A model generated the notes under the pieces. It worked only from the letters and a program-made list of their open reading frames with translations. It was not told the DNA's origin and made no database searches. This document shows, piece after piece, positions 1-64,000 of a DNA stretch of 64,000 nt. A program made the position numbers and the translations under genes. Position 1 is the stretch's first letter, and the number at the start of each line of letters is the position of its first letter. Where the stretch lies: NCBI GenBank assembly GCA_001873365.1, contig MNYZ01000083.1, positions 1 through 64,000 of the forward strand. The letters run 5' to 3'. The DNA comes from Oscillatoriales cyanobacterium CG2_30_40_61 (GTDB lineage: Bacteria > Cyanobacteriota > Cyanobacteriia > Cyanobacteriales > Microcoleaceae).

Positions 1-452
1 AGAAAGTTTTAGGTTCTAGAAATTGGGAAAAACTACAACATCGTATAGCGTTATTACACGAAGCAGTAGCAAACAGACGTAAAGATTATCATTTCAAATT
101 AGCTCATCAACTTTGTAGAGATGTGGGAATGATCTTTGTAGAAGATATCAATTTTATGTCATGGAGTCAGGGTTTGTTTTGCCAGCAATCTTTAGATATG
201 GGATTAGGACAGTTTTTCACAATCCTAGAATATGTTTGCAGCCAAACTGACACTTATTTTTGCAAAGTAGATAAAAATTACACCTCACAGATTTGTCCTA
301 ATTGTGGGACAAACACAGGTAAAAAAGAGTTGAGTGAAAGAGTCCATCATTGTCAAGAATGTGGATTTGAAATTGATAGGGATATTGCTGCTTCTATGGT
401 AATTCGAGATAGAGGTTTAAATATTGTGGCGGCTGGTGCATCCGTGACTTAA
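1..452 (+). CDS. tnpB: TnpB / OrfB-type IS200/IS605 RNA-guided nuclease-transposase, C-terminal part (5' end outside window)
   Basis: Frame is open from position 3 (KVLGSRNWEKLQHRIALLHEAVANRRKDYHFKLAHQL...). Ends with the CPNCG...CQECG zinc ribbon and the DRDIAASMVIRDRGLN motif typical of TnpB C-termini. Confidence 0.93.
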   Translation, partial: KVLGSRNWEKLQHRIALLHEAVANRRKDYHFKLAHQLCRDVGMIFVEDINFMSWSQGLFCQQSLDMGLGQFFTILEYVCSQTDTYFCKVDKNYTSQICPNCGTNTGKKELSERVHHCQECGFEIDRDIAASMVIRDRGLNIVAAGASVT

Positions 453-500
453 ATTGCTTTTGGAGGCGGTCTGACGGGGGATACATCCTAGTTAAGAGCC

Positions 501-543
501 TGTGAAAAAAGAATCCACTCGGCTTTAGCCAGGGTCGGTTCAA
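501..543 (+). mobile_element. Putative right end of the IS200/IS605-type element (subterminal hairpin, possible omega-RNA 3' end)
   Basis: gaatccACTCGGCtttaGCCaGGGTcggTTCAA: imperfect hairpin with a TTTA loop about 60 nt after the tnpB stop. DUF2237 homology starts immediately after TTCAA. Confidence 0.6.
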
Positions 544-840
544 CGGGATGGGTTTTGTTATACTGGAGGGCAGGACTTTGGCGTTCATGTCATCTGCGCC
601 CAAGTTACTACAGAATTTCTGGAATATACAAAAGCCCAAGGAAATGACCTTAGCACCCCCGTGCCCGCCTTTGGGTTTCCGGGGTTAAAATCGGGGGATC
701 GGTGGTGTTTGTGTGCCTCCCGTTGGCAAGAGGCCCTGGATGCGGGAGTTGCGCCCCCGGTGGTGCTAGAATCAACCCATGTTAGAGCCTTGGAAGTGGT
801 TGATCTCGATCAGTTGCAACAATATGCCGTTCAGGGTTAG
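544..840 (+). pseudogene. DUF2237 family protein, 5'-truncated by the adjacent IS200/IS605 element
   Basis: Reads (Q)RDGFCYTGGQDFGVHVICAQVTTEFLEYTKAQGNDLSTPVPAFGFPGLKSGDRWCLCASRWQEALDAGVAPPVVLESTHVRALEVVDLDQLQQYAVQG*. This matches the DUF2237 core from the ..GFYRDGxC motif onward. No N-terminal part, with an in-frame stop in the IS-derived sequence upstream. Confidence 0.8.
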
Positions 841-891
841 CTGAAAACGATATAGTAAGAAATTGAAATTATTAACGGTTTTTGAGATCCT

Positions 892-1161
892 ATGTTCACC
901 GTAGACATTATTGTTAAATACACTCCCACTCCCTTATCCATTCAAAAAAAATCGGCTGAGGATGCCCAAGGAGCTTACAATCAGATTTTAGACGCACTCC
1001 GGGGAGGAAATGCCCAGGTCTTAGAATTTACTTGCGATAAAATTACAGATAAAAAACTGGCAATTCTCAGTAGTGAGATTTCTGCGGTACAAATTTCCGA
1101 TAAAACCGGAGGAGCTGCCGCAGGAAGATCTCCGGGTTTTGTCAGTGCCAAGGCAGAATAG
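892..1161 (+). CDS. Conserved cyanobacterial hypothetical protein (89 aa)
   Basis: Complete ORF just upstream of the ABC ATPase gene (6-bp gap). Confidence 0.7.
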   Translation: MFTVDIIVKYTPTPLSIQKKSAEDAQGAYNQILDALRGGNAQVLEFTCDKITDKKLAILSSEISAVQISDKTGGAAAGRSPGFVSAKAE

Positions 1162-1166
1162 AGGGA

Positions 1167-1859
1167 ATGACAACGAGCATGGAATCTTCAAGTCCAGCGA
1201 TACGGGTAAAAGAACTATGCTTTAGTTGGCCAAGCGGGGCGCAGGTGTTAAAATCCTGTTCCCTGGATGTTCCTCAAGGTGAGTTTTGGATGCTTTTAGG
1301 AACTAATGGTAGTGGAAAATCCACCTTATTGAGATTATTAGCCGGGTTATTACAGTCGAAATCGGGAGAAATTCAACTCCAAGGACGGGTGGGGTTTGTG
1401 TTTCAAAATCCTGATCATCAGTTAGTCATGCCAACGGTGGGGGCGGATGTGGCCTTTGGATTAGTTGAGGATAAGTTACCCTGGGTTGAAGTCAAACAAC
1501 GGGTAGAAGATGCCTTAACGGCGGTGAAATTATTGGATTTACAGCGACGTCCGATTTATGCCTTAAGTGGGGGCCAAAAACAAAGAATTGCGATCGCTGG
1601 AGCCCTAGCCCGACATTGCCAGGTATTATTATTAGATGAACCTACAGCATTATTAGATCCTGATAGTCAAAATGATTTAGTTATTGAAGTGCAACGGTTA
1701 GTAAAAACCCGTGGCATTACAGCCCTATGGGTAACACACCGTTTAGAGGAATTAAACTATAGTGATGGGGCGTTTTTATTAGAAAATGGTCAAGTAGTTG
1801 GTCGGGGTGATCCTGAACCTTTGAAACAGCGATTAATGCAAAAAGAGTTAAAGATTTAA
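1167..1859 (+). CDS. ABC transporter ATP-binding protein, ECF/CbiO-like
   Basis: Walker A GTNGSGKST, signature LSGGQKQRIAIAGALA, Walker B VLLLDEPTALLDPDS. Confidence 0.9.
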   Translation: MTTSMESSSPAIRVKELCFSWPSGAQVLKSCSLDVPQGEFWMLLGTNGSGKSTLLRLLAGLLQSKSGEIQLQGRVGFVFQNPDHQLVMPTVGADVAFGLVEDKLPWVEVKQRVEDALTAVKLLDLQRRPIYALSGGQKQRIAIAGALARHCQVLLLDEPTALLDPDSQNDLVIEVQRLVKTRGITALWVTHRLEELNYSDGAFLLENGQVVGRGDPEPLKQRLMQKELKI

Positions 1860-1917
1860 CCAGTATAAATCAATTTTAGTTAATTTAACCACAAAGACAC
1901 AAAGACACAAAGGAATT

Positions 1918-2598
1918 CTAAGATGGAGACACACCGATAAAATCGATCATTTGATGTAATGATCCCGGTTTAGTTACAATTAATACAGTAGACCCAGGTG
2001 CTAAAACCGTACTGCCATTGGGAATCACCAAATCATCGTGGGGGTGGGGTTGATAACCTACAATTAGAGAATTATCGGGAAACTGTGCATCCTGAGCAAT
2101 TGCCGCCACACTCCGACCCGCCACACGACAACGGTCAGGAATGGGCAGCTTGAGCACCTCAATTTGTCCTTGCTCAAAGTGCATCATGGATTCTACTTGC
2201 GGATACTCAATGGCATTTACCATGGTAGATACTCCTAATTCCACGGTACTTACAATATGATTAGCCCCGGACAAACGCAACGGCTGGGCAAAATCAGGGT
2301 GGCGCATCCGACTTAGAATATGGGGAACTCCGTAATGTTTCGCGAGAGTTACCATGGCTAAATTCAGGGCATCACTTCTGAGCATCGCCGCCAAGGAAGT
2401 CGCTTTCCGAATTCCAGCTTCTAACAACACATCCGTACTCACCGCACTGCCTTCAAAGGCCATGGCTCCAATTTTTTCCCGGGCGTAGCGACAGGCGGTG
2501 GGGTCAACATCAATCACGGCTACCGTGTGCCCAAGTTCTAGTAACTTTTGGGCTAAACTCAACCCCACTAATCCCCCGCCACCAATCAGAACATACAT
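1918..2598 (-). CDS. TrkA-type NAD-binding K+ channel/transporter regulatory protein
   Basis: N-terminal Rossmann GGGGLVGLSLAQKLLELGHTVAVIDVD, TrkA-N/TrkA-C layout. Confidence 0.85.
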   Translation of the reverse strand: MYVLIGGGGLVGLSLAQKLLELGHTVAVIDVDPTACRYAREKIGAMAFEGSAVSTDVLLEAGIRKATSLAAMLRSDALNLAMVTLAKHYGVPHILSRMRHPDFAQPLRLSGANHIVSTVELGVSTMVNAIEYPQVESMMHFEQGQIEVLKLPIPDRCRVAGRSVAAIAQDAQFPDNSLIVGYQPHPHDDLVIPNGSTVLAPGSTVLIVTKPGSLHQMIDFIGVSPS

Positions 2599-2685
2599 AG
2601 CAATATCTTAATTTTGGGTTGACAATTAATCTTAGCGTCTGGCAAGGTTAATTGTTAATATTTAAAGACTCATTATTGAGCAGTA

Positions 2686-4248
2686 TTGAGAGTGGATGTT
2701 ACCGAATTAGTCAGAATTTCAATTATTCTCCTACTGGTTTCAACGGGTGTGGCGCTATTCTCCCGCAAGATCGGGATTCCTTACGTTACAGGTTTAGTGC
2801 TGGCCGGTTTGCCATTCTCGGAATTTCTCTCCCAATCGGTGGGTTTAGATCCGGTTTTAGTTTTGAATCTATTTTTACCTATTCTTATCTTTGAAGCCGG
2901 GATTAATACCGATGTCAGTCGTCTCCGCAGCACCTTTAAACCCATTGCCCTGTTAGCTGGCCCCGGGGCGATTTGTTCCAGTGGAATTATTGCGGTTTTA
3001 TTAAAGTTTGGCCTAGGACTTGATTGGATACCTGCGCTCTTTATGGGGGTGATTTTAGCCAATACGGATACGGTTTCCATGATTGCGGTATTTAAGGAAA
3101 TTCCAGTCCCGTCGAGACTCTCAACTATTGTGGAAGGGGAAACCCTGTTCAACGATGCGGCGGCTTTGGTTTGTTTTAATCTGATTGCACAATTTTATGC
3201 CACCGGTTCCCTCACTGTCCTAGAAGGTGTCCAACAACTGCTGTTTACCTCCGTTGGCGGGGTTCTTGTGGGGTTGGTCTTGGGCTACTTAACTATCCCT
3301 ATCTTTGCCCGGTTAGATGATCCCCTCAATAGTCTATTACTCACGGTAGCCGTGGCCCTAGGAACCTTTCAGGTCGGGCAGTTGCTAGGGGTATCCGGTG
3401 CGGTGGCGGTAGTCGTAGCGGGATTAATTTTCGGAAATCTGGGACTGTCTCGCCAAACCACGGCCTCCAGTCGGATTACCCTATTGAGTTTCTGGGAATA
3501 TGCGGGTTTTACCGTTAATACCTTTATTTTTCTATTAATTGGGGTAGAAATCAACTTATTCACCTTTTGGCAAACCTTACCTGCGGTTTTGTTAGCGGTT
3601 TTAGTTTACCAAATCGCCCGGGGTTTAACGGTTTATCCTCTGTTAGCAATGGCGAGTAAGTTTGACCGGGTAATTCCTCTACGTTGGCAACATTTGTTAT
3701 TTTTTGGCAATATTAAAGGCTCCCTATCCATGGCCTTAGCTTTAAGTTTACCGACCACACTCCCAGGACGGGATATTCTAATTACCTTGATTTTTGGTAG
3801 TGTTTTAGTCTCCTTAGTTGGACAGGGTTTAAGTTTACCTTGGGTGGTGAAAAATTTGAATTTATCAACGGTTTCTTTAACACAGCAACGGGTGGAAGAA
3901 TGGCAAGCGGAATTAATTACCGCTAAAGCCGCCCAGGACGAACTAGATAGTTTATTAAACTCTGGAATTTTACCTAAATCTGTCTATGAAGAAATGCGTT
4001 CTACTTATCAAGTAAAAATAGCCCGAGCCGAAAAGTCTTTGCGAGAATTTTATAATCGGCGTCCGGTAGATTTTGAACAGTATAAGGGAGATTATATTAG
4101 TAAATTGGATGCAATTCGGCGGCGTTTATTGTTAGCGGAAAAAGGGGTTCTTAATGAAGCAATGCGAAAGCGAATTTTATCGGAAACCGTTGTCCAAAAG
4201 CGTATCCAAATCCTTGACCAACAATTACTACAACTAGAGGATGATTAA
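2686..4248 (+). CDS. Cation:proton antiporter (CPA1, NhaP-like)
   Basis: Multi-TM, GETLFNDAAALVCF motif, C-terminal coiled/cytosolic tail; TTG start. Confidence 0.88.
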   Translation: MRVDVTELVRISIILLLVSTGVALFSRKIGIPYVTGLVLAGLPFSEFLSQSVGLDPVLVLNLFLPILIFEAGINTDVSRLRSTFKPIALLAGPGAICSSGIIAVLLKFGLGLDWIPALFMGVILANTDTVSMIAVFKEIPVPSRLSTIVEGETLFNDAAALVCFNLIAQFYATGSLTVLEGVQQLLFTSVGGVLVGLVLGYLTIPIFARLDDPLNSLLLTVAVALGTFQVGQLLGVSGAVAVVVAGLIFGNLGLSRQTTASSRITLLSFWEYAGFTVNTFIFLLIGVEINLFTFWQTLPAVLLAVLVYQIARGLTVYPLLAMASKFDRVIPLRWQHLLFFGNIKGSLSMALALSLPTTLPGRDILITLIFGSVLVSLVGQGLSLPWVVKNLNLSTVSLTQQRVEEWQAELITAKAAQDELDSLLNSGILPKSVYEEMRSTYQVKIARAEKSLREFYNRRPVDFEQYKGDYISKLDAIRRRLLLAEKGVLNEAMRKRILSETVVQKRIQILDQQLLQLEDD

Positions 4249-4265
4249 AGCAGACTTGTGAATAC

Positions 4266-4874
4266 TTACCCACCATTAAAAATCTGCCCGGCGGTCAGAT
4301 TAAATTCTGGAAAAACTACGGATTCCACTGTTTCATTTTCTCGAAATAGCTGAATTTGATACTCACCATCAATCAACTTATATACTGATAAAATTGGCTG
4401 TTTTGGAGAACCAATATAACGGCTACCTCCTAACCCTAAATAATCAACAATCCAATATTCAGCAATGCCTAAATCTTCATAATCAATCATTTTGTGTGCG
4501 TAATCATCCCGCCAATTTGTGCTGACAACTTCAACCACTAACTTAATAGAATTTCCTTGAGTAATAACTGATTCTCTTTCCCATCGAGATTCATTGGCTG
4601 CTAAGGCTTGTTTATCTAATATAATCAAATCTGGATTGTAGCCAGAGTTATTGCTATATTTAATTGTGCATTCTTTGGGAATTAAGTAAGGAAGTTTTAA
4701 TCGTCTAATTTTTAAACCTAACTCAATAGTCAGAAAACCGGCGATCGCTGAATGTTTACCCGTTGGATTTGGCATTTCAACCACAACTCCGTTATGCAAT
4801 TCGTATTTTCCGTTTTCCGGTTTCCAGTCCAGAAACTGATCAAAATTGATTAACTTCGATATAGTTTGAATCAT
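4266..4874 (-). CDS. Uma2 family (DUF820) endonuclease-like protein
   Basis: KYELHNGVVVEMPNPTGKHS, PDLIILD, VEVVSTNWRDDYAHKMIDYEDLGIAEYWIVD. Confidence 0.92.
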   Translation of the reverse strand: MIQTISKLINFDQFLDWKPENGKYELHNGVVVEMPNPTGKHSAIAGFLTIELGLKIRRLKLPYLIPKECTIKYSNNSGYNPDLIILDKQALAANESRWERESVITQGNSIKLVVEVVSTNWRDDYAHKMIDYEDLGIAEYWIVDYLGLGGSRYIGSPKQPILSVYKLIDGEYQIQLFRENETVESVVFPEFNLTAGQIFNGG

Positions 4875-5121
4875 ATAAAAACCTTGATTAAAAACGTTAA
4901 CTTATTATATTATAAAAATAGATATAGCAGTCGCCATAACGCTATTGACATGGATTACCGCACTAAGGCGGTAATGACAGCCGATAAGTAGTCTTTAAGG
5001 GGGATTTAGGGGGATCTAATCTCGGCTATAATCAGAGGTTTTCGGCTTAAGTTGACACCCATGACGGCCGTTCGCCCCTACAGATGGTGTATAATTGGGT
5101 ATTCTGCGTAAGTTCTATTAA

Positions 5122-5194
5122 TGGAGAATAGGGGATTCGAACCCCTGACCTCTGCGGTGCGATCGCAGCACTCTACCAACTGAGCTAATTCCCC
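5122..5194 (-). tRNA. tRNA-Ala (anticodon CGC)
   Basis: Reverse strand GGGGAATTAGCTCAGTTGGTAGAGTGCTGCGATCGCACCGCAGAGGTCAGGGGTTCGAATCCCCTATTCTCCA. Complete cloverleaf, anticodon loop ATCGCAC, G3-U70 identity pair, GGTTCGAATCC T-arm. Confidence 0.95.
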
Positions 5195-5258
5195 TTCCGA
5201 GTCAAAGGATCAACCTGTGATCAATAATCTTTGACTGCAATTTACTATTGTAACACAA

Positions 5259-5978
5259 CTAAACCTGAGATTGCAAAGGTTCTTGTAAAAAATTTTTTTG
5301 AATCCGGTCTAATTCCAGATCGGAGAATCGATCAACGGCCCAATTTGCCCACCGTTGCAGGATATGGAGGGGATAGGTATGGGCAACACCCGCGACCTGA
5401 ATTCCGGCCCGCCCGGCGGCAATTATGCCCACACAGGTATCCTCTACGGCCAGACATTCCGATGGCTGTAAATTCAGGTAGGGGTAAGCCTCGTTTAAGC
5501 GTTGTAGGCCTAACAAATAGCCTTCGGGTTCGGGTTTGCTCAGGGTAATATCATCCCCAGCCACAATAATCGGAAAATAGTCTTTCAGCCCACTGCGAGT
5601 TAACACCAATTCCACTTCCGCCCCTAACGCCCCGGTGACAATTCCTAACTTTAAATCGGCCAGTTGTAACTGTTGCAGCAAATTCTCCAAACCCGGATAT
5701 AGGGGAAGTGGTTCTAATTGTTCTAAATAATTGCGATAACTAATTGATTTCCGTTCAATTAACTGATTCAAATAGGTATTACTAACAACCCGACCCCGAT
5801 AGGTTAAGAGGTCTGTTAAACAGGCGCGATCGCTCCGCCCTAAAGAAAATTTGCGAATTTCTTCGGGTTTAGAACGGAGGTTTTCACTCAACAAAAGTTC
5901 AGCAATGAGTTGTTCATGGATCGACTCATCGTTAATAATAATGCCATTAAAATCAAATAGAACTGCCTTTAAACCCAT
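5259..5978 (-). CDS. HAD-superfamily hydrolase (beta-phosphoglucomutase-like)
   Basis: LFDFNGIIINDE, GIVTGALG, KPEPEGYLLGL, CLAVEDTCVGIIAAGRAG. Confidence 0.88.
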   Translation of the reverse strand: MGLKAVLFDFNGIIINDESIHEQLIAELLLSENLRSKPEEIRKFSLGRSDRACLTDLLTYRGRVVSNTYLNQLIERKSISYRNYLEQLEPLPLYPGLENLLQQLQLADLKLGIVTGALGAEVELVLTRSGLKDYFPIIVAGDDITLSKPEPEGYLLGLQRLNEAYPYLNLQPSECLAVEDTCVGIIAAGRAGIQVAGVAHTYPLHILQRWANWAVDRFSDLELDRIQKNFLQEPLQSQV

Positions 5979-5999
5979 GGTTATTCACAAATCCTTGAT

Positions 6000-7988
6000 C
6001 TAACGTTCTGTGGCTAACCAAGCCCGCAGAACCTCTCCCACTGACCAGGCTTGGGCAATACAACCCCGGGGGTGCATGGGGGCATTACCATCAAAAATTT
6101 CACTGATTGTTCCTAGTCCCCCGGTGGTTAGATGGTTGCTAATCGGTTCTAGGAAACTACGGGCCACCGTAGGATTTTGAAACACCCGTAAATGAGCGAT
6201 CACAAAGGGCCCCAACAGCCAAGCCCAAACGGTTCCCTGATGATAGGCACTATCCCGTTGTACCGGATTTCCCTCATAATATCCCCGATAGTGGCAATGA
6301 TTCGGAGCCAGCGATCGCAATCCTGATGATGTTAACAAAAACCGTCCGCAGGTTTCAACCACGGCCTTTTGTTGGTCAGGAGATAGGGCGCTGTGGGGGA
6401 GGGAAACGGCAAAAATTTGATTGGGTCGCAGGGAAGCATCATCACCATAAATCCCATCAATCACATCGTAACAATAGCCCAATTCTGGATTCCAGAACCG
6501 TTCAAACCGAGCTAGGGCGCGATCGGCTAAGGCGTCATATTCTTGATAGGGTCTGCCAATTTGACGGGCAAATTTTCCCATAATTCGTAGGGCGTTATAC
6601 CACAGGGCGTTAATTTCCACGGGTTTACCGATGCGCGGAGTCACCACCCAATCCCCAATTTTGGCATCCATCCAGGTTAACTGTGATCCCTGTTCTCCGG
6701 CGTAGAGTAAACCATCGCCCGGATCGAGGTGAATATTATAGCGAGTTCCCCGACAATGATATTGAATAATATCAGCTAACACCGGGAATAAATTCTCGAC
6801 AATATCAATATCTTCGGTGAGGTCATAATATTGACGGATCGCCTCAAAATACCATAGGGTGGCATCAACCGTATTGTAGTCTGGGTTTTCTCCGGCGTCG
6901 GTGAAACGGTTGGGTAACATTCCTTCCTCGACACACTTGGAGTAGGTATAGAGAATGGCGCGGGTAATTTGCAGGCGTCCGGTGGTCATGGTAATCCCGG
7001 GTAAACTGATCATCGTGTCCCGTCCCCAATCCCCAAACCAGGGATATCCGGCGATAATAGTTTTACCAATAGGATTTTCAGGAATAGCACGATTGACCAC
7101 AAATTGATCGGCGGCAAATACCAACTGTTGTACCCATGCGGGTACTTCCCTAATATTGCTCGGACAGCTATCTTGCCAGTATCCTAATAATTTGCGTTCG
7201 TAGGTACGACGGAGTTCTAGGGCGGCTTCTGCATTTAAATTGGGGTTGGGTTCGGTACTCGCAACAAAACAGAGGGACTCCCCCGGATGCAAGGTGGCGC
7301 TGAAGGTGGCAATATGAAGATGATCCTCGTGATCCATGAGGCCGCGATCGCGTTCCCTAGCTAAATCAAAGTTATAACACCATTGATGGGTGGGTTGTAC
7401 TGTTCCGCGATCAGTGAATAAATAAATCGGGGTAGCCTGGGGAAAGGCGGTAACACATAGCCCGTTTTCCACCGCTTCCGCCTGCATTTTCCAATTCCCA
7501 GCATGGGTATCGCTATGATAGTCTCGATAATTCACCAATGCTTTTAGGGTCAGGGTGATTGGCCCTGAAGCCCGAGTTAAGCTATAACGAACATAGGTAA
7601 TATTAGCCTCGGGCTGCATCCAAATCCGTTTTTCTAAGAGGGCGTCCGCGCAGGCAAATTTCCAAGTCGGTATGGTGCGGTCTAAGTGAAATTTTTCAAT
7701 ATGATGATGTCCATAACCATTAACTGCACCCCCACTCCAACAATTCGTATAAAGGGGATAAACTTGTTCGTGATATTCTACAATTTCGTCTACTTTTGTA
7801 ACTAATAAAGTCCGTCCTAATGGGGGGTTTAAAGCCGCTACTAATAAACCATGATAACGGCGTGTCAGTAAGCCTGCTATTGTTCCCGAAGCATAGCCAC
7901 CGATGCCATTAGTCACTAACCATTCCCGTGTTTGGGCACTGGGCAAATCACCACAAATTTCTCGTCCGAAATTAATACTCATACCCAA
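6000..7988 (-). CDS. Amylo-alpha-1,6-glucosidase / glycogen debranching enzyme family
   Basis: TREWLVTNGIGGYASGTIAGLLTRRYHGLLVAA, GYPWFGDWGRDTMISLPG, AYHQGTVWAWLLGPF. Confidence 0.93.
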   Translation of the reverse strand: MGMSINFGREICGDLPSAQTREWLVTNGIGGYASGTIAGLLTRRYHGLLVAALNPPLGRTLLVTKVDEIVEYHEQVYPLYTNCWSGGAVNGYGHHHIEKFHLDRTIPTWKFACADALLEKRIWMQPEANITYVRYSLTRASGPITLTLKALVNYRDYHSDTHAGNWKMQAEAVENGLCVTAFPQATPIYLFTDRGTVQPTHQWCYNFDLARERDRGLMDHEDHLHIATFSATLHPGESLCFVASTEPNPNLNAEAALELRRTYERKLLGYWQDSCPSNIREVPAWVQQLVFAADQFVVNRAIPENPIGKTIIAGYPWFGDWGRDTMISLPGITMTTGRLQITRAILYTYSKCVEEGMLPNRFTDAGENPDYNTVDATLWYFEAIRQYYDLTEDIDIVENLFPVLADIIQYHCRGTRYNIHLDPGDGLLYAGEQGSQLTWMDAKIGDWVVTPRIGKPVEINALWYNALRIMGKFARQIGRPYQEYDALADRALARFERFWNPELGYCYDVIDGIYGDDASLRPNQIFAVSLPHSALSPDQQKAVVETCGRFLLTSSGLRSLAPNHCHYRGYYEGNPVQRDSAYHQGTVWAWLLGPFVIAHLRVFQNPTVARSFLEPISNHLTTGGLGTISEIFDGNAPMHPRGCIAQAWSVGEVLRAWLATER

Positions 7989-8029
7989 TCAGTTATCAGT
8001 TATCAGTTATCAGTTATCAGTTATTAGTT
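7989..8029. repeat. Heptameric tandem repeat (CAGTTAT)n
   Basis: cagttatcagttatcagttatcagttatcagttattagtt. Confidence 0.9.
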
Positions 8030-8246
8030 AAGGAGTATACAGTTAATTTATTAATTCTTAAACTGCTAACTGGCAACTGGTGACTGAATTATAGCGTTTT
8101 ATTGTCAAAATTAAAACCCCCACTTTGTTAGGTTGAATCCGGATTAAACAGATTACTCCAGTCTGACGGAATATTGCCCAGCATTAAAATCAGTAATCAG
8201 TTAAAGAGTATACAGTTAATTTATTAATTTTTAAACTGCTAACTGG
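8026..8246. repeat. Pair of 48-bp direct repeats (8026-8073 and 8199-8246)
   Basis: agttaaGgagtatacagttaatttattaattCttaaactgctaactgg vs the same with A and T at the two marked sites; 46/48 matches by eye. Confidence 0.9.
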
Positions 8247-8300
8247 AGTATAATTAAATTTGTATTTTTATTGTCTGGCAATTGCTCAAGATTTAGTTCA

Positions 8301-9788
8301 ATGATCAAATCTAACCTTTTGACACCTTTCCCTATTTTAGAAGACTTACGTTTTGGTCTGCCTAATTTTTGTGGCTGGGAAGCTGAAATCCCAGCCTTAG
8401 TTAATCATAATTCTCCTATATTTTTATCTCAAACTAATTTAAAGTTAGATAAAATCAAAGCTGGTTTTGCCTGTGCATTACATTTTCATCAACCAACAAT
8501 TCCCGGGGGAGTTAATGGGGAATTAATTAGTAATCTCCAATATATGTTTGAACATTCCCAAGAGGGAGACAACCATAATGCGGAAGTTTTTGCCTGGTGT
8601 TATCGTCGGATGGGAGAGTTTATTCCTCAATTAATTTCCCAAGGTTGTAATCCTCGAATTATGTTAGATTATTCGGGGAATTTGTTATGGGGTTTCCGCC
8701 AAATGGGACGGGATGATATTCTCAATGATTTGAAAAAAATCACCTGTGATTCTAACTATCAACCCTATGTAGAATGGTTGGGAACAATGTGGAGCCATGC
8801 GGTAATTCCTTCCACACCTATTCCTGATATTTTACTACAAATTCAAGCCTGGCAACATCATTTTGCCTCTATTTTTGGAGAAGATGCTTTAAAACGAGTT
8901 AAGGGTTTTTCTCCTCCTGAAATGCACTTACCCAACCATCCTGATACTTTATATGAATATATTAAAGCCTTGAAAGCCTGCGGTTATCGTTGGTTATTAG
9001 TTCAGGAACATTCTGTTGAAACCTTAGAAGGTTTAGGATTACCCCACGACCAAAAATATATTCCAAATCGTTTAATTGCCCGCAATTCTAATGGCGAAAC
9101 CTTGAGTATGATTGCTTTAATTAAAACCCAGGGATCGGATACTAAATTAGTCGCTCAAATGCAGCCCTATTTTGAAGCAAAAACTAAAGAAAAACAATCA
9201 ATTTCGGGGATACAAGTTCCACCTTTAGTATCACAAATTGCCGATGGCGAAAATGGCGGGGTAATGATGAATGAATACCCTCGGGATTTCCTGCGGATTT
9301 TCTATGAATTGCGGGATCAAAATAATGGGGTGGTGGCGATGAATGGTACGGAATATTTAGAATTATTAGAAACATCGGGAGTTAACCCGGAAGATTACCC
9401 CGCTTGTCAAGCAGTTAATCAGCATAAAATTTGGCAAAAAGTTGATCCAAATCAAGCCACACCGGAAACTGTGGAAACGGCGATCGCTAGTTTAAAACAA
9501 ACCGATGATCAATTTCAAATGGAGGGCGCATCTTGGACAAATAATTTAAGTTGGGTACAGGGTTATGAAAATGTTTTGGAACCCATGAAAGAATTAAGTA
9601 TTGCTTTTCATAAAAAGTATGATTCCCTAGTAAAAGAAAACCCCAATATTACTCAGGAATCTGATTATCAACAAGCATTATTATATAACTTGTTATTACA
9701 AACCAGTTGTTTTCGCTATTGGGGACAAGGAACCTGGACAGATTATGCTCGGGAGATCTATCGTCGGGGGATGGAAGTTTTAAATTAA
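8301..9788 (+). CDS. Glycoside hydrolase family 57 protein
   Basis: FACALHFHQPTIPGGVNGE N-terminal GH57 motif; SPPEMHLP; ATG at 8301 preferred over the listed 8271 start. Confidence 0.85.
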   Translation: MIKSNLLTPFPILEDLRFGLPNFCGWEAEIPALVNHNSPIFLSQTNLKLDKIKAGFACALHFHQPTIPGGVNGELISNLQYMFEHSQEGDNHNAEVFAWCYRRMGEFIPQLISQGCNPRIMLDYSGNLLWGFRQMGRDDILNDLKKITCDSNYQPYVEWLGTMWSHAVIPSTPIPDILLQIQAWQHHFASIFGEDALKRVKGFSPPEMHLPNHPDTLYEYIKALKACGYRWLLVQEHSVETLEGLGLPHDQKYIPNRLIARNSNGETLSMIALIKTQGSDTKLVAQMQPYFEAKTKEKQSISGIQVPPLVSQIADGENGGVMMNEYPRDFLRIFYELRDQNNGVVAMNGTEYLELLETSGVNPEDYPACQAVNQHKIWQKVDPNQATPETVETAIASLKQTDDQFQMEGASWTNNLSWVQGYENVLEPMKELSIAFHKKYDSLVKENPNITQESDYQQALLYNLLLQTSCFRYWGQGTWTDYAREIYRRGMEVLN

Positions 9789-9804
9789 TCGGTGGGGTTT
9801 GAGA

Positions 9805-10476
9805 TTAAGGGTGTTGTAAATGAGCAATTTGTTGGGAAAACCAAAAAGCCGCATTAAAATTATTGGTTTTTTCTAATTGTTCTAAGGTTAATTCTAATAG
9901 GGCGATCGGCAATCCATTCAAAGCAATAGAAGTATTGATTTCTTGATACTTTCCATGGTCTTGTAAACGAAAGGCGATCGCCCGTTTTCCCCTAATATCA
10001 ATCACCCAATATTCCGGTATTCCTAACCCAGCATAGAGTTGTTTTTTCTCATCTAAATCTATGGCTAAAGTAGTATCAGAAATTTCTCCAACTAAATCAG
10101 GAACTCGCCATTGTTCTAAATTAATTCTGCGGGGTTCTCCTTCTTGCCATTTGGGGGAATTTTCACCAATATATAATACTTTATCCGGTGAAGCTGCCCT
10201 TTGATTGGGTTTTTCGATCACACATCCACTAAAGGAGTTTGCTAATACCCCAGGTTCCCGGGAAAACCAGACATAAAATAAAAAACTCAACAAATCATTC
10301 ACATTAGAGTGATTAATTCCTTCGTTACCCATATCAATCCACAAATAGCCTTGATTAAAACTAATATTAAAGTCCTGGGAATGAGGATTATTCACAAAAT
10401 CCAAATAATCCTCCCAGGTCGCTGGTTGCCATGGAGTTTTTTGAGCAGATTCAGGAATAGAAACTAGAGTTGTCAT
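9805..10476 (-). CDS. Uma2 family (DUF820) endonuclease-like protein
   Basis: WEDYLDFVNN, VPDLVGEISDTTLAIDLDEKKQLYAGLGIPEYWVIDIRG. Confidence 0.9.
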   Translation of the reverse strand: MTTLVSIPESAQKTPWQPATWEDYLDFVNNPHSQDFNISFNQGYLWIDMGNEGINHSNVNDLLSFLFYVWFSREPGVLANSFSGCVIEKPNQRAASPDKVLYIGENSPKWQEGEPRRINLEQWRVPDLVGEISDTTLAIDLDEKKQLYAGLGIPEYWVIDIRGKRAIAFRLQDHGKYQEINTSIALNGLPIALLELTLEQLEKTNNFNAAFWFSQQIAHLQHP

Positions 10477-10564
10477 GGTTTCATCCTAACTGAGAAACAA
10501 AGTATAGACTATTTTAACATAGGATTAAAGATGGTGCGTAAGCCAAGCACACGCACCCTAAACA

Positions 10565-11428
10565 TTAGAACTGTAGTTCTTGTAATAACCAAAATCCCGC
10601 AAAAGATTCAGAATTAGGATTAGATTGAACTGCTAAAAAATGTACATTTTGGGCTTTTTGTTTGGTGAGTTCAAAATTTTGGGCTTCTGCTTGGGTTTTA
10701 CTATCGGGTAAATTAGCTAAAATCCAACTTTCATTTTCCCCGGTTTCTAATAATAAATTAGGACGAGAATTAGTATCTAAACGTAAATAAGCTAACTCTA
10801 ATCCCGACATCCAAGCCGCTAAAGGTGTAGCGCGAGAAGAATAAATAATTAACCCCGGAATTGGAGTTTCTGGTGTTAACCCAACCATCACTAATCCGAA
10901 GGCTTCACCAAAGCTAATATCCCATTCTGACAGGTCGGAAAAAGCCCCCGCTTCTAAAGTTACAAAAGCCCATTTATCCCCCTGCAAAGCATCAGGAAGG
11001 GGCTGGGGTTGAGAGTCCATAAATTGAACCGAAGGATTAGCCCCCGCTTGATAATTTTCCAGGGTGGGATAATAGGTTTCTAGGCGTTGGTTTAACCATT
11101 GATAAAGGGCATAGGTGCGCCGACTTGCCGAGGCAGGAATGGCTAATTCTTTACAGGATTTAGAAATCATATTCGCCATCGGACGACGGAAAAAGCGAAT
11201 CCGAGAAGGGGGTGTGGGGGCAGTGGCGATCGCATTTTCAATCGCCTCTTTTAACCAAATCGAGTTGACTTGGTTACTCGGGCAAAACTGGGTGTAGCGA
11301 AACATCGTCTCGGCGCTATCTTCAATATTGAGCGGGGTTTCACAGATTAAGACTTCCCAAACTTTTTTCCCTTCTTCGTCCCGCAGGGGGCGGCTATAAA
11401 AATCGAGTTCCCAAATAGTTGATTTCAT
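10565..11428 (-). CDS. Tab2/Atab2 family RNA-binding protein (DUF1092)
   Basis: MKSTIWELDFYSRPLRDEEGKKVWEVLICE; internal Met preferred as start. Confidence 0.88.
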   Translation of the reverse strand: MKSTIWELDFYSRPLRDEEGKKVWEVLICETPLNIEDSAETMFRYTQFCPSNQVNSIWLKEAIENAIATAPTPPSRIRFFRRPMANMISKSCKELAIPASASRRTYALYQWLNQRLETYYPTLENYQAGANPSVQFMDSQPQPLPDALQGDKWAFVTLEAGAFSDLSEWDISFGEAFGLVMVGLTPETPIPGLIIYSSRATPLAAWMSGLELAYLRLDTNSRPNLLLETGENESWILANLPDSKTQAEAQNFELTKQKAQNVHFLAVQSNPNSESFAGFWLLQELQF

Positions 11429-11529
11429 CAATGACTGGATTTTGTTGGAAATTAACATCTAATCATAAATCCTACCAGCAATTTGGGTTAAGCTGGGGCT
11501 AAGGATTGATTTTTTAGCGATTAACTCAC

Positions 11530-13353
11530 TTATTCAATCGTTAAATTAAACGGTAAACGGGTATAAATTCCTTTCGGATCATTCATTTCTTTAATCATTA
11601 ATAATTCCTCTTGAAGTCTGAGAAATTCACGGGTGAGGGGATCAACGGGGGTTGGTATTTTTGTTAGGTTATCTCCGGCTAAATTCTCTAAAATTCGTTC
11701 TTCTAATGTTCGAGGTTTAGGTGGTTGTTTAAGTGTCCAATCCTCTCCTAAATTGGCTTTTTTAGCCGCTGCCGCGATCGCCGCATCTAAACCGCCAATT
11801 TCATCGACTAACCCTAACTTTTTAGCCTGTGCACCCGACCAAACTCGCCCTTGAGCAATTTCTTGAACTTGATTTTTAGGTAACTTACGACGGGTAGCCA
11901 CATTAGAAATAAAGCGATCATAAATTAAGTTAACTACCTTTTGTAACCGAGCTAATTCCTCGGGACTTTTCGGCCGACTATTGGTTTGAATATCCGCAAA
12001 CTTACTGGTTTTAACAATATCCCAGGTAATCCCATTTTTACTAGCAATATCTTGAATATTAAACAGTAATCCAAACACCCCAATTGATCCGGTTACAGTA
12101 TTAGCTTGGGCAAAAATTTTATCCCCACCCATGGCAATCCAATATCCCCCGGAAGCGGCAAAATTCCCCATAGAAACTATCACAGGTTTTTGTTTTCTGA
12201 TCAGATCTACTTCCCGTCCAATCACCTCCGAAGCGGTGGCACTACCCCCCGGACTATTAACCCTTAAAACCACTGCTTTTACCTTTTCATCTAAGCGTAA
12301 TTTTCTTAATTCTTTAGCTAACCGATCGCCTCCAATTTGGCTAGAAGTTCCCATTCCATCGACAATTTCACCTTCAGCATAGACGATAGCAATTTTATTT
12401 GTACTATTTTTATTTCCACTATTAATATTAGCAACTTCAGGAATTTTGGCATAGGAATTGATACTAATTTGTCGAAATTGTTGGCTTTTTTCCTTAGATT
12501 CTCCGGTCATTTTTTTGAAGTCTGTAATCACTTCATCACCATAGGCAACTTGATCAACTAATTTTCCTTTTAAAGCCTGATCTGCTAATAGAATACCTTC
12601 AGTATTAGAAAAAGCCTGTAACTGTTGGGGTGTTAATTTGCGGCTAGGTGCAATAGTTCTTAACCATTCTCCCCATAAATCTCCTAAGAGTTTTTGAGTT
12701 TGTTCTCGATTTTCTGGACTTAATTTTTTCAGTAAAAATGGTTCAACGGCCGCCTTATATTTACCCACCCGAATCACCTGCACCCCAATCCCATATTTTT
12801 CTAAAGCTCCGGTTAAAAACATCACTTGGGAACTCAACCCTTTAATATCTAAAGATCCCAAGGGATTAATTACTACTTGATTAGCAACGGAAGCTAAATA
12901 ATATTCGGGTGCTGTCCAATCAATATCATAGGCAATAATAGTTTTTCCGCTATTTTTAAATCGTTGTAGGGCTTGGCGAATTTCTTTTAAATTAGCTAAT
13001 CCTGTGGAAGTTGGGGTATTAGTTCCTTGTAAATAAATGGCGACAATTTTATCATCTTTACTAGCTTGATCAATTGTTTGAACTAAGGTTCTTAACTGAA
13101 TTGAAGTCGGACTATCTTCTGATAAAATTTCCTGTAAGGCTTCAGAGGTTGAGGGATTTGGCCCCGTATCACTTACACTTAATGCTAAATCAAAAACTAA
13201 TACGGATTTATCCTTAACTAAGGGCTCAGATTCTTGATTTGCCATTAGAATTACTAGGAAAATTAATCCTCCAATCCCTAGGGTGGTAGTTAAGACCAGT
13301 CCAATTAGGTTTCCTAATAAACTAGCAAATGTAAATTTGAGAAAATCTTTCAT
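11530..13353 (-). CDS. sppA: Signal peptide peptidase SppA, 67K type
   Basis: VVLRVNSPGGSATASEVI, ASGGYWIAMGGDKIFAQANTVTGSIGVFG; tandem S49 domains. Confidence 0.94.
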   Translation of the reverse strand: MKDFLKFTFASLLGNLIGLVLTTTLGIGGLIFLVILMANQESEPLVKDKSVLVFDLALSVSDTGPNPSTSEALQEILSEDSPTSIQLRTLVQTIDQASKDDKIVAIYLQGTNTPTSTGLANLKEIRQALQRFKNSGKTIIAYDIDWTAPEYYLASVANQVVINPLGSLDIKGLSSQVMFLTGALEKYGIGVQVIRVGKYKAAVEPFLLKKLSPENREQTQKLLGDLWGEWLRTIAPSRKLTPQQLQAFSNTEGILLADQALKGKLVDQVAYGDEVITDFKKMTGESKEKSQQFRQISINSYAKIPEVANINSGNKNSTNKIAIVYAEGEIVDGMGTSSQIGGDRLAKELRKLRLDEKVKAVVLRVNSPGGSATASEVIGREVDLIRKQKPVIVSMGNFAASGGYWIAMGGDKIFAQANTVTGSIGVFGLLFNIQDIASKNGITWDIVKTSKFADIQTNSRPKSPEELARLQKVVNLIYDRFISNVATRRKLPKNQVQEIAQGRVWSGAQAKKLGLVDEIGGLDAAIAAAAKKANLGEDWTLKQPPKPRTLEERILENLAGDNLTKIPTPVDPLTREFLRLQEELLMIKEMNDPKGIYTRLPFNLTIE

Positions 13354-13395
13354 ATTATTAATAAATGGGATAATCTAATTTAATCGGGCACGGGT

Positions 13396-14433
13396 TTAGG
13401 GTTTGGGTTTCAAGGCTCCTGATGTTTGCAAGTGATTTAGGGTACGATTATTTGTACAAAATAGCACGGTGATCAATTCTGCTGTTAAAATCTCTACTAA
13501 AGTATAGACTGCTGCTTCCGATTCGGCCGCGGCTTGCAAAAATGGCCAGGCAAACCCAGTTAGATTCGCACCCAGGGCGATGGCTTTGGCCGCATCTAAA
13601 CCACTGCGTAACCCCCCCGAAGCAATTAAGGGAATATCGGCAGACACTTGCCGAATACTGGTAATACAATCGGCCGTGGGTATGCCCCAATTGGCAAAGG
13701 TTTCCCCTAGACGACGCTGTAGGGGGTCTTGGGCGCGTTCTCCTTCGATTTTAGCCCAGGAGGTTCCCCCCGCCCCTGCCACGTCAATAGCGGCCACTCC
13801 GGCCTCAATTAATCGTTTGGCCATCACGGCATTAATCCCATTTCCGACCTCTTTGGCAATTACCGGAACCCGAAGTTGAGTACATAATTGTTCTATTTTA
13901 TGAAATAATCCTTTAAAATTAGTATCTCCTTCGGTTTGAATACATTCTTGTAAAGGATTTAGGTGTAAAATTAGGGCATCGGCTTCTAATAAATCTATGG
14001 TTTTTAAACATTGTTCTAAACCATATTCATAGTTTAATTGAACGGCTCCTAAATTAGCAAATAGTAAGATATTGGGGGCGAGCGATCGCACCGCAAAAGT
14101 ATCAGCTACATCGGGATTTTCTACTGCTACGCGTTGGGAACCGACTCCCATAGCTATATGATAATGTTCAGCCACGGCGGCTAACCGATAATTAATTAAT
14201 TTTGCCTGTTCCGTGCCTCCGGTCATGGAGGAAATTAATAAAGGTGCTCCTAATATTTTACCTAAAAATGATGTGGTCAGATCAATTTCACTACGGTTTA
14301 AATCGGGTAAACAACAATGGGTAAAATCATAACGTTCTAACCCCGTTTTTGTTTGTCGAAACTGCACATCTTCTTCTAAACAAATGCGTAGGTGATCGGC
14401 TTTGCGGTTTTGAATTTGATTAGAAAATACCAT
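13396..14433 (-). CDS. fni: Type 2 isopentenyl-diphosphate delta-isomerase
   Basis: [56 protein letters not shown]. Confidence 0.95.
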
Positions 14434-14705
14434 ATCAGTAATCAGTAATCAGTTAACAGTTAACAGTTATCAGTTATAGCAAGAGGCAATAGGGAATAGG
14501 GAATAGGCAATGGGCAATAGGTAAATACTTACTGTGAGCAGCTTTTAGCTTTCAAGAATGTCCTAATAGATGTGGCGACTGCTATCTCAGTTTCTAGTTA
14601 TCAGTTATTAGTTATTCGTTATTCGTTATTAGTTGAGAAGTTAATAAATTAACTGTAAACTGTAAACTTACCAACTGTTAACTGATAACTGTTAACTGTT
14701 AACTG
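14434..14705. repeat. Heptameric repeat-rich intergenic segment (CAGTTAT/CAGTTAA/GGGAATA types)
   Basis: atcagtaatcagtaatcagttaacagttaacagttatcag...caatagggaatagggaataggcaatgggcaatagg...aactgttaactgataactgttaactgttaactg. Confidence 0.88.
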
Positions 14706-14708
14706 AAT

Positions 14709-15605
14709 TCAGGATCGTCGAATATTAAAACAACACCAATCTTGACGACGCCAGAGGGTAGCAACGACCCAGCCCTGTTGTTCTAAAGTATCTGCAATTG
14801 GTTTAGCTTGATCCATTAAAATTCCGCTTAAAATCGCCCAAGTATTTTTCTTGGCTATAGCATTAAATTGAGGAATTAAATCGATAATTACTTCTGCTAA
14901 AATATTACAAACAATTCCATCTACAGGTTGCTCTACTGCTTGAATTACTTGCTGAATACTGCCATCTTGAATATTAATTCTTTCCGGTGCAATTTGATTT
15001 AATTCGCAATTTTCGTAAGTTGAACGAGTTGCTAACGGATCATTATCAACAGCATAAACCTTAGAAGCCCCTAATAAAATTGCCCCAATTGATAAAATAC
15101 CAGAACCGCAACCAATATCTGCAATCACCCCCTGGTTGTGTTCTCCACCTAATCGCATTTCCAAGGATTCTAAACACAGTTGAGTTGTGGCGTGGGTTCC
15201 GGTTCCAAAGGCAACGCCGGGGTCTAAACGTAATAGAATCCGATCGGGATTTTCGGGTAATTCTAACCAAGCCGGGTAAACTAAAAAGCGATCGCCAATG
15301 GGTGTCGGTTCCCAATATTGTTTCCAACTACTTGACCAGTCCTGTTCATCAATTAAATCCCAAGTCACCGCCGGAATTGGCATTTCTAAACACAAAGCAT
15401 CTTGACGTAATAATAAAGCCAGGGCTGCTAAATCGAGCAAATGGGCTTTTTCTTCGGGGAGATAGGCTGATAACAAGCAGGAATTATTTTTAATTTGACT
15501 CGCTGTTCCTCGACAACCAAATGCTTCCATACGCCAAAAAACAGCATCTTCTAGCATCGGATCACATAATACTTTAATTTCCCACCAACTATTAGCCATA
15601 ATCAT
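14709..15605 (-). CDS. prmA: Ribosomal protein L11 methyltransferase
   Basis: [54 protein letters not shown]. Confidence 0.95.
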
Positions 15606-15880
15606 TAATCAGTTATCAGTAATCAGTTATCATTCATCAGTGTAAGAGTTATTAGTCATCAGTTAACAGTGTAAGAGTTATCAGTTATTAGTTGACAGTA
15701 AAGAGTTCATTGTTAATATTTGTGGGCTAAAAACAGTTAACTGGTACGGGCGAGTTCATCGAGATGCGTGGTGATTAACAAAGATCTAAAAGAACCCGCC
15801 CCTACGACTAATAACTGTTAACTTATGACTGATGACTGTTAACTAATAACTGTTAACTGATGACTGTTAACTGATAACTG
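15606..15880. repeat. Heptameric repeat-rich segment with inverted arms
   Basis: Left arm cagttatcagtaatcagttatc..., right arm ...aactgttaactgatgactgttaactgataactg. GGTACGGGCG...CGCCCCTAC inverted pair in the middle. Confidence 0.88.
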
Positions 15881-15881
15881 A

Positions 15882-17465
15882 TTAAAGCGTTACGGTATAG
15901 GCATCGCGGATGCCAGAGACCTTAATAATTTCTGCCAAAATACCTTCAGGTAAGGGATCATCGAGACTTAATACCATGACAGCTTCGCCGCGAACAATTT
16001 TACGTCCGACCTGCATACTGGCAATATTGACATTAAAGCTGCCCAAAAGGGAGCCAATTTTACCAATAATTCCTGGTACATCCCGATGGAGGGTAAACAA
16101 CATATAGCGGGTAGGCGGAACGTTAATGGGGAAATCGTCCACACTGGTGATCCGAATTTCCTGCTCGCCTAATAGGGCTCCGGTCACTGAATGAGTGCCT
16201 AAACTCCCCTTAGCTTCTAAATGCAGCGATCCCGTATAGTCCATCAAGGAGGCATCCCGGGTTTCAATCACTCGGATACCCCGTTCCTTGGCTTCAATAC
16301 TGGCATTAACATAGTTAACTCGCTCCCGTAAAGCTTCGGACAGTAACCCTTTCAGGGAAGCCACAACCACCGCTTGGCTTTTAGTTCCAGCTAGTTCACC
16401 TTGCAAACGGACATCGAGAAAATCGATCCGTCCCCCAGCTAACTGACCCACCATGTTCCCCAAGGTTTCCGCCAATTGCAGATAGGGTTTGAGTTTTTCC
16501 AAGACATCGGGATATAACCCCGGAATATTCACCGCAGAGCGGGCTGGGAGGCCGAGTAACACATCGCGAATTTGTTCAGCCACATCCAGCGCCACATTGA
16601 CTTGAGCTTCCTCTGTAGAGGCTCCCAGGTGGGGTGTGAGAACAATTTTAGATCCCAATTCCCGCAGGGGAGAATCTGCTTCTAGGGGTTCATTTTCAAA
16701 GACATCTAGGGCAGCCCCGGCAATTTGGCCAGTTCGTAGAGCATCGGCTAGGGCTGCTTCATCAATCACACCACCTCTAGCGCAGTTAATTAGGCGGGCG
16801 GTGGGCTTCATCTTGGCGAAGACTTCCGCATTAAAAAGATGGTGGGTTTCTTTGGTTTTGGGGATATGCAGCGTAATATAATCGGACTCTTGAACCAACA
16901 GATCCAAGTCCACTAACCGACAACCAATTTGATCCGCCCGTTCTTGGGATATAAATGGATCATAGGCCAAAAGTTTCATCCCCATTGCCTTGGCGGCGGC
17001 GGCAAAGTGGGAACCAATTTTACCTAAACCCACAATTCCGAGGGTTTTCTTATAAACTTCTACGCCCACGAAGCTTTTGCGATCCCATTTGCCACTTTTC
17101 ACCGATTGGTTAGCCTCGGGGATATAACGAGACATCGATAACATCATCGCCAGGGCGTGTTCAGCCGCGGCAATGGTATTTCCTTCGGGGGAGTTGACCA
17201 CAACGATCCCTTTCCGGGTAGCGGCGGGAATATCTACGTTATCCACACCGACACCCGCCCGACCAATAATTTTTAAGTTATCGGCGGCTTGAATAATTTC
17301 TTGGGTTACACGAGTTCCAGACCGGATCATCAAAGCATCATACTCTGGAATAATCCGCACCAGTTCTTCTGGGGGTAAACCTATTTTGACATCCACCTGA
17401 GCGACTTGAGACAGGATGTCTATACCAACTTGATCAATAGAATCGGATACGAGAACCTTAGACAT
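15882..17465 (-). CDS. serA: D-3-phosphoglycerate dehydrogenase
   Basis: VLVSDSIDQVGIDIL, LGIVGLGKIGSHFAAAAKAMGM, C-terminal ACT domain. Confidence 0.97.
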   Translation of the reverse strand: MSKVLVSDSIDQVGIDILSQVAQVDVKIGLPPEELVRIIPEYDALMIRSGTRVTQEIIQAADNLKIIGRAGVGVDNVDIPAATRKGIVVVNSPEGNTIAAAEHALAMMLSMSRYIPEANQSVKSGKWDRKSFVGVEVYKKTLGIVGLGKIGSHFAAAAKAMGMKLLAYDPFISQERADQIGCRLVDLDLLVQESDYITLHIPKTKETHHLFNAEVFAKMKPTARLINCARGGVIDEAALADALRTGQIAGAALDVFENEPLEADSPLRELGSKIVLTPHLGASTEEAQVNVALDVAEQIRDVLLGLPARSAVNIPGLYPDVLEKLKPYLQLAETLGNMVGQLAGGRIDFLDVRLQGELAGTKSQAVVVASLKGLLSEALRERVNYVNASIEAKERGIRVIETRDASLMDYTGSLHLEAKGSLGTHSVTGALLGEQEIRITSVDDFPINVPPTRYMLFTLHRDVPGIIGKIGSLLGSFNVNIASMQVGRKIVRGEAVMVLSLDDPLPEGILAEIIKVSGIRDAYTVTL

Positions 17466-17739
17466 GATTTAGGAAAATGGGTTGCAATTTTTCTGAAAAC
17501 GAAACATTACCCCCCGACAAAATCAGCTAGGGGGAAGTCTGGGAGAGTTTGCATTAGTTATTTTCTCTCCCCAATTAACGGTCTATATTAATACCGTAGT
17601 AGGTTATTTTAACTCTTAATGGGTATATTCACTGCGAATTATTGGAAAAAATTTAACTTCGCGGGGACGGCGAAGAAAAGATGGGCACCGGAGAAGTGTA
17701 GACTAAGAATAGATTGATTGCCTATTCCCAACGATAATT

Positions 17740-18255
17740 ATGAACTATCTGGTCACTGTCCTGGCCGATCGCTTTCAAGCAGAAACGGCCTATGTTGAAT
17801 TAGAAAAAGAAGGTGTACCGACCACTCAAATCAGTATTCTAGGAAAAGGTTATAAAACCGCCGATGAATTTGGCTTAATTGACCCGAATGAAAGCGCCAT
17901 TAAACAAGTGAAATTAATGGCAACTTGGTTAATTCCCTTTGGATTTGTTTCTGGTTTTGGCTTTAGTTTAATTACGGGATTAGATACCTTTGCCTGGGCG
18001 GGAGTTTTGGGAAATCATTTAATCGGTGCGGTTCTCGGTGGCATTTCCGGGGGGTTAGGGAGTATCTTAGCCGGGGGTGGGGTCGGATTAATTGTTGGTG
18101 GCGGCGATGCCTTACCCTACCGTAACCGCCTGAATGCTGGAAAATATTTAGTCGTGGTCACGGGTTCGGAAACCCTGATGCGCAAAGCCAATCGGATTTT
18201 AAGGGACTTAGAACCGGAAAATATTCAAGGTTATACCGTCGGTGAGAACGAATAA
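17740..18255 (+). CDS. Conserved cyanobacterial glycine-rich membrane-associated hypothetical protein
   Basis: Complete ORF; central GAVLGGISGGLGSILAGGGVGLIVGGG hydrophobic segment. Confidence 0.75.
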   Translation: MNYLVTVLADRFQAETAYVELEKEGVPTTQISILGKGYKTADEFGLIDPNESAIKQVKLMATWLIPFGFVSGFGFSLITGLDTFAWAGVLGNHLIGAVLGGISGGLGSILAGGGVGLIVGGGDALPYRNRLNAGKYLVVVTGSETLMRKANRILRDLEPENIQGYTVGENE

Positions 18256-18414
18256 TTGAAAGGGGGGGAATTGATCATGGAATCTGTCCCTTTTCTTCCT
18301 AGGTATTTTTAATCATTTAGAGATCAAATTCCTCAAAATTAACCGCATTTCTTATTAAAAATGTTATCATAATAATAGCATAAATTTTCATCTTCCTTCA
18401 CCTAAAATCCCCTA

Positions 18415-19194
18415 ATGTTACCAAGAGAAGAAATCCTAAAAGGTATCGAAAATCGAGATAGTATAGCCCGGGTGATCGACTTGGCAGAACAAGCCCTGAA
18501 AACCTGGGAAATCACCCTAACCGATTTCCTTTCTCCCCCGGAACTCGCTGAATCTGAAAAGGTGTTTAGCCGATTAACAGAAGTACAAATGCTCCCCTGG
18601 GGAGGCTACCCCCAAGCGGAACGCCAACGGTTAGGAATTGCCCGATCTGAACTTCCTCTTGATACTTCCCAAGTCAGCGTTGTAGTTTTAGAAATATCGG
18701 GTAATTTTCTCTTTGACCCGGCTACCCATCGGGACTTTTTAGGGTCGATGTTAGGGACGGGAATTGTCAGAGATAAAACCGGGGATATTATTGTTTTAGG
18801 AGAACGGGGAGCCCAAACTATTGTTACTCCCGAATTGGCAGATTTTCTTGAGTTAAATCTGACTCAAGTCCGCTCTGTTCCGGTGAAAACTAGACGGATT
18901 GATCCGGGGGAATTAAAAGTTAGAGAACCCAAGAAGAAAGAGTTAACAACCGTAGAAGCTTCCATGCGTTTAGATGCGATCGCTTCTGCTGGATTTGGGA
19001 TGTCTCGCAGTAAGATGGTGAGTTTAATTGATGGGGGAGATGTGCGGGTTAATTGGAAGGAAATTACCCAAGCGAGTTATCAATTGAAATCGGGGGATTT
19101 AATTGCCATTCGGGGAAAAGGACGTTTAGAAGTTAAAGATATGGCTATTACTAAAAAACAAAGATATCGGGTTGAATTAACCCGATATCAATAA
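18415..19194 (+). CDS. Photosystem II S4 domain protein (YlmH-like RNA-binding protein)
   Basis: S4 motif RLDAIASAGFGMSRSKMVSLIDGGDVRVNWK and YlmH-like N-terminal domain. Confidence 0.9.
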   Translation: MLPREEILKGIENRDSIARVIDLAEQALKTWEITLTDFLSPPELAESEKVFSRLTEVQMLPWGGYPQAERQRLGIARSELPLDTSQVSVVVLEISGNFLFDPATHRDFLGSMLGTGIVRDKTGDIIVLGERGAQTIVTPELADFLELNLTQVRSVPVKTRRIDPGELKVREPKKKELTTVEASMRLDAIASAGFGMSRSKMVSLIDGGDVRVNWKEITQASYQLKSGDLIAIRGKGRLEVKDMAITKKQRYRVELTRYQ

Positions 19195-19222
19195 TCAGTT
19201 TATACTAGATAATTTAAGGAGA

Positions 19223-20569
19223 ATGTTAGTAATGGTAAGACTTTATGATCAATCGTTTGAAATTTTAAAAAGAGAATTACAAAAAAATGCTAAGAAAGAT
19301 TTAGTCGGGGAAGTTGGGGCGGGAATTATTCTGAGACGTTTAGAAAAAATGCGGTTACAATCGGGTGAACCTCTGAGTTTAGATGAATTACAAAACTTGG
19401 TTGCCGATCAATTTCCTGACTTTAATCAATCGGTTTTAAAGCAAGCTGCAAAAGCAAATCATCCCATCGGAATTGGGTCTAAAATACTTTTAGGTACAGC
19501 CGTTTTAGGGGGATTTGTAGGAATTGTGGCTGTGGCTAATTTGCCCTATCCGATGATTCGTTTTCCCGTTTCAAAAACCGTACCTATTTTATTAATTCCC
19601 AGTTATATTAGTATGGATTATAACTATCGACAAGCCGTGTCCTTAGTCGAACAATCCGATCAATTAATTAATCAAGCTACAGCAATTACAGATATTGAAT
19701 TAGGGGTTGAAAAAGTTGGCAAAGCTCAAAAACATCTGGATAAACTCCCAGTTTGGTTTTTAGGTTATTATCCTCAAGCCTACTGTTCTTTTATGGGTTG
19801 TATTTGGCGATTTACCTTCGATGAATATGAAGGAGCTAGAAAGAATATTGGCCGGATGGAATCTAAAATTTTTCAAGAACAAAATGCTTATCAAGAATAT
19901 ACAAAAGCTGAACAATTAATTAAAGAATCTCAAAACAACTTCCCCAAACTTCCCCCCGGAAATGAACAACAACAGATGATTACCCTTTGGCAAAAAGCCA
20001 TTGATCAATTAGATAAAATCCCCTCCGAAACCTTAGCCGGAAAATTAGCTGAAAAAGAGTTAGAAACCGCGCAACGGGATTTTAAACAACAACTGGGATT
20101 TGTCGCGGGAGCAATTAAAGGAAATACCTTAATTGATGCCGGGATGCAGTTTGGAATTCAGGCTGCAAAAGCCGCTCAAAATCCACCTCACACCGCCAAA
20201 GAATGGGAAAAAGTAATAAAACTATGGCAAGAAGCAATTCGTCGTTTAGAAGAAGTTCCGACGGATAATCCTAGTTATTTAGATGCTCAGAAAAAATTAG
20301 CTGAATATCAATCAAATTTGGGGAGTTCCGAAAGTCGTTTACAAGCGGAAAAAGACGCGGTAGAATCAGTTAAACAGGCAAAAGCTGCCATTGCTCAATG
20401 GCAAACCTCAGCCCGTTCTAAAGATCCTGATATTGCTTCCTTAATTGGTCAATTAACTGATATTATTAGTATGTTAGAACAGGTTCCCGCCGGGACGACG
20501 GTTAGCGCCCAAGCCCAAAATTTATTAAGATCAGCAGCACATACTCGTGATAAATTGTATATAAACTAA
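19223..20569 (+). CDS. Hypothetical membrane-anchored coiled-coil/TPR-like protein
   Basis: One N-terminal TM segment, then repeated helical AQKHLDKLP/WQKAIDQLDKIP/WQEAIRRLEEVP motifs. Confidence 0.75.
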   Translation: MLVMVRLYDQSFEILKRELQKNAKKDLVGEVGAGIILRRLEKMRLQSGEPLSLDELQNLVADQFPDFNQSVLKQAAKANHPIGIGSKILLGTAVLGGFVGIVAVANLPYPMIRFPVSKTVPILLIPSYISMDYNYRQAVSLVEQSDQLINQATAITDIELGVEKVGKAQKHLDKLPVWFLGYYPQAYCSFMGCIWRFTFDEYEGARKNIGRMESKIFQEQNAYQEYTKAEQLIKESQNNFPKLPPGNEQQQMITLWQKAIDQLDKIPSETLAGKLAEKELETAQRDFKQQLGFVAGAIKGNTLIDAGMQFGIQAAKAAQNPPHTAKEWEKVIKLWQEAIRRLEEVPTDNPSYLDAQKKLAEYQSNLGSSESRLQAEKDAVESVKQAKAAIAQWQTSARSKDPDIASLIGQLTDIISMLEQVPAGTTVSAQAQNLLRSAAHTRDKLYIN

Positions 20570-20621
20570 CTTGATATTTTGAACCCATTCTGTCCTTGAG
20601 ACCGATTAATTCTCTATAATT

Positions 20622-21716
20622 ATGAATCAAACACCACAAGATCCTTCTGCTTCTATTTCCTCGACACCAGACCCGGTGATCGATACTGCTAAATTAGTGC
20701 AATTATTACGTCGAAAAGAAAGAAATTGGGTAGAGTGGGGGGAGGCCTGTGCTACACTACAAAAATCCGGTTATAATCCCCAACAAATTTTTGAAGAAAC
20801 CGGTTTTGAACCGATTCAACAAAATCAAGTGATTGTAGCATCGCAAGTCTTTACTTCCTTAGTTAAGGGCAATTTATCCGAAGAAATTCAATCCCGTTTT
20901 CAACAACGAGGTAGTGATATTTTGTATGAATTTCGTATCCTAAATCAAGCCCAAAGGGTAATTGCTACGGAATTTACAGATCAACACAAATTAGATGCAG
21001 ATGAAGCCAAAGAATTAGCGAAAGCCATCAAAGAATTCTCACGGTTTTCGATTCTCCCCCAAGGTTTTTCTAATCATCCTGGGGATGCTTTAGCCTATCA
21101 ATCTTGGAAATCCGCACGACAACAGCATGATTTACAACAGCGATCGCGTTTAATTGCTCAAGGATTAAAATATGCTAACTCCCAAACTGCCAGACAAAAA
21201 ATAGAACAACTGTTAACAGATTTTTCTGTTACAGCCAAAAAAACCGCTCCTCGTTTACCTGTTTATCGTTTAGAAACCGAGGAAGATTTACCTCGTTTAA
21301 TTCCTGTAGCGGGGGAATTTCCTTTAAGATTATCCGACTTTAATCTAGTTCCTTTAATTGAAGAATTAGGAGCATTTCTAATTGTTAAATCATCTGGAAA
21401 CGCCGCTTGGGTGGCAGTTCCAGGGTGGCAAGTTATTAGAAAGGCAGAAGATCCCGTTGCTGTTTTAGGAAATAGTGCTAATTTACCTAATCCCTTACCC
21501 GGTAAATCAGAACCAGTTTTAATCATAATTGATCGCTCTCAACGAGAATGGGATATTGATTCTTATTTCTTAGTTGAAGAATCCGAGAATTTGGAGTTGC
21601 AATGGTTTGATGAAACTCCCTCAATTGATTTACTGGGAAAAATGATTTTGATTATGCGTCCTAAGAAGGTATTAGATCAGGATCAAATTCATGATGTTTG
21701 GCAAATTGATGAATAG
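20622..21716 (+). CDS. raf1: RuBisCO accumulation factor 1
   Basis: LVQLLRRKERNWVEWGEACATLQKSGYNPQQIFEETGFEPIQQNQVIVASQV and the C-terminal beta domain typical of Raf1. Confidence 0.88.
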   Translation: MNQTPQDPSASISSTPDPVIDTAKLVQLLRRKERNWVEWGEACATLQKSGYNPQQIFEETGFEPIQQNQVIVASQVFTSLVKGNLSEEIQSRFQQRGSDILYEFRILNQAQRVIATEFTDQHKLDADEAKELAKAIKEFSRFSILPQGFSNHPGDALAYQSWKSARQQHDLQQRSRLIAQGLKYANSQTARQKIEQLLTDFSVTAKKTAPRLPVYRLETEEDLPRLIPVAGEFPLRLSDFNLVPLIEELGAFLIVKSSGNAAWVAVPGWQVIRKAEDPVAVLGNSANLPNPLPGKSEPVLIIIDRSQREWDIDSYFLVEESENLELQWFDETPSIDLLGKMILIMRPKKVLDQDQIHDVWQIDE

Positions 21717-24039
21717 GAAAAATAATATTGATCAAGTTCATGAATTCCGAGAGCAAAAAATCAAAGAAATTTATCAAAGTTTACGTCCTGGTCAACAACA
21801 AATGGCGGATTGGAATGGGGGGCCCCTAGCCATTTCTGCGGTTCCAGGGGCCGGGAAATCAACGGGAATGGCCTTTGCTGCGGCATTAGCGATCGCCCGT
21901 CATCAACTGCATTCCCAGCATCAATTAGTGATTGTCACCTTCACCCGTTCCGCCGCCGCTAATATTCGCGCCAAAGTCAGTCAAGAACTCAAACAAATGC
22001 GATTACCTTTAGGGGGATTTGTTGTTTATACATTGCATGGTTTAGCGTTGAATATTGCCTTAAAATATCCAGAATTATCAGAATTAAATTTAGAAAATTT
22101 TACTTTGATTTTACCCACTCCCAGCAATAGAATTACCCGCAGTTGTGTAGAACAGTGGATCATGGCTAATCCTCGCCATTATCAACGATTAATTGAAGGA
22201 GTTAAATTTGATGGAGAAGAAACAGAAAGATTAAGACGTCAATCGGTTTTAAGAACAGAAGTTTTACCAAATTTAGCTTGGAAAGTGATTCAAGAAGCCA
22301 AAAGTTCAGGACTACAACCACAAGATTTAACGAACATTTCCGAACAAATTCCTGATGATTATGAAATCTTAAAAATAGCCGCCGGATTATATGAAAATTA
22401 TCAAAATATATTGCGATCACTGAATTTAATTGATTATGATCAGATGATTTTAGCGGCATTGCGAGTTTTAGAAAATCAAGCCATTCGTCAAGTTTTGCAA
22501 AATCAAGTGTTTGCTATTTTTGAAGATGAAGCTCAAGATTCCACTCCTCTGCAAAGTAGACTATTGAGAATTTTAGCCAGTGCTTCTGAATCAATTACTG
22601 ATGATTTGGAAACTTTAAATTTAGTCCGAGTTGGTGATCCGAATCAAGCAATTAACTCCACCTTTACCACGGCTGATCCCATTTATTTTCGTCGTTTTTG
22701 TAATGATTGTGAACAGTTAGAACGATTAGCTACCATGGATCAAGCTGGACGCAGTAGTTGTATTATTATTGATGCTGCTAACTATATGTTATCCTGGGTT
22801 AATCGTTCAAAATTAGCTGGAAATGAGCAACCATTTAGGGAGCAAATGATTCGATTAGTAGAATTTAATGATCACCAAACTAATGCCAATCCTCCTGCAT
22901 ACGGTCGAGGTTTAGAACTGTGGGAAATGGCGGACATTTATCAGACCGTTGAGTCAATTATTCAAAAAATTGTTAATATTATTGAAGATGATCCTCAAGG
23001 AAAATTTGCGATTTTACTTAGAGAGAATAAACAGGGAGAATTTATTTCTAATGTTTTCAATAATCCCCAATTATATAATATTAAAATTCCTGAATCTTTT
23101 CAAACCAAAATTAGAATTTATGATGCCTCCCAACAAGCACGAAACTCTAAAATCCCAGCAGAAATTTTATCTTTATTACAATTTTTAGATCGTCCCCATT
23201 CCCCGGATTACTTAAAATTAGCATTAAAAGTATTAGGTGATCGCAATTTAATTCCGAATTTAGATTATAATAAAATTGCCATTCATCCCGAAGAATTTAT
23301 TTATCCCGGCCCCCTTGACCCGCCACAATCGGAAGAAATTCGCCAATGTCGTTATTTTTGTTGTCAATTATTACAAGCCCGTTTAGAGCTTCCTCCCTAT
23401 CAATTAATTTCCTTTTTAGCGTTATCTTTAAAATATGAAAAAACCGAATTAGCCACGGCGGATAAATTAGCAGAACGCATCGGTAAAAAAACCTTTGGTA
23501 ACCATTCCATGGGAACAATTTTAGATGTTTTAAATGATATTGTCAGTTCAGAAAAGTTTGAACCCGTTGATATTGATGACGAAGAAACCTCTAAAGAAAG
23601 TCCCTACACTCGGGAAGGTCAATTAACATTAATTACCATGCACAAAGCCAAAGGATTAGATTGGGATTATGTGTTTATTCCCTTCTTACAGGAGTCTACA
23701 ATTCCTGGGAGTTTAAGAGTTTTACCCCAAGCCAAATTTTTAGGAGAATTTACCCTTTCGGAAGTCGCCCGCGCCCAAATTCGAGCCGCTGCTCACGGGG
23801 AAGAATTAATTCCTGATATAGCCACCGCTTGGGAGCAAGCCAAGGATTTAAAAACCGCAGAGGAATATCGATTACTCTATGTCGCCATGACCCGGGCTAA
23901 ACGCTTTTTGTGGATGTCTGCGTCGCGTTTTTCTCCCTACAGTTGGCACAAACCTGAAAATCAGCAAGAACAAAAACCCTGTCCGGTTTTTATTGCATTA
24001 AAACAACAATTTCCTCAACATTTTTTAGAGAAATTTTAG
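21709..24039 (+). CDS. UvrD/PcrA-like superfamily I DNA helicase
   Basis: SAVPGAGKST Walker A, TFTRSAAANIRAKV, EDEAQDSTPLQ, LTLITMHKAKGLDWDYVFIP, RLLYVAMTRAKR. Confidence 0.92.
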   Translation: MNRKNNIDQVHEFREQKIKEIYQSLRPGQQQMADWNGGPLAISAVPGAGKSTGMAFAAALAIARHQLHSQHQLVIVTFTRSAAANIRAKVSQELKQMRLPLGGFVVYTLHGLALNIALKYPELSELNLENFTLILPTPSNRITRSCVEQWIMANPRHYQRLIEGVKFDGEETERLRRQSVLRTEVLPNLAWKVIQEAKSSGLQPQDLTNISEQIPDDYEILKIAAGLYENYQNILRSLNLIDYDQMILAALRVLENQAIRQVLQNQVFAIFEDEAQDSTPLQSRLLRILASASESITDDLETLNLVRVGDPNQAINSTFTTADPIYFRRFCNDCEQLERLATMDQAGRSSCIIIDAANYMLSWVNRSKLAGNEQPFREQMIRLVEFNDHQTNANPPAYGRGLELWEMADIYQTVESIIQKIVNIIEDDPQGKFAILLRENKQGEFISNVFNNPQLYNIKIPESFQTKIRIYDASQQARNSKIPAEILSLLQFLDRPHSPDYLKLALKVLGDRNLIPNLDYNKIAIHPEEFIYPGPLDPPQSEEIRQCRYFCCQLLQARLELPPYQLISFLALSLKYEKTELATADKLAERIGKKTFGNHSMGTILDVLNDIVSSEKFEPVDIDDEETSKESPYTREGQLTLITMHKAKGLDWDYVFIPFLQESTIPGSLRVLPQAKFLGEFTLSEVARAQIRAAAHGEELIPDIATAWEQAKDLKTAEEYRLLYVAMTRAKRFLWMSASRFSPYSWHKPENQQEQKPCPVFIALKQQFPQHFLEKF

Positions 24040-24093
24040 TTGTTGGGCTGTAGCCCTTTAGATTGGGAAGCTAAAGCCTAACAACGAACTTTT

Positions 24094-27000
24094 TTAGCTT
24101 TGACTTGATCTTAATAGCTCTAATTTAGGTTTAATTTCAGCATCAAATCCAGCATTTTTTAAGGAATCAATGGTTGCTTGGGCATCCTGTATCCAGAAAT
24201 CACGACCTAAACAAATGCCTTTATGACTGGGCTTAAATTCTCCTTTAACCGTAGCCACAATAGGAATATTGGCTTGTTGTTGATTACCCGAAGATTGTTC
24301 TTTCAACAGTGCATGAAGTTTTTGGAGTTTGGATAAATCATAAACTTCCTCAAGTTTTAGGTGTAAAAGTACCATCAATTCTGATTCTTCTATTGGTAAA
24401 TCTTCTAATAAAAGAGGCGGAATTTTATCAATCCGAGGGAGAGTATCCGCCGACTGTAATTCATCAATAATAAACTGAGTTTTATCTTCCTTTTTTTCAC
24501 TTTTACCCATGATTAAAACTATATCATTTTCCTTCGGAAAATCCTTAATTTTTTGATGAGTTGTTGGGAAAATAATGGCTTCCATTTGTCCGGTTAAGTC
24601 CTCAATTTGTAAAAATGCCATCCGATCACCTTTTTTGGTGGTATGTAGTTTAATAGCGGTAACTACAACAACTACTTTAACTTTAGATTTTTTATCCGTT
24701 AATTCTGATAAAGTCACTCTTTCTTCTACAGAAATCGATCTTAAGATAGATTTTAAAGGATGTTCAGAAACATAAAATCCCAGTAACTCTTTTTCAAATT
24801 GGAGTTTTTCTTGAACTTTAAAATCTTCAAGTTTTGCGGGTTTGGGTGCATCTTCATGGGTATTTTTTGTATTTGTTCCACCCCCTAAAATATCAAAGAT
24901 ACTTTGTTGACCAACGGCTCGATCTTTGGCTTTACTTTGCGCCCAAGAAATTAATTTATCTAAATGATCAATAGCTTGCTTACGGTTGGGGTTAAGCTTA
25001 TCTAAAGCTCCACATTTAATTAACGCGTCTAGGGCGCGACTATTAACCATTTGTAAATTAATGCGATCGCATAAATCGGGAAAACTCTTAAATTCTCCTC
25101 CTTGTTGACGAATTTCTAATAAATGTTCGATCGCACCTTCCCCGACATTTTTAATTGCAGAAAGTCCGAAAATAATACTCTGATCTGAAGGCTTAAAATC
25201 CATTTCCGAAAGGTTTATATCGGGCGGGATCACATTAATTCCCAAGGATTTCTGACAGGATTCAATATATTTTTGAATTTTATCCGTATCCCCACTATTA
25301 GCACTTAATAATGCTGCCATATATTCCACGGGATAATTAGCTTTTAAATAGGCGGTTTCATAGGTAACATAGGCATAGGCCATGGAATGGGATTTATTAA
25401 AACAATTAGAAGCAACTAAACCCTTGCTGAGTAGAAAGTTATGATCTTGTTCTACACCAATATCATAAACGGGTTGGTTCCCTAAAGATTTTCGGCTAAT
25501 AATTTTAACATGAGATTTTGAGTTAATTTGTTGTAATTCTAACCCATTTTCAAAAATTTCATCAATAGGTAACATTTGACCATCAACGGTCATAAATTTA
25601 TGATCTTTTGTTGCCTGAATAACCGAACCATCTTCTAGGCAATATTCAAAAACTTCTTGTTCTCCTCGATTATGCCATTGAGCAATCGGTTGAGTATAGA
25701 CATAACCATGATTATTAACAGTATAAACTGTACATTCTATTTTTTCCTCAACAATTTTACCGATGGGCATTGACCCATATTCAACAGTCAAAATTTCCGT
25801 ATCATAACTCAAACAATATTCAGCGAATTGAAGCATCTGTTCAAACAGTTTTTCAGCGATTTTTTGCCCAACTCCATTTTTAGTTGCCCCATCAATAAAT
25901 GTCTCCCGTTGCTTATTCATTTCTTCGGCTTTTTTCTTTCCCATGGCGCGGCGTAATAAGTCCGCTTGACCTAAAGAATAGCCCGCTAAATCTTGAGCTA
26001 ATCTCATAATTTGTTCCTGAAAACATAAAATTCCGTAGGTTTCTTTTAAAATTGGCTCTAACAGAGGATGGTCATAGCTAATTTGATCCCGTCCATGTTT
26101 GCGATCAATAAATTGGGGAATTAAACCCGCATCTAAGGGCCCCGGACGATACAGTGCTAAAATAGAAGAAATATCATCTAAACAGGAAGGTTCGAGTTTT
26201 TTAACAATATCTATCATCCCAGAAGATTCTAACTGAAAAATACCATCTAAATCCCCTCTTTTCAGTAAATTATAAAGTTTTTCCACATCTTCAGGTAGCT
26301 TTTTCTGGGTTTTATAAGCTTCTTGGGCTTTTCTTTCAATATCAGAGGGAAGTTTTTCCGGATCAATTTTATAGCCATGTATTTCTTCAATATAATTAAC
26401 GGCTTTTTGAATCATGGTTAAATTTTTTAAGCCCAAAAAATCCATTTTTAATAATCCAACTGCCTCTAAATCCTCCATATAATATTGAGTAATGACCGCC
26501 CCATCATTATTGCGTTGCAGGGGAACAATTTCGTCTAAAGACTGTTTAGAAATCACCACACCCGCCGCATGAACTCCGAAGGTTTTGTTAGTACCTTCGA
26601 TGCGAATTGCCATATCTAACCATTGTTTAACTGTAATTGTTCCAACTTCATCCCCAGCATCATTATGAATAGGCACATCTTCATTATCATAAGCTTCTTT
26701 AAATTCCGGCGCGGGACTTTGATCGGAAATCATCACTTTCAAACGAGCGGGTTTTCCCCGTGAAACCGGAATTAATTTAGCCATTTTATCCGAATTTTTA
26801 TAGGAAATTCCTAACACCCGGGCGACATCTTTTAATACCGCTTTTGATGTCATGCGGTTAAAAGTAATAATTTGAGCTACCTTATCCTCTCCATATTTAT
26901 CAGTGACATATTTAATCATTTCATCTCGTCTTTCAATACAGAAATCCGTGTCAATATCAGGCATAGATTTCCGTTCAGGGTTTAAAAATCTTTCAAATAA

Positions 27001-28191
27001 TAAACCATGATAAACCGGATCAATATTGGTAATTTTTAGGGCATAAGCTACTAATGATCCCGCAGCCGAACCCCGTCCCGGCCCGACGGCAATATTGTGA
27101 TCTCTGGCAAATTTAATATAATCCCAAACCACTAAAAAGTAAGTAGAAAACCCCATCTGTTGCATCATTTTTAGTTCATATTCTAAGCGCTCTTTATAGA
27201 CAGGTTTAATCTCGCTTCTAGTCTTAGCATTCATTCTTTCTAGTAACCCTTTCCAGGTAACTTCTTCTAAGTAAGTATCCGCCGTATGATCGGGGGGAAT
27301 GGGATAGTCAGGGATACGAGGTTCTCCCAAAATACCTTTATAGGGTTCAACTTTATTGGCAACTTCTACGGTATTATTAATCGCTTCTTGAATGATCTCA
27401 TTAGGTAGGTGATCAATAAATAATTGCGCCATTTCTTCGGCGGATTTTAAATATTCTGTGCCGCTATAGCGCATCCGTTTTTCTTCACTAATTAATTTTT
27501 GAGTGTTAATACAAAGTAAAGCATCATGGGCTTCCACATCGTTACATGAGATAAAATGGGAATCATTTGTTGCAATAATTTTAATATTTAATTCTTGACT
27601 AATTTTAACAATTTCAACGTTGACCATCCGATCTTCTGGAGAACCATGGTCTTGAATTTCTAAATAAAAATCTTCTCCAAATACCCTTTGATACCATTTC
27701 GCGACTTCCCGCGCCACCTCATAACGTCCTTGTAAAATCGCTTGGGGAATTTCTCCCCCTAAACAAGCACTGGTAACAATTAACCCTTCGTGATATTGTT
27801 CTAATAGTTCTTTATTGATACAGGGACGTGCAAAAATGCCTTTTCCTTGAAACCCTTGGAGGTGTGAAATGGTGGTTAATTTAACTAAGTTTTTATAGCC
27901 TTGGGTGTTTTTAGCTAAGACCACTTGATGATATTTTCTTCGTTTCTCACCCTTCTGATCTTGAATTGTAACATCCCCATTAATCACATACATCTCATTG
28001 CCAATAATGGGTTTTATTCCTTTATTTCGGCAGGTTTTAATTAACTCAATGGCTCCATACATAACACCGTGATCGGTAACAGCGATCGCCGGCATTCCTA
28101 ACTCTAAGGCTCGGTCAATTAATTGGGGTAATTGGGATGCCCCATCCAGTAAACTATAATCACTATGAATATGTAAACCTACAAAAGACAT
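24094..28191 (-). CDS. dnaE: DNA polymerase III alpha subunit, continuous ORF with internal intein
   Basis: PHP domain ([16 protein letters not shown]), catalytic PDIDTDF, C-terminal OB fold ([31 protein letters not shown]). Single 1365-aa ORF spanning both halves that are normally split in cyanobacteria. Confidence 0.97.
25405..25815 (-). other. DnaE mini-intein (137 aa), contiguous version of the cyanobacterial split DnaE intein
   Basis: [137 protein letters not shown], followed by +1 C (CFNKSHS). Contains C1, ATKDH block B, DHNF block F and terminal N. Confidence 0.95.
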
Positions 28192-28237
28192 GGTTAAGTT
28201 CCTTAGTTAAATTAAACTTTAGATTAATTGAGATAAA

Positions 28238-29986
28238 ATGATTGACTTCCGTAATATTAACACAATTTGGGCTTCTGTATTAGTAGAGACTTTAGCCAAA
28301 TTAGGATTAACAACTGCTATTCTTTGTCCAGGTTCCCGTTCTACTCCTTTAACTATCGCTTTTGCTCAACATTCTAGCATTGAAACTATCCCAATTTTAG
28401 ATGAACGTTCCGCCGCTTTTTTTGCTTTAGGAATTGCTAAAAAATCCGGTTTACCTACGGTTTTAGTTTGTACTTCTGGAACCGCAGGAGCTAATTTTTA
28501 TCCTGCTATTATAGAGGCTAAAGAAAGTAGAGTTCCCCTGTTAATTTTAACCGCAGATCGCCCCCCTGAATTAAGAGATTGTCATGGGGGACAAACTATT
28601 GATCAAGTTAAATTATATGGCAATTATCCCAATTTTCAAACAGAATTAACGGTTCCTAGTTTGGATTTAGGATTGTTACGTTATTTGCGACAAACCTTAA
28701 TTTATGCTTGGGAGCGATCGCAGTTTCCTATTTCCGGCGTTGTTCATCTTAATATTCCCTTTCGTGATCCTTTACATCCCGTCTATCAACCCGAAACCGA
28801 AGCATTAAAAGCGATATTTCCTGATAATTTTTTCAGTACAATAAATCCAGTAAAAACTTATATTTTCTCTAGTTTTGATGTTGAAAATTATTTCAAACTG
28901 TGGTATAATTATTCTCAAGGAATTATTATTGCAGGAGTAGCTCAACCTCAAAATTCAGAGCATTATTGTCAAGCGATCGCCCAACTTGCCAAACACTTAA
29001 ATTATCCCGTTTTAGCCGAGGGATTATCCCCGGTCAGGAACTATTCTAACCTGAATCCCTATTTAATTTCAACCTATGATTTAATTCTGAGAAATTCCAC
29101 CTTAGCTGAAAAACTAGCCCCGGAAGTTGTGATTCAAGTTGGAGATTTACCCACCAGTAAAACCCTAAGAAATTGGTTAGAAAAACAACAGCCAGATTAT
29201 TTTATTCTAGATCCTAGTTATCAAAACTTAGATGGGTTACATGGAAAAACTACCCATATTAGGATATCAATAGAACAACTCTCAAAAGCAATTAATCAAG
29301 CTAACAATTCAGATAAATCTAAATTATATTGTAATTTTTGGTATGAATTAGAAGCTCAATCCAGAAAAGTGATTGACGAAAAACTAAGTCTAATTGACTC
29401 ATTAATAGAACCTAAAGTTGCCTGGTTACTCTCTCAAATTTTACCTCAGAATACCCCTATTTTTATTGCCAATAGTATGCCCGTGAGGGATGTAGAATTT
29501 TTTTGGTGCCCGAACAATTTAAACATTCAACCCTTTTTTAATCGCGGTGCAAATGGGATTGATGGAACCCTATCAACCGCTTTAGGAATCTCCCATCATC
29601 AGCAAAGTAGTATTTTATTAACTGGGGATTTAGCCTTACTTCATGATACCAATGGATTTTTAATTAGAAATAAATTTATCGGACATTTAACCATTGTTTT
29701 AATTAATAATAATGGGGGTGGGATTTTTGAAATGTTGCCCATTTCTCAATTTGATCCTCCCTTTGAGGAATATTTTACCACTCCTCAAAATATTAACTTT
29801 ACTCAGTTAGCAGCTACCTATAATATTAATTATGAACAAATTCAATCTTGGGAACAACTGCAACAAAAATTAAATCCCCTTCCAAAAACAGGAATTAGAA
29901 TCTTAGAAATTCCAACAAATCGTAAAACCGATTCCGAATGGCGACACCACAACTTAAAACAACTTGCAGAAGGGTTAACTTTTTAG
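28238..29986 (+). CDS. menD: 2-succinyl-5-enolpyruvyl-6-hydroxy-3-cyclohexene-1-carboxylate synthase
   Basis: CPGSRSTPLTIAFAQH, DERSAAFFALGIAKKSG, NRGANGIDGTLSTALG, LTGDLALLHDTNG. Confidence 0.96.
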   Translation: MIDFRNINTIWASVLVETLAKLGLTTAILCPGSRSTPLTIAFAQHSSIETIPILDERSAAFFALGIAKKSGLPTVLVCTSGTAGANFYPAIIEAKESRVPLLILTADRPPELRDCHGGQTIDQVKLYGNYPNFQTELTVPSLDLGLLRYLRQTLIYAWERSQFPISGVVHLNIPFRDPLHPVYQPETEALKAIFPDNFFSTINPVKTYIFSSFDVENYFKLWYNYSQGIIIAGVAQPQNSEHYCQAIAQLAKHLNYPVLAEGLSPVRNYSNLNPYLISTYDLILRNSTLAEKLAPEVVIQVGDLPTSKTLRNWLEKQQPDYFILDPSYQNLDGLHGKTTHIRISIEQLSKAINQANNSDKSKLYCNFWYELEAQSRKVIDEKLSLIDSLIEPKVAWLLSQILPQNTPIFIANSMPVRDVEFFWCPNNLNIQPFFNRGANGIDGTLSTALGISHHQQSSILLTGDLALLHDTNGFLIRNKFIGHLTIVLINNNGGGIFEMLPISQFDPPFEEYFTTPQNINFTQLAATYNINYEQIQSWEQLQQKLNPLPKTGIRILEIPTNRKTDSEWRHHNLKQLAEGLTF

Positions 29987-30098
29987 AAACCGGGCTTCTT
30001 CGAGAAACCAAGTTGATAAATACAATCACACCATGCTATAATCCTGCTATGCTATATTTAGAAAATAAAATTAATCTCCCCTAGTAATTAATAAAGTC

Positions 30099-31166
30099 AT
30101 GCTTGAAAATATAGAAATTAATAATTTTAGATGTTTTGAAAGCACTAAAATTTCTGGATTTAAAAAAGTGAATCTAATTGGAGGTAAAAATAACGCTGGA
30201 AAGACAGCTTTTTTAGAAGCTTTACTGTTGCATAACTTTCCCCGGCCTAAAAGCATAATTGAACTTAAGAGAATTAGGAGAGAGTCTTCAGAGATTTCAA
30301 AATCCAGACCCGAACGCACTTGGGATAATTTTTTTTTAGATCAAAAACATCAAGAAAAAATAAAAATTATTGGCAAGTATTCAGAAGATTGGAAAACCGT
30401 AGATATTTATGTTTCTGATACAATTAACTCTGATTTTTTTGAAGATCAAAAAGACATTAAAAAATTGATTGAATTTATTTCTCAAAATGAATCAGTAACA
30501 TCACTTAATATTAAAGTTACTCAAAATCAAGACCATATATCTGAATCTTCGGTAATTGCAAGCTCAAACGGAATAATTTCAGTAAGTGGTTCAGACTCAA
30601 GTGACATACCTATTATTCCATCCGGTTTAAGAATGTCAAACACAGAGTTAGCTGAATCCTATGATAAAGCCCGTCTGGATGAAAAAGATGGTGAAGTTTT
30701 AAAGTTGTTAAAAATTCTTGATTCATCAATTCAAGAGGTAGATAGTTTTTCGATTGGTGAACCTACTTTATATTTAAGGAGCATCAATAAACGTCGCTTA
30801 CCTATTTCATTGTATGGAGATGCTATTATTAGGGCTACAACTATTATCTTAAAATTAATCAATAATAACAATAAAATTTTGTTAATTGATGAAATTGAAA
30901 ATGGCATCCACTATACTAATCAAAGAGAATTTTGGCGAACCTTATTTCGACTATCAAAAGAACTAGATACTCAAATCTTTGCCACAACCCACAGTTTAGA
31001 AATGATTCAATCTTTTGGAGATGTAGGCTTAGAAACAAATGAAGAAATCAGTGCTTATTTTGAACTAGCAAGACATCCTAAAACCAACGACATTATAGGA
31101 ATTAAAAGGGATGTAGAAACCTTAAAATATGATTTAGAACATAAAAAAGGAGTTAGAGGTGAGTAA
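30099..31166 (+). CDS. AAA family (OLD/ABC-type) ATPase
   Basis: Walker A GGKNNAGKTAFLEALLL, Walker B ILLIDEIENGIHY, H-loop IFATTHSLEMIQSF; N-terminal IEINNFRCFES. Confidence 0.92.
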   Translation: MLENIEINNFRCFESTKISGFKKVNLIGGKNNAGKTAFLEALLLHNFPRPKSIIELKRIRRESSEISKSRPERTWDNFFLDQKHQEKIKIIGKYSEDWKTVDIYVSDTINSDFFEDQKDIKKLIEFISQNESVTSLNIKVTQNQDHISESSVIASSNGIISVSGSDSSDIPIIPSGLRMSNTELAESYDKARLDEKDGEVLKLLKILDSSIQEVDSFSIGEPTLYLRSINKRRLPISLYGDAIIRATTIILKLINNNNKILLIDEIENGIHYTNQREFWRTLFRLSKELDTQIFATTHSLEMIQSFGDVGLETNEEISAYFELARHPKTNDIIGIKRDVETLKYDLEHKKGVRGE

Positions 31167-31857
31167 TCTTTTAATTGTAGAAAGTAAAAATGATAAATTT
31201 TTTCTTGAAGCTCTAATTAAGGAACTAAATTATGATATTGAGATCGATGCTCCTATTTGTATTGATGACTATGAATGTTTAGAAGGATTAAGTAAAAAAA
31301 GGCTAGTAGGAGCTTTCAAGTCCCTGTTAGCTGATATTCAAAAAAGACAAATTAGTAAAATTGGAATTGTGATCGATATTGATCAAGACTCTCAGCAAGA
31401 GCGTTTGCAATTTATTAATCAATGTTTACAGCAGGTTTTTACTCTAAATAATGAATTTTCTGATATATCACAATTAATAACTGTTAATATCCCTGGCTAT
31501 GATGCTATTGAAATAGCTTGTTATTTTACCCATGTAGAAGGTAAAGGAGAGTTGGAAACTGTGTTAAAACTTATTAAAACTAAAGAATCTCCTTATGCAG
31601 ATTGTTTAGACAGTTGGAGAAACTGTTTAGAAAATAAGAATAAATTGATTAGTGATAAAGAATATGATAAATTTTGGATTAGTAATTATATTCGATTCGA
31701 TACTTGTTCTAGTTCAGAGAGCAAGCAAGCAGAACGAAAATGCAGCATGAAAAATTTTGAATATATTATGGAAAATAAAAAAGCTATCTGGAATTTTAAT
31801 CACCCTGTTCTCGATGAGATCAAAGAATTTTTGCACCTTTTTGTTGCTGAGAGTTGA
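31159..31857 (+). CDS. TOPRIM-like (DUF3226-like) protein, partner of the upstream ATPase
   Basis: LLIVESKNDKFFLEALI (TOPRIM Glu motif) and IGIVIDIDQD (DxD motif); start overlaps the ATPase stop by 8 bp. Confidence 0.75.
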   Translation: MSNLLIVESKNDKFFLEALIKELNYDIEIDAPICIDDYECLEGLSKKRLVGAFKSLLADIQKRQISKIGIVIDIDQDSQQERLQFINQCLQQVFTLNNEFSDISQLITVNIPGYDAIEIACYFTHVEGKGELETVLKLIKTKESPYADCLDSWRNCLENKNKLISDKEYDKFWISNYIRFDTCSSSESKQAERKCSMKNFEYIMENKKAIWNFNHPVLDEIKEFLHLFVAES

Positions 31858-31907
31858 TCAAAATCTAAAATCGATTATCCTATTAAGAATGGTTTATCAT
31901 AACTGCT

Positions 31908-33500
31908 ATGTCTCTCACCGAAGAAATTTTATCTCAAATCCCTGGAAACCCTTTAAACGGTCTGCGAAAAGCCGATGAACTTTGGGCGGGTTTGAAAAAT
32001 AATACTCTCCCCCTGGCTAATACGGTTACACAGGAGAGTCAACTTTTAGGAAATGTAGATTATGATCTGGTAATTTGTGGCGGAACTTTAGGAATTTTAA
32101 TTGGCGCAACCTTAGCGATAAAAGGGTGGCGAGTCGCATTAATTGAACGGGGAAAACTGCAAGGACGGGAACAGGAATGGAATATTTCTCGACAGGAATT
32201 AAAGGTTTTTGTAGAATTAAATTTACTATCTGAGGTAGAATTAAAAACAGCGATCGCCACGGAATATAACCCCGCCCGTTTAAGCTTTCCCAATAGTGCT
32301 GATATTTGGGTAAAAGACGTTCTGAATATTGGAGTTGACCCAGTTTATTTATTAGAAACTCTCAAAATTAAATTTTTAGAATCCGGTGGAATATTATTAG
32401 AAAATACGGCTTATCAGGCGGCTATTATTCATCCTGATGGTGTGGCGGTAAATGTCACCGAAATTCATTCCCCTCGCCTTGCAGGAGAGGGGTTAGGGGA
32501 GAGGTCAGAAACAATCAAAACCCGTTTATTAATTGATGCAATGGGGCATTTTTCCCCCTTAGTTCGACAGGCGAGAAACGCAGAAAAACCCGACGCGGTT
32601 TGTTTGGTGGTAGGAACCTGCGCGACGGGATATCCTAATAATCAAACGGGGGATATTTTTGCCTCCTTTACTCCCTTAAAAAATCAATGTCAATATTTTT
32701 GGGAAGCGTTTCCGGCTAGGGATGGAAGAACAACCTATTTATTTACCTATTTAGATGCTGACCCCCAACGGTTTAGTTTAGAATCTTTGTTTGAAGATTA
32801 TTTGAAACTCTTACCAGACTATCAACAAATTGAGTTAAATCAATTAACCTTTAAACGGGCATTATTTGGCTTCTTTCCCTGTTATAAAAATAGCCCATTA
32901 AAAATGCCCTGGGATCGGGTTTTTGCCGTGGGAGATAGTAGCGGAAATCAATCTCCGTTAAGTTTTGGGGGATTTGGGGCGATGGTGCGTCATTTACAAC
33001 GGTTAACAACTGGAATTGATCAGGCCTTAACTACCGATCAATTAAGTCAAAATGCCTTATCTTTATTACAACCCTATCAACCGAGTTTGTCGGTGACATG
33101 GTTATTTCAACGGTCGATGAGTGTGGGAGTTCAACAAACAATTAACCCCGAACAAATTAATCAATTATTAACTACCGTATTTCAAGGTATGGAACAATTG
33201 GGAGAACCGATTTTAAAGCCTTTTTTGCAAGATGTGGTACAGTTTTCGGCTTTAACTAAAACCCTATCAAAAACGGCGATAACTCATCCAGGTTTGATTT
33301 TTAAAATTATTCCCCAGATGGGGTTAATGAGTTTAATTAATTGGACAATTCACTACTGGAATTTAGGACTATATACGGGTTTATATCCGGTTGCAAAAAC
33401 CCTAGAACCGATGTTTAATAAATTACCCCCTGCTTCCCAATACTATTATTATCGTTGGTTAGAAGCGTGGAAATATGGTTCAGGACAGGATTATAATTAG
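31908..33500 (+). CDS. cruP: FAD-dependent lycopene cyclase paralogue, CruP-like
   Basis: YDLVICGGTLGILIGATLAIKGWRVALIERGKLQGREQEWNISRQEL, VFAVGDSSGNQSPLSFGGFGAMVRHLQRL. Confidence 0.8.
   Translation: MSLTEEILSQIPGNPLNGLRKADELWAGLKNNTLPLANTVTQESQLLGNVDYDLVICGGTLGILIGATLAIKGWRVALIERGKLQGREQEWNISRQELKVFVELNLLSEVELKTAIATEYNPARLSFPNSADIWVKDVLNIGVDPVYLLETLKIKFLESGGILLENTAYQAAIIHPDGVAVNVTEIHSPRLAGEGLGERSETIKTRLLIDAMGHFSPLVRQARNAEKPDAVCLVVGTCATGYPNNQTGDIFASFTPLKNQCQYFWEAFPARDGRTTYLFTYLDADPQRFSLESLFEDYLKLLPDYQQIELNQLTFKRALFGFFPCYKNSPLKMPWDRVFAVGDSSGNQSPLSFGGFGAMVRHLQRLTTGIDQALTTDQLSQNALSLLQPYQPSLSVTWLFQRSMSVGVQQTINPEQINQLLTTVFQGMEQLGEPILKPFLQDVVQFSALTKTLSKTAITHPGLIFKIIPQMGLMSLINWTIHYWNLGLYTGLYPVAKTLEPMFNKLPPASQYYYYRWLEAWKYGSGQDYN
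32470..32505. repeat. GC-rich dispersed hairpin repeat located inside the cruP-like CDS
   Basis: CCCCTCGCCTTGCAGGAGAGGGGTTAGGGGAGAGGT; encodes SPRLAGEGLGER. Same family as the copies at 42.9-43.0 kb. Confidence 0.85.
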
Positions 33501-33540
33501 TAGGGATAATTCATGAATTACCCCTACTTAATAAAATGAG

Positions 33541-33801
33541 TTAAATAACTCCTAAACTGGATAATCCTAAAATCACACCCGCCCCTAAAACATGACCAAA
33601 ACTGGTGGTGGCTAAAACCGCAGGTAAGCCAAACCCACCGAACATATTAGGTGAGGGTAATTGAGGGCCAGCATTAGGCTGTTGGATGGAGAATTTACCA
33701 ATGGCGATCGCGACAATATTACACACAATCATCACAATAGCGATGGTAGGGCTCCAGGCGTGGGTGACGGGAGTGGCGACGGTCGCGGCTAAAAGCATCA
33801 T
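33541..33801 (-). CDS. psaK: Photosystem I reaction center subunit PsaK
   Basis: WSPTIAIVMIVCNIVAIAIGKFSI...FGGFGLPAVLATTSFGHVLGAGVILGL. Confidence 0.95.
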   Translation of the reverse strand: MMLLAATVATPVTHAWSPTIAIVMIVCNIVAIAIGKFSIQQPNAGPQLPSPNMFGGFGLPAVLATTSFGHVLGAGVILGLSSLGVI

Positions 33802-33943
33802 GGAATTATCTCCTAAAATTTTTTAAAATGTACTCAAGGGAAATTAATCGTTATAGTTAAGATGTTTTACCAAACAAAGGCAATTGATTTTCGTCCTTGT
33901 AGCAATACTTAACATTTTCTGACTAAAATTGCTATCCTAGTTG

Positions 33944-34110
33944 AATAGGACTTACGCATGGTGCCCTAGAAACCGGGTTTTTTAGAAAATATCTGGGTAA
34001 GAACGAAGTATTTTTGTAAAAAAAACCGAGAAACCGGGTTTTTTAGATAATATATGGGTCACACGAAGTATTTTCACAAAAAAACCCGGTTTCTGTGCGT
34101 AAGTCCTATT
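33944..34110. mobile_element. MITE-like element, 167 bp, perfect 15-bp terminal inverted repeats
   Basis: AATAGGACTTACGCA ... TGCGTAAGTCCTATT, with internal AGAAACCGGGTTTTTTAGA repeats. Confidence 0.85.
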
Positions 34111-34148
34111 GAAAGAAACAGCCCAACTCACCAAACCCCAATTTTAAT

Positions 34149-35369
34149 ATGACTGAACCACAAACCCGTATCTGTATTCTTGGTGGAGGCTTTGGTGGAC
34201 TCTACACCGCCTTACGTTTGAGTCAACTTCCTTGGCAAAAATCGGAACAACCGGAAATTGTTCTGGTGGATCAAAATGACCATTTTTTGTTTTTACCCCT
34301 GCTGTATGAATTACTAACTAATGAACTGCAAAGCTGGGAAATTGCGCCCGCCTTTGAAGACCTATTAAAAGATACTAAGGTGCGTTTTTGTCAAGCAGTA
34401 GTGAGTGAAATTGAGATTAATAGTAAACAGGTTAAACTAGCAGATAATACCGTAATTTCCTATGATTATTTAGTTTTAGCATTGGGGGGAGAAACACCTT
34501 TAGATTTAGTTCCGGGGGCGAAAGACTATGCAATTCCTTTCCGAACTATTACCGACGCCTATCGATTAGAAGAACAGTTACGAAGATTAGAAACCCTAGA
34601 GCAAGATAAAGTTAGAATAGCAATTGTAGGCGGTGGTTATAGTGGGGTAGAACTTGCTTGTAAATTAGCTGATCGCTTAGGAACAAAAGGACGAATTAGA
34701 ATTGTAGAACAAGCGGAGGAAATTCTAAAAAACTCTCCCGAATTTAATCGAGAAGCCGCTAAAAGTGCCCTATCTAATCGTCAAGTTTGGCTAGATTTAG
34801 AAACCAAGGTAGAATCAATTGCCGCCGATGAAATTTCCTTAGAATATCGCGGGAAAATTGATACTATTCCTGTGGATCTTGTGTTGTGGACGGTGGGAAC
34901 CCAGGTTTGTCCGGTGGTGCGATCATTACCTTTAAAACACAATCAACGGGGTCAAATCACGACTAAAACTACCTTACAAGTGATTGATCATCCTGAAATT
35001 TTTGCATTAGGAGATTTAGCAGATACTCAAGACGCCGACGGTCAAAAAATTCCCAGCACGGCCCAAGCCGCTTTTCAAAAAGCTGATTACACCGGATGGA
35101 ATCTTTGGGCATTATTAACAGGAAGACCCTTATTACCCTTCAGATATATTAATTTAGGGGAAATGATGACATTAGGAACAGATAACGCCACCCTAACAGG
35201 TTTAGGGATAAAATTAGACGGTCAATTTGCCCATTTAACCCGGCGTTTAATCTATTTATATCGCTTCCCCACCTTTGACCATCAAATTCGGGTAGGGTTT
35301 AATTGGATGACCCGACCCTTGCAGGATTTATTAATCTCAATGGAGCCAAAAATGGGAGATAGAGAATAA
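34149..35369 (+). CDS. Type II NADH dehydrogenase-like NAD(P)/FAD-dependent oxidoreductase
   Basis: RICILGGGFGGLYTALRL, IAIVGGGYSGVELACKLADRL, IFALGDLAD. Confidence 0.92.
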   Translation: MTEPQTRICILGGGFGGLYTALRLSQLPWQKSEQPEIVLVDQNDHFLFLPLLYELLTNELQSWEIAPAFEDLLKDTKVRFCQAVVSEIEINSKQVKLADNTVISYDYLVLALGGETPLDLVPGAKDYAIPFRTITDAYRLEEQLRRLETLEQDKVRIAIVGGGYSGVELACKLADRLGTKGRIRIVEQAEEILKNSPEFNREAAKSALSNRQVWLDLETKVESIAADEISLEYRGKIDTIPVDLVLWTVGTQVCPVVRSLPLKHNQRGQITTKTTLQVIDHPEIFALGDLADTQDADGQKIPSTAQAAFQKADYTGWNLWALLTGRPLLPFRYINLGEMMTLGTDNATLTGLGIKLDGQFAHLTRRLIYLYRFPTFDHQIRVGFNWMTRPLQDLLISMEPKMGDRE

Positions 35370-35423
35370 CTCCTATTCCGTTGTTGCGCTTCAGCGCATC
35401 TTAAAATTTAATATTCTAAACCA

Positions 35424-35452
35424 ACAAACCGGGTTTATATAAACCCGGCTTA
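35424..35452. terminator. Hairpin between the ndh-like and HAD genes
   Basis: aaaccgggtttatataaacccggctt: perfect AACCGGGTTTAT/ATAAACCCGG stem. Confidence 0.5.
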
Positions 35453-35469
35453 TCCCTAATTATTAATCC

Positions 35470-36180
35470 GTGATGGTAATGGAAAAACCCCGTGTTATTT
35501 TTTTAGATGCCGTTGGAACATTATTTGGTGTGCGTCATAGTGTGGGGGAAGCCTACAGAATTATTGCAGAACAATTTGGGGTAAATGCTGAAGCGGAAAT
35601 TTTGGATAAAGTGTTTTTTAACTGTTTTTTAGCCGCTCCAAGTATGGCATTTCCCGGGGTCGATCCCAGTGAAGTTCCTCAATTAGAATTTGAATGGTGG
35701 AAAGCGATCGCCGAACAAACCTTTAAAACCCTTGGACTCTATGATAATTTTACGGATTTTCCCGCCTTTTTTCAAGCCCTATATGGTTATTTTGAAACCG
35801 AAAAACCCTGGTTTGTTTATCCCGATGTTCCGCCTAAGTTAAAATCTTGGCAAGAGCAGGGAATAGAATTAGGAGTATTATCTAACTTTGACTCCCGATT
35901 ATATCCGGTTTTAGACGCTTTAAATTTAGCTGAATTTTTTCAAACCGTGACCATTTCCACCGAAGCAGGAGCAGCCAAACCCAGTGCGGAAATATTCCAA
36001 ATTGCCTTAAATAAACATCAATGTTCACCGCCGGAAGTTTGGCACATTGGTGATAGTTTTAAAGCCGATTATCAAGGTGCAAAAGCCCTAGGAATACGTG
36101 GTATTTTATTGCATCGAGATGAACCACCCAAAGGGATTTTAGATGAATTTGAAACTTTAGAACAAATTCCGATATCCTAA
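35470..36180 (+). CDS. HAD-IA family hydrolase (REG-2-like)
   Basis: VIFLDAVGTLFGV, LGVLSNFDSRLYPVL, KPSAEIFQIAL, HIGDSFKADYQGAKALGIRG. Confidence 0.9.
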   Translation: MMVMEKPRVIFLDAVGTLFGVRHSVGEAYRIIAEQFGVNAEAEILDKVFFNCFLAAPSMAFPGVDPSEVPQLEFEWWKAIAEQTFKTLGLYDNFTDFPAFFQALYGYFETEKPWFVYPDVPPKLKSWQEQGIELGVLSNFDSRLYPVLDALNLAEFFQTVTISTEAGAAKPSAEIFQIALNKHQCSPPEVWHIGDSFKADYQGAKALGIRGILLHRDEPPKGILDEFETLEQIPIS

Positions 36181-36234
36181 AGTAGAGACGAGCCACGGCG
36201 CGTCTATCTATAGGAGTTAGGAGTTACAAAAAGA

Positions 36235-37437
36235 GTGGAGTACCCTCGGAAACCCCCAGAAGAACCCGGTTCATTGCCGGACTGTTCATGGCCCCTGTGG
36301 CCAATTGTCCCGATTTATCCTTATGGTCAGCGGCGCACCCTCCGCCGGGAAGTCGTACCTCATACCCTTTGGACATTTGAGCAGGTACAGGGGATTCTGT
36401 ATGTCGTGGTGCCCATTCGGATGACCGTGGTAAAACTGGAACAGGGGGGTTTGTTGGTGTACGCTCCCGTAGCTCCTACCTCTGAATGCCTAGATTTAAT
36501 GAGAGAATTAATCAGAGAACATGGGCAGATAAAATATATTATTTTACCAACAATTTCAGGAGTTGAACATAAGGTTTTTGTTGGCCCCTTTGCCCGAAAA
36601 TTTCCCAACGCCCAAGTTTTTGTCGCCCCCGGACAGTGGAGTTTTCCGATTAATTTACCCCTAAGTTGGTTAGGTTTACCCGCAAAACGCACCCATATTC
36701 TGCCCCAGGACAGTCGAAATACACCCTTTGCCGATGAATTTGACTATAAAATTTTAGGGCCCTTAGCATTAGGAATTGGACGGTTTGCCGAGGTAGTTTT
36801 TTTTCATAAGCGATCGCAAACCCTATTAGTAACTGATACTATTGTTTCTATTCCTGACACTCCTCCCGCCATTGTACAACTCGATCCCTATCCATTACTA
36901 TTCCATGCCAAAGATGATACCTTTCATAAAGTAGAAGATACAGAAACCACCCGTCGCCGAGGATGGCACAGAATTTCATTATTTTCCTTTTATTTTCGTC
37001 CCAGTGTTTTAGATACCATAGAATTGAGGGATGCGGTGCGGGAATCTTGGCAAGCGCCCGACCGTTCAAAAAAAGCCTATTTTGGGATTTATCCGTTTAA
37101 ATGGAAACCGAATTGGCAAGAAACCTTTGCAGCATTAAGCAGAAATGGACAGTTATTTGTTGCACCAATTTTACAAACTTTAATTTTAAATCGCGCCCCG
37201 GAAGAAACCTTAAATTGGGCAAATCAAGTTTCTAAATGGGATTTTAACCGGATTATTCCCTGTCATTTTGATTCCCCAATTATGGCAACACCGGAGCAAT
37301 TTCGGCAGGCATTTAGTTTTTTAGAACAAAATACTAATAATAATTTATTACCTGAAAAAGAATTTGAGTTATTATTAGAAATTAACGATATTTTAAACAA
37401 ATTCAAGATTACACCCCCATCTAAACCTAAAGTTTAA
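36235..37437 (+). CDS. DUF4336 domain-containing protein
   Basis: PDCSWPLWPIVPIYPYGQRRTLRREVV...TPFADEFDYKILGPLALGIGRFAEVVFFHKRSQTLLVTDTIVSI; start codon uncertain (GTG). Confidence 0.82.
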   Translation: MEYPRKPPEEPGSLPDCSWPLWPIVPIYPYGQRRTLRREVVPHTLWTFEQVQGILYVVVPIRMTVVKLEQGGLLVYAPVAPTSECLDLMRELIREHGQIKYIILPTISGVEHKVFVGPFARKFPNAQVFVAPGQWSFPINLPLSWLGLPAKRTHILPQDSRNTPFADEFDYKILGPLALGIGRFAEVVFFHKRSQTLLVTDTIVSIPDTPPAIVQLDPYPLLFHAKDDTFHKVEDTETTRRRGWHRISLFSFYFRPSVLDTIELRDAVRESWQAPDRSKKAYFGIYPFKWKPNWQETFAALSRNGQLFVAPILQTLILNRAPEETLNWANQVSKWDFNRIIPCHFDSPIMATPEQFRQAFSFLEQNTNNNLLPEKEFELLLEINDILNKFKITPPSKPKV

Positions 37438-37525
37438 AAAAATATAAAGTAGTAAGCCCTTTAGGGCTTTCTCCATTAAAAATTATTTTCAAGAGTAAGA
37501 GTGCGCTCAAGCGCAACAACGGGGG

Positions 37526-39757
37526 TTAGGGGAGAATTTCTAAATTAAAACTTTTTCCAATTTGAGTGAGTTGATTGTTTTTAGCGTCATAACTCCAGAC
37601 TTTCATCTGATTGTTTCCAGGGGGTAAAATTGCTATAGGAACTCGAATTATCCAGCCGGATTTTTCATATTTAGGATTAGATAAAACCTGAACTACATCG
37701 GGTCTATTAATATTAACTTGACCAACCGCAATTAATTGATTATTTTCCCCTAAACTTAGATAAACTGCATCCGCAGGTTTTAATTGTTGGGGAAGAATTG
37801 ACCACCCACCAATGGATAAATTATCACTTTGATGAACATTTTGGGTAGGAAATGATTCTATATTACCATTAAAAGATTGAGTTTGAGTAAATTTTAACGG
37901 TTGATTATTACGTTTCCAAAACCAATGAGATTGCACGGTTTTATAGGGTCTATAATTCCTTAACACATTCTGATAAATCAAAGAAGCGGATTCAGATTTT
38001 AACACCTCATCCCAAGGATTTTGATACCAGATTTCATTAGTTAATAATAAAATATTGGGTTTAGTTTGATTCAATTCTTGAATAACTTGCTCCTGTGCAA
38101 CGGTAGGTTTAGCATAGAGAACATAACCATATTTAGAACAGGAGGGTTTATCAAATAAATAATACCATAATCCCTCGGAAGTTAAGGTGAAAAAGCAAGA
38201 TTGTTGATCAATTTCGGGTTTAAGAGTATTCCATGCTTCTAAATAATCTGCTTTTAAAATTTGAGAGTCTGAAATTGATAAAAATTCAGGTATTTGCGTC
38301 ATTTTTTGCATACCTTTAAAAACATTAAAATTTGGTTCTGTTAAAATAATTACAATTAAGATCATAACAGTTAAACTCCGTTGAATGGGAGTTAAATTAA
38401 ATTGGGGTAATTGCGGTTCTATTTGATATTTATATCCCAAATAAATTAGGTAAAATCCTAAAAATGTGGTAATTAATGCGCCCTGATAGGAGTGTCCTAA
38501 ATCGCTTCTATCGAGGGTAATTCTCATATAAATTGATGCAGAAACCAGTAATAAAATAATCAGATAATTGTTGTGGATAAAGAGACGTAGTTTTAAGCCA
38601 TAATTTTTAAAGTCTAAAATTAGGTAGCCTAAAACCACACTTTGAACAAACATGGATAACCAAAAGGTTTGAGAAGTCCAGGTTAATTCTAGGGGAGGAA
38701 GGGGAATAAAGGAAATATAGCGTCCATATTTTCCCCAATATAAAACTTGAGAGATAATGGCGTTTATTTGCTCAAAACCCAGGAATATTAGGCTAAAAAC
38801 AAAAGTAACAATAATCCCAATTAATGATCCTTTTAGCCATAAAATAGTTATTTTTTTAGGTAAAAATAATGCTAAAATAGAAGCACAAAGATAAACGGCG
38901 ATAAAATAAATTGCTCGGTCATAAATATAGAAAAAACTACTAGGAATTGAAGCACCAATTAACACCGATAACCATTGCGCTTGATTTGGTTGACTTTCAG
39001 CTATTCTAAAAAACCGTAAGGTTAAGGCTAATTGAATCATAAAACTGGTTCCCCTACGGCCATCAAATTTATAGAAAATTCCATCAAAGACGCAAAATAA
39101 AATACAAGAAATTAAGAATATTTTTAATCTATTTTTATTGATTTTTGCTAAATTAATTAATTCCCATAATATCCAAAAATAGCCTAAACAGGTGATCACA
39201 TTTTCTAGGTTTACGAATAACCGAGTTAAAGCAATTCCATTATTCTGAGTAGCAATATTTTTAGCTAACCAACTGGGAAGCACATCAACGCCATACCCAT
39301 GAATTAAAACGGTATTGATGAAAGGTTGGGGTAGTTGGAGAAAGTTCGGTAAAAACCCTAAAAATTCGCCTTCATGGAAAGAATCAATTAAAGTTGAATT
39401 AATTCTAAACTGGTTAAAGGGAGTATTAATTAACCAAGTTAGTAGTAGAATAGAACTAATTCCTATCCAAGTATAACGGTGGTTAATAACCCTTAAAATT
39501 ATTCCTAGGGGTTTTTGATTTAGGTTTAAAACCAGAGTCGCAATTAAGGGAGGAGTTAGGAGTAAAATAATATATTTGAGATAGTCTGTATAGGGACTAA
39601 TATTCTCAATACTGGCTAAAGAAATTACCCCATTTATATTTTCTCCAAAGGGAATTTTAATCGAATTAACGAAGGGAACTAGAATTAACCAAGTAGCTAA
39701 AGTAATCGTAAAAATAGTGATTAAATTCACTTTAGCTTGTTGTTTTTGTTCGGACAT
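37526..39757 (-). CDS. Large multi-TM membrane protein (glycan/cell-surface related, unknown function)
   Basis: More than 10 hydrophobic segments; operon-like with the next two upstream genes. Confidence 0.75.
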   Translation of the reverse strand: MSEQKQQAKVNLITIFTITLATWLILVPFVNSIKIPFGENINGVISLASIENISPYTDYLKYIILLLTPPLIATLVLNLNQKPLGIILRVINHRYTWIGISSILLLTWLINTPFNQFRINSTLIDSFHEGEFLGFLPNFLQLPQPFINTVLIHGYGVDVLPSWLAKNIATQNNGIALTRLFVNLENVITCLGYFWILWELINLAKINKNRLKIFLISCILFCVFDGIFYKFDGRRGTSFMIQLALTLRFFRIAESQPNQAQWLSVLIGASIPSSFFYIYDRAIYFIAVYLCASILALFLPKKITILWLKGSLIGIIVTFVFSLIFLGFEQINAIISQVLYWGKYGRYISFIPLPPLELTWTSQTFWLSMFVQSVVLGYLILDFKNYGLKLRLFIHNNYLIILLLVSASIYMRITLDRSDLGHSYQGALITTFLGFYLIYLGYKYQIEPQLPQFNLTPIQRSLTVMILIVIILTEPNFNVFKGMQKMTQIPEFLSISDSQILKADYLEAWNTLKPEIDQQSCFFTLTSEGLWYYLFDKPSCSKYGYVLYAKPTVAQEQVIQELNQTKPNILLLTNEIWYQNPWDEVLKSESASLIYQNVLRNYRPYKTVQSHWFWKRNNQPLKFTQTQSFNGNIESFPTQNVHQSDNLSIGGWSILPQQLKPADAVYLSLGENNQLIAVGQVNINRPDVVQVLSNPKYEKSGWIIRVPIAILPPGNNQMKVWSYDAKNNQLTQIGKSFNLEILP

Positions 39758-39763
39758 TGTTAG

Positions 39764-41656
39764 TTAAGATTGCAGTTCAGAAACTTGATTATTAGATTGA
39801 TTTGAGGATGAGAAGGAATACAACTTATGTCCGGTAAAACTAATCGTGGCGACACAAGCCGCACTAACTAAACGGGATAGGGTAGGATGCCATCCTACTT
39901 CATTAATTAACAGTTGTAATAACCCTAAATTAGCGAGTAAACTGTTTAAAGCAACGGTCGCAAACACGCCATATTGAACAAACCAGTTTTTCCAATAAAT
40001 CCCAAATACAAACCGACGACTCAGCCAAAAATTGGTACTTAATCCGATAAAATAACTAATTCCTAATGCAAAAACATACCATAATCCTGAATGGATGAGA
40101 ATAGAAAAAATGAGAACATCAATAATAGTAGCCGCGCCCCCGGTAAATAAATATCCGCCAAATTCCCGGAGGGTTTTTAAGGTTTGGCGACGGCGGGATA
40201 GACGAGTATTTGTGGCGGCGGTTGTGGCGGCTTCTGCGTGAGCTTCTTCCACATATTCGCTATCACTATTAACATTCCAGAGGTCATGTTTACCTGGAGT
40301 TAAAACGTTCTCCGCCGCAAAAATTCCCATTAATAAACTATGGTCTTGATTATTATACTTAAATGCCCCATAACGTCCGACTAATTGCAAGTTTTGGAAG
40401 GTTTCTAAATAGCCTTGAATTTCCGATAACGCCGCTTGATAATTTCCCGCATAGATAGGATAAGTTCGGGGTAAACGAACAATAAACCCATCGGAAACCG
40501 CTTGATTTTTTAATAATCCAATTTTGCGTAACTCTTTTTCGGCTAATATTCTCAATTCATCCTCTGGATATTGCCATAAATCATCGCCAAAATTGCACCA
40601 ATATTCACAACAAAGGGGAGTTTGTTCATTATTAGCTAACATTTCCGGCGACCAGTTGGCGAAATTTGTTACCCGTCCCACTTGCACTCGGGGGTCATTA
40701 ATATATAACCAATTATCGGGGAAAAGATTACCTCCTTCTACAATTAAATAGACTAAAATTGTATTTCTAAATTTCAGCGATTTTGCCGCATTAATAACGG
40801 TTTCTGGGGGAGAAGATTGCAATTGTTGCACAAAATGGGTTAGAGGAATAGAGGAAATAACACCCCCACAAGCTACGGTATTTTCCTCTTTAGTGATACG
40901 ATTTCTCAGGGTAATCTGGGAAACTTGAGAATTATGATGATGAACTTGAATAACTTCCGTATTTAATAAAATTGGTTGTTGATGTTGTTGTAAATAGTCG
41001 GCGATTTTTTCATACAGTTGACCCGAACCTAAACGGGGAAATTGAAACTGGTCAATCAGATTTTTAACTTTGCCATCATTGCCTAAAATAGCATTTTTAA
41101 TTGCTTTTGATAAGGATAATCCTTTAATTCGTTGGGCGGCCCAATCGGGACTAATTTCTGTACAAGGAATACCCCATAATTTTTCGGTATAACCTTCAAA
41201 AAATATCTCTGATAGTCGTTTACCAAATTTATTTTCTACCCATTCTGCAAAGTTATTAGCTTCGGGTTTAGGAAATAATCTTACGGCTAAATAGGATAGC
41301 ACAATTCTTAAACTTTCAACTAATCCTAACGCCGATAAAACTTGTTTGGCTTTCAGGGGATAACTAAAATATTTTCCCCCATAATAAATCCGAGTCAGAC
41401 GATTAACTGTAACTTGTTCATCTCCTAAAACTTCATCCCAAAGTTGCAAAACCGGAGCAATTTTTGTATAAAATCGATGGGGGCCGTAATCTAAGATAAA
41501 GCCTTGATATTCTATACTTTTGGCTAGTCCTCCGACTTGACCATCCCGTTCAACCACCACCACGGACTGACCTTGCTTGGTTAAAGTATAGGCCGCCGCC
41601 AGACCAGCCGGGCCAGCACCTAAAATATAAATGGGTTCCATCACACCTAAATACAA
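39764..41656 (-). CDS. FAD-dependent amine-oxidase/UDP-galactopyranose-mutase-like protein fused to a GtrA-like membrane domain
   Basis: N-term IYILGAGPAGLAAAYTLTKQGQSVVVVERDGQVGGLAKSIEYQGFILDYGPHRF. C-term GGYLFTGGAATIIDVLIFSILIHSGLWYVFALGISYFIGLSTNFWLSRRFVF, typical of GtrA. Confidence 0.85.
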   Translation of the reverse strand: MYLGVMEPIYILGAGPAGLAAAYTLTKQGQSVVVVERDGQVGGLAKSIEYQGFILDYGPHRFYTKIAPVLQLWDEVLGDEQVTVNRLTRIYYGGKYFSYPLKAKQVLSALGLVESLRIVLSYLAVRLFPKPEANNFAEWVENKFGKRLSEIFFEGYTEKLWGIPCTEISPDWAAQRIKGLSLSKAIKNAILGNDGKVKNLIDQFQFPRLGSGQLYEKIADYLQQHQQPILLNTEVIQVHHHNSQVSQITLRNRITKEENTVACGGVISSIPLTHFVQQLQSSPPETVINAAKSLKFRNTILVYLIVEGGNLFPDNWLYINDPRVQVGRVTNFANWSPEMLANNEQTPLCCEYWCNFGDDLWQYPEDELRILAEKELRKIGLLKNQAVSDGFIVRLPRTYPIYAGNYQAALSEIQGYLETFQNLQLVGRYGAFKYNNQDHSLLMGIFAAENVLTPGKHDLWNVNSDSEYVEEAHAEAATTAATNTRLSRRRQTLKTLREFGGYLFTGGAATIIDVLIFSILIHSGLWYVFALGISYFIGLSTNFWLSRRFVFGIYWKNWFVQYGVFATVALNSLLANLGLLQLLINEVGWHPTLSRLVSAACVATISFTGHKLYSFSSSNQSNNQVSELQS

Positions 41657-41658
41657 GA

Positions 41659-43608
41659 TTAATTCGATAGTTTAACAAACTCCCCTGACGAATACAATAA
41701 TAAATCCTGAAAACGGTTAGAATTGTTGAGGGTGAGGGTATAGCTTTGGGATTGTACATCACTAACTTGATAGTCTTTAGTGACTAATGTATTTTTAGGG
41801 GTGGGGAAAAATAGGGTTTGGGGATTGAATAATTTAAATTTATATTGGTTGGGCTGGGGGGAATTAACAATAATTTTATCACTGGGTTCTCGCAGGGTAT
41901 TCATCATCACTAATAAAATATTATTGCTATAAAATCTCACGGTTTCAAAGGGTTTATCCGTGGATTTCTGTTCAAATTGAACATTAAAACGATTATCAAG
42001 GTCAAAAAGATAAAGTCCTTGAATTAATCCGGTTCTGTATAGATAAGCTCCTCTAAAATTATCGGGAATAGTGGTAATAATCGGGGATTCTATGGGCATT
42101 TTTTGTAAACTAGATAACAGACTTGCAGAAATTTCCCCAGCAAATTTCCAGTTTTGGTTAGCGGTATTGAGAGATAATCCTAAACTGACTAATAAAATTG
42201 AAGATAGAATTAAACATAGTTGAAAATGACTAACTAGAATGGTAAAAATTAAAGCGATATAAATAGAAGTAAAACTAGACGCCCAATATAAATATCTTTC
42301 TCCTTGACTATCAAAGGGGGAGACGGAAACATTAATGGCGGGTAACACACAAATCCAAAATCCTACAATAATTAAAATTAGGGTTTGGGGGATATTAGAT
42401 TGGAATTGATTTCGATAATAACTGACAATTATGGCAAATATAGAGATTAAAACTAAACCGAGAAATGCTATAATCCAAAAGTTTAAATTAGAGTTAAATT
42501 GAGCCGATAGGAAACTCCGTGAGGGATAAATAATTATATTATATAAAATTTGTATAGGATTAAATTTAAGATGAATTCCTTCTCCATAACCTCCAACTAA
42601 GGTTCCTAATTTGAGATATCGCCAAATAAAATAAAACCCTAAAACTGCTATATAAAGCAGACAATTTGTTAAGATTTTTTTGATGTTCTTCGGCTTTGCT
42701 TGGGAATATTGATATAATTCATAAGCGATAATTAACCCCGGAAAACTAACAATAGATTCCTTGCATAATAAGGCGGCTAAAAAGGCAATTAAAGAGATTA
42801 ATAATTGTAGGGGTTGATGAAATTGTTTAAAGGTTTTACTTCCCCTAACCCCCCCTTGGTAATGGGGGGCTGTTTCATTCTCGGCGGAAACTTGTGTGAC
42901 CTCTCCCCCAGCCCCTCTCCTGCGAGGAGAGGGGAGAACAATTCTGAATATTAAATCTCTTAGAGATTTAAAAATATTAATTACTCCCCCTTCCCTCGCA
43001 GGGAAGGGGGCTGGGGGGTTAGGTCTTAGGGTTGACAATAGAAAATGAAACCCCCTACTTTGGTAAGGGGGGGAACTGGAAAGGGTCAAGTTGGGATAAT
43101 TAATGGGTATTAAATAGATAGAAAAGGATAGTAATGCAAAAAAAGTGGCGATAACATCTGTTCGGGCGGAAATCCAAGAAACAGCTTCCGAATGGGAGGG
43201 TAATAATAGAAAAATAAATCCGGCGAAATAGGGAATAAACCGTTTTAATTTTGAATCTAATCTTAAATTTAAACTGAATAAAAATGCTATACTTCCCACT
43301 AAAAAAGAATTAGCTAAATGAAACCCAAAATTTGTCAAATGATAACCCAAAGGGTTCAAACCCCAGATTTTATAGTCTAAAAAACTAATTATTCCCAAGA
43401 GAGGACGAAAAAATAACGATTTACCATGCTGTTGATTGAACCATAACCCAAACGGCCCTAATTTAGATAATAGTGCAATTAAAACAAAATCATCCGAGAG
43501 AAAAAAACTATTCAGGATACTACAATAAGCAATAAATCCAGTTAGGGCAATAATTCCGATTAAAATAATTGAATAAAAATATATTTTTGGGAAAGATTTT
43601 GTGTTCAT
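41659..43608 (-). CDS. Multi-TM protein (GT39/ArnT-like membrane topology), interrupted in frame by repeats
   Basis: N-terminal TM and FLSDDFVLIALL motif typical of GT-C membrane glycosyltransferases; contains a repeat-encoded ~80-aa low-homology insert. Confidence 0.75.
   Translation of the reverse strand: MNTKSFPKIYFYSIILIGIIALTGFIAYCSILNSFFLSDDFVLIALLSKLGPFGLWFNQQHGKSLFFRPLLGIISFLDYKIWGLNPLGYHLTNFGFHLANSFLVGSIAFLFSLNLRLDSKLKRFIPYFAGFIFLLLPSHSEAVSWISARTDVIATFFALLSFSIYLIPINYPNLTLSSSPPYQSRGFHFLLSTLRPNPPAPFPAREGGVINIFKSLRDLIFRIVLPSPRRRGAGGEVTQVSAENETAPHYQGGVRGSKTFKQFHQPLQLLISLIAFLAALLCKESIVSFPGLIIAYELYQYSQAKPKNIKKILTNCLLYIAVLGFYFIWRYLKLGTLVGGYGEGIHLKFNPIQILYNIIIYPSRSFLSAQFNSNLNFWIIAFLGLVLISIFAIIVSYYRNQFQSNIPQTLILIIVGFWICVLPAINVSVSPFDSQGERYLYWASSFTSIYIALIFTILVSHFQLCLILSSILLVSLGLSLNTANQNWKFAGEISASLLSSLQKMPIESPIITTIPDNFRGAYLYRTGLIQGLYLFDLDNRFNVQFEQKSTDKPFETVRFYSNNILLVMMNTLREPSDKIIVNSPQPNQYKFKLFNPQTLFFPTPKNTLVTKDYQVSDVQSQSYTLTLNNSNRFQDLLLYSSGEFVKLSN
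42839..43078. repeat. Nested GC-rich inverted repeats inside the CDS
   Basis: Outer pair CCCCCCTTGGTAATGGGGGGCTGTTTCATT / AATGAAACCCCCTACTTTGGTAAGGGGGGG. Inner pair CCTCTCCCCCAGCCCCTCTCCTGCGAGGAGAGGGGAG / CTCCCCCTTCCCTCGCAGGGAAGGGGGCTGGGGGGTTAGG. Central AAATCTCTTAGAGATTT palindrome. Confidence 0.92.
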
Positions 43609-43721
43609 TATCGTGTTAAAACTTAAATAATATAAAATCAGTCAATTTTCACCCTTGTAATTTACATAACCTCGGTCAAGATATTTGACCTATGTTCCCG
43701 ACGTGCTATGCTCCACATTGA

Positions 43722-45230
43722 GTGTGTGAATATATATTAAGAGGAGTGAATTTTATGGTCGCAACACCCGCTCGGACTCAGAACTTTAGTTCGCCGCAAA
43801 AAGAAGCCCATACCGCTCAGACTCGAAGCATATCCCATTTTGGCTTTATCGATCAAGTTGGGGAACTGCCCACCACCCCCCTATTTGGAACCGATGGTAT
43901 CCGGGGACGGGTAGGGGGACTGCTGAATGCACCTCTGGCTTTACAAGTGGGCTTCTGGGCGGGCCAAGTTCTCCGACAACAAGCCAACCATCCTGGCCCA
44001 GTAATATTAGGCCAAGATACCCGCACCTCCGGCAATATGTTAGCCATGGCCCTCTCCGCCGGATTAATTGCTGCGGGGTTGGAAGTTTGGCATATTGGGG
44101 TTTGTCCCACCCCCGGAGTTTCCTATTTAACCCTAACCTCCGAAGCCATTGGCGGAGTGATGATTTCCGCCAGCCATAACCCCCCGGAAGACAACGGAAT
44201 CAAGTTTTTTGGCAAAGATGGTACAAAATTATCCACCGCCTTACAAGGGCAAATAGAGGCGGGTATTCGAGGAAATGCGGATTTTCCAATTGTCTATAGT
44301 GACTGTGGCCAACACTATTATCGGCCAGAACTGATTCACAATTATGCCCAATCTCTGCACGGGCTATTAGTTCCGGCCGTTAATTTAAACGGAATGCGGG
44401 TGGTTTTAGATTTAGCTTGGGGGGCAGCCGTTGCCCTGGGGGCTAAGGTTTTTACGGATTTGGGGGCCGAGGTGATTTGTCTCCATGATCAACCCAATGG
44501 CGATCAAATTAATGTAAATTGCGGTTCTACCCATCTACAGCAACTACAACAGGCCGTATTAGCCCACAATGCCGATCTGGGATTTGCCTTTGATGGGGAT
44601 GCGGATCGGGTTTTGGCCGTCGATGGCCAAGGTCGGACGGTAGATGGGGATTATATTCTCTATTTTTGGGGTCAAAGCCTGAGTAAAGCGGGACAGTTAC
44701 CGAAAAATTTAATTATTTCAACGGTGATGGCTAACCTAGGTTTTGAGCGGGCTTGGCAAAAGTTCGGGGGCCAAATGATTCGCACGGCCGTAGGCGACCA
44801 GCACGTTCACGCCGAAATGGAACGCACAGGGGCGATGTTAGGCGGCGAACAGTCGGGACATATTCTCTGTCACCATTATGGAATTAGTGGGGATGGGTTA
44901 CTGACGGCCTTACATTTGGCTACATTAGTTAAACGTTCCGGTCATTCTCTAGCAGAATTAGTTAATAATAGTTTCCAAACCTATCCCCAACTGTTAAAAA
45001 ATATTCGGGTGGAAGACGTTTATCAACGGCGTCATTGGCAAGAGTGCGAACCCGTGGTTAAAGCGATTGAAACCGCAGAAGCCGCCATGGGAGATCAGGG
45101 ACGAATTTTAGTTAGGGCGTCAGGAACAGAACCTTTAATTAGGGTGATGGTAGAAGCCAAAAGCACCGATTTAGCCAACTATTGGGCGGAACAATTAGTA
45201 TTAGTGGTTCAGCAATATTTAGCCGTTTAA
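43722..45230 (+). CDS. glmM: Phosphoglucosamine mutase
   Basis: [60 protein letters not shown]. Confidence 0.95.
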
Positions 45231-45347
45231 TAGTTAATATTGTTTTAAATAAATGATTGATCGCTGGTGGGAAAGGGTTCGATTTAATCCCTATCCCCCA
45301 GCGATTTATTTGGCTTTTATTAACAGCCCCTTAAAACTTGATCTATA

Positions 45348-46988
45348 ATGGGGCTAAATTCACACCATATTCCCATGGTTATCAAAGCTAAAAAAAAGCG
45401 AAAACCCACTAAAAAAAAATCCAAATCCCAGAAACCTACATTAAGCAAACAAGAAATTAAACTTCGGCAAAAGCAACGGTCAAAAGCGATTAAGAAAGTT
45501 ATATCTTCATCGTCAGGAATTATTACTGCTGCTGTTGTGATTGGAGCGATTTTATTTGTGGTTGCTGGCCCGAAATTAGCGATCGCCGGGGGAGGCGGAA
45601 TTTTAATTGTAGCCCTATCCTATCTTTACCCTGATATGGCATTATGGGGGTTTTTAATTTATTTACCATTTAGTGGCACAGTCACCTACTGGATTGGTGG
45701 CGGCAGCCCCATATTTCAACTTGCAAAAGATGGCTTTTATTTTCCCGCCTTATTGGCAAAATATAAGCAATGGAAAAGCAAGCGAATGCCGATGATTGTT
45801 CCCAAACAATTAAAGCAACCTTTGATGGTACTTCTGGCAATTTGTGGTCTAACTTTATTGTTAGTTAATGGATTACAACAACTCAAACCCGCAGGCGAAA
45901 AACCGATTTTACTAGGACTCATGGGGTTAAAATCTTTTATTGGATACCTGCCCTTAATTACCTGTGCCTATTATCAAATTAAAGGCAAAAAAGAACTATT
46001 ATTTTTAACTCGTTTAACCCTGGTTTTAGCCATAATTTGTTGTGTTTTAGGAGTCATACAATATCAATTTCTAGTAAGTGGTCGTTGTAAAGGAACCGAT
46101 CACCTCACCGGGGATGATTTATTCAAAGCCACTCTCGATGCTAAATGTTTCGTCGGCGGGTCTTTAGTATTTAGCCCATCTCAAAATATGATCCGTTTAC
46201 CCGGAACCTTTGTGGCCCCTTGGCAATGGGCTTGGTTTTTAATTGCTAATGCCTTTTTTACCTTTGCTAGTGCTTTTAGTGACCCTTCTCCCCTCTGGCG
46301 AATGACAGGTTTAATCGGAATGGTAATGGTATTTGTAAATGCCGTAATTTCCGGTCAACGAATTGCCTTAGCATTGGTTCCCATTGTGACTATTATTCTA
46401 TTAGTTTTAACCGGACAAGTTGCCAACTTAAAACGATTTCTTCCCATTCTCGCCGGACTTGGTTTAATATTAGGAATTGCCGCCGCCGCCAGCCCGGAAT
46501 TTTTACAAGAACGGGTTGATAGTTTTGTCAGTCGTTGGAATGCTTCCCCCCCCACGGATTTCATTTCCGAACAGTTTGGACAAAGTAGCGGCGGGCAAAA
46601 AGGGATTTTAGGAAAAGGACTAGGACGAGCTACTAATGCGGCTAGGATCTTTGGGAAAACCGCCTTAATTGAAACCTACTATCCCAAAATGATTTTTGAA
46701 ATTGGGCCAATTGGAGTCGCAGGTTTTCTCTATTTAGTTACTACCATGGTAATTATTGGGTTTAAATCCTATCGTTCCGTTAAAGATAAAAATTTACGTA
46801 GTTTTGGGGCATCTTTTTGGGTTTTTGTGTTAATTATTAGTTACAATACCTACTATTACCCCCTAGATGTTGATCCGGTTACGGTTTATTATTGGTATTT
46901 TGCTGGGGTACTCTTTAAACTCCCCGAAATTGATCGGGAAGAACGAAAAAAACTGATCGAAGCTGGAGAAATCGATCCCGATACTTAA
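45348..46988 (+). CDS. O-antigen ligase-like membrane protein, HpsL-like (hormogonium polysaccharide)
   Basis: Lys-rich N-terminus then multi-TM; YPDMALWGFLIYLPFSGTVTYWIGGGSPIFQLAKDGFYFPALL resembles HpsL. Confidence 0.7.
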   Translation: MGLNSHHIPMVIKAKKKRKPTKKKSKSQKPTLSKQEIKLRQKQRSKAIKKVISSSSGIITAAVVIGAILFVVAGPKLAIAGGGGILIVALSYLYPDMALWGFLIYLPFSGTVTYWIGGGSPIFQLAKDGFYFPALLAKYKQWKSKRMPMIVPKQLKQPLMVLLAICGLTLLLVNGLQQLKPAGEKPILLGLMGLKSFIGYLPLITCAYYQIKGKKELLFLTRLTLVLAIICCVLGVIQYQFLVSGRCKGTDHLTGDDLFKATLDAKCFVGGSLVFSPSQNMIRLPGTFVAPWQWAWFLIANAFFTFASAFSDPSPLWRMTGLIGMVMVFVNAVISGQRIALALVPIVTIILLVLTGQVANLKRFLPILAGLGLILGIAAAASPEFLQERVDSFVSRWNASPPTDFISEQFGQSSGGQKGILGKGLGRATNAARIFGKTALIETYYPKMIFEIGPIGVAGFLYLVTTMVIIGFKSYRSVKDKNLRSFGASFWVFVLIISYNTYYYPLDVDPVTVYYWYFAGVLFKLPEIDREERKKLIEAGEIDPDT

Positions 46989-47069
46989 GTGATTAGCTGG
47001 GTGCATTGAGATCAATTTTTTAGAAAAACTATCCCATAAATATTTAACTAATATTAGGAGCAAAGATTA

Positions 47070-48056
47070 ATGAATTTACCGCTAATTTCTGTAATTATTC
47101 CCACCTATAACCGCGAACAAGTGTTACGGGAAACCTTAGCAGAAGTATTACAACAAACCTATCCCAATTTTGAAGTTTTAGTAGTTGATCAAACCTCAAC
47201 CCATGAACCAGAAACCCAAGCCTATTTAGAACAGTTAACCCAAGCCGGAAAAATTCAATGGTATCGTTTAGATTGGGCGAGTTTACCCGGCGCTAGAAAT
47301 TACGCTGTTCGACGTTCTCAAGGCGATATTCTATTATTTATTGATGATGATGTGCAACTCCCAGAAGGATTTTTAATCGCCCATGCTCGTAATTATATCC
47401 CAGGAGAAACCGCCGCCCCCGAGAAAATTGGCGCCGTTGCGGGACGAGTTTTTGATCGGATGAAATTAAGTGATTCGGGCGGAGGATTAACCATTGAAAA
47501 CTTACCCACGGAAGCTCAAGACCCTGCTATTGCTTGGTATCATATTGATTTAGTTCATACTATTAAACCCCAACAAGTAATTTCCGCCAGAGGATGTAAT
47601 ATGTCCTTCCGGCGAGAAATTTTTGAACAATTTGGTTTAACCTTTGATGAACGATTTAAAGGGAGTGCAGTGCGAGAAGAATCAGATTTTTGTTTAAGAA
47701 TAAGACAAACAGGTTATGTTATTTGGTATGATCCAGAAGCCCATTTAATTCATTTAGGAGAAGAAGCCGGAGGCTGTCATGATATGAGTACCCGTTCTGT
47801 ACAATATCAGATCACATTTTACCATAATCACTTCTTGATGGGGTTAAAAAACCTAACTCCCGGTCAATGTTTCCGCTTTTTTGCTAAACTATTTGACTGT
47901 CATGTTTTAGGACATCCTCCCTGTAATAAAAGTGGTTCTCCTCTAAAAATTATTAGTCGTTTATTTTTCTATAAATTAGGCTTAATTAAGGCTATGGGAA
48001 CCTGGATTACCTCCCTTTGGGATCAAGGACAAATCTACACCCAAAAAGATCAATGA
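47070..48056 (+). CDS. Family 2 glycosyltransferase (HpsN-like)
   Basis: PLISVIIPTYNREQVLRETLAEVLQQTYPNFEVLVVDQ, ILLFIDDDVQLP. Confidence 0.88.
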   Translation: MNLPLISVIIPTYNREQVLRETLAEVLQQTYPNFEVLVVDQTSTHEPETQAYLEQLTQAGKIQWYRLDWASLPGARNYAVRRSQGDILLFIDDDVQLPEGFLIAHARNYIPGETAAPEKIGAVAGRVFDRMKLSDSGGGLTIENLPTEAQDPAIAWYHIDLVHTIKPQQVISARGCNMSFRREIFEQFGLTFDERFKGSAVREESDFCLRIRQTGYVIWYDPEAHLIHLGEEAGGCHDMSTRSVQYQITFYHNHFLMGLKNLTPGQCFRFFAKLFDCHVLGHPPCNKSGSPLKIISRLFFYKLGLIKAMGTWITSLWDQGQIYTQKDQ

Positions 48057-48127
48057 TCTTTATGATAAAATGAGTAAGAAGTAAATTTGAAGTTTCACAT
48101 TTTTTTAAATTAAAAGGATAAATAGAA

Positions 48128-49288
48128 ATGACTAATGTTGTTCTGGTTGGATTTTCTCACTTGATTAATCAAACGGCCCCTTTCAATTCTAAGTTCAACC
48201 TAATTCGACCCAAAGAGTTTCCGTTTGGTAGATTTCCTCTGCATAAACTATGGTCACCTTTAGTTAGTTTAGCTCTCTGGCAACCCGTCAGAAACACTCA
48301 AATTATTCACTCCTTTAATGCAATTCCTTACACCCGCAAACCTTTTCTTGTTTCTTATGAAATATTTCTCCCTCATATCATGTCTGGTCAGTCAGATTAT
48401 GCCACTGAAAAGATGAAAATTATTCTCAGAGATAGATTGTTACTAGAGAATTGTATTGCTTTACTTCCCACATCAAATTTTGCCAAGAAAAAATTTATAT
48501 TGAAACATCAAGGATGGGAGTATTTAGATCAGATATTAGAAAAAACTATAGTCATTCCTTCCAATACTAAGCTGAAAGTATCTCAACCTAAGCAATATTC
48601 CGAAAATAATGGCCTTATTCTCACATTTGTTGGTAATCATATTGCTCGAAAGGGAGGCATTGTTGCCTTAAGAACTGCTAAAAAAGCTCAAAAATTAGGT
48701 CTTCCTGTCACCTTTCGCATTATTTCCAACTTAACCTATGGTACTGGAATCCCAACAGACTGTCCTGAGCGTTCTCGCTATCAAGAAGATTTAAAATTAC
48801 TAGATTTAGAGAATGTTAAATTTTATAAATCTATCCCCAACCCACAAGTGATTGATTTTCTAAAAAATAGCCACTTTCAACTTTTACCTACGCTACAAGA
48901 TACTAATGCCTTTAGCCTTATTGAAGGATGTTCTGTTGCTACACCAGCGATTACAACACCTATTTTTGCAATTCCTGAATCGATTCGAGATGGAGATAGT
49001 GGATACTTATTAAACCTGGAAATGGATGGCGTTGGTGAATGGAAATGGAGAGAAGCTTTGTGTAGTTATAGTCTTAGCGTAGATGAACATTGGGATATTT
49101 TAAATCGAACTTATGAAGATTTAGCAGAACAAACAATCCAACGTATACAAGTTTTTTTAGATCAAACCAATCGTGCAGAACATTATGAACAGTTAAGTAC
49201 AGGAGCTTTGGAACAAGGAAAAATTCATGACACTGAACGAATTAGTCAATTGATTGATGCAATTTATGAAAAAGATTTAGCTAAATAA
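48128..49288 (+). CDS. Glycosyltransferase, GT4-like
   Basis: FVGNHIARKGGIVALR, FQLLPTLQDTNAFSLIEGCSVATPAITTP. Confidence 0.8.
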   Translation: MTNVVLVGFSHLINQTAPFNSKFNLIRPKEFPFGRFPLHKLWSPLVSLALWQPVRNTQIIHSFNAIPYTRKPFLVSYEIFLPHIMSGQSDYATEKMKIILRDRLLLENCIALLPTSNFAKKKFILKHQGWEYLDQILEKTIVIPSNTKLKVSQPKQYSENNGLILTFVGNHIARKGGIVALRTAKKAQKLGLPVTFRIISNLTYGTGIPTDCPERSRYQEDLKLLDLENVKFYKSIPNPQVIDFLKNSHFQLLPTLQDTNAFSLIEGCSVATPAITTPIFAIPESIRDGDSGYLLNLEMDGVGEWKWREALCSYSLSVDEHWDILNRTYEDLAEQTIQRIQVFLDQTNRAEHYEQLSTGALEQGKIHDTERISQLIDAIYEKDLAK

Positions 49289-49301
49289 GGAGTTGTTTGA
49301 T

Positions 49302-50468
49302 ATGAAAATTTTAGTAGCCAGCCATACCTATATTGTTGACTTAAACCGAGAAAAATTTCGAGCCTTAGCCCGTTTACAACCCAATATAGAAGTAACAATA
49401 GTTGTCCCCAAACGTTGGCGACCCGGAGGAGTTCAGAATAAAATTATTGAATCTCAATATTTAGATGAAGGTAACTTTAAAGTAGTGCCGATTTCTAATT
49501 TTAGTGAAAATAATCAAGGTTTACTAACCTTTGGTTTAGATTTAGTCTCTCTTTTGAAAACCTTTAAACCCGATATTATTCAAGTTGAACAGGGTTCTAA
49601 AGCCCTCACTTATAGTCAATTTATCACCTTAAATAATCTTTTGGGTTTAAAAGCAAAAAACGTCTTTTTTACTTGGTGGAATTTACCTTATGATTTAAAA
49701 TTTCCCGTTTCTCTCCTAGAAGGATATAACCTAAAAAATACCGATGGAATTGTAGTTGGAAATCAAGATGGAAAAGATATTTTACGCCAAAAAGGATATC
49801 ATAAACCCATTGAAGTTATGCCCCAATTAGGCATTGATGAACATTTATTTAAACCCGAACCTCAGCCGGAATTAAAAGCCGAATTAGGAATTAAACCCGA
49901 TGAATTTGTGGTGGGATTTGTGGGGCGTTTTGTTGAAGAAAAAGGATTAATTACCTTAGCCAAAGCTTTATCTGGATTAAAAGAATATCCTTGGAAATGG
50001 GTATTATTAGGCAGGGGAGAATTGCGATCGCAACTCCTAGAAATAGCTGAAAAGTTTGGATTTCAAGATCGATTAATCTTAATCGAAAGTGTTCCCCATG
50101 ATCAAGTACAACGCTATATTAATCTAATGAATACCCTAGTTTTACCCTCCGAAACCACCTACAAATTTAAAACCCTAACCGCCGCCGGATGGAAAGAACA
50201 ATTTGGTCATGTTTTAATTGAAGCCATGGCTTGTAAAGTTCCCGTAATTGGTTCCGACTCCGGTGAAATTCCCCACGTTATTGCTGATACGGGATTAATA
50301 TTTCCTGAAGCAAATGATCAAGCCTTACAAAACAGCCTAAAACAGTTAATAACAAATCCAGAATTAGCCAAACAATTAGGAGAAAAAGGTTATCAACGAG
50401 CCATGAGCCACTATACCAATAGGGCACTGGCTCAAGAATTATTAATTTTCTATCAACAATTAATGTAG
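49302..50468 (+). CDS. Family 4 glycosyltransferase (HpsO-like)
   Basis: VGFVGRFVEEKGLITLAKAL, FGHVLIEAMACKVPVIGSDSGEIPHVI. Confidence 0.88.
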   Translation: MKILVASHTYIVDLNREKFRALARLQPNIEVTIVVPKRWRPGGVQNKIIESQYLDEGNFKVVPISNFSENNQGLLTFGLDLVSLLKTFKPDIIQVEQGSKALTYSQFITLNNLLGLKAKNVFFTWWNLPYDLKFPVSLLEGYNLKNTDGIVVGNQDGKDILRQKGYHKPIEVMPQLGIDEHLFKPEPQPELKAELGIKPDEFVVGFVGRFVEEKGLITLAKALSGLKEYPWKWVLLGRGELRSQLLEIAEKFGFQDRLILIESVPHDQVQRYINLMNTLVLPSETTYKFKTLTAAGWKEQFGHVLIEAMACKVPVIGSDSGEIPHVIADTGLIFPEANDQALQNSLKQLITNPELAKQLGEKGYQRAMSHYTNRALAQELLIFYQQLM

Positions 50469-50490
50469 AATCAATAAATTAGTAATAAAT

Positions 50491-52101
50491 ATGACTAAAA
50501 CTAGATTTTTTTCCCCGACAAACCTATTCAGTCTCTTGTCCTTTTTGCTCCTGTTCCCCCTTCCCACCCTCGCCCAAGAACAACAACCCCAAGCTCCAGA
50601 CCTCAACCCTAAATTAAACATCGGTGTAGTACAGCATTTTGGGGACAAACCCACCGACCAACTGATTCTCAAAGCCCAACCCGGAGATCACCTAACCCTG
50701 AAATTTCCCACACCCGAAGACGAAAAACAAATCGATACAGAAACAGTGATCCTGAAAATGGGAGTTGAACCCCTCCCGGAACCGGAAGTTTCAGAACGAG
50801 TGGTTTTGAGTACCCACCGTAGCTATGAAAATGCCGCAGAAGATGCTGAAAAATGGCGATCGCTTGGTTTAGAAGTGGAACTGGCCCAACCCGATCGCTG
50901 GCAAGTTTGGGCCAAACGCAGTGTTTATCATACCCCCCTGTTACGTCGCTGGTTAATCGATAGTTTACAGGCCCAAGGCCATAAAATTCCCCGGCTGGAA
51001 ACCCAAGTTCTCACCCAGAAACGGACTCCCTATTGGATGGCGGCGGGATATCGCTACAACCGCAATCAACTAGAGATTACCAGTACCGAGAATGTGATTC
51101 AAGTCAGTCAAAAAACCAATGACCCCGAACCTTTGGTTTATGGGGGAAGTTTGCGACTCCAGCCCGACGCCTACGGAACCTACACCCTGGTTAATAACGT
51201 ACCGTTAGAGACCTATTTGCGGGGCGTCGTCCCCCATGAAATCGGAGCTTGGCCCCCGGCAGCCTCCATCGAAGCCCAGGCGGTTCTAGCGCGAACCTAC
51301 GCCTTGCGAAATCTGCAACGGTTTGAAGCCGACAACTATCATCTTTGTGCCAATACGGACTGTCAAGTTTATAAAGGATTAACGGAAGTTTATCCCAGTA
51401 CGGATCAAGCCATTGATGTGACTAAAGGTTTAGTTTTAACCCATAATAATCAACTCACCGATGCGGTGTATTTTTCCACCAGTGGGGGAGTCACGGCAAA
51501 TTATAATGATATTTGGAATGGAGAACCCCGGCCCTATTTACAAGGGGTGATTGATGCCCCGAACAAAATTTGGGATTTATCGCAACAAAATTTAGCTTTA
51601 GAACCGAATTTTAGAAAGTTTATCAATCTGAAAACTGGATTTAATGAAACCGGACAATTAGATTTTCGTTGGCGGGAAGAAACTTCTCTAGAAGCCATTG
51701 CCCAACAGCTACGATATTACTTAAAACGGCGTAATCTTCCCAATGCTAATTTTAAGACCGTTAAAAAGGTTGAGGTGGTGGAGCGATCGCCAACGGGCCG
51801 AATTTTGAAAATGACAGTAACCACGGATCAAGGAGTTTTAGAAATTGCCAAGGATGAAATTCAAAGTGCTTTTTTACCCCCAATTAGCACCCTATTTTAT
51901 ATTGATCCGGTTTACAATCCTAATAAAACCCTCAAAGCTTATGTTTTTGTGGGCGGAGGGTTTGGACATGGAGTGGGAATGAGTCAGACGGGATCATATC
52001 ACCTGTCAAAATTAGGATGGTCAAGTGAACAAATTTTAAACTTTTACTTCCCAGGAACCCAACTACAACCTTTAAATTCATCCATGCTATCGGGGAATTA
52101 A
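50491..52101 (+). CDS. SpoIID/LytB domain-containing protein (secreted)
   Basis: Signal peptide; NVPLETYLRGVVPHEIGAWPPAASIEAQAVLARTYAL; FVGGGFGHGVGMSQTGSYHLSKLGWSSEQILNFYFPGT. Confidence 0.92.
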   Translation: MTKTRFFSPTNLFSLLSFLLLFPLPTLAQEQQPQAPDLNPKLNIGVVQHFGDKPTDQLILKAQPGDHLTLKFPTPEDEKQIDTETVILKMGVEPLPEPEVSERVVLSTHRSYENAAEDAEKWRSLGLEVELAQPDRWQVWAKRSVYHTPLLRRWLIDSLQAQGHKIPRLETQVLTQKRTPYWMAAGYRYNRNQLEITSTENVIQVSQKTNDPEPLVYGGSLRLQPDAYGTYTLVNNVPLETYLRGVVPHEIGAWPPAASIEAQAVLARTYALRNLQRFEADNYHLCANTDCQVYKGLTEVYPSTDQAIDVTKGLVLTHNNQLTDAVYFSTSGGVTANYNDIWNGEPRPYLQGVIDAPNKIWDLSQQNLALEPNFRKFINLKTGFNETGQLDFRWREETSLEAIAQQLRYYLKRRNLPNANFKTVKKVEVVERSPTGRILKMTVTTDQGVLEIAKDEIQSAFLPPISTLFYIDPVYNPNKTLKAYVFVGGGFGHGVGMSQTGSYHLSKLGWSSEQILNFYFPGTQLQPLNSSMLSGN

Positions 52102-52215
52102 TTATATTTCTGGGGAATTTAGACAAAAAATCCAAAAAGATCACCATCGCTGCTAATCCAGTAAGGGTTGGGCAGGGATGGGATCAACAAAATTGAACTT
52201 CAAATCGAGAACAAA

Positions 52216-52524
<309 letters not shown>

Positions 52525-52827
52525 TTATGAATTTCGATAGAAACTCCAAAAATCCCTGATCCTCAACCAAAGTTTTGATTATCTTTGGTGGGGATTGTAG
52601 ATTTTCTTCGCCCTCTGATATTACGAGAAAAAGCCTAGGTTGTAAAACCCAATTCGGTTAGGTTTTGAATGGGATTTGTTATAACTTCTGAGGATTACAT
52701 CTTAATTACTTATATTTAGTTCGAGTTTGGCTCCGATCAGTTATTTTAGGCAAAATTAACCCCACCTCTAACAGGGCAAAGGTTTAGGGGTGGGGGTACT
52801 CAAAAAACGCTAAAACTTTAACCTAGA

Positions 52828-53121
52828 TTATAGTTCTTCTTCTTGATGAGTGATAATCGTGCAATCAGAAGTCGGGTAAGCTACGCAAGTTAAAACGAAT
52901 CCATCCTTGATTTGGTCATCATCTAAGAAGTTCTGATCATCTTGGTTGACTGTACCTGAAACCAGTTTACCTGCACAGGAGGAGCAAGAACCGGCACGAC
53001 AGGAATAGGGCAGATCCATACCTTCGTCATCTACCGCCGCGTCCAAAATATAGACATCATCAGCGACAGAAATGGTTTTGTCGCCATCTGGGGTTTTCAG
53101 TGTGACTTTATAAGTGGCCAT
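52828..53121 (-). CDS. petF: Plant-type [2Fe-2S] ferredoxin, tandem paralogue
   Basis: [52 protein letters not shown]. Confidence 0.95.
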
Positions 53122-53351
53122 TTAGTGTTCCTCTGGGAAATTTTGATAAAAATATAAAAATCCCTTATACAAGTCAAAAGCATTAATCGGCTTTTGGCTG
53201 CATCACAGATTTTTTCTCCTCTTGATATTAGGAGAAAAAGCGGAAGTTGTAAAACCTTGTCAACCTAGATTTAGAATGGGATTTATTATAAATTTTTCTA
53301 ATTGCATCTTGATTACTTATATCTAGCACCCTTGTCCCTAACCCTGATATC

Positions 53352-54362
53352 ATGAGTCGATTTTTATTTTCCTCTGTTGGTAAGGTTTCCCCACCTCTAC
53401 GGGTGGGAATTGTCGGTACTGGATATGTGGCTAAAATGCGGGCGGCGGCCTTAAAAACGGATTCGCGATCGCAACTGGTGGCCATTGCTGGTAATACCCC
53501 CTCCTCTACCATTGCCTTTAGTCAAGAATTTGATGTGACGGTATCTGCATCCTGGGTGGACTTAATACAACGGCCAGATCTTGATTTGGTGATGATTTCT
53601 ACAGTTAATCGAGATCATGGCAAGATTGCTCGTTATGCCTTAGAACAGGATAAACACGTTGTCGTTGAATATCCCCTGAGTTTAGATCCCCTGGACGCCG
53701 AATCTTTAATTACCCTGGCGCAAGAGAAAAATAAACTCCTCCATGTCGAACATATTGAACTCTTGGGGGGACTGCATAATGCGATTAAAGCGTCCCTGGA
53801 GGCTATTGGTCAAGTCTTTTATCTTCGTTATGTCACGATTAACCCCCAACATCCAGCCCCGGCTAAATGGACATATCAACCGTCTTTATTTGGTTTTCCT
53901 ATCACTGGAGCGTTGTCCCGTTTACATCGATTTACGGATTTATTTGGAACAGTAACCAGTGTCAATTGTCAAGCCCAATATTGGAATATTGAACCGGATC
54001 TCTATAAAGCCTGTTTATGTAATGCTAGGTTAACTTTTAATAATGGTATTCTCGGAGAATCTGTTTATGGGAAAGGGGAAGTTTTTTGGCAGTCTGATAA
54101 TACTTTTACCATCTATGGTGAACAGGGAACTTTAATTTTTACTCCCGAAAAGGGTCAACTAATTCAAAACGATATTATTCAAGATATTCAGGTATCTTCC
54201 CGTCGGGGATTATTTGTTAAAGATACTCAAATGGTTTTAGATTGTCTCTATGAAGGAAAACCCCTTTATGTTACGCCAGAAGCCAGTTTATATACCCTAA
54301 AAGTTGCTGAGGCGGCGCGACAGTCGAGTTTATTGGGGGAAACCGTCAAGATTGATATTTAG
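53352..54362 (+). CDS. bvdR: Gfo/Idh/MocA-type oxidoreductase, biliverdin reductase-like
   Basis: RVGIVGTGYVAKMRAAAL, LLHVEHIELLGGLHNAIK, FGFPITGALSRLHRFTDLFGTV, GKPLYVTPEASLYTLKVAE. Confidence 0.72.
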   Translation: MSRFLFSSVGKVSPPLRVGIVGTGYVAKMRAAALKTDSRSQLVAIAGNTPSSTIAFSQEFDVTVSASWVDLIQRPDLDLVMISTVNRDHGKIARYALEQDKHVVVEYPLSLDPLDAESLITLAQEKNKLLHVEHIELLGGLHNAIKASLEAIGQVFYLRYVTINPQHPAPAKWTYQPSLFGFPITGALSRLHRFTDLFGTVTSVNCQAQYWNIEPDLYKACLCNARLTFNNGILGESVYGKGEVFWQSDNTFTIYGEQGTLIFTPEKGQLIQNDIIQDIQVSSRRGLFVKDTQMVLDCLYEGKPLYVTPEASLYTLKVAEAARQSSLLGETVKIDI

Positions 54363-54380
54363 ATTATTTCCTACTGATAC

Positions 54381-54515
54381 AGAAACCGGGTTTCTGAAAT
54401 CCTATAGATTTTCTATCTAAATCAATGGTAGAAACCCGGTTTCTACAGCAAAGAAACCGGGTTTCTGAAATCCTATAGATTTTCTATCTAAATCAATGGT
54501 AGAAACCCGGTTTCT
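54381..54515. repeat. Two identical 64-bp hairpin units, 71-bp period, in a convergent intergenic region
   Basis: AGAAACCGGGTTTCTGAAATCCTATAGATTTTCTATCTAAATCAATGGTAGAAACCCGGTTTCT at 54381-54444 and 54452-54515. Arms are perfect 15-bp inverted repeats. Confidence 0.95.
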
Positions 54516-54526
54516 TGAGTCTTTGG

Positions 54527-55090
54527 TTATTTATTTTTTTCCAAGTATTTTTGTACTCCTTTCCCCATATCAATTAAATTGGGTTCGAGTTTACTTGCTA
54601 GAATTTGTTCAAATAAATTGGCTAATTGAGTCTTGAGAAAATCGGGAATTCCATCTATTTTATTTGGGTCTAGTTGAATTTCGCCTCTGGTTTGAATTAG
54701 GGTATTATTTTTATCCTCTAAAAAGGTGTTTTTCCCTGAACATTGGAAGGATTCTGTAAAAATTTGGGTTTTAATTTGCCAATCTAAGGTAAAGTCTTGA
54801 TTATTCCAAGTGTCGTATTCTGTCCAACGCAGTTTATCCTGTTTTAATATATTTTCAATCAGGGCGGGAATATCTTCATCCGATTGCCAATCATAAACAG
54901 TATAAACCTTATCGGCTTCTACTCGACGAGAGACTAATTTAAGATCATTTTTATTCGGTAATGAGTTGACCACATCCATTAAATTGTCTCTGTAGGTACT
55001 AAAAACCAGGGGACGAGGGAAGGGAATTTTGATGTCGGTGGCAAGTTTCATAATTAATTCGGTAAAATATTCTAATTTGATATTATACAC
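54527..55090 (-). CDS. Hypothetical protein (SRPBCC/START-like fold suspected)
   Basis: MKLATDIKIPFPRPLVFSTYRDNLMDVVNSLPN; probable start at internal ATG. Confidence 0.7.
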   Translation of the reverse strand: MYNIKLEYFTELIMKLATDIKIPFPRPLVFSTYRDNLMDVVNSLPNKNDLKLVSRRVEADKVYTVYDWQSDEDIPALIENILKQDKLRWTEYDTWNNQDFTLDWQIKTQIFTESFQCSGKNTFLEDKNNTLIQTRGEIQLDPNKIDGIPDFLKTQLANLFEQILASKLEPNLIDMGKGVQKYLEKNK

Positions 55091-55099
55091 TTGAAAAGA

Positions 55100-56062
55100 T
55101 TAGGATTTCGGTTTCAAAAACTCATTTAAGTTATCAAAAGTTCCGCCATAGGTAATTGTAGGGGTATCATAGCCCTTAAGATTAACAATATATTGTTTAA
55201 AATTTTGTTCAGGACAGGCGTGAGTTAGATATTTATAGGTCGTTTCTCCTAATGCAATATCCATACCAATTTCTTTAGTCGAAGATTCTAAACGAAATGC
55301 TGCATTTACCGTATCTCCCAAGGCTGTATAATCAGCAGTACCGCCGCTTCCAGTATTTCCGACCATAGCATATCCAGTATTGATTCCAGCACCCACTCGC
55401 AGAGGAAATGGTAAGGGATAATGATTACTAAGTTCTATGGTAATTTTATGTAATTGACTTAAGGCGTTAGCAATTTTTAACATTTCTTGGGGAGTAACTC
55501 CTTGAGTTCCATGAAACCAAACGGCCATAATTGCATCGCCAATATATTTATCTACCCAACTGCCATTTTCCCTAATAATTTGTCCGGCGTGACGAAACCA
55601 ACGACCAATGACTTCGGATAAAATCCGTTCATCTAATTGTCGAGTTAATACCGTAAAATCCCGAATATCCATAACCATAACCGATATCAAACGGCGAACT
55701 GTTAAAGTAGCGGTAAAATCTTCAGATTCGGGTTCGGAAGGGTCAGTTTCTTGGGTGACATCAGGACAATAAAATTCTAATTCCATTTGTCCGAAAACAA
55801 TATGGTCTCCATTATGTAGGGTAATAGGAATAGTCACCCGCCGACCATTGACAAAAGAACCATTCCGACTTCCTAAATCAATTAAAAAAAACTCTCCATT
55901 TTCCATGCGTTGTAACATGGCGTGGTTACGAGACATCCATCGGTCTTTGATGACAAAAGTATTGTCCTCACTGCGACCAAATGTCCAGTAATTTTTACCC
56001 ATCAGTGGTAAATAGCGATTACCACCTTCGGTATGTAAGACTAAATGGGGAGTTGGTTGCAA
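55100..56062 (-). CDS. FHA domain-containing adenylate/guanylate cyclase (class III)
   Basis: FHA: FGRSEDNTFVIKDRWMSRNHAMLQRMENGEFFLIDLGSRNGSFVNGRRV. Cyclase: ISVMVMDIRDFTVLTRQL, WVDKYIGDAIMAVW, GINTGYAMVGNTGSGGTADYTALGDTVNAAFRLES. Confidence 0.95.
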   Translation of the reverse strand: MQPTPHLVLHTEGGNRYLPLMGKNYWTFGRSEDNTFVIKDRWMSRNHAMLQRMENGEFFLIDLGSRNGSFVNGRRVTIPITLHNGDHIVFGQMELEFYCPDVTQETDPSEPESEDFTATLTVRRLISVMVMDIRDFTVLTRQLDERILSEVIGRWFRHAGQIIRENGSWVDKYIGDAIMAVWFHGTQGVTPQEMLKIANALSQLHKITIELSNHYPLPFPLRVGAGINTGYAMVGNTGSGGTADYTALGDTVNAAFRLESSTKEIGMDIALGETTYKYLTHACPEQNFKQYIVNLKGYDTPTITYGGTFDNLNEFLKPKS

Positions 56063-56178
56063 GGTTGTACAGCGATCGATAGAGAGGATTGAGGGATTAA
56101 AAAGCCACAGCTAAATATTGCCAAAGATTTTGAGGGGCTGGGTGCGGAAACCAAGTCCGCACGTTTGAGGGTTTAGAA

Positions 56179-56739
56179 CTAAGTCACCGAAAGCTCCGAT
56201 TCTGACAAAATTGCTCCCTGCTGTTGGAGGTAACTGAGTAAATCTAAACCTATATTAATTGCACCCGTAAAATCGGCATCCTGAACCGTTGAATCCGTTA
56301 AATTAGCATCTTTCAAATTAGCTCCTCTGAAATTCCCATGATTCAAATTCGCTTCCACGAAATCAGCTTTTAATAAAGTGGCTCGACTCAGATCAGCATA
56401 ACTCAAATTTGCCAAGGATAATGTCGCCCCACTCAAGTCCGCCCCACTCAAGTCGGCTCCACTCAAGTCAACCCCGGTTAAATCTGCCCGGGTCAAATTA
56501 GCCCCACTTAAATTAGCCCCACTTAAATTGGCACAATATAGGTTAGCACCAACGAGATCGGCATTGTATAAATTCACCCCAATTAAGTTAGCCCGAAATA
56601 AGTTAGCCCGAAACAGGTGACATCGAAATAGGCTGGCTCCACTCAAGTCAGCATTATTAAAATCCGCCCGGAATAGGTCTGTATCTCGAAAATCCCGCTT
56701 TCCTGCTGCATAAGCATTCAAAACTTCTTCATTAGTCAT
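56179..56739 (-). CDS. Pentapeptide repeat protein
   Basis: A(N/D)LSGANL-type repeats across most of the ORF. Confidence 0.95.
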   Translation of the reverse strand: MTNEEVLNAYAAGKRDFRDTDLFRADFNNADLSGASLFRCHLFRANLFRANLIGVNLYNADLVGANLYCANLSGANLSGANLTRADLTGVDLSGADLSGADLSGATLSLANLSYADLSRATLLKADFVEANLNHGNFRGANLKDANLTDSTVQDADFTGAINIGLDLLSYLQQQGAILSESELSVT

Positions 56740-57078
56740 ATTTTATTTTCCCAAGTCTAGGATCTATTCTATTGTCGCCCAAAAATAGGTGATCAAGCCC
56801 TGTCCTTGTGCTTGGGCGTAAATTCTAGGGCGGTGAGTGTCAAAACTCCCTCAAATCAATGCTAATCTCTACAAAAGCGGTAAATTGGTGTTTGGTTAGG
56901 ATGACTCCCCATCATCCACTTCAGCCTTACCGATGGATAACCCAAAAACCCCAACTTTACTTAGGGTTAAGGTGGTTGAGGCAATAGGGCTTGCCAATTG
57001 CTGATCAGGTTGTACCAGAACTGCCATCGGCTTTAATATTTGCAGACTTGCTCACATAATTTACGAGGTTCAGATCAG

Positions 57079-57372
57079 ATGAATAAAGAACAACTGGTTC
57101 AAAACACAGCGATTAAAGCTGGTGTCACCAAAAAACAAGCGGATCTAATTGTTTCCGCTATTTGCGAATCCATCATGGAAGCGGTGGCCGATGGGGAAAA
57201 AGTGACTTTGGTGGGTTTTGGGTCATTTGAAGCCAGAGAACGTAAAGCCCGCGAAGGTCGTAATCCTAGCACCGGCGCGCCCATGACTATCCCAGCAACC
57301 ACTGTTCCGGTATTCTCTGCGGGTAAGGCTTTCAAAGAGCTAGTTTCAGGGGTTTCTGATGAAGTGGCTTAG
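57079..57372 (+). CDS. hup: HU family DNA-binding protein
   Basis: MNKEQLVQNTAIKAGVTKKQADLIVSAICESIMEAVADGEKVTLVGFGSFEARERKAREGRNPSTGAPMTIPA. Confidence 0.95.
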   Translation: MNKEQLVQNTAIKAGVTKKQADLIVSAICESIMEAVADGEKVTLVGFGSFEARERKAREGRNPSTGAPMTIPATTVPVFSAGKAFKELVSGVSDEVA

Positions 57373-57488
57373 GCCTTAATTAGTGATTAGTCTGGAGACG
57401 TGCCATGGATGAGTTAATTCGGCTCTTGGTATTGGCGCGTCTCTATGGATGAGTTAATTGTTGATATTCCTAGATTGCTATAAATTAA

Positions 57489-58055
57489 TTAACGGGGGGT
57501 TGGTTGTTGCCCTCCCATCCATCGAGGATAACCATTTTCATCGCGTAATTGTAAGGTTTGATTTTCTTTTTTAATCTCTCCAACCATTAGAATCGGTTGT
57601 CCTCCTCTGTCAATTCGCATTCCTGTCACTTCTACGCTGTCATTTGGCTGAATTTGAAAGTTTTGTTGTTCTAAATACCACTGGGGGCCAAGATGAAGTT
57701 CCAGGGTTTCTGTATTCGTTTTCATCAATAAATGAGCCCTTTGAGACGTTCGATTCCACCGATTTATGGTTTGTATTTCTGTTATTGTTCCCTGAACTGT
57801 TTCTACACGACTTGGATCATACATTGACCCTGAATATTGCCCTTTTCCCCGCGATTTCCCCCCCATCATCGGACGGTTTTGACCCATGAGTTCTTGGCAG
57901 GGTGGCTCAAAATCATTGTCATTATTAGGAATTGGTTGGGGAGAATTTGAGTTAGATTGTGCAAATAAAGGCGGAGAATGAGTCAGGGAAAGAAAAGCAA
58001 TTCCTGTGACTATTAAAACACCTATAATCTGAGTTTTAGATAAATTCATTTTCAT
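57489..58055 (-). CDS. Secreted hypothetical protein co-oriented with the two-component system
   Basis: Signal peptide-like N-terminus; VQGTITEIQTI...SVEVTGMRIDRGGQPILMVGEIKK OB-like segment. Confidence 0.7.
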   Translation of the reverse strand: MKMNLSKTQIIGVLIVTGIAFLSLTHSPPLFAQSNSNSPQPIPNNDNDFEPPCQELMGQNRPMMGGKSRGKGQYSGSMYDPSRVETVQGTITEIQTINRWNRTSQRAHLLMKTNTETLELHLGPQWYLEQQNFQIQPNDSVEVTGMRIDRGGQPILMVGEIKKENQTLQLRDENGYPRWMGGQQPTPR

Positions 58056-58186
58056 AATTCAGTCCTCCTAATCAGTTAACCAATTTTACTGACAGTTATA
58101 TGATAAAGTATCCCCTAGGGGGAGAGTCTAGTTAAGTTGATAAAACTTTAAAAAAAATAGCAAAACTTCATCTGATTAAGAATAGA

Positions 58187-59614
58187 TTAGTTTGTTCTTT
58201 TCCCTTGGGAATAACTTATAAAAGTCGGGGTCGGTTTTAGGGGAAATCTAACGGTAAAAATACTACCCATTCCGGGTTGACTTTCTACTTCAATACTACC
58301 ACGATGAGCGATAACAATTGCTTTAACAATGGCTAATCCTAAACCTGAACCTCCGGTTTTTCGAGAGCGATCGCTATGTACTCGATAAAACCGATCAAAG
58401 ATGCGATTTTGTTCACTTAAAGAAATACCAATTCCGGTATCTTTAACTTGAATTATTGCCTGTTGATGACGGCTATCTAAAGATAAAATAATCTGACCCC
58501 CGGGGGGAGTATATTGAATTGCATTAATCACTAAATTAAAAATAACTCGATAAATTTGTTCTTCATTTCCTATTATATAAATGGGTTCTACACCTCTAAT
58601 TTCTGTTTTTAAAAGGAGTTCGGCATTTAGTACCATTGCCGCTAATTCTTCGTGAGTATCATTAATTAAATCATTTAAACAGCATGATTTTTTAGATAAC
58701 AATACGGTTGCTTGATCCATCCGAGATAATAATAATAAATCCTTGACTAATTCGGAAAGTCGATAATTTTGTCTTTCGATGGTTTTCAAGGTTTCCTTAG
58801 CCTCAGTTTCCCTCAAAGATTCAAGTCTAATTGTGGATTCTACGGTGGCACGAATGGCGGCTAAAGGTGTTCTTAATTCATGGGCTGCATCGGCGGTAAA
58901 TTGTTGAATTTGTTGATAGGAATAATAAATCGGTTCCATGGCAATTCCCGATAATTTCCAACTAGCAAAACCTACTAAAATTAAAGCTAGGGGTAAACCA
59001 ATAACCAAAATTAATGTTACAATAGTCATATATTGATCAAAATCTTGGAGCGATCGCCCTAATTGTAAAGTTCCCCAATTCTGTTGATTACGAGTATGTA
59101 AAATTAAAGCATATTGACGATAGCGAATGCTATTTTTATCCCTGAAAGTTTGCCAAATTTCTCCTTGAGAATGGGAGAATAAATCGAGGTGATTGGTTCG
59201 GGTAAAAGCGACTAAATCCCCGGAGTTATTTAATAAACGAATTAAATAATAGTTGTTATGATAGGGAGCTAATCGATGAAACTCTTGCCCATATTTATCA
59301 ACAATAGGTAAACAATTTAATTCGGAATTAAAATGATTTAAAGGACTATTTTTATGAGATTTTATCAAACATAAATCTGGAATAATTCTTAACACATCAG
59401 GTTCTAACTTTCCTGGTTGTTGTAAAACCGTTTCTAGGCTATCATGTAAAGCTCCCGCCACGGATTCTATTTCACGATCTAGGGTCATCCAATGGGCGTG
59501 AGCGATCGCTTCATAAACCCCCAAACCGCAAATACTTAGAATCACTCCCATTACCCCCGCATAGTAACAGGTTAACCGTAACTTTGTATTTTGAAACAGT
59601 GAATTTTGATTCAT
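58187..59614 (-). CDS. Sensor histidine kinase, RppB-like
   Basis: FTADAAHELRTPLAAIRATVEST, NLVINAIQYTPPGGQI, DTGIGIS, GGSGLGLAIVKAI. Confidence 0.92.
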   Translation of the reverse strand: MNQNSLFQNTKLRLTCYYAGVMGVILSICGLGVYEAIAHAHWMTLDREIESVAGALHDSLETVLQQPGKLEPDVLRIIPDLCLIKSHKNSPLNHFNSELNCLPIVDKYGQEFHRLAPYHNNYYLIRLLNNSGDLVAFTRTNHLDLFSHSQGEIWQTFRDKNSIRYRQYALILHTRNQQNWGTLQLGRSLQDFDQYMTIVTLILVIGLPLALILVGFASWKLSGIAMEPIYYSYQQIQQFTADAAHELRTPLAAIRATVESTIRLESLRETEAKETLKTIERQNYRLSELVKDLLLLSRMDQATVLLSKKSCCLNDLINDTHEELAAMVLNAELLLKTEIRGVEPIYIIGNEEQIYRVIFNLVINAIQYTPPGGQIILSLDSRHQQAIIQVKDTGIGISLSEQNRIFDRFYRVHSDRSRKTGGSGLGLAIVKAIVIAHRGSIEVESQPGMGSIFTVRFPLKPTPTFISYSQGKRTN

Positions 59615-60312
59615 TAATTATTATCTATAATAAAACGATATCCCAAACCATAAACCGTTTCAATTAAATGATCACAACCAATGTCAGAAAGTTTCCGCCT
59701 GAGTAAACGAATTTGAGCCGCCACCACATTACTTTCCGGTTCCAAACCCACTTCCCAAAGTTGACTTAAAAGTTGATCTCGGGTAACAATTTGGTTAGGA
59801 TGTCTCATAAAATAATCTAATAGTTGAAACTCTTTATTGGTTAAACTAATAGTTAAAGGATTATTACTGGCTTTTTGAGAAGAAAAGGTATATAATTGAT
59901 AATCTAACATCAGATAATTTAGCTTTAATTGTTGGGGTTGCAGTTGAGGAGAACGCCGTTGTAAAGCCCGTAAACGGGCTAACAATTCCCCCATCCCAAA
60001 GGGTTTAACTAAATAATCATCCGCCCCGGCATCTAACCCCATAATTTTATCGGCTTCGGTGTCTTTTGCTGTTAACATTAAAATCGGAATCAAACTGCCT
60101 TGGCGTCGTAGTTTTTGACAAAGTTGAATTCCCGATAACCCAGGTAATAACCAATCAAAAATCGCCAAAGTGTATTCCGTCCAGCGATTTTCCAGATAAT
60201 TCCAAGCCTCTATCCCATCCTGAACCCAATCTACAATATAGGCTTTTTGGGTTAATATCCGTTTAATAGCTTCCCCTAAATCGGGTTCATCTTCAACTAA
60301 TAAAATTCTCAT
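59614..60312 (-). CDS. OmpR-family response regulator, RppA-like
   Basis: MRILLVEDEPDLGEAI, IFDWLLPGLSG, GADDYLVKPFGMGELLARLRAL; winged-helix C-terminus. Confidence 0.94.
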   Translation of the reverse strand: MRILLVEDEPDLGEAIKRILTQKAYIVDWVQDGIEAWNYLENRWTEYTLAIFDWLLPGLSGIQLCQKLRRQGSLIPILMLTAKDTEADKIMGLDAGADDYLVKPFGMGELLARLRALQRRSPQLQPQQLKLNYLMLDYQLYTFSSQKASNNPLTISLTNKEFQLLDYFMRHPNQIVTRDQLLSQLWEVGLEPESNVVAAQIRLLRRKLSDIGCDHLIETVYGLGYRFIIDNN

Positions 60313-60372
60313 GGGTTAAAATGTCTAAAATGATCTAAAATTCTTTCCTGTATAAACGACTAAAATAGTGCT

Positions 60373-61275
60373 ATGATTCGCCGACGTTCAACTCCTTGGA
60401 TTCATCAGAAATCGAGATTTATCATTGCTAGTATAGCTGCTTTTGGTGCAGTGATTGCCACCTATTTAACCTTTGTCAAACTGACAGGAGGAAGTGCGGC
60501 TTGTCCGACAACAGGTTGTGATCAAGTTTTGTCAAGTCCCTATGGGATTGTTTTTGGTTTACCTCTGCCTTTGTTTGGGTTGGTGGCTTATATTATCATG
60601 GCGGGGATGGCAGTTTCTCCTTGGTTAATTAACACAGAAACCCAAAAAAGTTTAAGAACAAAAACAGAAGATTGGACATGGCTATTGATGTTTGCTCAAG
60701 CATCTGCCATGATGATTTTCAGTTTTTATCTGATGTATATAATGGCATTTGTCATTAAAGCATTGTGTATTTATTGTACTGCTTCTGCAATTTGTTCTAT
60801 CAGTTTATTCGTTTTAGCTTTATTAGGTAAAGATTGGGAAGATCGGGGTCAACTATTTTTTATTGCGGTAGTAGTAGCAATGATCACATTAATTGGAACC
60901 TTAGCGGTATATGCTCCAATTAATAGCCCTCGTGCCGAAAAAAATACCTTTCAAATTACAACTACCTCTGATCCCGCTAATATTGAACTGGCTGAATATT
61001 TAACCCAGTCTGGGGCTAAAATGTATGGAGCTTTTTGGTGTGGTCACTGCCATGATCAAAAGCAATTATTTGGTCAACAAGCAGTGGATAAAATGCCTTA
61101 TATTGAGTGTGACAAAGAAGGTAAAAATCCTCAGCCTGATTTGTGTAAAGCCAAGAATATTGAAGGTTATCCCACCTGGGAAGTTCAAGGTAAAATGTAT
61201 ACAGGAGTTCAAAGTTTAGAAAAGTTATCAGAGGTTTCAGGATATAAGGGATCTCGGGCTTTTGGCGCTCGTTAA
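60373..61275 (+). CDS. Vitamin K epoxide reductase (VKOR)-thioredoxin-like fusion
   Basis: ATYLTFVKLTGGSAACPTTGCDQVLSSPYG...CIYCTASAIC VKOR domain; C-terminal GAFWCGHCHDQKQLFG thioredoxin-like CxxC. Confidence 0.93.
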   Translation: MIRRRSTPWIHQKSRFIIASIAAFGAVIATYLTFVKLTGGSAACPTTGCDQVLSSPYGIVFGLPLPLFGLVAYIIMAGMAVSPWLINTETQKSLRTKTEDWTWLLMFAQASAMMIFSFYLMYIMAFVIKALCIYCTASAICSISLFVLALLGKDWEDRGQLFFIAVVVAMITLIGTLAVYAPINSPRAEKNTFQITTTSDPANIELAEYLTQSGAKMYGAFWCGHCHDQKQLFGQQAVDKMPYIECDKEGKNPQPDLCKAKNIEGYPTWEVQGKMYTGVQSLEKLSEVSGYKGSRAFGAR

Positions 61276-61286
61276 TATCAATCATT

Positions 61287-61342
61287 TCGTTGTTGCACTT
61301 TAGTGCCAATTCCTATGGGGATGCGCTAAAGCGCAACAACTT
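61287..61342. repeat. Dispersed inverted repeat GTTGTTGCRCTTTAGYGC
   Basis: GTTGTTGCACTTTAGTGC ... GCGCTAAAGCGCAACAAC; 16/18 complementary arms. Confidence 0.85.
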
Positions 61343-61365
61343 TTTATGAATTGATTTGACTTCTC

Positions 61366-61449
61366 CTATTTAACTGATTTAGGATAATTTAAAGAATTCC
61401 TAATATCCGTAATCCGATTTTCACCTTTACGATTTTTGCGACATTCCAT
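61366..61449 (-). CDS. Candidate 27-aa small ORF (MECRKNRKGENRITDIRNSLNYPKSVK)
   Basis: ATG preceded by AGGAGG at 61454-61459, just downstream of the 165-aa gene's stop. Confidence 0.35.
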   Translation of the reverse strand: MECRKNRKGENRITDIRNSLNYPKSVK

Positions 61450-61461
61450 AAAACCTCCTGT

Positions 61462-61959
61462 TTAGCTTTCAATAGAAACTAATAACAAAACACTTCCTAA
61501 GGCAAAAACACTAAGCTCAATAGCGATTTCTTCTTGTTGGCTCATTTTTCCCCAATAGTGAATACTAGCTAATAGTTTTTCCCAGTTATTAACTAAGTTT
61601 TTAACTTGGGTAAAAGACTTAATCAAAACCAATTGATCAGGGATAATTTCACCGTTTTGGTTTTTCCACCATCCCTTGAAATCGGGTAAAACTGTTGCAC
61701 CGCCTAAACTGTCCGCAACATCGCTTGATAACCCTTGAATTTGATTAGAATACTGTTGAGGAAAAGGAATAGCAATACAGGATTCACAACAGCCAATATT
61801 AGGGGATGAAGACTGGATAATCTCTAAAATGGGGGGAACAATAACGGAGTTTTGGGGAAAGGCGATCGCATTTTGATTTAATTGTTCAAATGCTGTTTTT
61901 AAGGTGGAATTATCTTGTGCCATTTCTCGCATAATCTCTTGAATGTGTTGCAGTGTCAT
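61462..61959 (-). CDS. Hypothetical protein (165 aa)
   Basis: Good AGGAGG RBS upstream of ATG; contains a CCESC motif. Confidence 0.65.
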   Translation of the reverse strand: MTLQHIQEIMREMAQDNSTLKTAFEQLNQNAIAFPQNSVIVPPILEIIQSSSPNIGCCESCIAIPFPQQYSNQIQGLSSDVADSLGGATVLPDFKGWWKNQNGEIIPDQLVLIKSFTQVKNLVNNWEKLLASIHYWGKMSQQEEIAIELSVFALGSVLLLVSIES

Positions 61960-61993
61960 ACTTCCTCCTAATTCAATTTACCGATAGCTTGTG

Positions 61994-62022
61994 TAAGGGC
62001 GAGGCGCGCCTCGCCCCTACGG
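61994..62022. repeat. Short perfect palindrome AGGGGCGAGGCGCGCCTCGCCCCT-type
   Basis: gtaagggcgaggcgcgcctcgcccctac. Confidence 0.85.
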
Positions 62023-62030
62023 ATTTGGGT

Positions 62031-62375
62031 TTAATAAGGTAGCGTTAAAACAAGCTTTTGTTCGGGAAAATCCCCCAAGTAAAAATAACTTGCTGCCTGA
62101 AGAATTAGTTCAGAAAACAGGATTCTGTGATACAATGGATTGTTAGTTAGAGTACAGAAATATTGACACGCTGCCAACTCCCCTTCCCAAGAAAAATCCC
62201 ACCCTCCTAAGATGTGATGAGTGTCATGAATGGCCCGGTAAAAAAGGTTATATTCAGGACACAAAACTACGGGATTGTTAAAATCAGTGCTAATCTTTAA
62301 CACTCCTGTTTGACGCACATCTTCATTCATTTCAGCAGCCGTTTTATAGGGTTGTCCTGCAACATAATTCGCCAA
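62031..62375 (-). CDS. Hypothetical protein, probably 5'-truncated
   Basis: GQPYKTAAEMNEDVRQTG...EYNLFYRAIHDTHHILGG; no ATG at the 5' end, only a TTG candidate at the junction. Confidence 0.5.
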   Translation of the reverse strand: MANYVAGQPYKTAAEMNEDVRQTGVLKISTDFNNPVVLCPEYNLFYRAIHDTHHILGGWDFSWEGELAACQYFCTLTNNPLYHRILFSELILQAASYFYLGDFPEQKLVLTLPY

Positions 62376-64000
62376 GGAGTTTATTTAGAACCTGTTCTAC
62401 AACCCAAGCGAGTTAATCAAATTGAATTATTACTTTTAATTGATCATCGGGGTGCAATGATTCCCTTTGAAGCATTAACTGAACGCTTGCGAGAAACATT
62501 ACTCCCAGGAAAAAATCTTAGTAAAATTAATCTTTACTATTTTGAGCAATATCCTAATGAACACCTCTATCGTGATCCTTATCATCGCCAAGGTGAACGA
62601 ATTAGCGAGATATTGTCTCAACTCAATCCTCAAAAAACGGTGGTTTTAATTATTAGTGATGCAGGTGCAGGAGGAAGAAGTAAAAACCGTCAACAACTAG
62701 CAGAAATTCAAACGTTTTTACATCAATTAGTTCCTAGTATTGCTTTATCTGACTTTACAGGTGTAGATGCTTCTATTCTTCTAAAAGGTCAAAATCAACA
62801 ACCGCGAGTGCGTCAAATTGTTTGGTTAAACCCATTACCTGAATATCAATGGCGGGGAACAATTGCAGAAAAAATAGCTACTATTGTCCCTATGTTTGAG
62901 TTAAGTTATCAAGGGTTAAAAGATACTATTCGGGTACTTAGAGGAGAAAAAATTAAGAGGTTATATAGCCGTTATCGACTTTTAAAAAAAGGTCAAGAAA
63001 ATGGAAGAAAGTTAAATCTAATTAAATCTGATTTACGAGAAAATTCAGTAAAAAAACAGATACAATCTTTTTGTGAAATCTATGGTCAATCCCATCTCTA
63101 TTTTGCTTATCACGCTGCTTTCCCTTTAACTTTAACCCCAGATTTGGCTTACTGCTTATGGAAAAATTTCACATTAGATTGCCAAAATAATCCCTTAGAG
63201 ATTCCTTGGGAAGCGGTTGCTAATTTATTGCTTTCGAGTTTATGTAAATCCGTTGATGATGGCTTATATCAAATAGATCGAGAAGTCAGGAATGAGTTGC
63301 TCATGCAGTTAAAAACCGATGATAATTTTCGGATAAAACGCTTTTATCAGTTATCGGATTTTCTCTTAACTTATGTCGAAAAAAAGCTGCAACCCAGTCT
63401 TAACCCCATTCAGCAAGATTTAGCAAAATCCCAACGGTGGTTAGCGCTCAGTTATGCACGAAACCCTCAACCTGCTGCTCAGGAAATTGCTCAAGCTTTG
63501 CAAGCAGCTTATGAAAATAAAACGGAACAAATGTGGTTAATTTCAGTTGTCGAGTCTTTAGCAGAAACCCTGATTGATAATGGTTTTGAACCCTTGTTAA
63601 CTTATGGTCGAAACATCAAAAAATATAACCAAAGTAACTCAGAAGAAAAGCTAGAAGTGGCTAGGGAATTGCATCGTCAAGCTCCTATTGTGGTTGAGGG
63701 AATTTCATTACCGCTTCCCGAACTTCCGACACCAGAACCCGATGTCGATCTTCTTGAAAGTTTGCTAACCTTCTCCTTTGAAACCGTTACTGTTAATAAC
63801 CGAGGGGAAATTATCAAACGGGAACCCAAACAAGCCCGATATTTCACCGAAGACCTGGGAAATGGAGTCACGTTAGACATGGTTTATATTCCTGGGGGGA
63901 CATTCCTCATGGGTTCACTGGAAACGGAAAAAAACAGCTACGAGCGTGAACGTCCCCAACATCAAGTTACAGTCCCTCCCTTGTTCATGGCCAAATATCC
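62352..64000 (+). CDS. SAV_2336-like/VWA-type domain + formylglycine-generating (SUMF1) domain protein; 5'-truncated, 3' end outside window
   Basis: Open frame to window end, missing from the ORF track: NIIRQGVYLEPVLQPKRVNQIELLLLIDHRGAMIPFEAL...TVVLIISDAGAGG...LGNGVTLDMVYIPGGTFLMGSLETEKNSYERERPQHQVTVPPLFMAKY. Confidence 0.8.
   Translation, partial: MSCNIIRQGVYLEPVLQPKRVNQIELLLLIDHRGAMIPFEALTERLRETLLPGKNLSKINLYYFEQYPNEHLYRDPYHRQGERISEILSQLNPQKTVVLIISDAGAGGRSKNRQQLAEIQTFLHQLVPSIALSDFTGVDASILLKGQNQQPRVRQIVWLNPLPEYQWRGTIAEKIATIVPMFELSYQGLKDTIRVLRGEKIKRLYSRYRLLKKGQENGRKLNLIKSDLRENSVKKQIQSFCEIYGQSHLYFAYHAAFPLTLTPDLAYCLWKNFTLDCQNNPLEIPWEAVANLLLSSLCKSVDDGLYQIDREVRNELLMQLKTDDNFRIKRFYQLSDFLLTYVEKKLQPSLNPIQQDLAKSQRWLALSYARNPQPAAQEIAQALQAAYENKTEQMWLISVVESLAETLIDNGFEPLLTYGRNIKKYNQSNSEEKLEVARELHRQAPIVVEGISLPLPELPTPEPDVDLLESLLTFSFETVTVNNRGEIIKREPKQARYFTEDLGNGVTLDMVYIPGGTFLMGSLETEKNSYERERPQHQVTVPPLFMAKY

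Follow-up and report, generated by a model that had tools for sequence, protein, structure and literature searches.

The genome examined here, from a member of Planktothrix, carries two overlapping genes directly flanked by menD and cruP, which raises the question of whether they constitute an anti-phage module and, if so, how this module relates to the systems already described. In the original prediction the pair was read as an OLD/ABC-type ATPase followed by a TOPRIM-like, DUF3226-like protein, and a split-OLD or PARIS-like defence function was proposed. The relevant features of the window, that is, of the whole stretch of 64,000 nucleotides analysed, are as follows.

30099..31166, + strand: ATPase gene (AAA_15, ABC/RecF/OLD-type), 355 aa; PF13175, PADLOC AbiLi and PDC-M38A matches, AF2 model
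31159..31857, + strand: DUF3226 gene, candidate OLD-type TOPRIM nuclease, 232 aa, GTG start; PF11536, PDC-M38B, conserved residues
31149..31166, + strand: GGAG ribosome-binding motif and 8-bp gene overlap, sequence GGAGTTAGAGGTGAGTAA
30180..30206, + strand: Walker A GGKNNAGKT of the ATPase; G29, N31, N32, G34 and K35 invariant in 51 homologues
30888..30893, + strand: Walker B D264 E265 of the ATPase; invariant in 51 homologues
30984..30992, + strand: TTH switch motif T296-H298 of the ATPase; invariant in 51 homologues
31180..31194, + strand: putative TOPRIM E8...D12 (ExxxD) of the DUF3226 protein; at least 90% conserved in 41 homologues; position of E400/E404 of Bp OLD (PMC6755086)
31375..31383, + strand: putative TOPRIM DxD (D73, D75) of the DUF3226 protein; invariant; corresponds to D455/D457 of Bp OLD (PMC6755086)
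31555..31557, + strand: E133, first helix past the TOPRIM core of the DUF3226 protein; invariant; corresponds by order to the metal-B ligand E508 (PMC6755086)
31669..31671, + strand: K171, C-terminal helical region of the DUF3226 protein; invariant; corresponds by order to the catalytic K562 (PMC6755086)

The existence of this pair of reading frames is confirmed far above chance. The 8-bp overlap (GTGAGTAA, 31159-31166) and the GGAG motif placed 6 nt ahead of the GTG start of the second gene make it probable that the two are coupled in translation. Both genes are AT-rich, as had been noted, with GC contents of 0.301 (ATPase) and 0.293 (DUF3226) against 0.349 for menD, 0.394 for cruP and 0.391 for the window, and both are under purifying selection within Planktothrix (dN 0.01-0.09, dS 0.09-0.30). 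The location of the pair between menD and cruP stands as predicted; the name cruP is carried over from that prediction, and the gene itself returned just a weak match to an FAD-oxidoreductase family (PF01266, 0.0003).

The association of the two genes is strict. At the best 30 cyanobacterial DUF3226 loci the ATPase gene lies immediately upstream of the effector gene in every case, and among 386 cyanobacterial genomes all 61 full-length effectors have an ATPase 8-96 bp away. The distance matrices of the two proteins are closely matched (Mantel r=0.92, p=1e-4) and the pair therefore travels as a single unit.

The first protein matches the Pfam families PF13175 (AAA_15; 3.7e-25) and PF13304 (1.1e-13) and, among the PADLOC models, AbiLi over its full length (9.2e-57) and PDC-M38A over residues 1-332 (2.1e-56). 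In the alignment of 51 homologues, Walker A, Walker B and T296-T297-H298 are invariant, as are R11, P235 and R353. The AF2 model (pLDDT 88.8) retrieved PtuA, GajA, SMC, Rad50 and OLD as its best Foldseek matches and resembles the heads of Rad50 and SMC.

The second protein is a member of DUF3226 (PF11536, 5.1e-28, residues 3-227). Across 41 diverse homologues, many of which are merely 15-20% identical, G69, D73, D75, G130, L132, E133 and K171 never vary, and conservation of V7, E8 and D12 reaches at least 90%, which bears out the TOPRIM-type motifs recognized earlier. The catalytic set of class 2 OLD, as defined for Bp OLD, comprises E400, E404, D455, D457, E508 and K562 (PMC6755086), and E8, D12, D73, D75, E133 and K171 match this set in the order E-x3-acid, DxD, Glu, Lys (PMC6755086), the equivalence of E133 and K171 to E508 and K562 being one of order and spacing and not of superposition. 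Profile comparison with hhalign aligned DUF3226 with the TOPRIM domains of fused OLD proteins on the E and DxD motifs (P=2.9e-5, probability 74%). The proposed split-OLD architecture of an ATPase and a TOPRIM-type nuclease is supported. A sister effector of 200 aa, found beside the same ATPase family, aligns with DUF3226 at 99.7% in hhalign and reaches 22.6 bits against Pfam OLD-like_TOPRIM, slightly below the cut-off of 23.2, and by these matches links DUF3226 with OLD-like TOPRIMs. In a 753-aa OLD-like frame (G038:C38), one stretch is matched by both the DUF3226 and the OLD-like_TOPRIM models.

In the AF2 model obtained for the effector (pLDDT 89.7), strands and helices follow a TOPRIM-like order, and E8 and D73 each sit at the end of a strand. 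Foldseek returned no significant fold match among the PDB and viral models, the top weak match being RecR, which contains a TOPRIM domain, and the PARIS entry 8ux9_A ranking 19th; a search of PDB sequences with the effector profile retrieved no relative. The conserved catalytic set, the profile links and the topology of the model indicate that the DUF3226 protein is very probably a TOPRIM nuclease of the OLD type, and its more general assignment as a divergent TOPRIM nuclease is predicted with high confidence. For a Pfam family of unknown function, this provides a functional hypothesis: a two-metal nuclease of the OLD type, for which six residues are named.

The distribution of the pair is patchy and far from universal, extending to 59 of the 386 cyanobacterial genomes with up to several copies per genome. 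Of ten Planktothrix genomes, six carry it downstream of menD among varying other genes, so that the locus differs between sister strains. In one of those lacking it (G007), the menD-gene-cruP arrangement retains the final codons of the effector (ILNQLKEFLKILADES); the pair was therefore lost there, and this site is ruled out as an empty ancestral one. In another (G002) the pair is missing and no remnant is visible. The effector subfamily of the window recurs with 44-60% identity in Tychonema and related genera, Pseudanabaena, Brachyspira and Chitinophagales, whereas other cyanobacterial DUF3226 proteins are mostly 15-20% identical to it; sequence comparison thus reveals horizontal spread of this subfamily across phyla. 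On the other hand, alaS lies in the neighbourhood of nine of 20 related loci (L196-L207), and one cyanobacterial lineage therefore keeps the pair in place.

Several observations were made on the surroundings of these loci. In Planktothrix (L143-L155), the region after menD holds an opposite-strand gene, a gene of 401 or 452 aa and the pair, followed by cruP or by a YebC-like gene (G001, G004); cruP is located elsewhere in G001, G004, G008 and G009. The pair occurs as an isolated insertion between core genes. Related pairs occur by aminoacyl-tRNA synthetase genes at the nine cyanobacterial alaS loci, beside glyQS in Acinetobacter (L194) and about 4 kb from a pheT-like gene in Brachyspira (L021), a proximity that may be due to chance or to common ancestry. 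In Brachyspira alvinipulli (L023) an apparent methylase gene, recognized by eye, lies immediately upstream of the pair. The source genome also encodes, elsewhere, an RloB-family protein (G000:C54:86034-86555, L180), possibly half of an AbiL-type pair.

Other elements of the window and of its relatives were also recorded. The DnaE intein is split over two genes in most cyanobacteria. The dnaE gene of the window (24094-28191, - strand) is one contiguous frame with a 137-aa DnaE mini-intein (residues 793-929). Among the ten Planktothrix genomes, dnaE is fused with the mini-intein in the source genome (G000) and apparently in G008, contiguous without an intein at this site in G002, G004, G006 and G007, and split in G001, G003 and G009. 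In G005:C333 (L250:601-1620, - strand) the N-terminal and C-terminal halves of the split intein lie side by side, and between them, in another frame, is a LAGLIDADG-like homing endonuclease frame (LLGLIAADG, LGYFDGDG; motifs read by eye); this arrangement may represent a stage between the split and the fused form. G004 (L257:3745-5166) has a second dnaE intein, inserted at RRC|MGKKK (near residue 751), of which shortened forms occur in G001, G002 and G008 (L255, L256, L258). Tandem units of 71 bp and 61 bp starting AGAAACCGGGTTT, at 54381-54515 and 33968-34088 of the window, are probably a small interspersed repeat.

The manner in which the pair decays bears on its function. At 14 cyanobacterial loci the ATPase is intact while its effector is either broken or absent, and the reverse occurs at none, with the reservation that some frameshifts may be sequencing errors and that the absent cases may have had another partner. 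At ten of these loci a full-length ATPase accompanies a broken effector. In P. rubescens PCC 7821 (G001) the effector gene has a nonsense codon at residue 17, in G043 it contains an insertion that carries transposase-like frames, and at two loci of G393 it is disrupted; G114, G169 and G179 have each lost part of it, and the copies of Pseudanabaena SR411 (L024), G052 (L038) and G021 (L046) are damaged. The effector is absent beside the ATPase at four loci (G008, G195, G018 and a second locus of G043). Both genes are broken in G293, G241:C27 and G025; in G390 the ATPase frame is open and contains an internal gap. Nowhere in the survey of 386 cyanobacterial genomes did an intact effector stand beside a clearly broken ATPase. 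If hits scale with gene length, the chance that all ten disruptions of the phylum sample fall on the effector side is about 1e-4. Such one-way decay is consistent with an effector that does harm once its ATPase is missing, and suggests a potentially toxic nuclease restrained by the ATPase; it adds evidence that PDC-M38, a computationally listed candidate, behaves as a toxin with a guarding ATPase.

Related systems offer a precedent for such an arrangement. AAA/TOPRIM_OLD pairs act as toxin and neutralizer in E. coli (PMC10440598), and in PARIS a phage protein triggers the release of AriB, a two-metal tRNase, from AriA, which otherwise retains it (PMC12409363). Fusobacterium AbiLii is toxic; counting against the analogy, Dy et al. 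found that co-expressed AbiLi gave no rescue of this toxicity (PMC3985639). By analogy, the ATPase of the window is a probable sensor and neutralizer of the effector. It would probably oligomerize, form a complex in which the effector, a putative two-metal TOPRIM nuclease, is held inactive, and sense infection; a phage trigger acting on the ATPase would release or activate the nuclease, which would cut DNA or tRNA of the host or the phage and halt phage growth, probably by abortive infection. A two-gene split-OLD module resembling PARIS and AbiL and fitting PDC-M38, in which the ATPase senses infection and restrains a toxic nuclease, is the reading that we consider reasonably probable. More tentatively, DUF3226 may define a separate, widespread split-OLD immune class with the ABC ATPase as obligatory antitoxin, in which the effector is lost first and ATPase-only remnants mark former defence loci.

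The anti-phage role itself is inferred from this kinship, and parts of the genomic context speak against a plain defence function, among them the fixed place of related pairs near alaS; the apparent methylase gene of Brachyspira alvinipulli points the other way. PADLOC families showed no clear defence-island enrichment among the neighbours of 20 loci (130 proteins) relative to 20 control regions (140 proteins), the matches near pair loci and controls being mostly of the kinase type; a CRISPR type III-like locus lay close to one pair, and the control regions contained further candidate systems. No phage, plasmid or viral contig was found to carry the pair, save for records that resemble bacterial chromosome: 'Acinetobacter phage MD-2021a' (CAKLQH020000003.1, L194) and a 4.09-Mb 'plasmid' (NZ_CP104448.1, L195) appear to be bacterial chromosomal sequence, and in the Acinetobacter records glyQS and the ast operon adjoin the pair, which points to probable chromosomal DNA.

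This lack of enrichment would suit a toxin-antitoxin or addiction pair with no dedicated anti-phage role, in which the ATPase neutralizes the TOPRIM nuclease and the module persists because it is costly to lose, as would the isolated insertion between core genes, the lack of any intact effector without its ATPase and the decay that strikes the effector first in every case. A large ABC ATPase is nevertheless an expensive antitoxin, relatives of the same architecture (PARIS and AbiL) act against phages and PADLOC lists the pair as a defence candidate, which leaves this explanation unlikely. An enzyme of DNA repair or chromosome maintenance, a role suggested for Cran1, an OLD protein of archaea (PMC12796447), would agree with the purifying selection on both genes and the stable position near alaS, but is distinctly improbable for a pair that is confined to a minority of cyanobacterial genomes, occurs in up to several copies, decays frequently and belongs to a cross-phylum subfamily. 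That the pair is a true member of AbiL or PARIS is most improbable: the ATPase matches AbiLi (9e-57) in full and AriA in part (1.8e-25), but the effector matches neither AbiLii nor AriB, and its hhalign comparisons with RloB profiles were weak or not significant (P=0.12 and 0.008).

The favoured reading of a defence module with a restrained nuclease can thus be set against the known systems. Fused OLD is ruled out, as the ATPase and TOPRIM domains lie on two polypeptides; so is Gabija, with two separate frames, no fused GajA, no GajB helicase and menD and cruP as neighbours, and so is a retron (class 3 OLD), with no room for a reverse transcriptase gene between menD and cruP and no retron RNA family in the window. 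With OLD of classes 1 and 2 (P2 Old, GajA of Gabija) the pair shares the two domains and the TOPRIM catalytic residues, but those proteins are fused, whereas the pair is made of two polypeptides and has no helicase neighbour. With MADS, compared at the level of Mad3 and Mad4, there is an ATPase match to Mad3 (6e-13) and a weak effector match to Mad4 (0.013), but the pair stands alone. PARIS ('class 4' OLD) shares the adjacent ATPase and TOPRIM genes; its AriA, however, has 464 aa against 355 aa, and AriB found no match at E 1, so that the membership suggested by the earlier 'PARIS-like' reading is rejected on the effector. AbiL shares the order of an ATPase followed by a TOPRIM-type effector, but its effector is RloB/AbiLii and not DUF3226, and it too is rejected on the effector, RloB/AbiLii models matching only two of the 41 relatives (best 2.5e-4).

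PDC-M38 is, on sequence, the candidate that the pair fits: the second protein matches PDC-M38B (5.3e-13), although the alignment covers no more than positions 1-88 of the 219 in the profile, and all aligned effectors (41) and ATPases (51) match the PDC-M38 models. The earlier supposition that the pair might not correspond to a named subtype was wrong in part, because both proteins match PDC-M38. PDC candidates come from guilt-by-embedding and most are without experiments (PMC12988326); our literature search found no paper naming PDC-M38 or DUF3226 and no anti-phage experiment on PDC-M38. The pairing is thus already catalogued as a defence candidate, to which the window, from a bloom-forming cyanobacterium, adds a member and a compact test case of two genes that, by analogy, would work like PARIS and AbiL without being either.
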